Origin: Spirochaetota bacterium
Lineage (GTDB): Bacteria; Spirochaetota; Spirochaetia; DTKZ01
Length of the DNA stretch: 33,838 bases
Direction: 5' to 3'
Assembly: GCA_026418195.1 (NCBI GenBank)
Contig: JAOABU010000017.1
Coordinates: 1-33,838 of the forward strand
A model generated the notes under the pieces. The model worked only from the letters and a program-made list of their open reading frames with translations, did not search any database and had not been told where the DNA came from. Positions 1 through 33,838 of the stretch are shown here, one piece after another. Each line of letters begins with the position of its first letter. The stretch's first letter is position 1. Position numbers and translations under genes: made by a program.

Positions 1-19
1 AGATGTGTATAAGAGACAG
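1..19. other. Tn5/Nextera mosaic-end sequence (library artefact)
   Basis: The first 19 bases read AGATGTGTATAAGAGACAG, identical to the Tn5 transposase mosaic end used in Nextera tagmentation libraries. It sits exactly at the left edge and genomic sequence starts at about base 20. It is untrimmed adapter, not a transposon end. The reading frame of the first gene must not be extended through it. Confidence 0.95.
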
Positions 20-20
20 C

Positions 21-158
21 ATCACCCATGGGAACCGAACCACGGTATTCAATAACGGGAAACCTGGAGAACTGACCACGACCCTCCAAAAGACCCTCAA
101 AGGGATTCAGTACGGAGCTATTCCGGATAAATTTGGCTGGATGGTTCCGATTGGGTAA
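21..158 (+). CDS. ilvE: Branched-chain amino acid aminotransferase, C-terminal fragment
   Basis: An open frame runs in from the left edge and stops at TAA 156-158, giving 45 residues of a C-terminus. It reads NGKPGEL, then LKGIQYGAIPDKFGW, then MVPIG. This resembles the end of class IV PLP-dependent branched-chain aminotransferases, whose tails carry a GKPGEL-like stretch followed by IQYG-x-I-D-x-FGW. The enzyme moves the amino group between glutamate and the branched-chain 2-oxo acids in valine, leucine and isoleucine metabolism. The catalytic lysine and PLP site lie outside the window. The fragment is cut by the contig edge, not by mutation, and converges on the mscS-like gene with 21 bases between them. 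I recognise it from a short stretch only. Confidence 0.7.
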   Translation: MTHGNRTTVFNNGKPGELTTTLQKTLKGIQYGAIPDKFGWMVPIG

Positions 159-179
159 GAACCGTACTGTCAATACAAC

Positions 180-1016
180 CTAACGGTCCTGCACGATCCG
201 AATGGGAATGGGCTCAGTAGCTGAACCCGCATAGAGAGTTCTATGGGGGAAGGGAATTTCGATATGTTCCCGATGGAAACGTTCCTTTATTTCCTCTAGG
301 AGAGTGTTTTTAAGGTTCAGAAAATCCTGCTTCTGAAACCACACACCCAATAGAAGTTGAATTCCCGAATCACCGAACCCCTGCAGGATCCATAAAGGTT
401 CTGGTTCCCGTAACGCATAGGGATTGGCCTCAACGATTTCCATGAGCAGTCTTCGTACCCGTTCCAAATCTTCCTTGTAAGCTATTTGGAAACTGATATC
501 CATCCGTCGAATAGGAAAACGCGTGATATTCGTCACCTCTGTATTTAACACCATCTGGTTGGGAATTCGAATAAACAGATTGTCGAAGGTGCGAATCTTG
601 ATGGACATAAGATCGATAGAACTGACAATCCCGGTCTTGTCTCCCACCTTGATAACATCACCCACCTCGAAGGGGCGTTCGGAAAGGAGAAAAATACCAC
701 TGATCATGTTGGATACACTCGTCTGAGAGGCGAATCCGATGGCTACTCCAATGATTCCTGCGGCTCCTAAAAGGGTAGATACATCCAAGCCTACCTGGCG
801 TAGCAAGGTGATCACCAGGAAAGTGGAAGCGATGTACAAAAGCACATTCCGCACAATAAGCTTGCTATGCTCAGAAAGGGGTTTCAGGAAGGTCTTTGAA
901 CTTAAATATAGGAGGAATCGTATAAGCCCAATTCCAACGAGTAGGGTTATTCCTACGTTCAACCCTTTCTGTATCACTTCCGAAGGGATATATTTCAACC
1001 AATCGAAGATTTTCAT
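180..1016 (-). CDS. mscS: MscS-family small-conductance mechanosensitive channel
   Basis: The 278-residue product has the size and layout of MscS. Two or three hydrophobic segments lie in the first 110 residues, followed by the Gly/Ala-rich pore helix around residues 84-110 (GAAGIIGVAIGFASQ) and the beta domain with RPFEVGDVIKVGDKTG. A C-terminal alpha/beta cytoplasmic domain follows. MscS channels sit in the inner membrane and open under tension to release solutes during hypo-osmotic shock. The start has an AGGAG site eight bases upstream. It is the third gene of a minus-strand unit, nine bases after the DUF432-like gene, and is probably transcribed from the sigma-28 promoter ahead of the TPR gene. 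An osmotic channel in a flagellar-type operon is unusual. Family assignment is secure; operon membership is inferred from spacing. Confidence 0.92.
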   Translation of the reverse strand: MKIFDWLKYIPSEVIQKGLNVGITLLVGIGLIRFLLYLSSKTFLKPLSEHSKLIVRNVLLYIASTFLVITLLRQVGLDVSTLLGAAGIIGVAIGFASQTSVSNMISGIFLLSERPFEVGDVIKVGDKTGIVSSIDLMSIKIRTFDNLFIRIPNQMVLNTEVTNITRFPIRRMDISFQIAYKEDLERVRRLLMEIVEANPYALREPEPLWILQGFGDSGIQLLLGVWFQKQDFLNLKNTLLEEIKERFHREHIEIPFPHRTLYAGSATEPIPIRIVQDR

Positions 1017-1025
1017 CCTTTACTC

Positions 1026-1865
1026 CTAGAAACCCGTGATGATCTTCAATAGACTAAAGGTGCGTTTAAAATACCAAATATCGGAGACCTGTCTAGGGGA
1101 TGCCAGTAGTTTGACCTTTGGTTCAAAAGAAGGTGGATGTTTCGAAGGTTCCACTACCGTTTCCTGTTCCGCTCCTTTGAAGATCACCTCACTCGCATTG
1201 GTCCAGATCCTGCTCTCGCCTCCATACAAGCTCAACACTTCCGTGTGGAGACAGATTTTGTCGAATGGAAGCTCTATAGTGGAGTCGTTGCGTATGCGGA
1301 GAGGGCAGATGGCAAAGAGGGGGTGTTCGGGGAGAGAATGAAAATCAGTAAAAAGCCGGGTTTCTGTAGCATAACAGAGTTCCCCAGAAACCGGATCGCC
1401 AAACCAAGTACTCTTCATCCGAAAGATGGGCATCTCGAATAGAAGCTTGGGAGAGACCTTCCTTCCAATGGGCCCAACCGTAAACCGTACCCATAGAGGG
1501 AAAAAAATAAAGAACTGTGCGATTTCACCGGGAAGGATCACAAGAAGACGGTCAGGTTTCACCACTAAGGGGCGATCGGGTATTGCCGGAAACGGATAGA
1601 GACAGGGAGCATTGCGGACTAGGTAGTGTTTCCATTCGGTCGTCATCGGTTTTTGTTCTTTGGCTATAGGCTCAATCTTAGAGATCGGCGCTGAGGTTCC
1701 CATGGTAAGAGGCTGGCTCCGATATTCAGTATGCACATGCCATTCTATATCGTACCGTTCTACCCAAATATCCAGATCCCCCAAAGAGAAACGGACACAG
1801 ACTCCTGATTCCAGCGGATAGGGATTCCAGATAGATAACTTCTCGGAAAAGGAAACGGATTCCAT
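1026..1865 (-). CDS. Conserved protein resembling DUF432; function unknown
   Basis: The product has 279 residues with no signal peptide and no clear membrane span. The middle contains a proline- and aromatic-rich part (VVKPDRLLVILPGEIAQFF) followed by WFGDPVSGELCYATETR, and later LSLYGGESRIW. This pattern reminds me of the DUF432 family, which has no known function. I hold that assignment at moderate strength because I cannot run a profile search. It lies 15 bases after the TPR gene and nine bases before the MscS gene, all on the same strand. No Shine-Dalgarno sequence precedes the ATG; instead GCCGATAT (1873-1880), resembling a sigma-28 -10 box, ends seven bases before it, but without a matching -35. 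Translational coupling to the TPR gene is the simplest explanation. Confidence 0.6.
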   Translation of the reverse strand: MESVSFSEKLSIWNPYPLESGVCVRFSLGDLDIWVERYDIEWHVHTEYRSQPLTMGTSAPISKIEPIAKEQKPMTTEWKHYLVRNAPCLYPFPAIPDRPLVVKPDRLLVILPGEIAQFFIFFPLWVRFTVGPIGRKVSPKLLFEMPIFRMKSTWFGDPVSGELCYATETRLFTDFHSLPEHPLFAICPLRIRNDSTIELPFDKICLHTEVLSLYGGESRIWTNASEVIFKGAEQETVVEPSKHPPSFEPKVKLLASPRQVSDIWYFKRTFSLLKIITGF

Positions 1866-1880
1866 ACTGTGTATATCGGC

Positions 1881-4823
1881 CTAGAACTCTTGATTCCGAA
1901 GATCTATCGGAATAGAAGGATAAATCTGTAGATCGTACGGCAAGGTTGGATTCAAGATCTTGCGCATATTCAAGTAAGCAAGGTTCTTAGTTTCTCCCCG
2001 CACTTTCGTTTCTCGATCCCTGGAAAAGTTCTCGTATAGCTCTATGGCATCGGTAAGAAACACGAGGGCTTCAGACGTCAAGTTCGGCCTTCGGGTTCGA
2101 TCTCCAAGGCGTTTCAGAGTTACTCCTAAATTGTTGTAGGTTTTCATCAACTTGACCACTAATGCTCGATCTTCCGGTTTGAGGTGAGGTTCCAGGAATC
2201 GAATTTTGCTCCGATCTTGGGTCAATTTTTCTACCAGATACTGATAGTAGCCAGAAGCAGCCGCATAATCATTCCGTTGGTATAGCGCGGTAGCTAAGGC
2301 AAATAGGACGTTTCGGTCCTCGGGAAACTTCGATTCAGTCTTTAAAAACTCGAGGATGGCCTGTTCATAGTTTCCAAAAAAATACAGGATGTACCCTTTT
2401 CGGTAGGACACTTCGGGATCCTGCACAAAGGATGCTTCCGCTTTCGTATACTGGGCCAACGCTTCCTGGAATTTTTGCCCCTCGTAATAGTATAGGTTCC
2501 CAAGCCCAACATAGAGGAGTCCCAAGGTTGGGTTAGGCTTCAAGAGACGAGTAGACACCGCTTCTTCGTAACGTCGGATGCCTTCCTGATAGGATCGTTC
2601 CGCCTCCAGCACTTCCCGTCTCTCCAACCGATAGTCCCCATCCCTTCTGTAGGTATCGATCAGTTTCCATATCTCCTTACGGGTAAGAGCGTTTTGTTTC
2701 TCCTTTTCTTGATAGAGATTCAAGGTTCGATCCAGGGCGATCCGTTCGTCTCGAGCTTTCCCTATAGTTCGGAATAGCCGGGCAAACTGATAGTGTACTT
2801 CAGCCACATTCGGATTTGCCTTCATGGCCCGTGTTAGAAGGGGTTGCACATCCTCCGTCTTACCTTTGTCGATCAGGTACCCTGCCAACATGGCGTACCG
2901 ATGGACATCGATTTCCAGTTTTTCCTTCTTTTCGAAGTATTCTTTCAATCGATTCACTTCTGCGAACTCATCCGTGAGAATGAAAAGCTCGAGAAATCGA
3001 AAGAGAATGGTATCCTTGTCCCCATACCGCTGTAAGAGGGTACCATAGGTTTTTCTAGCTTCCTGGTATTTTTGCGGGTCTACATCCGCCCATCGGAGGT
3101 AATTATCCCCCAATGCGAGGAGTCCCTGCCAATGGTAGAGGTCTACATTCAAGAGTTTCTTCAGGATCTTTTCTGCTTTTTCATAGTTTTCCAAAACCCG
3201 AGATTCAAGATCCCCATAGGATAGAACTCCCCGTTCGAAATAGGAGTCCTTCTTACGTTCCGTCCAGATTTTCGTCCGCGGGTGGATATAATCGGCGTAA
3301 TGGGCCAGGAGTTCTTCATACTTTGCTTGGGCAAGAGCATACTGTTTCTTCTTCACGAAAAGGTCTGCATACCGAAAGTACCATTCCTTGTCATCCCAAA
3401 TCCGATATGCTCGCTCGAAGTATCCATTCCCTTCCCGGTATCGGTCTGACTCGATCAGTGCATACCCTTGACGGAAGAGGGAGCGAGCATAGAGGGGTCT
3501 GTAAATATAGAGATATGCGCCATAGAAAAGAACCCCGGTAGCCAACGCTGAAGCCAGAGCTAACCTGAGGATGGGTAGGAACTTCTCTCGAAGGATGTAG
3601 GCTAGGGTTTCTTTTTCCGCTTCGTAGGCATACCCGGTTCGTTTCTCGTACCCCTTAGGAACCTTAATAGGACGACCTAACAGTTTTCCTGTGAAGGAAG
3701 CGATGGTGGAAAGGCTTTCCCCGGCCAAGAGGTATCGGATCAACTTGATCTGGTCTTCATCTGTTGCCTTGTTTCCACCGACTACCTCCTCTATGGCTCG
3801 TCTAAGATTCAACGGGAGGTCAGAAAGGGTTTTCTTGAATCGTTCAAACTCCTCGTCTGAAAGGGAAAACTCCTCCTCTTCCGCAACCGCTGCTATGACT
3901 TCCGCAGCACCGGCAGGGATATTGATGGTGGGCTCTTCTTCCTTTGCTTCTTCAGCTTCCAGAAGGCCAAACTCCGCTCCAAAATCTCCTAGACTGAACT
4001 CTTCCCCACCCAGTTCATCCACAGAGATTTCTTCCAATTCACCTTCTTCTTTCTCCCCTCTTTCCTCCATCGGAGCTTCCACTGAAGGAGGAGGCTGGAC
4101 AGACGGCTCCGCTTCTACCTTGCTCTCTTCAAAGAAGAACCCCTCTTCGAAGGAGGGCGTCTCTTCGATCCCTTTCCCTGGAACAACCTCTTCTGTTGAA
4201 ACAGCGCCCTCTTTGGGTAGCAAGGATTCTTCGAACGGGACCTCTTCTGGAAAGGGAAACTCTTCCGCTGTCTCCGCTTTTTCAGGTGTTGGCGCCTCCC
4301 CTTCTTCTTGGGCAGGCGCTTCCTCTTCCACCACAGGGAACTCCGGCATCTCGAACTCTTCTAGCGAAGGTTCTTGTTCTGGGCCCCCTTTCACAGGAAC
4401 CTCTTCTTCGAAGCTGAACTCCAAGGGTTCCGAGAGGCCTTCTTCTATCGATGGGGGATATGGCTCTTTAGAGGGACCTTCTTGAGGAAACCCCTCTGAC
4501 GGAAGTTCTTCTTCAAAATCGACAGGGAGTCCTTCTTCCTGCAGGGGTTCTCCGGGGGAAGTCCCTTCAAACTCAACGCCTGTCGTTTTCTCCTGCAGAA
4601 ATTGGTCAAGAGGGATTTCTTCAGATGCTTCCTCGGAGGTTGGTTCTACTGTCCCTTCGTCCAAGGGGATCCCTTCGAACAATTCTGCCAGATCAGCAGA
4701 AAGACCTTCCTCCGGTCTAGGTACCGGTTCTAAAGTTTCTCCTTTCTCGGCCAATACCTCCGGTTCATGGCCTGCTTCATAGAGTTTGGAGGCAAACTGT
4801 TCGATATCTTCTAATCGAGGCAT
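1881..4823 (-). CDS. Large TPR protein with acidic cytoplasmic domain and one membrane span; FlcA-like flagellar collar candidate
   Basis: The 980-residue product has three parts. Residues 1 to about 310 are extremely rich in Glu and Pro and look disordered. Residues 320-415 form a small, more ordered region. A single hydrophobic segment at about 417-441 (LALASALATGVLFYGAYLYI) is followed by about 500 residues of TPR-like helical repeats, for example FRQGYALIESDRYREGNGYF. There is no signal peptide, so the acidic part should be cytoplasmic and the repeats periplasmic. This layout is what I know of Borrelia BB0326 (FlcA), which builds the periplasmic flagellar collar and helps stator assembly. 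A sigma-28 promoter directly upstream supports a flagellar role. The exact orthology is inference; other spirochaetal TPR proteins are possible. The start has AAAGGG seven bases upstream. Confidence 0.8.
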   Translation of the reverse strand: MPRLEDIEQFASKLYEAGHEPEVLAEKGETLEPVPRPEEGLSADLAELFEGIPLDEGTVEPTSEEASEEIPLDQFLQEKTTGVEFEGTSPGEPLQEEGLPVDFEEELPSEGFPQEGPSKEPYPPSIEEGLSEPLEFSFEEEVPVKGGPEQEPSLEEFEMPEFPVVEEEAPAQEEGEAPTPEKAETAEEFPFPEEVPFEESLLPKEGAVSTEEVVPGKGIEETPSFEEGFFFEESKVEAEPSVQPPPSVEAPMEERGEKEEGELEEISVDELGGEEFSLGDFGAEFGLLEAEEAKEEEPTINIPAGAAEVIAAVAEEEEFSLSDEEFERFKKTLSDLPLNLRRAIEEVVGGNKATDEDQIKLIRYLLAGESLSTIASFTGKLLGRPIKVPKGYEKRTGYAYEAEKETLAYILREKFLPILRLALASALATGVLFYGAYLYIYRPLYARSLFRQGYALIESDRYREGNGYFERAYRIWDDKEWYFRYADLFVKKKQYALAQAKYEELLAHYADYIHPRTKIWTERKKDSYFERGVLSYGDLESRVLENYEKAEKILKKLLNVDLYHWQGLLALGDNYLRWADVDPQKYQEARKTYGTLLQRYGDKDTILFRFLELFILTDEFAEVNRLKEYFEKKEKLEIDVHRYAMLAGYLIDKGKTEDVQPLLTRAMKANPNVAEVHYQFARLFRTIGKARDERIALDRTLNLYQEKEKQNALTRKEIWKLIDTYRRDGDYRLERREVLEAERSYQEGIRRYEEAVSTRLLKPNPTLGLLYVGLGNLYYYEGQKFQEALAQYTKAEASFVQDPEVSYRKGYILYFFGNYEQAILEFLKTESKFPEDRNVLFALATALYQRNDYAAASGYYQYLVEKLTQDRSKIRFLEPHLKPEDRALVVKLMKTYNNLGVTLKRLGDRTRRPNLTSEALVFLTDAIELYENFSRDRETKVRGETKNLAYLNMRKILNPTLPYDLQIYPSIPIDLRNQEF

Positions 4824-4840
4824 TTGAACCCTTTACGTCA

Positions 4841-4867
4841 TTTTCGGCTAATACCAAAGATGCTTTA
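4841..4867 (-). promoter_or_regulatory. Sigma-28 (FliA) promoter for the TPR/DUF432/MscS operon
   Basis: On the minus strand TAAA (4867-4864) is followed by exactly 15 bases and then GCCGAAAA (4848-4841). The enterobacterial FliA consensus is TAAA-N15-GCCGATAA, so the -35 is complete and the -10 matches at seven of eight positions. The -10 ends 17 bases before the ATG, giving a leader of roughly ten bases that contains the AAAGGG ribosome site. Confidence 0.75.
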
Positions 4868-4921
4868 CCTATCCATCCTTTCTTCCGAAATTCATGGTAA
4901 CAGGATATCAGGAAACACACA

Positions 4922-5626
4922 ATGCGCAAGTACTCCATACTTATAGCCTTACTAGCGACTATCAACATCCTTGCCATTGCTTCAGATTCGGAGGGCGATC
5001 TTCATATCAAAGTGATGCGAACCTTGAAGGCAGTTCCTCCAGAGCTCTACAATGGATATGCATTTTTCACCTTCCAACCCCAAACCTCTGTTCGATATGT
5101 GGGCATCGCCTTCCTGCATGAACAATTCCGAAGAGTTCACCTGTTTCAACGGAATGATAAAGGAGTGCTTTTTTTTACGTATCGTATCCCAGAAGGGATG
5201 ACTCACCTTGATTACCGCCTCGTCGTTGATGGTCTATGGATTACGGATCCCCTCAATCCTAATTCCTATCAGGATTCCCAGGGAATCTCCATATCCCGTT
5301 TTGAGTTTCTCAAAGAACAGGTAAGCATTACTTCTCGAAGCCCAATCATCAGGGAGGAAGAACAAAAGGTAGTATTCCTATTTCAAGCAGAACCAGGGAA
5401 GGATATTTACCTTACGGGATCCTTTGCCCGATGGGACCCGTATCTCTACCGGATGGAAGAGGTACGACCGGGGTTGTATACCCTAAGTCTTCGATTGCTT
5501 CCGGGTACCCACTTCTACGCTTTCTACAAGGACGGCAAACGGATACGGGACCCCCTTAACAAGGAATGGAGAAAGAGTAAAGAAGGGCAGGAAGCTTCGA
5601 TTCTGATCGTTCCGCCCCGATCCTAA
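4922..5626 (+). CDS. Exported protein with two tandem CBM48/AMPK-type glycogen-binding-like folds
   Basis: The product has 234 residues. The first 20 or so form a signal peptide (basic MRK, hydrophobic core SILIALLATINILAIA, small residues before the cut). Two similar beta-sandwich units follow at about residues 49-121 and 143-205. The second contains DIYLTGSFARWDPYLYRM and then LPGTHFYAFYKDGKRIRD, the usual pattern of CBM48/AMPK1 glycogen-binding modules. Both units end in the same short motif (ITDPLN and IRDPLN), which suggests an internal duplication. No catalytic domain is present. The start has AGGAA at a good distance. It is divergent from the TPR gene and 40 bases upstream of the HAD gene. 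The ligand is unknown, and the first unit is degenerate enough to be structural only. Confidence 0.72.
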   Translation: MRKYSILIALLATINILAIASDSEGDLHIKVMRTLKAVPPELYNGYAFFTFQPQTSVRYVGIAFLHEQFRRVHLFQRNDKGVLFFTYRIPEGMTHLDYRLVVDGLWITDPLNPNSYQDSQGISISRFEFLKEQVSITSRSPIIREEEQKVVFLFQAEPGKDIYLTGSFARWDPYLYRMEEVRPGLYTLSLRLLPGTHFYAFYKDGKRIRDPLNKEWRKSKEGQEASILIVPPRS

Positions 5627-5630
5627 CACC

Positions 5631-5660
5631 TTGAGTTCCTTCACGGCTTTATGATTAAAT
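5631..5660 (+). promoter_or_regulatory. Possible promoter ending next to the HAD gene start
   Basis: TTGAGT (5631-5636) lies 18 bases from TTAAAT (5655-5660), or 17 bases from ATTAAA. Only six bases separate TTAAAT from the GTG start. No Shine-Dalgarno sequence is visible, so a leaderless transcript is possible. The hexamers are weak matches, so this is tentative. Confidence 0.35.
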
Positions 5661-5666
5661 GGACAA

Positions 5667-6308
5667 GTGATTCGGGCTATCCTATTCGATCTAGATAATA
5701 CCCTGTATCCCGCATCCTCTGGGTTGGATCGAGAAATCGATCGAAGAATGACAGTTTTTGTCGCCCGATACTTAGGAATTTCTGAAAAAGAGGCCCATGT
5801 GCTACGGAAAACCGATGCGCGTGTGTATGGTACTACCCTCCAGTGGCTTCGGGAAATGTATGGGTTTCACGACATTGAAGCCTACATGACCGAAGTGCAC
5901 CCAACAAATGTATCTTCCTTTTTATCCTACAACCCAAAGTTGGAAGAGATGTTGAGTTCACTACCCTATCCAAAGGTGATCCTTACCAATTCACCGTTGG
6001 AACATGCAGATCGGGTACTAGAGTGCCTTAAGATACGGTCTTATTTCGATGCCGTACTGGATATCCGGTTCAATCAGTTTCGTGGTAAGCCGTATCCGGA
6101 AGCTTACTATCGGGCGGTACACCTCCTCGGGACCCAAGTCGAGGAAGTTCTGTTTGTGGATGATCTACTCCCTTACCTCACTGCGTTCAAAGCCCTGGGA
6201 GGACATCCCCTATTGATAGACGAAGAGGGGAACCATACGGATATAGGGATTCCTGCAATTCCCACAGTAATAGATTTACCCTTGTACCTGAGCAGTCTGG
6301 CTTCCTAA
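5667..6308 (+). CDS. HAD-superfamily hydrolase, pyrimidine 5'-nucleotidase-like
   Basis: The 213-residue product carries all four HAD motifs: motif I FDLDNTLY with Asp8 and Asp10, motif II around ILTNSPLEHA, the lysine in GKPYPEAY, and motif IV LFVDDLLPYL. The opening LFDLDNTLYP and the helical cap just after it resemble the SDT1/Phm8-like pyrimidine 5'-nucleotidase subgroup. These are cytoplasmic Mg-dependent phosphatases that use an aspartyl-phosphate intermediate. The real substrate cannot be read from sequence. The start is GTG, chosen because MIRAILFDLDN begins directly at motif I. No Shine-Dalgarno sequence precedes it. It converges on pssA with 29 bases between the two genes. Confidence 0.85.
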   Translation: MIRAILFDLDNTLYPASSGLDREIDRRMTVFVARYLGISEKEAHVLRKTDARVYGTTLQWLREMYGFHDIEAYMTEVHPTNVSSFLSYNPKLEEMLSSLPYPKVILTNSPLEHADRVLECLKIRSYFDAVLDIRFNQFRGKPYPEAYYRAVHLLGTQVEEVLFVDDLLPYLTAFKALGGHPLLIDEEGNHTDIGIPAIPTVIDLPLYLSSLAS

Positions 6309-6337
6309 GGGAGGAAACATCATAAAAAGGCCGATAA

Positions 6338-7279
6338 TTAAGTAGGAACTGACGGATTAGAGGCTTCAGATCCCTCTTTCAGACGTTTTTGCTTCGAGTG
6401 GATAATCCAAGCTCGTATGGCTCCCCATATAGCGTACCCACAGAAACCTACTACGGCGGCAAGCTGTAGATTCCATGCTGCAAACAGAATCGCCACCGAA
6501 GCCCAGATGAAACTGGAAAAAGGTTTTTTGCCTTTGAAATACACGTTCACCACATGGGGATAACGGACTCGGGTGACCATTAAAACCGCAGCGGCAATTG
6601 TAGCAATAGGAAGAATCCAGTAAATGGCTCCATCCACCCAGGTGTAAAGAGTTTCGTATCGGTTTAGGAACTTCGGAAGAAAGTCTTGTTGAAAAACCAC
6701 GAGGCTTACAATGATTCCGGCAGCTGCTGGTGAAGGGAGGCCAGAAAACGTCATGTGGGCACTCTCATCCTCCTCATTCTCTACATTAAACCTAGCCAAT
6801 CGTATGATGGTACCGCACACATATACCACTGCACAGAAACCAATCGTCTTTAACACCAACCCTTGGAAGAATAGGGAGGAAAAAGAGATGCTCCGAACTT
6901 TCAGTTCCATTACCTTTAGCATGAGAAATGCAGGGGCCACACCGAAACTGATAGCGTCCGATAAGCTATCTAGCTGTCCGCCAAAACTAGTGGTGGACTT
7001 ACTCAACCGGGCCACCCGACCATCCAGCATGTCCGCTACCATGGCCAAGAACACCATATACCCAGCCATGGCAAAAAAGGTTAGCCCGAACCGTTGATTC
7101 AGCGGCCGTTCGAAGCTAGCCGCACGGCTCGTGTAGCTGATAGCGATAAACCCAGCGATCCCATTCATCAATGTTATAAGGGAGGGAAGAATCGCTATGT
7201 AGCGCAACCTTTGTCTAGGTGGTTTGCCTTCAGTTTCGCTCTTTGCCTTTCGTCGTAGAAAATGTCGTAATTTCCCCAT
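6338..7279 (-). CDS. pssA: CDP-diacylglycerol-serine O-phosphatidyltransferase
   Basis: The 313-residue integral membrane protein contains the full CDP-alcohol phosphotransferase signature, DG-x2-AR-x8-G-x3-D-x3-D, at residues 86-108 (DGRVAR, then GGQLDSLSD). Six or more hydrophobic helices follow. It joins serine to the phosphatidyl group of CDP-diacylglycerol to give phosphatidylserine. Psd, encoded immediately upstream, then decarboxylates this to phosphatidylethanolamine. Pairing with psd is what distinguishes it from phosphatidylglycerophosphate synthase relatives. An AGGA site lies six bases before the ATG. The 32-base gap after psd indicates one transcript. The C-terminal tail of about 25 residues is basic and polar and probably cytoplasmic. 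Confidence 0.92.
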   Translation of the reverse strand: MGKLRHFLRRKAKSETEGKPPRQRLRYIAILPSLITLMNGIAGFIAISYTSRAASFERPLNQRFGLTFFAMAGYMVFLAMVADMLDGRVARLSKSTTSFGGQLDSLSDAISFGVAPAFLMLKVMELKVRSISFSSLFFQGLVLKTIGFCAVVYVCGTIIRLARFNVENEEDESAHMTFSGLPSPAAAGIIVSLVVFQQDFLPKFLNRYETLYTWVDGAIYWILPIATIAAAVLMVTRVRYPHVVNVYFKGKKPFSSFIWASVAILFAAWNLQLAAVVGFCGYAIWGAIRAWIIHSKQKRLKEGSEASNPSVPT

Positions 7280-7311
7280 TCCGTTCCTGCCTAATGTGTT
7301 TCACACCGGAA

Positions 7312-7983
7312 TTATTGATACCGGGCAAGACTCGACAGCCCTGCTTTCACCTTATCCCCTACTTTCACGTCCACCGTTACCGTGTTCTCCCTGGGTAGGT
7401 AAAGCTCGGTCCTAGAACCAAATTTGATCATCCCGAATCGTTCACCCTGCTGTAAGGTCTCTCCTGGAGACACGGAACAAACGATTCGTCGAGCTATGGC
7501 TCCACTAATCTGACGCACTAACAAGGGGGACTTTGGATCGGACAATCGTTCCATATATACGTCGTTGGACTCATTCACTTTTCCTGAATCCGGGGACATG
7601 GCGTTTTTGAAAGCACCCTTCCGGTATTCGATCCGAGTTATCCGAACAGCACAGGGAGCTCGATTGATATGTACATTGAAAACGCTGAGAAAAATCCCTA
7701 TTCGCAAAGCAGGAACTCCTAGGGGTGAATCGAGCACCTCCGTGATATCCGTTACCGTCCCATCGGCAGGGGAAAGGAGAACCTTTTCATCCCTTGGTAC
7801 CTGTCGCTCTGGGTCCCGAAAGAAAGCGAGGGTAAAGATGAATAACACCCCAAGAACCCCTTCCAAAAGAAGGAGGGTGCCTGAAGGTTTTACCCAAAGG
7901 AAGAGGAGAATCATTCCTAACAGAATTATTCCCGGGTAGATAATTACCTGGGGAAAGCCATATTTTGTTATGGGAAGCTTCAT
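7312..7983 (-). CDS. psd: Phosphatidylserine decarboxylase, short form
   Basis: The short-type decarboxylase has one or two N-terminal membrane segments (from YPGIILLGMILLFLWV) followed by a compact domain with LLSPADGTV, FLSVFNVHINRAP and the self-cleavage site KFGSRTELYLP near the C-terminus. Cleavage between Gly and Ser makes the pyruvoyl group that removes CO2 from phosphatidylserine. I place the start at ATG 7981-7983, giving 223 residues (MKLPITKYG). The longer reading from a TTG at 8017-8019 would begin inside the terminator hairpin of the trpB2 gene. No Shine-Dalgarno sequence precedes this ATG; a -10 box ends seven bases before it, so the mRNA may be leaderless. Cotranscribed with pssA. 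Confidence 0.9.
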   Translation of the reverse strand: MKLPITKYGFPQVIIYPGIILLGMILLFLWVKPSGTLLLLEGVLGVLFIFTLAFFRDPERQVPRDEKVLLSPADGTVTDITEVLDSPLGVPALRIGIFLSVFNVHINRAPCAVRITRIEYRKGAFKNAMSPDSGKVNESNDVYMERLSDPKSPLLVRQISGAIARRIVCSVSPGETLQQGERFGMIKFGSRTELYLPRENTVTVDVKVGDKVKAGLSSLARYQ

Positions 7984-7990
7984 TGGCGGA

Positions 7991-8019
7991 ATTGTAAAGA
8001 AAATAGCCCCTCCGCTCAA
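7991..8019 (-). promoter_or_regulatory. Promoter of psd-pssA, predicted leaderless
   Basis: On the minus strand TTGAGC (8019-8014), a 17-base spacer and TACAAT (7996-7991) form a good sigma-70-type promoter. Only seven bases follow before ATG 7983, so transcription should start at or beside the start codon. The -35 box lies inside the loop and stem of the trpB2 terminator hairpin. Confidence 0.6.
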
Positions 8020-8028
8020 GAGGGGCTA
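8004..8028 (-). terminator. Rho-independent terminator of the trpB2 gene
   Basis: TAGCCCCTC (8004-8012) and GAGGGGCTA (8020-8028) form a nine-pair stem with a seven-base loop. On the minus strand it is followed by a T-rich run (ATTTTCTTT). It begins 20 bases after the trpB2 stop codon. Confidence 0.8.
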
Positions 8029-8047
8029 GAAACATTGCTCTATACTG

Positions 8048-9433
8048 CTACTTTTTTGTTCCCAATGGTTCTGGTTTCGGGAATTTCTTGATGGCTTCGA
8101 GATTCTTTTCGATTTCTGCCATGGGAAGTTCAAAATCGGAGAGTTCTCCCTTCATGAACATGTCATACCCCTTCAGATCTACCAGTCCATGTCCTGAAAG
8201 GTTGAAGACGATCACCTTTTCCTTCCCCTCTTCCTTTGCCTTTTCCGCTTCCCGAATCGCACTAGCTACTGCATGGCTCGTCTCTGGTGCTACGATAATT
8301 CCTTCGGTACGAGCGAACGTAAGGGCAGCTTGAAAACACTCCAGTTGCTGAATGGCTACGGGCCTTATCAGACCCAAACGAGCAGCCTGCGATACTAACG
8401 GTGCCATCCCATGATACCTGAGACCTCCCGCGTGGATGGGTGCCGGAACAAAGGTATGCCCCAGAGTATACATGGGTAGGAGCGGGGTCATACCAGAAAA
8501 ATCTCCTAGATCGTATAAGTAAGGACCTTTTGTAAGGGTAGGACAGGAAGCAGGTTCTACAGGAATGATATCGATCTGAGCGCCATGGATCTTGTCTGCT
8601 ATAAAGGGGAACGCTAATCCGGCAAAATTACTCCCCCCTCCTGCGCACCCTATGATAACATCCACCTTCTTCTCACCTGCCAGCGCCAGTTGTTTCTTGG
8701 TTTCCAAGCCTATGACAGTCTGATGCAACATGACATGGTTTAACACGCTGCCTAAGGCGTACTTCGTGGAGTGAGTTGGGTCTGTCACTGCCATTTCAAC
8801 GGCCTCACTGATCGCAATCCCCAGACTTCCGGGAGTATTGGGATCCTTTGCCAACACATCCCTGCCTGCTTGGGTACGGTCCGAAGGGCTTGGAATACAT
8901 TCGGCTCCCCAAGTTTGCATCATCATCTTTCGATACGGTTTTTGATCGTAGCTGATCCTCACCATGAACACCTGACATTCCAACCCGACCTGCGCGCATG
9001 CAAAGGCAAGAGCACTACCCCACTGGCCGGCACCCGTTTCAGTAGTAAGCTTTTTCACCCCTTCCTTTTTATTGTACCAGGCCTGAGCTACCGCAGTGTT
9101 GGGCTTATGACTTCCGGCAGGGGAGAGACTTTCGTTCTTGTAGTAGATGCGGGCAGGAGTTTTGAGATATTTTTCCAAGGAATAGGCTCGATGGAGAGGG
9201 GTGGGGCGCCACTTCGCTAAAATCTGAAGCACCTCTTCCGGTATATCAATCCACCGTTTTGTGGATACTTCCTGCTCGATCAGAGCATTGGGGAAAATGG
9301 GTTTCAGCATATCTGGAGTAACAGGTTTCCCATCCGGGGTCAATGGCGGAGGCATGGGTACGGGTAGATCCGCATTTAGGTTATACCATTGCCTAGGCAG
9401 ATCACTCTCATGCAGAACGATTTTAGTTGTCAT
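8048..9433 (-). CDS. TrpB2-type tryptophan synthase beta chain-like PLP enzyme
   Basis: The product has 461 residues, longer than the usual TrpB of about 400, with the long N-terminus typical of the TrpB2 class ([21 protein letters not shown]). The PLP lysine is Lys110 in [11 protein letters not shown], and the phosphate-binding glycine loop is [10 protein letters not shown]. These are fold-type II PLP enzymes that can make tryptophan from indole and serine. There is no trpA or other trp gene nearby, as is common for TrpB2, so it may salvage indole or act as a serine deaminase. A strong AAGGAG precedes the ATG. The gene is monocistronic, between its own promoter and terminator, with a hairpin in the leader. 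Class assignment is strong; the physiological substrate is open. Confidence 0.9.
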
Positions 9434-9452
9434 GGTGACTCCTTATCCTGAT

Positions 9453-9470
9453 GTTTCTATTAGTAGAAAC
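9453..9470. promoter_or_regulatory. Inverted repeat in the trpB2 leader
   Basis: GTTTCTA-TTAG-TAGAAAC is a perfect seven-base inverted repeat with a four-base loop. It lies in the 5' leader, about six bases after the expected transcription start and just upstream of the AAGGAG ribosome site. It could be an operator or an RNA hairpin; no run of T follows, so it is not a plain terminator. Confidence 0.5.
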
Positions 9471-9482
9471 AGTGTGTGGGTT

Positions 9483-9511
9483 AGCATAGTAGGTATGGTC
9501 CATTCTGTCAA
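9483..9511 (-). promoter_or_regulatory. Sigma-70 promoter of the trpB2 gene
   Basis: On the minus strand a perfect TTGACA (9511-9506), a 17-base spacer and TATGCT (9488-9483) are visible. The predicted leader is about 43 bases and contains the inverted repeat and a strong ribosome site. Confidence 0.7.
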
Positions 9512-9518
9512 GCACCTC

Positions 9519-9547
9519 TTGATTTTTCTTCCCCTAGAGTAGATCAT
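9519..9547 (+). promoter_or_regulatory. Weak candidate promoter of the HPt gene
   Basis: TTGATT (9519-9524), 17 bases and GATCAT (9542-9547) each match the consensus at four of six positions. The site is at a sensible distance upstream of the AGGAGGGG ribosome site and is divergent from the trpB2 promoter. Confidence 0.3.
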
Positions 9548-9571
9548 GAAACAAAATTAGGAGGGGTCCGT

Positions 9572-9925
9572 ATGCAAGCTGCGGAAGAGTACCATCGATT
9601 CGACAAATTGATCCGCAAATATTACTGCGACCAACAGATGATCCGTGAGCTCTTGAGAATTCTCATTCGCGATCTACCGAAATCTCTTCGGGAGTTGGAA
9701 GAAGGTCTCATGGAAGCGGATGTTCGAAAAATCCGTAAAGCTGCTCATAGTTTAGCAAACATCAGTGGAACGGTATTAGAATCCGAGATTCTAGAACTTT
9801 CCCGTAAGATAGAGTATGCTTGTGCATCTCAGAACCTGAAGGATGTAGAATCGTACCTTCCTCCCCTCCGGCAGAGGATTTCTGAACTCTGTGTAGATGC
9901 AGGCAAATACCTACAGGTATCTTGA
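9572..9925 (+). CDS. Stand-alone HPt (histidine phosphotransfer) domain protein
   Basis: The 117-residue product is entirely helical and contains the HPt signature around His59 (KAAHSLANISGTV), where the usual pattern is AH-x-LKG-x3-x-G. The histidine is present, so phosphotransfer is possible, although the common Lys after Leu is Ala here. Such proteins relay phosphate between response regulators in cytoplasmic phosphorelays. No histidine kinase or receiver domain is encoded in the window, so its partners are elsewhere. AGGAGGGG precedes the ATG. The gene is nine bases upstream of a permease gene, so the two are probably cotranscribed, although a functional link is not evident. Confidence 0.82.
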   Translation: MQAAEEYHRFDKLIRKYYCDQQMIRELLRILIRDLPKSLRELEEGLMEADVRKIRKAAHSLANISGTVLESEILELSRKIEYACASQNLKDVESYLPPLRQRISELCVDAGKYLQVS

Positions 9926-9934
9926 ACAAGCTGT

Positions 9935-11149
9935 ATGATCCGTAACCTAATCGTTCTTGTATCCATTGTTGGAATAGCGTTAGGAAGAATTCCTTTCCTT
10001 CGGATGAACAGGGCTTCCATCGCGTTCGTAGGAGCGGTAGCTGTAGTCGCTTTTGGAGGGCTCTCGCTGGAGAAAGCAGCAAAGGCGATAGATCTGGAAA
10101 CCCTAGTTCTTCTTTTTTCCATGATGGTAATATCGGTCAACCTCCAATTATCGGGGTTTTTTCGTATCGCTGAAGACCGTATTACACGATTTGCCCGAAC
10201 TCCTAGACAGCTTCTTACCCTCATTCTACTATCCTCTGCCATCTTTTCTGCCTTTTTTTTGAACGACACGGTAGTACTGATGTTCACCCCTTTGGTAACC
10301 ATCATTGTTCTGGAACTCCAACGAAACCCCATTCCTTACCTTATCGGGTTAGGGGTTTCCGCTAATATTGGATCCGCCATGACCATTATTGGGAATCCGC
10401 AGAACATGATGATTGGGGTATCCTCCCGAATCGATTTTTTTAAGTTTCTTGGGGTGTTGAGTGTACCGTCGTTTCTGGGTTTAACCGTTGCCTATGGAGT
10501 CATTGTGTTCTGCTTTCGAAAGGAGTTTGCCCCGTATCGATTCCCTCCCATCCCGCAGCATAGACGATTCGTATATCCGCCATTACTATGGAAAAGTCTT
10601 ACGTCGTTGGGTATTTTCCTTTTAGGAATCATCCTAAGAGTTCCCCTGCCCTTTGCAGGACTTCTCGCTGCATCCTTCCTACTAGTGACCCGTAGAATAC
10701 ATCCCGAAAAGGTATTCAACGATGTAGATTGGTCTCTTCTCGTTCTATTTGCAGGGCTTTTCGTGTTGATCGAAGCGCTGGATCAGAACCCATTTTTTCA
10801 TCACTTCATCGAGTACCTGACATCCTTTGCCGAGTCCAATACCTTCCTATTTTCCACCGTAGCGGCTGTGCTGAGCAATCTAGTTTCCAACGTACCCGCT
10901 GTAATGCTCTTGAAACCAGGAATTTCCCTATTGGCCCACCCAGAGAAAGCTTGGGTTACTCTGGCTATGGCTAGTACGTATGCAGGGAACTTCACCCTTT
11001 TAGGATCCATCGCGAACTTGATCGTAGCGGAATCGGCCCGTAAACACGGGGTTCACCTCGGTTTCTTTCAGTTCCTAAAGGTAGGACTACCCCTAACGAT
11101 TCTCACCATCCTAATAGGAGCAGCCTGGATCGAACTCCTATATTCCTAA
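9935..11149 (+). CDS. Ion transporter (IT) superfamily permease, ArsB/NhaD/SLC13-like
   Basis: The 404-residue protein has about ten to eleven hydrophobic helices. The hallmark re-entrant motif is ANIGSAMTIIGNPQNMMIG in the first half, with a second related half containing NLVSNVPAVMLL and GSIANLIVAE. The FLNDTVVLMFTPL segment precedes the first motif. Families with this fold move arsenite, Na+/H+ or di- and tricarboxylates across the inner membrane. The substrate cannot be decided from sequence; an inorganic or carboxylate anion is plausible. There is no arsR, arsA or arsC beside it, so an arsenic role has no support. It shares a likely transcript with the HPt gene and converges on fabF with four bases between. 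No obvious ribosome site. Confidence 0.8.
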   Translation: MIRNLIVLVSIVGIALGRIPFLRMNRASIAFVGAVAVVAFGGLSLEKAAKAIDLETLVLLFSMMVISVNLQLSGFFRIAEDRITRFARTPRQLLTLILLSSAIFSAFFLNDTVVLMFTPLVTIIVLELQRNPIPYLIGLGVSANIGSAMTIIGNPQNMMIGVSSRIDFFKFLGVLSVPSFLGLTVAYGVIVFCFRKEFAPYRFPPIPQHRRFVYPPLLWKSLTSLGIFLLGIILRVPLPFAGLLAASFLLVTRRIHPEKVFNDVDWSLLVLFAGLFVLIEALDQNPFFHHFIEYLTSFAESNTFLFSTVAAVLSNLVSNVPAVMLLKPGISLLAHPEKAWVTLAMASTYAGNFTLLGSIANLIVAESARKHGVHLGFFQFLKVGLPLTILTILIGAAWIELLYS

Positions 11150-11153
11150 CGGA

Positions 11154-12404
11154 TTATTCCTCGTACTTTTTGAAAACTACGATACCGTTATGTCCACCAA
11201 ACCCAAAGGTATTGGACATAGCAGAACGAATCACACCCGGCATCCCTTTATTCGGCACATAGTCCAAGTCACACAAAGGATCGGGATTCTGCAGGTTTAT
11301 GGTAGCGGGGAAGAATTGATCTTGAATCGCCAGCACGCAGAGAAGAGCTTCAATCCCACCCGCAGCTCCCAGACAATGTCCAGTCATACTCTTGGTGGAA
11401 GAAACCTTTAGTTTATAAGCATGTTCCCCAAACACAGCTTTGATGGCAGCCGTTTCGATGGGGTCATTCATGGGGGTAGAAGTCCCATGGGCGTTGATGT
11501 AATCGATGTCTTCCGGTCGTAACCCTGCATCCGCCAATGCCATTCTCATGGCAGCGATGGCTCCTTTACCTTCGGGGTGAGGAGCCGTAAGGTGATTGGC
11601 GTCACATGTAGCTCCGTACCCTCCGTACTCGGCATAGATCTTGGCGCCCCGTCTCTTTGCATGGTCTAACCGTTCCAGGACTAGGATCCCTGCTCCCTCC
11701 CCCATGACGAATCCATCCCGATCCTTATCGAAGGGCCGAGACGCTTCAGTAGGACGATCGTTGTATTTTGTGCTGAGGGCTTGGATCACGTTGAAGCCCG
11801 CAACGCCGAATGGAGTGATAGCCGATTCAACTCCACCGGTTAAGACAAAATCGCACACTCCCTTTTCCAGCCAGAAGACCGCATTCCCGATAGCGTCCGT
11901 ACCTGATGCACAGGCTGTGGTTACCGTTAAACAGGGTCCCTCCAACCCGAGCATGATCGCTACATTCCCGGGGCCGATATTGGCGATGAGTTTGGGAATC
12001 GTCATGGGAGGCACCCGACTCGGACCCTTTTCCAGTAAAGCAGTATGGGAAGCTTCCACGGTTTCGAATCCTCCAATTCCCACTCCCAGGATCACTCCTG
12101 CCCTAGAAGGATCAAAGGATCCTTCTAACAGGTTGGCATCCCGTACTGCTTCTTTGGCTGCCGCAACCGCAAACTGAGAAAAGAGATCCATCTTTCGAGC
12201 ATCTTTCCCGTCCATATAATTCTTGGGATCAAACCCCTTCACTTCCGCGGCAATCCTGGTAAGGAGTTGGGATGAATCGAATCGGGTAATGGGACCGACT
12301 CCGGATCTGTTCGCCTTGATGTTTTCCCAGGTAGAAGCCACATCCAATCCTAAGGGGGTGATGGCTCCTAAACCAGTGACTACGATACGAGTTCCTCTTC
12401 CCAT
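11154..12404 (-). CDS. fabF: Beta-ketoacyl-ACP synthase II
   Basis: The 416-residue elongating condensing enzyme has the complete Cys-His-His triad: Cys165 in VTTACASGTD, His306 in NAHGTSTPMND and His343 in TGHCLGAAGG, plus Lys338. It condenses malonyl-ACP with acyl-ACP in each round of fatty acid elongation. I chose ATG 12402-12404, one base after the fabG stop codon. A longer reading from GTG 12422 would overlap fabG and add six residues foreign to the family. The fabF start lies in the sequence GATGTAGCATG, mirroring the fabG start, so translational coupling is likely. An acpP gene, often found between fabG and fabF, is absent. Last gene of the fabD-fabG-fabF unit. Confidence 0.95.
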   Translation of the reverse strand: MGRGTRIVVTGLGAITPLGLDVASTWENIKANRSGVGPITRFDSSQLLTRIAAEVKGFDPKNYMDGKDARKMDLFSQFAVAAAKEAVRDANLLEGSFDPSRAGVILGVGIGGFETVEASHTALLEKGPSRVPPMTIPKLIANIGPGNVAIMLGLEGPCLTVTTACASGTDAIGNAVFWLEKGVCDFVLTGGVESAITPFGVAGFNVIQALSTKYNDRPTEASRPFDKDRDGFVMGEGAGILVLERLDHAKRRGAKIYAEYGGYGATCDANHLTAPHPEGKGAIAAMRMALADAGLRPEDIDYINAHGTSTPMNDPIETAAIKAVFGEHAYKLKVSSTKSMTGHCLGAAGGIEALLCVLAIQDQFFPATINLQNPDPLCDLDYVPNKGMPGVIRSAMSNTFGFGGHNGIVVFKKYEE

Positions 12405-12405
12405 G

Positions 12406-13152
12406 CTACATCCCCAATCCACCTGTCACGTGGAGTACATGCCCTGTGATATAGGCAGAAAGATCACTAGCCAAAAATAACGCTGCCTTTGCCACATCCT
12501 CTGGCAATCCCAGTCTTCCCATGGGAATCTGCGCAAAGAGGGCTTTCTTCTGCTCTTCTGTTAGCTTGTCTGTCATCTTGGTTTGAATGAAACCCGGGGC
12601 GATAGCATTGACCCGTATATTCCGGGAGGCCACTTCCCGAGCAAGGCTCTTGGTGAATCCTATCAATCCCGCCTTGGAAGCTGCGTAGTTCACCTGACCG
12701 CCATTCCCGATGACCCCTACAATAGAAGCAATGTTGATGACTGAACCGGTACGCTTCTTCATGAACATATCCTGGACCACTACTTTGGAGATATAAAATG
12801 CTGATGTGAGATTGATGGCTAATACATCGTTCCAATCCTTACTGCTCATACGAAAGGAAAGATTATCTCGGGTGATGCCAGCATTATTCACCAGAACATC
12901 GATCCCTCCCGACTCTTTCAGGATCTCCTTGCAAACTGTCGTAATCCCCTCTTCATTTGCCACGTTTCCTTCTTTAAATGCAACGGTTACACCATTCGCC
13001 TTTGCCACTTCCTGATACTCGGCAAAGGAATCACCCTGCTGTATATCGATATACCATACCGATGCCCCATTCTTGAGAAATAGAAGAACCATTTCTCTTC
13101 CAATTCCCTGAGCACCCCCAGTAATCAGCACATTCTTTCCCTTTACCAGCAT
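12406..13152 (-). CDS. fabG: 3-oxoacyl-ACP reductase
   Basis: The 248-residue short-chain dehydrogenase has the NADP-binding TGGAQGIG motif at 11-18, the NNAG motif at 89-92 and the catalytic set Asn114, Ser143, Tyr156 and Lys160 (YAASK). It reduces 3-oxoacyl-ACP to 3-hydroxyacyl-ACP. Among the many SDR enzymes, position between fabD and fabF makes FabG the best call. I place the start at ATG 13150-13152, with GGAGG six bases upstream inside the last codons of fabD; the longer TTG reading at 13164 would overlap fabD and remove this ribosome site. The fabD stop TAG is separated from this ATG by one base, which points to coupled translation. Confidence 0.94.
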   Translation of the reverse strand: MLVKGKNVLITGGAQGIGREMVLLFLKNGASVWYIDIQQGDSFAEYQEVAKANGVTVAFKEGNVANEEGITTVCKEILKESGGIDVLVNNAGITRDNLSFRMSSKDWNDVLAINLTSAFYISKVVVQDMFMKKRTGSVINIASIVGVIGNGGQVNYAASKAGLIGFTKSLAREVASRNIRVNAIAPGFIQTKMTDKLTEEQKKALFAQIPMGRLGLPEDVAKAALFLASDLSAYITGHVLHVTGGLGM

Positions 13153-13153
13153 G

Positions 13154-14086
13154 CTATCCTCCAATCTCTATCTTTATAAGTTCTTCCCATTTGCCTACCG
13201 GTAGGCAAACCGGTTCGGTATAAAACGCTTTCCATAGACCTGTGAGTACCGTTCCAGGCCCCGTTTCCAACAGTTCATCGTACCCTTCCAGTTTAATTTC
13301 CTCTTCCACCGTTGTCCATCGAACGGGTGACGTAATCTGCTCTCCTGCCAGCCGTTTTGCTTCCTGCCCGCTAGCGATGCGCTGCCCCGTAACATTAGAA
13401 TATACTGGAATGCGGGGATCCTGAAATAGGATCTCTTCTAGTACTGCCTCAAACCGTTCCCGTGCTTCTTTAAGAAGGGGACTATGGAAGGGACCCGATA
13501 CCTTTAAGCGGATTACTCGCTTTGCCCCGTATTGTTTCAATTTCTCCTCGGCCAGGGCTAACCCACGGGCCGTACCGCTTATTACAGTCTGAAGGGGACT
13601 GTTGTAATTGGCAGGATACACTTCTTCGATTCCTTGTAGGATTTCCTCAATCCGTGCGGCTTCCAATCCTATCACTGCCGCCATCCCTGCTTGGCCCTCG
13701 GCACGATCCCACTTTCGGGAGGCCTGTTCCATGAACATTCCTCGTACCTGAACGAGTTTGAAGGTGTCTTCGATCGAAAGAACTCCAGCCTCTGCCAAAG
13801 CTGCATACTCTCCCAAGCTAAAACCAGCAACTCCCTTCGGATAGATACCCCGCTCCCGGAGGGCTTCCGCAACAGATAGATTCACCAACGTGATTACCAC
13901 TTGAGCAATCTGGGTAGATTTCAGTTCCTCTTCCTTACCTTCGGACAGAATCTTGAATAGATTCATATGGGTTAGATCCGAAGCTTTATAGAATAACTCT
14001 TTCACCCGTTCGGAATGCTGAAAAAGATCTATCCCCATTCCTGGATACTGCGCACCCTGGCCAGGGAACAGGTATGCTCGTTTCAT
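13154..14086 (-). CDS. fabD: Malonyl-CoA-ACP transacylase
   Basis: The 310-residue enzyme starts with MKRAYLFPGQGAQYPGMG, the standard FabD opening, and has the nucleophile Ser90 in GFSLGEYAAL and His201 in SGPFHSPLL. It transfers malonyl from CoA to acyl carrier protein. The usual GHSLGE is GFSLGE here. I set the start at ATG 14084-14086; the 36 residues that a longer reading would add have no family support and run through the promoter. It is first in fabD-fabG-fabF. A perfect TTGACA lies 31 bases upstream of the ATG, flanked by a palindrome, so regulation at initiation is likely. The last codons contain a 20-base perfect palindrome. Confidence 0.94.
   Translation of the reverse strand: MKRAYLFPGQGAQYPGMGIDLFQHSERVKELFYKASDLTHMNLFKILSEGKEEELKSTQIAQVVITLVNLSVAEALRERGIYPKGVAGFSLGEYAALAEAGVLSIEDTFKLVQVRGMFMEQASRKWDRAEGQAGMAAVIGLEAARIEEILQGIEEVYPANYNSPLQTVISGTARGLALAEEKLKQYGAKRVIRLKVSGPFHSPLLKEARERFEAVLEEILFQDPRIPVYSNVTGQRIASGQEAKRLAGEQITSPVRWTTVEEEIKLEGYDELLETGPGTVLTGLWKAFYTEPVCLPVGKWEELIKIEIGG
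13190..13209. repeat. 20-base perfect palindrome inside the end of fabD
   Basis: TTTGCCTACCGGTAGGCAAA is its own reverse complement. It lies in the last 20 codons of fabD, where it encodes part of CLPVGKW, and ends 37 bases before the fabG start codon. A palindrome of this length is not expected by chance in a window of this size. It could be a protein-binding site or an mRNA hairpin. Confidence 0.85.
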
Positions 14087-14093
14087 GGTGCCG

Positions 14094-14122
14094 ACCTTAC
14101 CATAGGGGTTTACGGGTGTCAA
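14094..14122 (-). promoter_or_regulatory. Promoter of the fabD-fabG-fabF operon
   Basis: On the minus strand a perfect TTGACA (14122-14117) is followed at 17 bases by TAAGGT (14099-14094), a poor -10. Seven bases then lead to the fabD ATG. The same TAAGGT could serve as an AAGG ribosome site if the true promoter lies further upstream. The strong -35 is therefore clearer than the start point. Confidence 0.5.
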
Positions 14123-14139
14123 GTCGGCCAGCGGCCGAC
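14123..14139. promoter_or_regulatory. Palindromic candidate operator abutting the fabD -35 box
   Basis: GTCGGCC-AGC-GGCCGAC is a perfect seven-base GC-only inverted repeat with a three-base centre. It touches the fabD -35 hexamer on its upstream side. It lies between divergent genes, so no transcript ends here and a terminator role is unlikely. An operator for a lipid-responsive regulator is the best reading. Confidence 0.6.
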
Positions 14140-14251
14140 AAAAACAGGTGAACTTCCCAAATCGAGAGATTCGAACGGATATGACGAACCCCATTGATGA
14201 ACCGGTAAGGCATTTGTCGTGCAGTGACTATCATGCGGAGGCCCAGAAGAT

Positions 14252-14280
14252 TTGCCTGGATCTCGGAAACACAGTATACT
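14252..14280 (+). promoter_or_regulatory. Promoter of the cytidylate-kinase-like gene
   Basis: TTGCCT (14252-14257), a 17-base spacer and TATACT (14275-14280) precede the gene. The predicted leader of about 27 bases carries GGGGAGGAGG as ribosome site. Confidence 0.55.
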
Positions 14281-14313
14281 AGACCTAACCCCATTCCGGG
14301 GAGGAGGTGTCTT

Positions 14314-15126
14314 ATGAGTGTTTTAACCATTTCGAGACAGCTCGGCAGCCTGGATTTGGAAATTGCACAAGAACTATCCAAACATCAGCATCTATCTCTA
14401 ATTGATAAAGAAGAAATTGAAAAGAAACTTCAGGAGTACAAGGTAGAAAAAAAGAATATCGAACGGTTCGATGAACGGAAACCTGGATTCTGGGATGCGT
14501 TTTCCACTGATCGAGACGTTTACCTGAATTACCTAAAACTCGCCATTCTTGAGTATGCTCGGCAGGATAATTGCATCATACTGGGAAGAGGAGCCCAAGT
14601 GATTCTGGAGAACGTTCCGGGAGTACTACGAGTTCGATTCGTCTCATCTCCAGAGATTCGAGCCCTGCGACTCCAACAGGAACTGAACTGCAACGAGAAC
14701 CATGCATACAAATTGATGATGAAAAGCGATCACGAGCGGGCCGGTTTCCATCGGTTCTTCTTCGATGTTGATTGGACAAGGGATGAACTGTACGATATCG
14801 TCCTGAACACCGGAACGCTACCAAAAGAAACAATTCTCGATATTCTAACCCGTTTCATGGTGGAAACAGGGAAAATTCTCAAATCAGAACGGAACAAGAA
14901 ATTGGATGATCTCATCCTGTCCCAACGAATCGTCGTAAAGATCCTCTACGATGCCAAACTACCTGTCCGCTTTCTAGAGGTCCACAGTGCAGCGGGCAAG
15001 GTCGTATTGGAGGGAGTAACCGAATCCCATGCAGTCGTCACTGCAGCAGAATCGGTTGCAAAGGAAGTAGCAGGCGTCGATTCGGTGGAGAATCATCTAT
15101 CGGTAGTGGTTCATATAGGTAGCTGA
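14314..15126 (+). CDS. Cytidylate-kinase-like protein fused to a C-terminal BON domain
   Basis: The product has 270 residues. The first 180 or so resemble the cytidylate kinase-like family (Cytidylate_kin2), with MSVLTISRQLGS at the N-terminus, CIILGRGAQVIL and VRFVSSPEIRALRL. In that family the opening is usually SRQ-x-GSGG; here it is SRQLGSLD, so the phosphate-binding loop is altered and kinase activity is doubtful. Residues from about 200 to 270 (VVLEGVTESHAVVTAAESVA, then VDSVENHLSVV) look like a BON domain, usually a lipid- or ligand-binding module of exported proteins. The combination is unusual in a protein with no signal peptide. ATG 14314 was chosen because of the strong GGAGGAGG site. 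Divergent from fabD. A regulatory or lipid-sensing role is only a guess. Confidence 0.72.
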   Translation: MSVLTISRQLGSLDLEIAQELSKHQHLSLIDKEEIEKKLQEYKVEKKNIERFDERKPGFWDAFSTDRDVYLNYLKLAILEYARQDNCIILGRGAQVILENVPGVLRVRFVSSPEIRALRLQQELNCNENHAYKLMMKSDHERAGFHRFFFDVDWTRDELYDIVLNTGTLPKETILDILTRFMVETGKILKSERNKKLDDLILSQRIVVKILYDAKLPVRFLEVHSAAGKVVLEGVTESHAVVTAAESVAKEVAGVDSVENHLSVVVHIGS

Positions 15127-15156
15127 TCTCAATAGATGTAATCTAAGCAACAGACC

Positions 15157-15185
15157 TTGCAATTCACGTACGCCCCTTGTATAAT
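15157..15185 (+). promoter_or_regulatory. Sigma-70 promoter of oadG-oadA-oadB
   Basis: TTGCAA (15157-15162), a 17-base spacer and a perfect TATAAT (15180-15185) lie upstream of oadG. The leader is about 47 bases and ends with AAGGAG. Confidence 0.75.
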
Positions 15186-15238
15186 ACCATCCGCTAGAAA
15201 ACTGTTCCCAAAATCCTATCGTACACAAGGAGATAAAT

Positions 15239-15451
15239 GTGCTAGAGAAAGGTTTATTCCTGATGGTTATAGGTATGGGTGTTACCTTCATTTTCCTAGG
15301 GATCCTGATTTACGCAGTGAAAGGCGCCTCTCTCCTCATCTGGAAATTTTTTCCAGAACCCGAGGAACATGTAGATACTGCACGAACAAGCAGCGTGGAT
15401 ACCGAAATTGCCATAGCTGTTGCAGCCGTTACGGCTCGCACACACAAATAA
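15239..15451 (+). CDS. oadG: Oxaloacetate decarboxylase gamma subunit
   Basis: The 70-residue protein has one N-terminal membrane span (GLFLMVIGMGVTFIFLGILIYA) and a short hydrophilic tail, the size and shape of OadG. In the Oad complex the gamma subunit anchors the soluble alpha subunit to the membrane beta subunit and helps assembly. The start is GTG at 15239, placed seven bases after AAGGAG; an overlapping ATG at 15237 is out of frame and stops after two codons. It is the first gene of the operon, 19 bases before oadA. The tail ends in ARTHK, with a single histidine rather than the His-rich zinc end of some OadG proteins. Confidence 0.82.
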   Translation: MLEKGLFLMVIGMGVTFIFLGILIYAVKGASLLIWKFFPEPEEHVDTARTSSVDTEIAIAVAAVTARTHK

Positions 15452-15470
15452 AATCTAAGGTAGGGTACTT

Positions 15471-17372
15471 ATGAAAAAACGCGTTCACTTTATGTGCACC
15501 GCTTTTCGAGACGGATTTCAGTCTGTATACGGTGCAAGAGTCTTTTCCAAGGATTTCCTTCCTGTAGTAGAAGCGGCCAGTACAGCGGGCATTAAACATT
15601 TCGAAGCAGGGGGAGGGGCTATGTTCCAATCCTTCTACTTCTATGCGAACGAAGATGCCTTTACGGTGATGGATAACTTTCGGAAAGCCGCAGGGCCGGA
15701 TGCAAACCTACAGACCCTTTCCCGAGGAGTTAACGTGGTAGGCTTGGATTCGCAGCCTCGGGACATGATCAAGCTTCATGCGGAACTCTTTAAAAAACAC
15801 GGAATCACTACCATCCGGAACTTCGATGCATTGAACGACGTGAATAACTTAATCTACTCCGGTCAATGTATCCATGACGCAGGGTTAAAGCACGAGGTAG
15901 TAGTCACCATGATGGAGCTTCCGCCCGGAACCCCAGGTGCTGAGCGAGCCCATACAGCCGAGTTCTATGTCAATACTCTGCGACAGATCCTCGATGCGGG
16001 GATCCCCTTTGACTCTGTGTGCTTCAAGGACGCTTCGGGAACCTCTGTACCCCGGAAGGTATACGAAACGATTAAGGGAGCCAGAAAACTATTGGGGGAC
16101 AAGGTACATCTCGTGTTTCACAGCCATGATACTGCAGGAGTCTGCATCAGCCAGTACATGCTAGCTCTGGAAGCGGGAGCGGATCAGATCGATCTTTCCT
16201 TAGCCCCTGTTTCTGGAGGAACTTGTCAGCCCGACATTCTAACCATGTGGCATGCTCTGCGTGGAACAGAGTTCGATCTTGGGATCGATATCAACAAGAT
16301 CATGGAACTAGAGCAGTTCTTCAAGGATCAGATGGCTGACTACTTCCTACCTCCTGAAGCTACCATGGTAGAACCCCTGATCCCCATGTTCCCCATGCCC
16401 GGTGGCGCCCTCACCACCAATACTCAGATGATGCGGGACAACAACCTGATGCATCGGTATCCCGAAGTGATCGCTGCCATGGGAGAAGCGGTACAGAAAG
16501 GAGGGTTCGGTACTTCCGTTACTCCGGTTTCCCAGTTCTATTTCCAGCAAGCCTTCAATAACGTAATGTTCGGGAAGTGGAAGAAGATTGCAGAAGGATA
16601 TGGAAAAATGGTTCTCGGCTACTTTGGGAAGACACCCGCAGAACCGGACCCTGAAGTGGTTCGAATTTCGAAAGAGCAACTCGGCTTAGAACCTACTACG
16701 GAACTCGTGGTAGACATCAACGACCGGGACCCAAAGAAGGGACGAAAAGCTGCCGAAGCAATGTTGAAGGAAGCAGGTCTTCCTATCACGGACGAAAACG
16801 TCTTCATTGCCGCTACTTGCAGAGAAAAGGGAATTCTCTTCTTGCAAGGAAAGGCTCCTATCGGAGTACGGAAAGAGGCGAAGAAAAAAGAAGGAGAAGC
16901 GAAGGAAGAGGCTCCGAAACCGAAAGCACCTCCTGTCTATACGGTAACAGTAAATGGAAAGCCCTATGTTGTCTCTTTAAAAGAAGATGCAGCCATTGTG
17001 AACGGAATCACTTACACGATTTCTGTGAAAGAGGGAGCCCTTTCCGGGACAGCCGCTACGTCTGCTCAGCCATCTTCAGTCCCTTCATCAGCAGCTACCA
17101 CTACCCAACCAGCTGCTTCGCATGGGCAGACCCCAGCGGGAGTGGCAACAGGTGCTCTCGTTGAAATCGACTCCCCCCTCCCCGGGATCATCCTCCGGGT
17201 TCCCAAAAAAGCGGGAGATCCCGTTCAGGAAGGAGAACTCATACTGGTGCTGGAATCGATGAAGATGGAAACTCCCATTAAGGCTCCCGTGAGTGGAACG
17301 ATCGTTGAGATAAAGGTCGCGCAAGGAGCCCAGGTCAAGACAGGTCAGATTCTGGCCGTGATTCGCCAGTAG
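15471..17372 (+). CDS. oadA: Oxaloacetate decarboxylase alpha subunit (carboxyltransferase-biotin carrier)
   Basis: The product has 633 residues: a carboxyltransferase barrel (about 1-300), a conserved second domain (about 300-450), a Lys/Glu then Ala/Ser/Pro-rich linker, and a biotinyl domain with Lys598 in ESMKMET. The active site keeps Lys186 (FKDASG) and metal-binding His217 and His219 (HSHDTAG). The usual RDAHQS loop is RDGFQS here. The subunit takes CO2 from oxaloacetate onto biotin, releasing pyruvate; the beta subunit then decarboxylates biotin and pumps Na+. AAGGTAGGG precedes the ATG. OadG lies upstream and OadB eight bases downstream, so the whole complex is encoded. Another 2-oxo or acyl-CoA substrate is possible given the changed loop, but pckG nearby favours oxaloacetate. 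Confidence 0.9.
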
Positions 17373-17380
17373 GAGGGGTT

Positions 17381-18580
17381 ATGTCTCTACTTGATGTATT
17401 CCATGAAATACTTTTAACTACAGGGATCGTAGCCTTCGAGCCAGGCCAGATTATCATGATCCTGGTATCCCTCGTGCTGATCTACCTGGCTATCAAGAAG
17501 GAATTTGAACCCCTTCTCTTGCTTCCTATCGGATTCGGCGGAATCCTGGCAAACATTCCCATAGCAGAAATTGCAAAGCTACCTGAAGTGATATTCGATC
17601 CAAACACGCAGAAGATCGTTCGTCACCTAGGAGGATTTGTCGGACAGATCTATGATTTCGGGATCGAAGGAGGTCTTTTCCCTCTGTTTATTTTCATAGG
17701 CGTAGGCGCCCTGACGGATTTCGGCCCCCTGATTGCGAATCCCAAGACTGCTCTTCTGGGCGCTGCAGCTCAGCTAGGGATCTTTACATCCCTACTCGGC
17801 GCACTGGCCATGACAAAGTACCTAGGGTTTGATTTCAATTTAGCCGACGCAGCTTCCATTGGGATCATCGGAGGAGCGGACGGCCCGACAGCTATCTTTC
17901 TAGCCTCTCGGCTTTCCCCCCGATTGCTGGGAGCCATCGCCGTGTCTGCCTACTCCTATATGGCGCTGGTACCTATTATCCAGCCTCCTATCATGCGTCT
18001 GCTCACCACCCAAAAAGAACGAGCAATAAAAATGGAGCAGCTTCGTCACGTCACAAAGACCGAGAAGATCGTGTTTCCCCTTATCGTGTTGGGGATCTGT
18101 ATTCTCCTTCTTCCCACTGCGACTCCTCTGATGGGAGCTCTCATGTTCGGGAACCTGATACGGGAATGCGGCGTTACCGAACGCCTTTCCAAAGCTGCTC
18201 AGAATGAGTTGATCAACCTGGTTACTATTATGCTGGGATTGTCTGTAGGTTCTAAGCTATCGGCGGATAAGTTCCTTCGTTGGGAAACAATCGGGGTGCT
18301 TATTTTAGGGCTGTTCGCCTTCGCTGTAGGAACTGCAGGTGGCGTCCTTCTAGGGAAACTAATGAACAAACTCTCAAAAAGCCCTATCAATCCTCTTATC
18401 GGATCCGCGGGAGTCTCCGCTGTTCCCATGGCCGCTCGAGTTTCTAACAAGGTAGGCCAGGAGGCCAACCCGAAGAACTATCTCCTGATGCATGCTATGG
18501 GACCGAACGTTGCAGGAGTCATTGGTTCTGCTGTCGTCGCGGGTGTACTTCTCTCTCTTGTACCTAAATTAATGCACTGA
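17381..18580 (+). CDS. oadB: Na+-pumping oxaloacetate decarboxylase beta subunit
   Basis: The 399-residue membrane protein has about nine to eleven helices. The conserved sodium and carboxybiotin region reads [15 protein letters not shown] followed by [20 protein letters not shown], with the key aspartate in GGADGPT. A second conserved stretch is [19 protein letters not shown]. The subunit decarboxylates carboxybiotin on OadA and uses the energy to export Na+. AGGAGGGG overlapping the end of oadA serves as ribosome site, indicating coupled translation. The same fold occurs in methylmalonyl-CoA and glutaconyl-CoA decarboxylases, so the substrate is set by the alpha subunit. A strong terminator follows. 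Confidence 0.95.
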
Positions 18581-18617
18581 TCGCAGTTCGGCTGCAATTC
18601 CTTTACAAGAATGGACT

Positions 18618-18650
18618 AACCGGCCCTCACATAGAAGGGCCGGTTTTTTA
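18618..18650 (+). terminator. Rho-independent terminator of the oad operon
   Basis: AACCGGCCCT (18618-18627) and AGGGCCGGTT (18636-18645) form a perfect ten-pair stem with an eight-base loop, followed by a long T run. Confidence 0.95.
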
Positions 18651-18721
18651 TTTTTATACAATATTCAGTGCATGATTGAATGAATATGTATTTTAATCGA
18701 TTTAGCTAATCGTGCATACCC

Positions 18722-18750
18722 TTGACGCACAAAGATTCTTCTTGTATGGT
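18722..18750 (+). promoter_or_regulatory. Sigma-70 promoter of pckG
   Basis: TTGACG (18722-18727), a 17-base spacer and TATGGT (18745-18750) are visible. The leader would be about 75 bases. Upstream, TACAATATTCA (18657-18667) and TGAATATGTA (18681-18690) form an imperfect dyad that might bind a regulator. Confidence 0.6.
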
Positions 18751-18831
18751 TAACACTGTTGCCACCGTGGAGTGGCTGCCAATCTACAGCTTGCTGTGCA
18801 ATACGTACATAAAAATCCAGAGGAGCGCTGC

Positions 18832-20814
18832 ATGAAACTGGAACTCAGGAAAGGTGTAGAAATCCTATCCGACCTTGGGGGCGTGAAAACCCTATCTGAA
18901 GCAAAAAAGATCTTTTCTAACAAAATGGACAAGGCGAACCTTGCCAAGATCGAAACGATCAAGAACGAGGAAGCTTTGTTAAAGATCGCCAACGCCATCG
19001 CACTGATGGGTCCGGACAATGTCTGGATCAATTCCAACTCACCGGAAGACATCCAGTATGCTCGAGAAATGGCGTTGAAGATGAATGAAGAGTTCAAACT
19101 GAAACTCCCTATGCACACCTGCCATTTCGACCTTCCGGAAGATCAGGGCCGAATGGTGGATAAAACCTATTACATCGCAAACGAAGATGAGGATGTTTCG
19201 GTACTAGCGAAGAAGATGCTCCGGAAAGAAGCTTATGAATACATCAAGGAACACTATCCGAACATAATGAAAGGGAAAACCATGACGGTTTCCTTCTGGA
19301 ACCGTGGACCGGTAGGAGCTAAGGCAGCTATCCCTGCCATTATGGTGACCGATTCCTGGTACGTAGTCCATTCCGGTAATATCCTATATTACCCTGTGTT
19401 CAAGTACTTCGATGCAGAAGTGAAACGGGCAGGGGTCTTCTTCATGAATACCCACAGTTATGGGCGGTTCAAGAGCGAAGACATCCCCAAAGCGCGAATT
19501 TTCATGGACCGGAGTTGGTTTACCACCTTCTCCATGTTCTGCACCTATGCAGGGAACACCCTCATGTTGAAGAAGGGCAACCATCGGTTTGCCGTAGATA
19601 TCTGTACCTACTATAGGCAAGAAGACCAACTATCCGAGCATATGTTCATTACAGGATTAACGGGACCGGGTGGGCGGAAAACCTTCTTTGCAGGTGCTGC
19701 TCCATCCGGGTGTGGAAAAACCACCACGGCCATGGTAGGAACCGACTTCATTGGGGATGATCTTGCCCAGATCTGGATCGAAAAAGATGGCACCATGCGG
19801 GCTGTAAACCCTGAAATCGGTATTTTTGGAATTGTAGAGGACGTGAACTGGGAAGGAGATCCCTACCTGATGAAAGCCCTGCGAGGAAAAATTCCTGCAG
19901 AAGTGATCTGGTCCAACGTTCTGGTGGATGATGATGGGGTTCCCCACTGGACAGGCCATGGCGAACCCATTCCCAAGCATGGTCGCAACTGGTTAGGTGA
20001 ATGGTGGCCGGGAAAGACGGACGAAAATGGGAAACCGATCCCTATGTCTAATCCGAATGCTCGGATCACTCTATCCTGTGATGTGATCGAAAATTACAAT
20101 AAGGATCTCGCCACCGATCCCAAAGGGTTACCTATAAAAGTCATCACTTACTCGGGTCGAGATTCGGATACAATGCCACCGGTGTGGGTAGCAAAAACTC
20201 CCGATCATGGAGTTGCCATCGGAGCATCGATCCTATCCGCTGCTACTGCTACCGAAGTTGGAGCAAAAGGGGTGAACCGACAACCCTGGGCTAACGCTCC
20301 CTTTACACCCGGTCCTTTGGCAGACTACATGGAAGCTCAATTCAAGTTTTTCAATTCGAAAAAGCTTACCCAGAAACCTCTCATGGCTGGGCTGAACTAC
20401 TTCCTTACCCATGGCGCTAGGGGTGGGGATCCCAATGATAAACGCCTTCTGGGGGAAAAACGGGACGTACGACCGTGGCTCACCTGGCTGGAGCGCCGCG
20501 CGCATAACGAAGTAAAGGCAATTGTAACTCCCATCGGATACATTCCCCTTTACGAGGATCTTAAAAAGATTTTCAAGGAGACCATTAACAAGGAGTATAC
20601 GAAGGAGCTTTATGATAAACAGTTCTCCTTCTACATCGACAACATCGTTGCCCGGATCGATCTTCAGAAGGATGCTTACTCCAAGGAAAAGGATTGTCCC
20701 AAACGGATCTTCGAAATCTACGATGAACAGAAGCAAGGTTTGCTGGCATTGAAGGCCAAATACGGTCCTATCGTGAAGCCTGAGCAGTTGATCGAAGCTG
20801 GCGGACTAGGCTAA
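18832..20814 (+). CDS. pckG: Phosphoenolpyruvate carboxykinase, GTP-type
   Basis: The 660-residue enzyme shows the GTP-type PEPCK features. The P-loop with the reactive cysteine reads APSGCGKTTTAM (usually PSACGKTN), followed by IGDDLAQIW and MRAVNPEIGIFG. Upstream, NRGPVGAKAAIPA resembles the substrate-binding region, and the conserved WLGEWWPG and FNSKKLTQKP stretches also occur. It interconverts oxaloacetate plus GTP with PEP plus CO2 plus GDP. It is somewhat longer than typical members (about 600-620). I place the start at ATG 18832 behind GAGGAG; the GTG at 18772 would add 20 residues without a ribosome site. Its own promoter and terminator flank it, but it stands directly after the oad operon, consistent with a PEP-oxaloacetate-pyruvate route. 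Confidence 0.92.
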   Translation: MKLELRKGVEILSDLGGVKTLSEAKKIFSNKMDKANLAKIETIKNEEALLKIANAIALMGPDNVWINSNSPEDIQYAREMALKMNEEFKLKLPMHTCHFDLPEDQGRMVDKTYYIANEDEDVSVLAKKMLRKEAYEYIKEHYPNIMKGKTMTVSFWNRGPVGAKAAIPAIMVTDSWYVVHSGNILYYPVFKYFDAEVKRAGVFFMNTHSYGRFKSEDIPKARIFMDRSWFTTFSMFCTYAGNTLMLKKGNHRFAVDICTYYRQEDQLSEHMFITGLTGPGGRKTFFAGAAPSGCGKTTTAMVGTDFIGDDLAQIWIEKDGTMRAVNPEIGIFGIVEDVNWEGDPYLMKALRGKIPAEVIWSNVLVDDDGVPHWTGHGEPIPKHGRNWLGEWWPGKTDENGKPIPMSNPNARITLSCDVIENYNKDLATDPKGLPIKVITYSGRDSDTMPPVWVAKTPDHGVAIGASILSAATATEVGAKGVNRQPWANAPFTPGPLADYMEAQFKFFNSKKLTQKPLMAGLNYFLTHGARGGDPNDKRLLGEKRDVRPWLTWLERRAHNEVKAIVTPIGYIPLYEDLKKIFKETINKEYTKELYDKQFSFYIDNIVARIDLQKDAYSKEKDCPKRIFEIYDEQKQGLLALKAKYGPIVKPEQLIEAGGLG

Positions 20815-20842
20815 CGATAGGATAAAGTAAGAGTGTAATAGA

Positions 20843-20870
20843 AAGCCGTCCTCCCGGGGGCGGCTTTTTT
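20843..20870 (+). terminator. Rho-independent terminator of pckG
   Basis: AAGCCGTCC (20843-20851) pairs with GGGCGGCTT (20858-20866), including one G-U pair, with a six-base loop and a following T run. Confidence 0.9.
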
Positions 20871-20905
20871 ATTGAATATCATCTTTAGACTACTTGAGTT
20901 TCTCG

Positions 20906-21361
20906 CTAAGCCCGTCTATTGTCCAAATACGGTAACCTTCTCTGCTTTCTACATTCCGTACAGCCCAACACATGCACGTGTTTCCTTCGATTCCCCTTCC
21001 GGGTAAAGAAGCGGGCGATCAGATACCCTTCTTTCGGAAGGGTTGCTCCACACACGGGACATTTCCTAGGATTCTCGTGGTTCGGTGGATAACAATAGGG
21101 ACAACCTAGAAGATGGGAAACTTGTTCTTTCACCGTTCCCGATTCTGTTCCCCCATGGAATACAATGGATTTCACTCGCTGCCCTTTCTGTAGGAGGTGG
21201 CCACAGATAGGGCAAGAGTAGACTTTGGTTGAACTGCTGAGATAGGATTTTTCGTTTCTTAAGTTCTGGGACTTGTAGAACCAGAAGGTTTTACCTCCTA
21301 GCAGAGAGAGGACGAGATACGCCAGAAATACCGCTACTAGGAAAAGGGCACCATACACCAT
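20906..21361 (-). CDS. Membrane-anchored protein with two zinc ribbons; function unknown
   Basis: The 151-residue product begins with one hydrophobic segment (ALFLVAVFLAYLVLSLLGG, about residues 5-23). Four CxxC pairs follow at Cys50/53, 87/90, 101/104 and 134/137. They group into two zinc ribbons that look like copies of each other: CPICGHLL...HLLGCPYC and CPVCGATL...HVLGCTEC. Between each pair is a basic, beta-rich stretch. The short N-terminus before the span suggests that the ribbons are cytoplasmic, where they could bind nucleic acid or a protein. I do not recognise a named family. It is divergent from rsmI and single, between two plus-strand units. Confidence 0.75.
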   Translation of the reverse strand: MVYGALFLVAVFLAYLVLSLLGGKTFWFYKSQNLRNEKSYLSSSTKVYSCPICGHLLQKGQRVKSIVFHGGTESGTVKEQVSHLLGCPYCYPPNHENPRKCPVCGATLPKEGYLIARFFTRKGNRRKHVHVLGCTECRKQRRLPYLDNRRA

Positions 21362-21426
21362 ATAGAACCTTCATCGAGAATACATTATTTTCCCTTTAGA
21401 GGGTATTCCTTACTTCCTCTTCCCCC

Positions 21427-22146
21427 TTGCGAGAGGAACCCAAGATCGATACTGTAGAAGCCGTGGGAACGCTGTATATCATTGCCACCCCATTAGGAAA
21501 CCTTCAGGATATTACGTATCGGGCCATTGAAACCCTTAGGCAGGTAGACGTAGTAGCTTGTGAGGATACTAGGCGAAGCATCAAACTGTTAAATGCGTAC
21601 AATATCCAGAAACCTCTATTAAGTTGCCATGGTCACAATGAAACGAAAAGCGCGCTCCGGGTGCGTGAACTCCTTTCGGAAGGAAAGAAGGTAGCTTACC
21701 TGAGCGATGCTGGGACTCCGGGGTTGAGTGATCCAGGGGCCAAATTAGTACGAGTGGCCAGGGAAGCAGGATTTTCCGTTCTTCCCATTCCTGGTCCATC
21801 TGCCTTCGCTACCCTTGTGAGTGTGGCTGGACTGAAGGAGGCTTCTGTTCATTTTGAGGGGTTTCTAGGAATCAAACCGGGGAAACGCCGCTTAAGGCTT
21901 AGAGAATTATTGGAGCGAAACGAACCTTTTGTCCTGTACGAATCGGTTCATCGCATCGAAAAACTCCTTCAGGAACTTAGAGACCTCGCTCCCGAGAGAA
22001 CCTTGTTCATTGGAAGAGAGATGACAAAAGCCTATGAAGAATACTTAGAAGGATCCGTAGAGGAACTCCTTGCTCAAGTACAGGAGCACCCGGATCGGAA
22101 AAAAGGTGAGTACGCTGTACTTGTCTACAGCGGGAAAAAGAGTTAA
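21427..22146 (+). CDS. rsmI: 16S rRNA (cytidine-1402-2'-O)-methyltransferase
   Basis: The 239-residue protein has the tetrapyrrole-methylase fold of RsmI: LYIIATPLGNLQDIT, ACEDTRRSIKLLN, SDAGTPGLSDPGAKLV and PGPSAFATLVSVAG in order. It methylates the 2'-hydroxyl of C1402 in the ribosomal decoding centre using S-adenosylmethionine. The start is uncertain. The TTG at 21427 gives a normal-length N-terminus (15 residues before LYII), and the frame is closed by TAG 21397-21399 upstream with no ATG or GTG before it. A ribosome site is not visible. The stop codon overlaps the -35 of the flgM sigma-28 promoter. Confidence 0.92.
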   Translation: MREEPKIDTVEAVGTLYIIATPLGNLQDITYRAIETLRQVDVVACEDTRRSIKLLNAYNIQKPLLSCHGHNETKSALRVRELLSEGKKVAYLSDAGTPGLSDPGAKLVRVAREAGFSVLPIPGPSAFATLVSVAGLKEASVHFEGFLGIKPGKRRLRLRELLERNEPFVLYESVHRIEKLLQELRDLAPERTLFIGREMTKAYEEYLEGSVEELLAQVQEHPDRKKGEYAVLVYSGKKS

Positions 22147-22170
22147 AATTGAACTCAGCAATGCCGATAC
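22144..22170 (+). promoter_or_regulatory. Sigma-28 (FliA) promoter of flgM
   Basis: TAAA (22144-22147, beginning with the rsmI stop codon) is followed by 15 bases and GCCGATAC (22163-22170). Against TAAA-N15-GCCGATAA the -35 is perfect and the -10 matches at seven of eight. The leader would be about 23 bases with AGGAAGGG. Confidence 0.8.
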
Positions 22171-22199
22171 TAAGGTAGAGCTAAAGGAAGGGCTTTAGA

Positions 22200-22484
22200 A
22201 TGACCATCGAAAGACTTGGACCTACAGGACCTATTTCGAACTACAATAAAACAGGAAAGGTATCGAAATCCGATTCCATTCTGGGTAAAGATTCCATCGA
22301 TGTGTCGGAAGAGGCAAAACAGAAAGCCGAAGTATTCAAAGCCCTTGAAAGTTTGCGATCTGTACCGGATATTCGTGAAGACCGGGTAGCCGAGGTAAAG
22401 AAAAAGCTGGAAGATCCTAATTACATCAACGAGAAAGTGATCGAATCTGTGGCAGAACGAATCATGGATCTATTCAAGATCTAA
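22200..22484 (+). CDS. flgM: FlgM-like anti-sigma-28 factor
   Basis: The 94-residue protein has the FlgM layout: a disordered polar first half (with SIDVSEEAKQKAE, resembling the usual D-x-V-x-LS-x-A box) and a helical second half with VPDIREDRVAEVKKKLED, then YINEKVIESVAERIMD. FlgM binds and holds sigma-28 until the flagellar hook is complete and FlgM is exported. The perfectly spaced sigma-28 promoter upstream fits the feedback known for flgM in other bacteria. AGGAAGGG precedes the ATG. The gene is followed by two hairpins and a T run, so it is largely monocistronic. In spirochaetes export would be into the periplasm or beyond through the flagellar apparatus; that step is inferred from other bacteria. 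Confidence 0.85.
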   Translation: MTIERLGPTGPISNYNKTGKVSKSDSILGKDSIDVSEEAKQKAEVFKALESLRSVPDIREDRVAEVKKKLEDPNYINEKVIESVAERIMDLFKI

Positions 22485-22488
22485 ATCG

Positions 22489-22538
22489 GATGGTCTAACC
22501 ATCTAGAAGCGGAGATGGTAAATCTCTGCTTTTTTTTT
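22489..22538 (+). terminator. Terminator after flgM, with a preceding small hairpin
   Basis: GATGGT-CTA-ACCATC (22489-22503) is a small hairpin. It is followed by AGCGGAGAT (22508-22516) pairing with ATCTCTGCT (22522-22530) with one G-U pair and a five-base loop, then nine T. The second hairpin is the terminator proper. Confidence 0.88.
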
Positions 22539-22552
22539 ATACAGAGGGAACT

Positions 22553-23677
22553 ATGGCCGAGGTAATCCTAAATATCCCCGGGAGAGTGCACTTCGGAAGC
22601 GACGTATTGAATTTGGTGGGAAGTATTGCCTCTGAGTTTGGGAGCCGGGCACTCCTTTTAGCGGATTACAATCTACACGAGGGCAGACATATCGAACGGG
22701 TGATCGATTTACTACACAGTAAGGGGATTCAATGTATTCTCATCGATGACCTTGGTAGCTATGGTTCTTCTCGCACCATCTCAGACACGGTAGAGTTTGC
22801 CAAGACTTCACGGATCGAGATCATTATAGCCATGGGGGGAGGCAGTACGCTGAATACAGGTCGATCTATAGCATCCCGATATCGAGGTACCGCTCATCAT
22901 CCGGAAGCAGGAGGTTCAGCTTACCTGGAGATTCTTACGGTATTTCGATACCCTTTTATGCTTCGTAGTGCATACATCGCCATGGATCCAGGGGTACAAC
23001 GACTCAATGTCTTCCCCATGCCTTCCAACCTTTACAAAGGTACTTTAATAGACCCTGGAATCATGGCCGGCATATCTACCAAATACACTGGGACACTCCT
23101 GATGGACACGCTGTTTCAGGCTCTGGAAGGGTTTCTTTCTTCAGAGGGGAATTTTATGACCGAAACCCTCTTTCGGGGAGCGCTTTCCCATGGAGGAGAA
23201 GGATTGAACGAAGCCTTACGGGGAGAGAAAAGTTTGAAACCCCGCGTGAAAGCTACTCAAAGCGGTGTTCTATCTGCACTAGGATATTCCATCCTTCCCA
23301 TGGGTCCTGCAATGGCCTTGAGTTATACCCTTAACAAGCAGTTCGATATTCCGAAATCGTGGATCGGCACCGTCCTGCTACCCCACCTTGCAGATACTTA
23401 CGAGGAAAGCCATCCCGAATTATTAGCAGAAGCGGCTAAATTGATCGGGGAGGATACCTTTGGGTTGTCTCCCCAAGAAGCGGCTGCGTCCTTCTCGAAC
23501 CGGATCCGACGATTCCTTGCCGTCTTAGGGCTTCCCACTCGACTGCGAGATTTCGATCTGAAACTGCCTAGACTTGTGGAAGCCGCTGAAGAAGCCGCAG
23601 GATTGAATAGCACCCTATCGTTCCATGTACCTTTCTCTGTCGACTCCCTCTACGATTTCCTTAAACGTGCCTTCTAG
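22553..23677 (+). CDS. Iron-containing alcohol dehydrogenase homologue, probable pseudoenzyme
   Basis: The 374-residue protein has the length and fold signals of group III Fe-dependent alcohol dehydrogenases, such as GGGSTLNTG at 95-103, MDTLFQALEG at 184-193 and VLLPHLADTY at 274-283. Judged against E. coli FucO, the metal ligands are mostly gone: Asp185 stays, but the following His is Gln189, the next is Met254 and the last is Lys268. The active-site His between the last two is Tyr258. The GGGS-x2-D-x-x-K motif is changed to Asn101 and Arg104, and the usual TT-x-GTGSE loop is missing. It may have become a binding or scaffold protein. AGAGGG precedes the ATG. It lies between flgM and a methyltransferase gene; no function can be assigned. 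Confidence 0.75.
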   Translation: MAEVILNIPGRVHFGSDVLNLVGSIASEFGSRALLLADYNLHEGRHIERVIDLLHSKGIQCILIDDLGSYGSSRTISDTVEFAKTSRIEIIIAMGGGSTLNTGRSIASRYRGTAHHPEAGGSAYLEILTVFRYPFMLRSAYIAMDPGVQRLNVFPMPSNLYKGTLIDPGIMAGISTKYTGTLLMDTLFQALEGFLSSEGNFMTETLFRGALSHGGEGLNEALRGEKSLKPRVKATQSGVLSALGYSILPMGPAMALSYTLNKQFDIPKSWIGTVLLPHLADTYEESHPELLAEAAKLIGEDTFGLSPQEAAASFSNRIRRFLAVLGLPTRLRDFDLKLPRLVEAAEEAAGLNSTLSFHVPFSVDSLYDFLKRAF

Positions 23678-23689
23678 ACTCCGAACCTT

Positions 23690-24511
23690 ATGATTTCGAT
23701 TCGAAAACTGATCTCTTTACCTCCAAAAACCCGAATCCGAAAACTGATCCAGTTGATCGATCAATGGGAGCAATCTCCAGAAACACTACTAAACCAAACA
23801 TCAATGATCATGCAATACTGTTCCTCCCTACCCGAAGCGGATTTCTCTTCTTTAGGACGATTCATCCTCTATACACAAACCATCCAAGAGTTTGAAAGTA
23901 TCCTAGGAAGATACGAACCATCGGATCAGCTACTCATCCTGCATCGTCGCCTCTTGCATCGGATACGCTTCTTTCTGCAAGAAGAGATTGGGATAGAACC
24001 CGCTGAATGGGATTTCTACCAGACTCAAAGAGATTTGACCAATCGAGAAGATTTTCCTCCATGGAACGGAATCTGCCTTTATCTTGATGAAATACGCTCT
24101 CCTTACAATGTAGGATCCATCTTTCGAACTGCTGCTTGCTTTGGGGTAGAACGGATTCTCTTGGCTCCTGGGACAGCATCCCCTACCCATCCAAGGGCTA
24201 AGCGAAGTGCCATGGGGACGATCGAGATGGTTCCCTGGGAAATCACCTCACCTGAAACCCTTAATGAAGAACCGAATCTATTTGCTCTAGAAACAGGGGG
24301 GACCGCTCTGGAAGATTTTTCCTTTCCTCCCCACGGCATCTGTATCGTGGGTTCCGAAGAACTAGGGGTTGATCCTCGATTATTAGCCTTGGCAAAAAAA
24401 AGGAGGGGAATCGTTTCGATTCCCCTCTATGGTCTTAAAACCTCTTTAAACGTCTCTGTGGCAGTCGGAATCCTTATCCAGCATTGGGTCCGGCAACTCG
24501 TTCCTCGTTGA
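23690..24511 (+). CDS. TrmH/SpoU-family RNA 2'-O-ribose methyltransferase
   Basis: The product has 273 residues. The C-terminal 150 form a SPOUT knot with the three family motifs: NVGSIFRTAACFGVERILL, CIVGSEELGVDPRLL and IPLYGLKTSLNVSVAVGI. These bind S-adenosylmethionine and methylate a ribose in tRNA or rRNA. The first 125 or so residues are helical and do not look like the usual L30e-like substrate domain of RlmB, so the RNA target is unclear. There is no ribosome site before the ATG, which starts 12 bases after the ADH-like gene, so translation may be coupled. Its 3' end overlaps the convergent osmC-like gene by 38 bases. Confidence 0.85.
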   Translation: MISIRKLISLPPKTRIRKLIQLIDQWEQSPETLLNQTSMIMQYCSSLPEADFSSLGRFILYTQTIQEFESILGRYEPSDQLLILHRRLLHRIRFFLQEEIGIEPAEWDFYQTQRDLTNREDFPPWNGICLYLDEIRSPYNVGSIFRTAACFGVERILLAPGTASPTHPRAKRSAMGTIEMVPWEITSPETLNEEPNLFALETGGTALEDFSFPPHGICIVGSEELGVDPRLLALAKKRRGIVSIPLYGLKTSLNVSVAVGILIQHWVRQLVPR

Positions 24512-24914
24512 GGTACACCTCATAGGTGATCGTAGCCGTCTTTTTCAGCATAGCTGCTACCCCACAGTATTTCTCCAAGGAGAGCTTTATGGCTTTTTGA
24601 ATTTTTTCTAACTCCAAACTCGGTCCCTTAAATCGGTACTGGATCTGGATGGAGTGGTATACCTTAGGATGCTCTGATGTTAGATCTCCCTCCACAGCTA
24701 CTTCAAACCCTTGAAAGGGCATCTGCATTTTGTTGAGGATAGCCACCACGTCCATCCCTGTACATCCCGCTAAAGCAGATAGCACCAAGGGTTTGGGGAC
24801 AGGGCCGTACCCCTTTCCTCCAAACTGTGAATCTGCATCGATCTTGAAGGAATAACCTAATAGATCTACATCGAAGGCCATCCCATCTTTCCATGTGATT
24901 TTCGTGACTGCCAT
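24474..24914 (-). CDS. OsmC/Ohr-family protein
   Basis: The 146-residue product has the OsmC fold with both conserved cysteines: one in ALAGCTGMDVV and one in LEKYCGVAAML. OsmC and Ohr are thiol peroxidases that reduce organic hydroperoxides. This member resembles the YhfA-like branch, where peroxidase activity is less certain. The start is ATG 24914, behind GGGAG; a GTG at 24923 overlaps that site and was rejected. It lies ten bases after the glutaredoxin gene and shares its transcript, giving a two-gene thiol-redox unit. The last 38 bases overlap the convergent methyltransferase gene. Confidence 0.86.
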   Translation of the reverse strand: MAVTKITWKDGMAFDVDLLGYSFKIDADSQFGGKGYGPVPKPLVLSALAGCTGMDVVAILNKMQMPFQGFEVAVEGDLTSEHPKVYHSIQIQYRFKGPSLELEKIQKAIKLSLEKYCGVAAMLKKTATITYEVYLNEERVAGPNAG

Positions 24915-24924
24915 TGCTCCCACC

Positions 24925-25152
24925 TTACCGTAAGGCTCGTTCTATCTCTGCCACATTAAAGCCTACAATGATTTTCCCATTGATGTCGATCACAGGGACT
25001 CCCATTTGGCCGGATTTCCTCACCATTTCTTCTGCCCTTCGCATATCCTGAGCTACGTTGTATTCAGTGAAAGGGATCCTCTTCTCTTGAAAATATGCTT
25101 TCGCTTTTTTGCAATAACTACATGAAGGGGTGGTATAAATCGTAACTGCCAT
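24925..25152 (-). CDS. Small glutaredoxin-like protein
   Basis: The 75-residue protein has the glutaredoxin fold with a CSYC redox pair at residues 11-14 (TTPSCSYCKKAKAYF) and the cis-proline loop MGVPVIDINGKIIVGF. The size is that of the NrdH/GrxC-like or small YruB-type proteins. It would exchange electrons with disulfides or glutathione-like thiols in the cytoplasm. AGGAG precedes the ATG. It is the first gene of a unit with the OsmC-like gene. Its -10 region lies within a nine-base inverted repeat, which suggests redox-responsive repression. Confidence 0.88.
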   Translation of the reverse strand: MAVTIYTTPSCSYCKKAKAYFQEKRIPFTEYNVAQDMRRAEEMVRKSGQMGVPVIDINGKIIVGFNVAEIERALR

Positions 25153-25186
25153 ACTCCTATCTCCTATCCGTTCAGGATTTAATTTT

Positions 25187-25210
25187 CTATATATATGATA
25201 TTATATATAG
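25187..25210. promoter_or_regulatory. AT-rich inverted repeat over the glutaredoxin -10 box
   Basis: CTATATATA (25187-25195) and TATATATAG (25202-25210) are a perfect nine-base inverted repeat with a six-base centre. The repeat covers the -10 hexamer of the glutaredoxin promoter, so a protein bound there would block transcription. AT-rich dyads of this sort suit Fur/PerR-type regulators, but I see no specific match. Confidence 0.55.
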
Positions 25211-25223
25211 ATCAAGAAGTCAA
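25195..25223 (-). promoter_or_regulatory. Promoter of the glutaredoxin/OsmC unit
   Basis: On the minus strand TTGACT (25223-25218), a 17-base spacer and TATCAT (25200-25195) are visible, each a five-of-six match to consensus. The leader is about 35 bases. Confidence 0.65.
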
Positions 25224-25269
25224 GACCTCGGATTGTCCCCGAAATTCTCAAGAATTGTGCACAGGGGGG

Positions 25270-26757
25270 TTATCCTTTCGCTTCTCGATCAAAGGCTTGG
25301 GAGAGTCGTTCTAGAATCTTTTGGAATTGATCATGGGTGGTTATCCGGTAGGAGGAAAGAATCCCTGCATCAACCTGTTCGTAGGTAATCAAGCCATCTG
25401 CATAACTACAGAAAGAATTGGCAAGGTAAACCGTATCTACCACCTCTCGATGTACCTTGGGCGCCCGCTGCGGTTCATGATGAAACCTGATCGCTGAGAT
25501 AAGGGCATCGGGAAAATTCCATTTCTCCGCAATTAGCCCCCCAATTTCTGCATGGTTCAACCCCCCTGTCATTGCTTCAAACAGTTCCTTGGGAATCCCT
25601 TTTTCTTTACATAGACGGGTTATTTTTTCGAGAAGTTCGGGATGGACATTGGAAAAGACGATTTTCCCCATGTCATGGAGAATGCCTCCTACGTACACAT
25701 CATCTAAAATATCTTTTTTTCGAATAAAATTCTTCGCTAGGCTGTATGCGTAGAAACCTGTACGGTAGGAGTGCTGCCAAAGGGCTTTCCCTTTCTCACT
25801 GTCGATCCCACCGAGAAGTTTCTGGGTTCCGTACGAATAGAGAAGGTTTTTCAGTCCCCGGAGCCCTACCATCTTTACCGCTTCTACGATGTTGTCCACC
25901 TTTTTAGGTAGCATAAATTGGGCAGAGTTCACTAGCTTTAATAAGTCCGCTGTTAGTGCAGGGTCTGTAGAGATCTGGCGGGCAATGTCGGTAATTTCAC
26001 TATCCGGATCTGATAACATCCGCTGCAATTGTACGATGTTTTCGGGAAACTTGGGCAACTGATCGATCTCAGCCACGATCTGCCGACTGAGAAGGTCGAG
26101 ACTCTCTAGTTTAACCTGATCCATGGGGATGGTGAGACGTGCCACAGTCTCCCCATTCTCCACGTCGATGTCGAAAGCGTCCTCATCCAAGTTCAACTTT
26201 TTCAACATCAGGACCAGAATCACGATCCCCAGCCCTGCGCCCTCCGAATCGTCCAAAACAGTGGATAAGGCTTCTTCCAATGAGGCAAACGCTCGCGAAC
26301 GGGCGATCCGGTCATACACTCGGATCTGTTCCTTTTTCGTGATCTCCGCATTGTTACGGACCTGAATATTGAGGGTTGTACCGTTCTTGTGAAATACCAC
26401 CTTGATATAGAGACCTGCATCCTTCTGCTGCTGCAACCAAAAATCGATATTTTCCAAAGTCTCTACCTTAAACTGCGCCATGCCTTTTGCGTAGTCCTCA
26501 TCGTCATGGATGTTGAGATTCTTAAGCTTGAAATATACTCTCTTTGTGTTGGCTTTTTTTGCGTTCACCGCTAGTTCCCGCAAGCAATACGCTAGTGGTT
26601 CCTTTAAGTTTTCCCGCCCCAACTCTTTCAGGAAAATCCCTAGCACTTCTTCCAGGTATAATTCCATATCGTGGGGAAGAGTGTACGTTTTTATGGCAAA
26701 AGGAACAGCATTACGGGCAGCATGGAGAACTTTTTCAACATCGACACTTACAGGCAT
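25270..26757 (-). CDS. HATPase-HDOD fusion signalling protein
   Basis: The product has 495 residues. The first 220 or so resemble a histidine-kinase-type ATPase domain, with an N-box-like ELAVNAKKAN and a G-box-like DDSEGAGLGIVILVLML, but there is no dimerisation/His domain. Residues from about 235 form an HDOD domain: LPKFPENIVQLQRMLSDPDS, TDPALTADLLKLVNSAQF and a metal-site set WQHSYRT, GILHDMGK, NHAEIGG and FHHEP. Many HDOD proteins have lost the HD pair; here most ligands are kept, so a phosphodiesterase-like role cannot be excluded. Cytoplasmic and probably regulatory. GGAAGGTGA precedes the ATG, and the gene has its own promoter. The signal and partner are unknown. Confidence 0.8.
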   Translation of the reverse strand: MPVSVDVEKVLHAARNAVPFAIKTYTLPHDMELYLEEVLGIFLKELGRENLKEPLAYCLRELAVNAKKANTKRVYFKLKNLNIHDDEDYAKGMAQFKVETLENIDFWLQQQKDAGLYIKVVFHKNGTTLNIQVRNNAEITKKEQIRVYDRIARSRAFASLEEALSTVLDDSEGAGLGIVILVLMLKKLNLDEDAFDIDVENGETVARLTIPMDQVKLESLDLLSRQIVAEIDQLPKFPENIVQLQRMLSDPDSEITDIARQISTDPALTADLLKLVNSAQFMLPKKVDNIVEAVKMVGLRGLKNLLYSYGTQKLLGGIDSEKGKALWQHSYRTGFYAYSLAKNFIRKKDILDDVYVGGILHDMGKIVFSNVHPELLEKITRLCKEKGIPKELFEAMTGGLNHAEIGGLIAEKWNFPDALISAIRFHHEPQRAPKVHREVVDTVYLANSFCSYADGLITYEQVDAGILSSYRITTHDQFQKILERLSQAFDREAKG

Positions 26758-26793
26758 GGCTCACCTTCCAATCATTACAATATGTACGAAAAC

Positions 26794-26822
26794 AGTATTA
26801 TATGCCCGAGGATGGAAGTCAA
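26794..26822 (-). promoter_or_regulatory. Promoter of the HATPase-HDOD gene
   Basis: On the minus strand TTGACT (26822-26817), a 17-base spacer and AATACT (26799-26794) are visible; a TATAAT overlaps at a non-optimal 14-base spacing. It lies between the Lon-like stop codon and the gene. Confidence 0.5.
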
Positions 26823-26839
26823 GGAATTTCCCCTTATGA

Positions 26840-29236
26840 CTAGTTTCCTCCAAAATCCTTCACTAGCAGGGCCATTTCCCGTAATCGTTTTTCTACCCGC
26901 CCATTCACCGTTTCCGGTGGAAACGTTCCTTTGGTACCCCGGACACCCGCAGGAATCCCCGTAAGGATCTCGATCCCTTCTGCTACTGAAGAAATAGCAT
27001 AAATATGGAATACTCCATCTCGGACCGCCTGCTGCACTTCCTTGGAGAGCATGACGTTAGGAAGGTTCAACCTCGGAATGACCACCCCCTGTTTTCCCGT
27101 AAGACCTGTCTTTCTGCAAATCTCATAGAATCCTTCGATCTTTTCCGATACACTTCCTACTGGCTGGATTTCGCCTATTTGATTCATGGAGCCTGTAACC
27201 GCCAAGTCCTGACGAAGCGGGATTTCGGCAATAGCGGACAGAAGGGCATAGATCTCGGCGGACGAGGCTGAATCGCCATCCACCTCGATATAGGATTGTT
27301 CGAAGCAGATGCTTGCCCGTATGGATAGCGGGAAGTCCCGGGCATACATCGTTTGTAGGTAGCCCTGAATAATAAAAACTCCCTTGTCATGTATTTCACC
27401 CGACAGGCCTGACTCCCGCTCAATATTAATGATCCCATCGTGTCCTGGAGCTGTCCGAGCGGTAATCACCACCGGCCTTCCGAAGCTATAGTACCCTCGA
27501 TCAAGGATCGCCAAGCCATTGATCTTTCCTATGGCAGTCCCATCGAGGGATATAAGGATTTCCCCGGATAGGAACTGCTCATCGATCTTTTCCTCAGGCA
27601 AACTATAGAGAAACTTTCGCTGTTCTAAGGCAGATTCGACGGCTTCCCTCTCGATGGAGGGTAAGCCTTTTCGGCGTGCCCAATAGTCCGCTTCCCGGAT
27701 TAAATCGGCAATCAGGGAAAACCGTGTAGTAAGCTTATTGCGAAACTCAGAAATTCGAGCTCCATACTCTATAACGGCTGCCAACCCTGAAACTCCGATC
27801 GGAAGGAGACGTTCCTCTGCACAAACTTTTCGAGCAAATCCCATATACTGACGGGTGCTCTCCTCGTTGCGCTCCATCACGGAATCGAACTCCGCGGTTA
27901 TCTTGAAAAGTTTAGGGAAATCTTCATCCGTGTTGTAGAGGAAATCGTAGGTCTGTTCGTTTCCAATGAGGATGATCTTCGTGTCAATCTGAACCGGTTC
28001 CGGTTTCAGCCCCACAACTTGGGGAAAGTACGGATTCGTCTGATACCGGATTTCCGTATACCCATCCTGAAGGGCCCGCTTCAACATAAGCCACGCATCT
28101 TCCTCGTTGAACAGATCCTCCGCCCATAAGACAAGAAATCCACCGGAAGCACGGATGAGGGAACCTGGTCGCAGAGTAAGGTAACTTACCTTTGGCTCTC
28201 CCGTTCCATCGTAGGAAGGTTCCTGGTTTCCAAAAAGGGTAACTGTATCAGGATGAGATTCGAACAGTATAGGAGGCCGAGTCGTTTTTGAATGATCCAC
28301 TAGAATGTTCACCCCATACCGGAGGAATAGGGGATCCGTTCCCCCCTCTTTCTGGGGCTCTTCCTCTACAAACCACCCTAGGTGTTGTAGAATATCTAGC
28401 TGTAGCTCTTGAAGATACTGATGCACCTTGGGATCGGGGAAACTAGAACTCAAGTGACTCAGCTCTACCTCAATGTCGATCCTTACTACCTCACTTCGAA
28501 GTTGATCTAACTGATCTTCCATCTGATTCCGCTTCTTGCGGAGATCCTGAAACAGGATCTTCATTTCATCGATGAACCGATGGTATTTTTCTCGTAAGGC
28601 ATTGAAGTGGGTTTCGGTAATTTCTCCCTTGGAAAGCAACCGAGCAAGCTCATCGAAGTCCCTTGGTTTGCCGTTAAAGAGGGGAAGTACATCGCTCATC
28701 CTTCCTTCCCCATCCTCCATTTCCACCATCGTGAATCCTTCGGATGCGAGTTTTTTCTCGAATTCCGTAATAACTCGATTCTCCTCTTGTTCCCGTTCTG
28801 CAATGATCCGTTCCCTTTGGGATCGGAAAAACTCCCCCTCCAGCCGGGCCTTTATGGCATCTTTTATATTTTCCATTGCCTCCCTGAGGCCTTTCTTGAA
28901 TCGAAGGGCATCACCAGGTTTGAAGTACAGAACCCGAGGAGAATCGGGATTGTTGAAGTTATACACGTACGCAATATCTTTTACCTTTAAAGTTGTAGGT
29001 TGATACGCTTCTAGAATTTTTCGAACAGTAGTTTTTCTCCCTGTCCCCGGCATTCCAGAAACGTAAATATTGTAACCTGAAGCAGCTATTTCTGTACCCA
29101 TGGATAAGGCTTTTACAGCTCGTTCCTGACCGATGATGTTAAACCGTTCCACTTCTTCGGTATCTAGGCGACGGATCTCTTCTTCTGAAACTCCAAAGGT
29201 GAGGCTCTCTGGTAGTACTCTGAATTCTTCCAACAT
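26840..29236 (-). CDS. Lon-like AAA+ ATP-dependent protease
   Basis: The 798-residue protein has an AAA+ domain with Walker A GMPGTGRKTT at 61-70, a long coiled-coil insertion (about 120-270) and a C-terminal Lon protease domain. The catalytic dyad is Ser656 in DGDSASSAE and Lys699 in VSEKIEGF; the 43-residue spacing equals that of E. coli Lon (Ser679/Lys722). It lacks the Lon N-terminal substrate domain and resembles the LonB-related group annotated as AAA family ATPase/Lon protease (AAA_32). It should degrade selected cytoplasmic proteins using ATP. The start has no good ribosome site; a promoter -10 ends eight bases upstream, so a leaderless transcript is likely. Its substrates are unknown. 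Confidence 0.9.
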   Translation of the reverse strand: MLEEFRVLPESLTFGVSEEEIRRLDTEEVERFNIIGQERAVKALSMGTEIAASGYNIYVSGMPGTGRKTTVRKILEAYQPTTLKVKDIAYVYNFNNPDSPRVLYFKPGDALRFKKGLREAMENIKDAIKARLEGEFFRSQRERIIAEREQEENRVITEFEKKLASEGFTMVEMEDGEGRMSDVLPLFNGKPRDFDELARLLSKGEITETHFNALREKYHRFIDEMKILFQDLRKKRNQMEDQLDQLRSEVVRIDIEVELSHLSSSFPDPKVHQYLQELQLDILQHLGWFVEEEPQKEGGTDPLFLRYGVNILVDHSKTTRPPILFESHPDTVTLFGNQEPSYDGTGEPKVSYLTLRPGSLIRASGGFLVLWAEDLFNEEDAWLMLKRALQDGYTEIRYQTNPYFPQVVGLKPEPVQIDTKIILIGNEQTYDFLYNTDEDFPKLFKITAEFDSVMERNEESTRQYMGFARKVCAEERLLPIGVSGLAAVIEYGARISEFRNKLTTRFSLIADLIREADYWARRKGLPSIEREAVESALEQRKFLYSLPEEKIDEQFLSGEILISLDGTAIGKINGLAILDRGYYSFGRPVVITARTAPGHDGIINIERESGLSGEIHDKGVFIIQGYLQTMYARDFPLSIRASICFEQSYIEVDGDSASSAEIYALLSAIAEIPLRQDLAVTGSMNQIGEIQPVGSVSEKIEGFYEICRKTGLTGKQGVVIPRLNLPNVMLSKEVQQAVRDGVFHIYAISSVAEGIEILTGIPAGVRGTKGTFPPETVNGRVEKRLREMALLVKDFGGN

Positions 29237-29244
29237 GATTCTTC

Positions 29245-29273
29245 ATATTAGGTTTCCCATGCCGACCTGTCAA
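29245..29273 (-). promoter_or_regulatory. Promoter of the Lon-like gene, predicted leaderless
   Basis: On the minus strand a perfect TTGACA (29273-29268), a 17-base spacer and TAATAT (29250-29245) are followed by only eight bases before the ATG. Transcription should begin within one or two bases of the start codon. Confidence 0.65.
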
Positions 29274-29293
29274 CGTAAAAAAAGCTCATTCTC

Positions 29294-29322
29294 TTTACCG
29301 AACCATCTCCCCATGGTATAGT
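29294..29322 (+). promoter_or_regulatory. Promoter of the ODP-MCP operon
   Basis: TTTACC (29294-29299), a 17-base spacer and TATAGT (29317-29322, five of six) are visible. The leader is about 25 bases and carries AGGAGG. No sigma-28 boxes are seen at a proper spacing. Confidence 0.6.
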
Positions 29323-29353
29323 AATGCCAGCATGAAGGATTCAGGAGGCTTCC

Positions 29354-30124
29354 ATGGTAAGTAAAGAAGAACTCAATGGGAAAGTTCTTTCCGAAAGTGA
29401 CCAACATAAACTCATTTGGCTCGGTACGGATGAACAAGAAAATGAAGGTGTGGTCCAAACCAACCAGTACTTAATCATTCACAAAGGGAAAGGTATCCTC
29501 TTGGATCCAGGTGGAGTGCATCTTTTCGCTAGAGTAGTCAGTGCAGTAAGTAGGTATATTCCCTTAGAATCCATCGAGCACATCCTATTTTCCCACCAGG
29601 ATCCGGATGTTTCCTCTGGAATAGCCCTTTGGATGGGGGTTACGAAAGCGAAGATCTACATTTCCAACCTTTGGTTACGATTTCTTCCCCATTTTGGTAT
29701 TGTGGACAATAGTCGCATCATTGGGATTGAAGGATTAGGTGGCAAACTTCCCGTAGAGTTCCATCTCCAATGCATCCCCGCTCATTTCCTCCATTCCACA
29801 GGAAACTATTCGTTCTACGATCAAGAATCGAGAACCCTGTTTTCTGGAGACATTGGGGCAGCTGTATTCCCTAAAGGAGGGCAGTACGTCTTAGTAACTG
29901 ACTTTGATTCCCACATGAAATATATGATAGATTTCCATCGGAGATACATGGGTTCCAACAAAGTACTGAAAAAATGGGTTCAGAGCGTATACAACCTCCC
30001 CCTCCATTACATCGCGCCTCAGCATGGCGCCATCTTTCCAGAAGCTCAAACAAAGAGGTTCCTCGATTGGTTACAGAATCTAGAATGTGGGATTGACTTG
30101 CTCGATACGATCTATAAACAATAG
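29354..30124 (+). CDS. ODP: metallo-beta-lactamase-fold diiron oxygen/iron sensor
   Basis: The 256-residue protein is a metallo-beta-lactamase domain of the flavodiiron (FprA/ROO) type without the flavodoxin part. The metal set is His81, Asp83, Asp85 (SHQDPD), His144 with His147 close by, Asp166 (FSGDIGAA) and His224 (PQHGAIF). Flavodiiron enzymes have HxExDH at the first site; here the last His position is Val86. Proteins of this class (ODP) are known from Treponema denticola and Thermotoga, where they bind iron and oxygen and signal to a soluble chemoreceptor and CheA. An MCP gene follows here after 12 bases, the same arrangement. AGGAGG precedes the ATG. ODP identity is strongly supported by this context. 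Confidence 0.88.
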   Translation: MVSKEELNGKVLSESDQHKLIWLGTDEQENEGVVQTNQYLIIHKGKGILLDPGGVHLFARVVSAVSRYIPLESIEHILFSHQDPDVSSGIALWMGVTKAKIYISNLWLRFLPHFGIVDNSRIIGIEGLGGKLPVEFHLQCIPAHFLHSTGNYSFYDQESRTLFSGDIGAAVFPKGGQYVLVTDFDSHMKYMIDFHRRYMGSNKVLKKWVQSVYNLPLHYIAPQHGAIFPEAQTKRFLDWLQNLECGIDLLDTIYKQ

Positions 30125-30136
30125 GGGAACAGATCC

Positions 30137-31006
30137 ATGGGATACGATTACGAGATCAGCCCTGAACTTTACAAACAGTTCGCTAGTACTATCAGTCGCT
30201 TTGTCATCGGATACAATAAGAGTATCATTCAAACCAGAATTACCGCGCATTCCTTCCAAATCGTCAACCAGAACATAGAACAGATCAAGAGCCAACTTTC
30301 TTCTGTGGTAGCCGCGTTCGAAGAAATTCGAGCTACTTCGGAAAGCACTTCGAAGAATGCTTCTGCCATCAACGTGGGGATGAGTAAGGTCTTGGAAAAA
30401 AACGCCCTCGTGGGAGATAGTATCTCCAAACGCGAGATCGAAATAAACGAAGCTAAGGCTAACGCTGAACGAATCCATTCCTTGTTTCAGAGATTGGCAG
30501 AAAAATCCGCTAGTATCCAGAACGCCACAGAAGAAATTAACGATGTCTCAGATCGGACGAATGTGCTAGCCATCAATGCATCCATCGAAGCAGCCCGGGC
30601 GGGAGTGGTAGGAAGGGGATTCCGGATCATCGCGAACGAGGTAAAGAAATTAGCTTCCCAGACAGGGAATTTTGCTAAGGATATCTCCAACGTGATCCAG
30701 GAGTTTTCCCAGATACTGGCAGAGATTGAACAACAGATCTCCGAGTTTTCAGAGCTCTTGAACCGTTTGAACCAAGATTTTGCCTGGTTAAAGGCTACTT
30801 TCGCAGAAACGGCCACCAACGCCCAAGAAACCAGCGGATCCATCAGCCAGATTGCCCATGCCATCCAGGAACAGACGGTTGCCTTAAACGAGGGATTAAA
30901 GAATTTGGAAACCACCTTTCAATACCTCACCGATTCCCATGCAGTTCTCCACGCCCTCGTTCGGTCCCACGAGTACCTGGACAAGCTATTGGATCGCAAA
31001 GCTTGA
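30137..31006 (+). CDS. Soluble methyl-accepting chemotaxis protein, ODP partner
   Basis: The 289-residue protein has no membrane span and no recognisable sensor domain. It is nearly all coiled coil, with the conserved receptor hairpin tip that binds CheA and CheW near the middle (SDRTNVLAINASIEAARAG, then GRGFRIIANEVKKLASQTG). The N-terminal 40 or so residues (YEISPELYKQFASTI...) are the only part free to serve as an input, probably by contacting the ODP protein encoded just upstream. GGGGAA precedes the ATG. Oxygen- or iron-driven control of swimming is the likely output. This follows work on the T. denticola pair and is inferred here from gene order. Confidence 0.93.
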   Translation: MGYDYEISPELYKQFASTISRFVIGYNKSIIQTRITAHSFQIVNQNIEQIKSQLSSVVAAFEEIRATSESTSKNASAINVGMSKVLEKNALVGDSISKREIEINEAKANAERIHSLFQRLAEKSASIQNATEEINDVSDRTNVLAINASIEAARAGVVGRGFRIIANEVKKLASQTGNFAKDISNVIQEFSQILAEIEQQISEFSELLNRLNQDFAWLKATFAETATNAQETSGSISQIAHAIQEQTVALNEGLKNLETTFQYLTDSHAVLHALVRSHEYLDKLLDRKA

Positions 31007-31012
31007 AAGACC

Positions 31013-31774
31013 ATGGACTTGCAGACATTGGATACGTACTTTCGCTCTATCCTCAAGATCGATGAGTTCGCAAAGTACGATAATTCCTTCAATGGGATTC
31101 AGGTAGACCGAGGCGAAGGCCCTGTGCGAAAAGTTGCGTTTGCGGTGGATGCTTGCGAAGAGAGCTTTCGTTTAGCGAGTGAGTGGGGGGCAGAAGTACT
31201 CTGTGTGCATCACGGCCTATTGTGGGGGAAGGAACTTCCTATTGTTGGAGTTCATAGGAAACGGATCCGTTTTCTACTTGAACACGATCTAGCCCTTTAT
31301 GCGGTCCATCTACCCCTCGATGCGGATCCTGTCATCGGGAACAACGTAACCCTTGCGCAACGTCTGCAATTACAGGATCTATCCCCTTTCGGGGTGTATA
31401 GGGGTGTAGAGATTGGAGTCCAGGGTGTGTTTCCTCATCCTATAAATGTATCCACAGCGGCAGAAAAATTGTTCGGCCCCTCATGTAACAACTATCATCT
31501 ATTACCCTTCGGCAAACCCTCTGTTCAATCGGTAGCCATCGTCTCAGGGGGAGCCGCTTCCGAAGCCTTGCAAGCCATCGATAAAGGGATAGATCTCTTC
31601 ATTACCGGGGAGTCCTCACATTCCATCTACCATGCTTGCATGGAAGCGGGAATCAATGTCCTGTTTGGTGGGCACTATCAAACCGAGACCGGTGGTGTCC
31701 TGCGATGGGCAGAGCGTACAGCCCAGGAGACTGGTTTGGAAACCCGGTTTTTCGATATTCCCACAGGGCTCTGA
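31013..31774 (+). CDS. Nif3-like dinuclear metal centre protein (YbgI family)
   Basis: The 253-residue product has the Nif3/DUF34 features: NSFNGIQVDR near the N-terminus, metal-binding CVHHGLLWG, AVHLPLDAD, and the C-terminal GGHYQTETGG. The fold forms a toroid with a two-metal site. Some members were named GTP cyclohydrolase I type 2, but the role is unsettled. It begins six bases after the MCP gene, so it probably belongs to the ODP-MCP transcript, though Nif3 has no known chemotaxis role. No clear ribosome site is visible; coupling to the MCP gene is likely. Length is normal for the short form without the central insertion. Confidence 0.9.
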   Translation: MDLQTLDTYFRSILKIDEFAKYDNSFNGIQVDRGEGPVRKVAFAVDACEESFRLASEWGAEVLCVHHGLLWGKELPIVGVHRKRIRFLLEHDLALYAVHLPLDADPVIGNNVTLAQRLQLQDLSPFGVYRGVEIGVQGVFPHPINVSTAAEKLFGPSCNNYHLLPFGKPSVQSVAIVSGGAASEALQAIDKGIDLFITGESSHSIYHACMEAGINVLFGGHYQTETGGVLRWAERTAQETGLETRFFDIPTGL

Positions 31775-31794
31775 ACGGTATGGAGGTTTCCGTG

Positions 31795-32292
31795 ATGAAA
31801 AGAATCTTGCCCCTGATCCTAACCTTGAATGTGGTCCTGTTGGATCAACTTTCGAAATACCTGATCATTGAAAACATTCCGCAGAGGGGAATTGGTGCCA
31901 GTTATTTTGGGGATTTTCTCCGTATTATTCATGTCCGCAATCCAGGGATAGCTTTTAGTATAGGAAAGAACCTGCCCGAACCTCTACGCTCCATCCTGTT
32001 CACTTTTCTGCCTCTAGGAGTACTCGTGATCTTGGGACTGCATTTTTTCAAAAGTGACGAATACACCCCTTTCCAGCGCTGGATGGCGGCTGGAGTATTG
32101 GGCGGAGGAGTCGGAAACCTCTTAGACCGTATCTTCCGTCCTGAAGGAGTGGTGGATTTCATCGATGTCAAGATCTATGGATTTCTGGGAATGGAACGAT
32201 GGCCCACATTCAATATCGCTGACTCGGCCGTCGTGGTCTGTGGCATCGCTATCGCACTCTCCTTATTTCTTTCACGAAGAGAGAAGGAATGA
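31795..32292 (+). CDS. lspA: Lipoprotein signal peptidase (signal peptidase II)
   Basis: The 165-residue membrane protein has four hydrophobic helices and the two catalytic aspartates: Asp124 in VVDFIDV and Asp143 in FNIADSAV. GNLLDRIFRPEGVVDF and VRNPGIAFS are the family motifs. It cuts the signal peptide from prolipoproteins before the lipid-modified cysteine, an essential step in lipoprotein-rich spirochaetes. I chose ATG 31795 because GGAGG lies seven bases upstream; longer readings run through the end of the Nif3 gene. It is 20 bases after nif3 and overlaps the next gene by four bases (ATGA), which indicates coupled translation. Confidence 0.95.
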   Translation: MKRILPLILTLNVVLLDQLSKYLIIENIPQRGIGASYFGDFLRIIHVRNPGIAFSIGKNLPEPLRSILFTFLPLGVLVILGLHFFKSDEYTPFQRWMAAGVLGGGVGNLLDRIFRPEGVVDFIDVKIYGFLGMERWPTFNIADSAVVVCGIAIALSLFLSRREKE

Positions 32293-32576
32293 ATAAGAAA
32301 CTAAATACCGTACTGTTTGTCATAGGCGCTACATTGGTGAACATGGTGATGATCCTATTGTTCCTCGCTGGGTTTCTCCTGTATGGAGCGTTCCTTGCCC
32401 CCCGCTTGCCCCCAGAAGTGAACTCTATTGCGTTACTCCTTCTGTTCATAGGATCCATCATCGGTACCTACTTTCTCTATCACCGGATCATGCGATTTCT
32501 CTCCAACAAGGTGAACTGGGACAAGTACTTTTCCCCCCTCTTTGGAAGAGGTTCTTCCCGACCTAAAGATCAGTAA
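32289..32576 (+). CDS. Small two-span membrane protein downstream of lspA; function unknown
   Basis: The 95-residue product has two hydrophobic helices (about 8-33 and 45-66) and a basic C-terminal tail. The ATG overlaps the lspA TGA in ATGA, so it is translated with lspA. I do not recognise a family. Tight coupling suggests a role connected with LspA or with membrane insertion, but nothing in the sequence proves it. Its last 14 bases overlap the convergent M20 peptidase gene. Confidence 0.72.
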   Translation: MNKKLNTVLFVIGATLVNMVMILLFLAGFLLYGAFLAPRLPPEVNSIALLLLFIGSIIGTYFLYHRIMRFLSNKVNWDKYFSPLFGRGSSRPKDQ

Positions 32577-33795
32577 CAAGCATCAGTAGAGCCATTACCT
32601 CTGCGTCTTTCACCATATTCTCGATGATGCAATACTCATTCGGCGTATGCGCTCGTTCATCTAGGGTACTCCAGACGACTGTATCCCACCCCTTCTGACG
32701 CAAGAAAACACCTACCGTGTTACCCCCAATTCCTACCTCTTTCCCTTCTATTCCGCGAACGTCCCGAAGCACTGTTTTCAGGCTCTTAACCAAGGATGAG
32801 ATAGCAGGAGTAGCAGCAGATTCGTTTTTCTGTAGGATTTCTCGTTTTACCATTACCCCATAGTCACGTTCTACCTCCCGGGATACCGTATCCATGGTAG
32901 TTAGAACATCGTCTAATGGGTACCGGGGAAGAACCCGGCAATCGAAATAGAATATATCCAGACCGGGAATGGTATTTACATTCGGCACGTTGGCCTCTTT
33001 CTTGGTGGGCGAAAAGGTCGATAGGGGTGGATCGAAGATGAGATCCTTTTCGATATAACGGGTAGATAATTCTTTATACAACCGGAGAACTAGATCGCTC
33101 CCTGCTAGAAACGCATTTTTTCCCAAATGGGGTAAGGAAGCGTGGACTTGTTTCCCTTCGACCATGAACTTTACCCAAAGAAGACTCTTCTCTGCAATTT
33201 CCAGAATAGAACCATCACGACTACCCCCGTCAGGGACCAGGAAACAATCCTCTGTTCCAAAGAGATTCGGATACTCCCTTAAAAGGGCTTTGATCCCATA
33301 AGTCGAACCTACCTCCTCGTCGGAAACAAAGAGCAACTTAACATCCAACGGGGGTACCATGTGCAGGTTGTATAAGGAAAGGGCAGCAAAAATTGACGAT
33401 ACCATACCCTGCTGGTTGTCCTCAGTGCCTCTTCCATACAATCGTCCATCTTTAACTTCCAACACAAAGGGATCGGTGATCCATTGAGAAAGATCCCCCG
33501 GTGGTACCACATCCAAATGGGTCAATATCCAAAAAGCTCTACTTCTATCCTTACCAGGTAAGGTAGCTAACACATTGGGACGAACTCTTTCCGGCACCCT
33601 CTCATCATTTATTGGTAACGTTTCTATCGTGAATGGAGTGTGTTCCCGCAGCCATTGCACCAATGCTTCTGCCTTCTTACCCTCCCCAGAACCTCCACTT
33701 TCCGGTGCAATAGCTGGATGAGCCGTCAAAATCCTTTGGAGTTCTACCATCTGAGGAACTGTACCGTTTAGCCAATTTCTCAATGTTTCTTTCAT
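32563..33795 (-). CDS. M20-family metallopeptidase
   Basis: The 410-residue product is an M20 dizinc peptidase: LTHLDVVPPG with the first ligand His and the catalytic Asp, GRGTEDNQQG with the bridging Asp, and SDEEVGSTYG with the catalytic and ligand glutamates. A dimerisation lid domain lies in the middle, and a late RAHTPNEYC supplies the last His. M20 enzymes include dipeptidases, aminoacylases and ArgE/DapE; the length and motifs fit the PepV/DapE-like group, but the exact substrate cannot be decided. It is cytoplasmic with no signal peptide. TTGACG lies 37 bases before the ATG, and AAGGAT can be read as either ribosome site or -10. The gene's 3' end overlaps the small membrane protein gene. 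Confidence 0.88.
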   Translation of the reverse strand: MKETLRNWLNGTVPQMVELQRILTAHPAIAPESGGSGEGKKAEALVQWLREHTPFTIETLPINDERVPERVRPNVLATLPGKDRSRAFWILTHLDVVPPGDLSQWITDPFVLEVKDGRLYGRGTEDNQQGMVSSIFAALSLYNLHMVPPLDVKLLFVSDEEVGSTYGIKALLREYPNLFGTEDCFLVPDGGSRDGSILEIAEKSLLWVKFMVEGKQVHASLPHLGKNAFLAGSDLVLRLYKELSTRYIEKDLIFDPPLSTFSPTKKEANVPNVNTIPGLDIFYFDCRVLPRYPLDDVLTTMDTVSREVERDYGVMVKREILQKNESAATPAISSLVKSLKTVLRDVRGIEGKEVGIGGNTVGVFLRQKGWDTVVWSTLDERAHTPNEYCIIENMVKDAEVMALLMLVTDL

Positions 33796-33803
33796 ACTGT
33801 TTC

Positions 33804-33832
33804 ATCCTTCCATGAATCCTTACAATCGTCAA
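33804..33832 (-). promoter_or_regulatory. Possible promoter of the M20 peptidase gene
   Basis: On the minus strand TTGACG (33832-33827), a 17-base spacer and AAGGAT (33809-33804) end eight bases before the ATG. The -10 is poor and doubles as an AAGGA ribosome site, so either a leaderless start or a chance -35 is possible. Confidence 0.35.
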
Positions 33833-33838
33833 GGGAAT

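Follow-up and report, generated by a model that had tools for sequence, protein, structure and literature searches.

A predicted flagellar collar gene, flcA, with a sigma-28-type promoter and a divergently transcribed exported partner in a Spirochaetota genome

The window, by which we mean the whole stretch of 33,838 nucleotides that was analysed, carries the gene flcA and, across a 98-base intergenic region, a divergently transcribed gene starting at 4922, whose small exported product is referred to here as the partner. A sequence-only reading of this DNA had described a 980-residue open reading frame (ORF) within the span 1881-4867, with the strand unstated. The ORF is real: it lies on the minus strand and ends at 4823, and the longer span takes in the promoter. 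The flgM gene and its own sigma-28-type site share the window with flcA (22144-22484). Coordinates are collected in Table 1.

Table 1. Features of the flcA region, of the flgM region and of one Treponema locus
Feature	Position	Strand	Basis or remark
flcA, 980 aa, ATG start	1881..4823	-	NCBIfam FlcA_CTERM, 3.1e-187, 624 bits, cut-off 300
FlcA periplasmic TPR superhelix (predicted), ~residues 441-957	1953..3503	-	Pfam TPR, AlphaFold2, fold match
FlcA hydrophobic membrane span (predicted), ~residues 415-437	3513..3581	-	Hydropathy and predicted model
FlcA juxtamembrane cytoplasmic four-helix domain (predicted), residues 323-382	3678..3857	-	AlphaFold2
FlcA acidic disordered linker (predicted), ~residues 45-317, ~32% D+E, 4% K+R	3873..4691	-	Composition, AlphaFold2
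Last aromatic island of linker, residues 274-286 (EEFSLGDFGAEFG)	3966..4004	-	F276 conserved
FlcA N-terminal motif, residues 1-39	4707..4823	-	NF047372, 41 bits, cut-off 28
AAAGGG, Shine-Dalgarno-like, 5 bases before flcA ATG	4829..4834	-	Read from sequence
Putative sigma-28-type promoter, TAAA-N15-GCCGAAAA, full TAAAGCATCTTTGGTATTAGCCGAAAA	4841..4867	-	Ends 17 bases before flcA ATG
Partner gene, 234 aa, signal peptide and AMPK1_CBM/CBM48-like domain	4922..5626	+	Candidate flagellar/collar protein
Sigma-28-type site TAAA-N15-GCCGATAC, 29 bases before flgM	22144..22170	+	At most 1 mismatch
flgM, anti-sigma-28 factor	22200..22484	+	Pfam FlgM, 8.2e-10
DUF2259 protein	L143:10536-11246		Pfam match checked in L143

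Two curated NCBIfam models of FlcA matched the flcA product. NF047371 (FlcA_CTERM) covered residues 325-974 at model positions 1-645 of 646, with 624 bits against a curated cut-off of 300, and NF047372 (FlcA_NTERM) covered residues 1-39, with 41.1 bits against a curated cut-off of 28. A profile search of the whole genome found one place over the cut-off, hence a single copy of flcA; flagellins are present in the same genome. Because both curated models matched and this genome has one copy, the product of 1881-4823 is, judged by its sequence, FlcA, which lies at the periphery of the collar in the periplasmic flagellar motor of spirochaetes. This bears out the FlcA-like identity put forward in the sequence-only reading, which had named a profile search among its checks. 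The assignment itself is ordinary, the protein being already known from the Lyme spirochaete.

Of 198 genomes sampled from the phylum, 159 had a FlcA match at E ≤ 1e-20, 71 of them over the cut-off; none of 14 control genomes matched at that E-value. In genomes taken to be Borrelia-like from their size (main contig of about 0.92 Mb) and from the position of the gene (at about 335 kb), the product has 940-955 residues, matched both models and had the same architecture. The viral contigs searched contained no relative. The two sets of homologous loci used below (L074-L113 and L114-L185) overlap, so that some genomes are counted redundantly.

The structure of FlcA was predicted with AlphaFold2 from 38 sequences. 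The model has two short helices within residues 4-26, a disordered stretch (almost the whole of residues 50-317 at pLDDT below 50), a helical domain at 323-382, a single long helix (407-458) bearing the hydrophobic span, and a TPR superhelix extending to residue 957, mostly with pLDDT above 90; Pfam TPR matches begin at about residue 568. In the predicted topology one span separates a cytoplasmic tail from a periplasmic TPR domain. Model and hydropathy agree with the one membrane span and the roughly 500 residues of TPR-like repeats that had been read from the sequence. The cytoplasmic domain of 300 residues in the same reading is indeed acidic, but it is neither of that size nor a single unit: the tail comprises about 410 residues in three segments.

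By fold, the best solved relative of the model was PDB 8ebf (E 3.7e-10; profile match 2.8e-23), the TPR domain of the Leptospira interrogans protein LIC11990, which the deposit calls simply a cytoplasmic membrane protein. The match has 14% identity and only a partial fit (TM 0.35/0.47). BB0326 of Borrelia burgdorferi likewise has an acidic cytoplasmic N-terminal part, one span and a periplasmic TPR domain of about 570 residues. Its C-terminal part has been taken as residues 360-931 (PMC8609358), in keeping with the predicted span of Borrelia-like proteins, at about 340-375. At the edge of the Borrelia collar, S-shaped densities were modelled as the periplasmic TPR domain of FlcA, and FlcA is reported to contact FliL and MotB (PMC11750108). 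The Campylobacter proteins PflA and PflB, TPR scaffolds that form the motor spokes and rim (PMC11870540), are functional analogues at most, likened to FlcA by their description.

The sequence-only reading had left the acidic domain unexplained and suggested that it could contact the stator or C-ring; such a contact may exist, the comparisons speaking neither for nor against it. The tail recurs in the homologues. Where the N-terminus of a homologue is complete, a start of the type MP-x-x-x-L/I is almost always present, with an acidic linker after it. This linker was about 240 to 550 residues long in 56 of 57 complete held-out proteins, the lone exception being a record whose ORF runs to the contig end; median composition of the held-out linkers was about 29% D+E and 3% K+R. 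By such comparisons the acidic tail is a family-wide trait of FlcA, Borrelia-like FlcA included, and not peculiar to this organism. The linkers differ in proline content, which is about 12% here and about 3% in Borrelia-like tails. Aromatic islands recur in the linker. F276 of the island EEFSLGDFGAEFG is phenylalanine in 95% of sequences, and two motifs were more frequent in held-out linkers than in shuffled sequences: F-x-[LIMVF]-P-x-F (37 against 1.4 expected) and [DE]F[STDE][LIMF] (140 against 31 expected), counts that come from related sequences and are not independent events. In seven Spirochaetia genomes the N-terminal motif exceeded its cut-off at flcA only, the rest being at noise level, and a search for it in other proteins of nine genomes gave nothing convincing. 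The juxtamembrane helical domain (323-382) had no fold match in the PDB at E ≤ 0.001. As modelled, the tail begins with the conserved 39-residue motif, continues as a disordered acidic linker in which aromatic islands recur, and closes with the small helical domain; we read it as a tether that ends in this motif and bears several weak candidate binding islands.

Upstream of flcA, the sigma-28-type element that had been claimed 17 bases before the ATG proved to be an exact match, with no second copy in the 3.13-Mb genome: the pattern TAAA-N14-16-GCCGAWAA occurs once in 3,132,329 bases, before flcA. Sites in the genome were counted through pattern search alone. With TAAA-N15-GCCGATAA and at most one mismatch, 11 sites were found genome-wide. 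At two mismatches a reversed-pattern control was as frequent as the pattern (192 versus 161), therefore only the best sites are informative. Three of the 11 precede flagellar genes, namely those of flagellin (109 bases ahead of the longest ORF start), flgM (29 bases) and flcA (17 bases). A fourth is on another contig, ahead of the gene of a 1009-residue repeat protein; the others are mostly within reading frames. A sigma-28 promoter of this type, mapped in T. denticola, has the -10 element CCGATAA and the -35 element TTAA (PMC9481697). The presence of sites of the same type before flagellin and flgM, and of similar sites before flcA in other lineages, supports, as far as sequence goes, the placement of flcA in the late flagellar regulon that had been proposed. 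In this respect the gene differs from that of Borrelia burgdorferi, an organism which lacks sigma-28 (PMC11607428).

Two alternatives concern flcA and its control. The ORF could encode another membrane TPR protein that resembles FlcA through its generic repeats alone. TPR repeats match many proteins, and the FlcA profile weakly matches 16 other places in the same genome. However, FlcA_CTERM scored at twice its cut-off across the full model, the independent N-terminal model passed too, and the second-best genomic place for the profile reached 36 bits, which makes this explanation hardly credible. The other alternative is that the sigma-28-like sequence is coincidental and that the main sigma factor transcribes flcA, as in Borrelia, which is without sigma-28. 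Such a site is missing upstream of flcA in several relatives, and a sigma-70-like arrangement is seen instead at some Treponema-type loci. In the upstream regions of flcA of the relatives a site with at most one mismatch was found in 9 of 81, against 0.5 expected from shuffles; tested against all real control ORFs the enrichment was marginal (p = 0.07). It became strong (p about 4e-6) once the partner and DUF2259-like genes were removed from the controls, an exclusion chosen after the hits had been seen, and the relatives in this test are not independent. Against coincidence stand the exactness and uniqueness of the site in this genome, and the three flagellar genes behind the 11 best sites. 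We judge a chance resemblance to be distinctly improbable; flcA is most likely transcribed from the putative sigma-28 promoter at 4841-4867.

The partner proteins carry signal peptides (by inspection), and the Brachyspira-like members have a lipobox-like cysteine, so that in this lineage the partner is predicted to be a lipoprotein. The C-terminal half of the partner matched AMPK1_CBM (Pfam 5.6e-11, 42.9 bits, cut-off 26.8), as did 18 of 21 family members at E ≤ 0.001. Among its relatives in the PDB are AMPK beta and branching enzymes. With the glycogen-binding domain of AMPK beta and CBM48 the C-terminal half has an E-set beta-sandwich in common; unlike these, the partner is free-standing and exported, has no enzyme attached, and its motifs are split across the halves. 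VDGxW lies in the first half and GSFxxWDPF in the second, therefore neither half has both. Since the conserved tryptophans are divided in this way, a protein-binding scaffold appears preferable to a glycan binder.

Sigma-28-like sites were also found before the partner genes. In the 150 bases preceding the start, a site with at most one mismatch was present in 14 of 53 regions, against 0.3 expected from shuffles (p = 5e-6 versus all control ORFs). The 53 regions are the window's own and those of 52 relatives, and all 14 sites are in relatives, mostly 34-41 bases from the start. The window's own partner upstream region contains no good sigma-28 site, the best having four mismatches.

When seven proteins of the window were compared with 110 homologous loci, only the partner recurred besides FlcA. 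The phosphatidylserine enzymes were present in 2 of the 110 loci and the other window neighbours in none. The partner was divergently upstream of flcA in 75 of 110 loci, or in 75 of 89 usable ones, as 21 of the 35 partner-less loci have less than 450 bases of upstream DNA. A profile of the partner family had a match in 189 of the 198 genomes of the phylum sample, mostly as one stand-alone ORF of about 220-380 residues per genome. Among 136 genomes in which both genes were located, the divergent adjacency was found in 67, under 20 family labels; in the remaining genomes the genes are on separate contigs (many are drafts) or apart.

Away from flcA, the partner was repeatedly met beside other flagellar genes. 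In each of the seven Brachyspira-like genomes that were read it comes directly after fliS (the protein was confirmed by Pfam in one and by similarity in six), and in another lineage it adjoins a flagellin. In Borrelia-like genomes some 8-13 kb separate it from flcA; the single such genome read has it between the genes of an oligopeptide-transporter ATPase (oppF) and enolase (eno), and it is presumably BB0336/P26 of the B. burgdorferi map. Searches for BB0336 or the partner family found nothing in the literature collection used. One family divides by genus: none of the 7 genomes of the first genus has either flcA or the partner, and all 4 of its sister genus have the two. The partner also occurs in some genomes that gave no FlcA match at the chosen threshold; FlcA is possibly too divergent there.

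Some loci without a recognised adjacent flcA have an acidic protein beside the partner. In one lineage the partner is divergent from such a protein (L212:2950-4599, L216:1-1809); the L212 protein has a weak FlcA_CTERM match (25 bits) and is probably a very divergent FlcA. In two lineages without adjacent flcA a membrane protein with an acidic part adjoins the partner (L208:2794-4701, L210:2844-4700); scanning of the L210 protein gave weak TPR matches alone.

From the gene linkage, the promoters and the shared absence we predict that the partner works as a flagellar protein, and consider this likely. Gene pairing and common promoters indicate a functional link, not placement in the collar. That the partner is a structural part of the collar is a more tentative prediction, with the balance slightly against it. 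The Borrelia collar model contains large unassigned densities whose positions, according to its authors, could guide screens for further collar proteins, and one of them adjoins a membrane-associated region, which suggests a transmembrane or lipidated protein (PMC11750108). For such a density the partner is a reasonable candidate. Its nearly phylum-wide spread and its repeated ties to flagellar genes make it a good candidate for a missing motor part. With similar reserve, it may found a family of periplasmic E-set proteins, so far uncharacterised and present in almost the whole phylum, which fills an unassigned collar density near FlcA.

Two other roles were weighed for the partner. It could bind glycans or serve sugar metabolism and have no more than an intergenic region in common with flcA, as AMPK1_CBM/CBM48 is its sole recognised domain and AMPK beta and branching enzymes are among its PDB relatives. 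We hold this to be unlikely: the protein is exported, no member read is fused to an enzyme, relatives have sigma-28-like promoters, the gene adjoins flcA, fliS and in one lineage a flagellin, and one genus lacks both it and flcA. Alternatively, the partner could help FlcA in the periplasm as a chaperone or assembly factor without being built into the collar. This would agree with a small exported protein encoded beside a single large client, and the beta-sandwich fold would suit such a task. Yet the partner gene is separated from flcA in several lineages, in some of these still linked to other flagellar genes, and the predicted lipoprotein status in the Brachyspira-like lineage also speaks against this role, which we regard as somewhat unlikely. 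The flagellar role remains our preferred reading. The pairing with flcA across lineages, the sigma-28-like promoters of relatives and the flagellar neighbours make the partner a concrete collar candidate.

A working scheme for FlcA can be proposed on this basis. Its single membrane helix would hold the large periplasmic TPR superhelix, which by homology may brace the MotA/MotB stators through FliL and MotB in this organism as well. On the cytoplasmic side the acidic tether, with its end motif, aromatic islands and membrane-side helical domain, may capture a partner protein. Transcription from the promoter at 4841-4867, if sigma-28 dependent, would have FlcA made alongside the late flagellar genes. 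The exported beta-sandwich protein of 4922-5626 would join FlcA in the periplasm as an additional part of the flagellum, probably of its collar. Identity, mechanism and promoter of FlcA, taken jointly, appear highly probable. What the analysis adds beyond FlcA itself is the tail as a conserved trait with definable motifs, and the partner as a strong candidate. The conserved design of the tail turns it into a defined question, that of the cytoplasmic binding partner of the 39-residue motif.

Several other genes were noticed. The 1009-residue repeat protein of contig 152 of the same genome (L186:3287-6316) is exported, and the sigma-28-like site lies 36 bases upstream of its gene. It has relatives in several Spirochaetia families, and its neighbours are a large membrane protein and a UPF0164 protein. 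It was considered as a second collar protein, or FlcB, and rejected: no NCBIfam model matched it, and a search of three Borrelia-like genomes did not find it. In Treponema loci a secreted DUF2259 protein has sigma-28-type sites upstream in 14 loci (L143, with equivalents in L145, L147, L152, L154, L157-L159, L161, L162, L167, L169, L172 and L176); these sites make it a possible further member of the flagellar regulon. Within the window, 29354-31006 encodes an ODP-family diiron/beta-lactamase-fold protein (Pfam ODP 3.2e-72) followed directly by a soluble methyl-accepting signalling protein (MCPsignal 7e-25), the arrangement of an oxygen-sensing chemotaxis pair. An HDOD protein (25270-26757) and a stand-alone Hpt domain protein (9572-9925) are possible parts of a signalling network.
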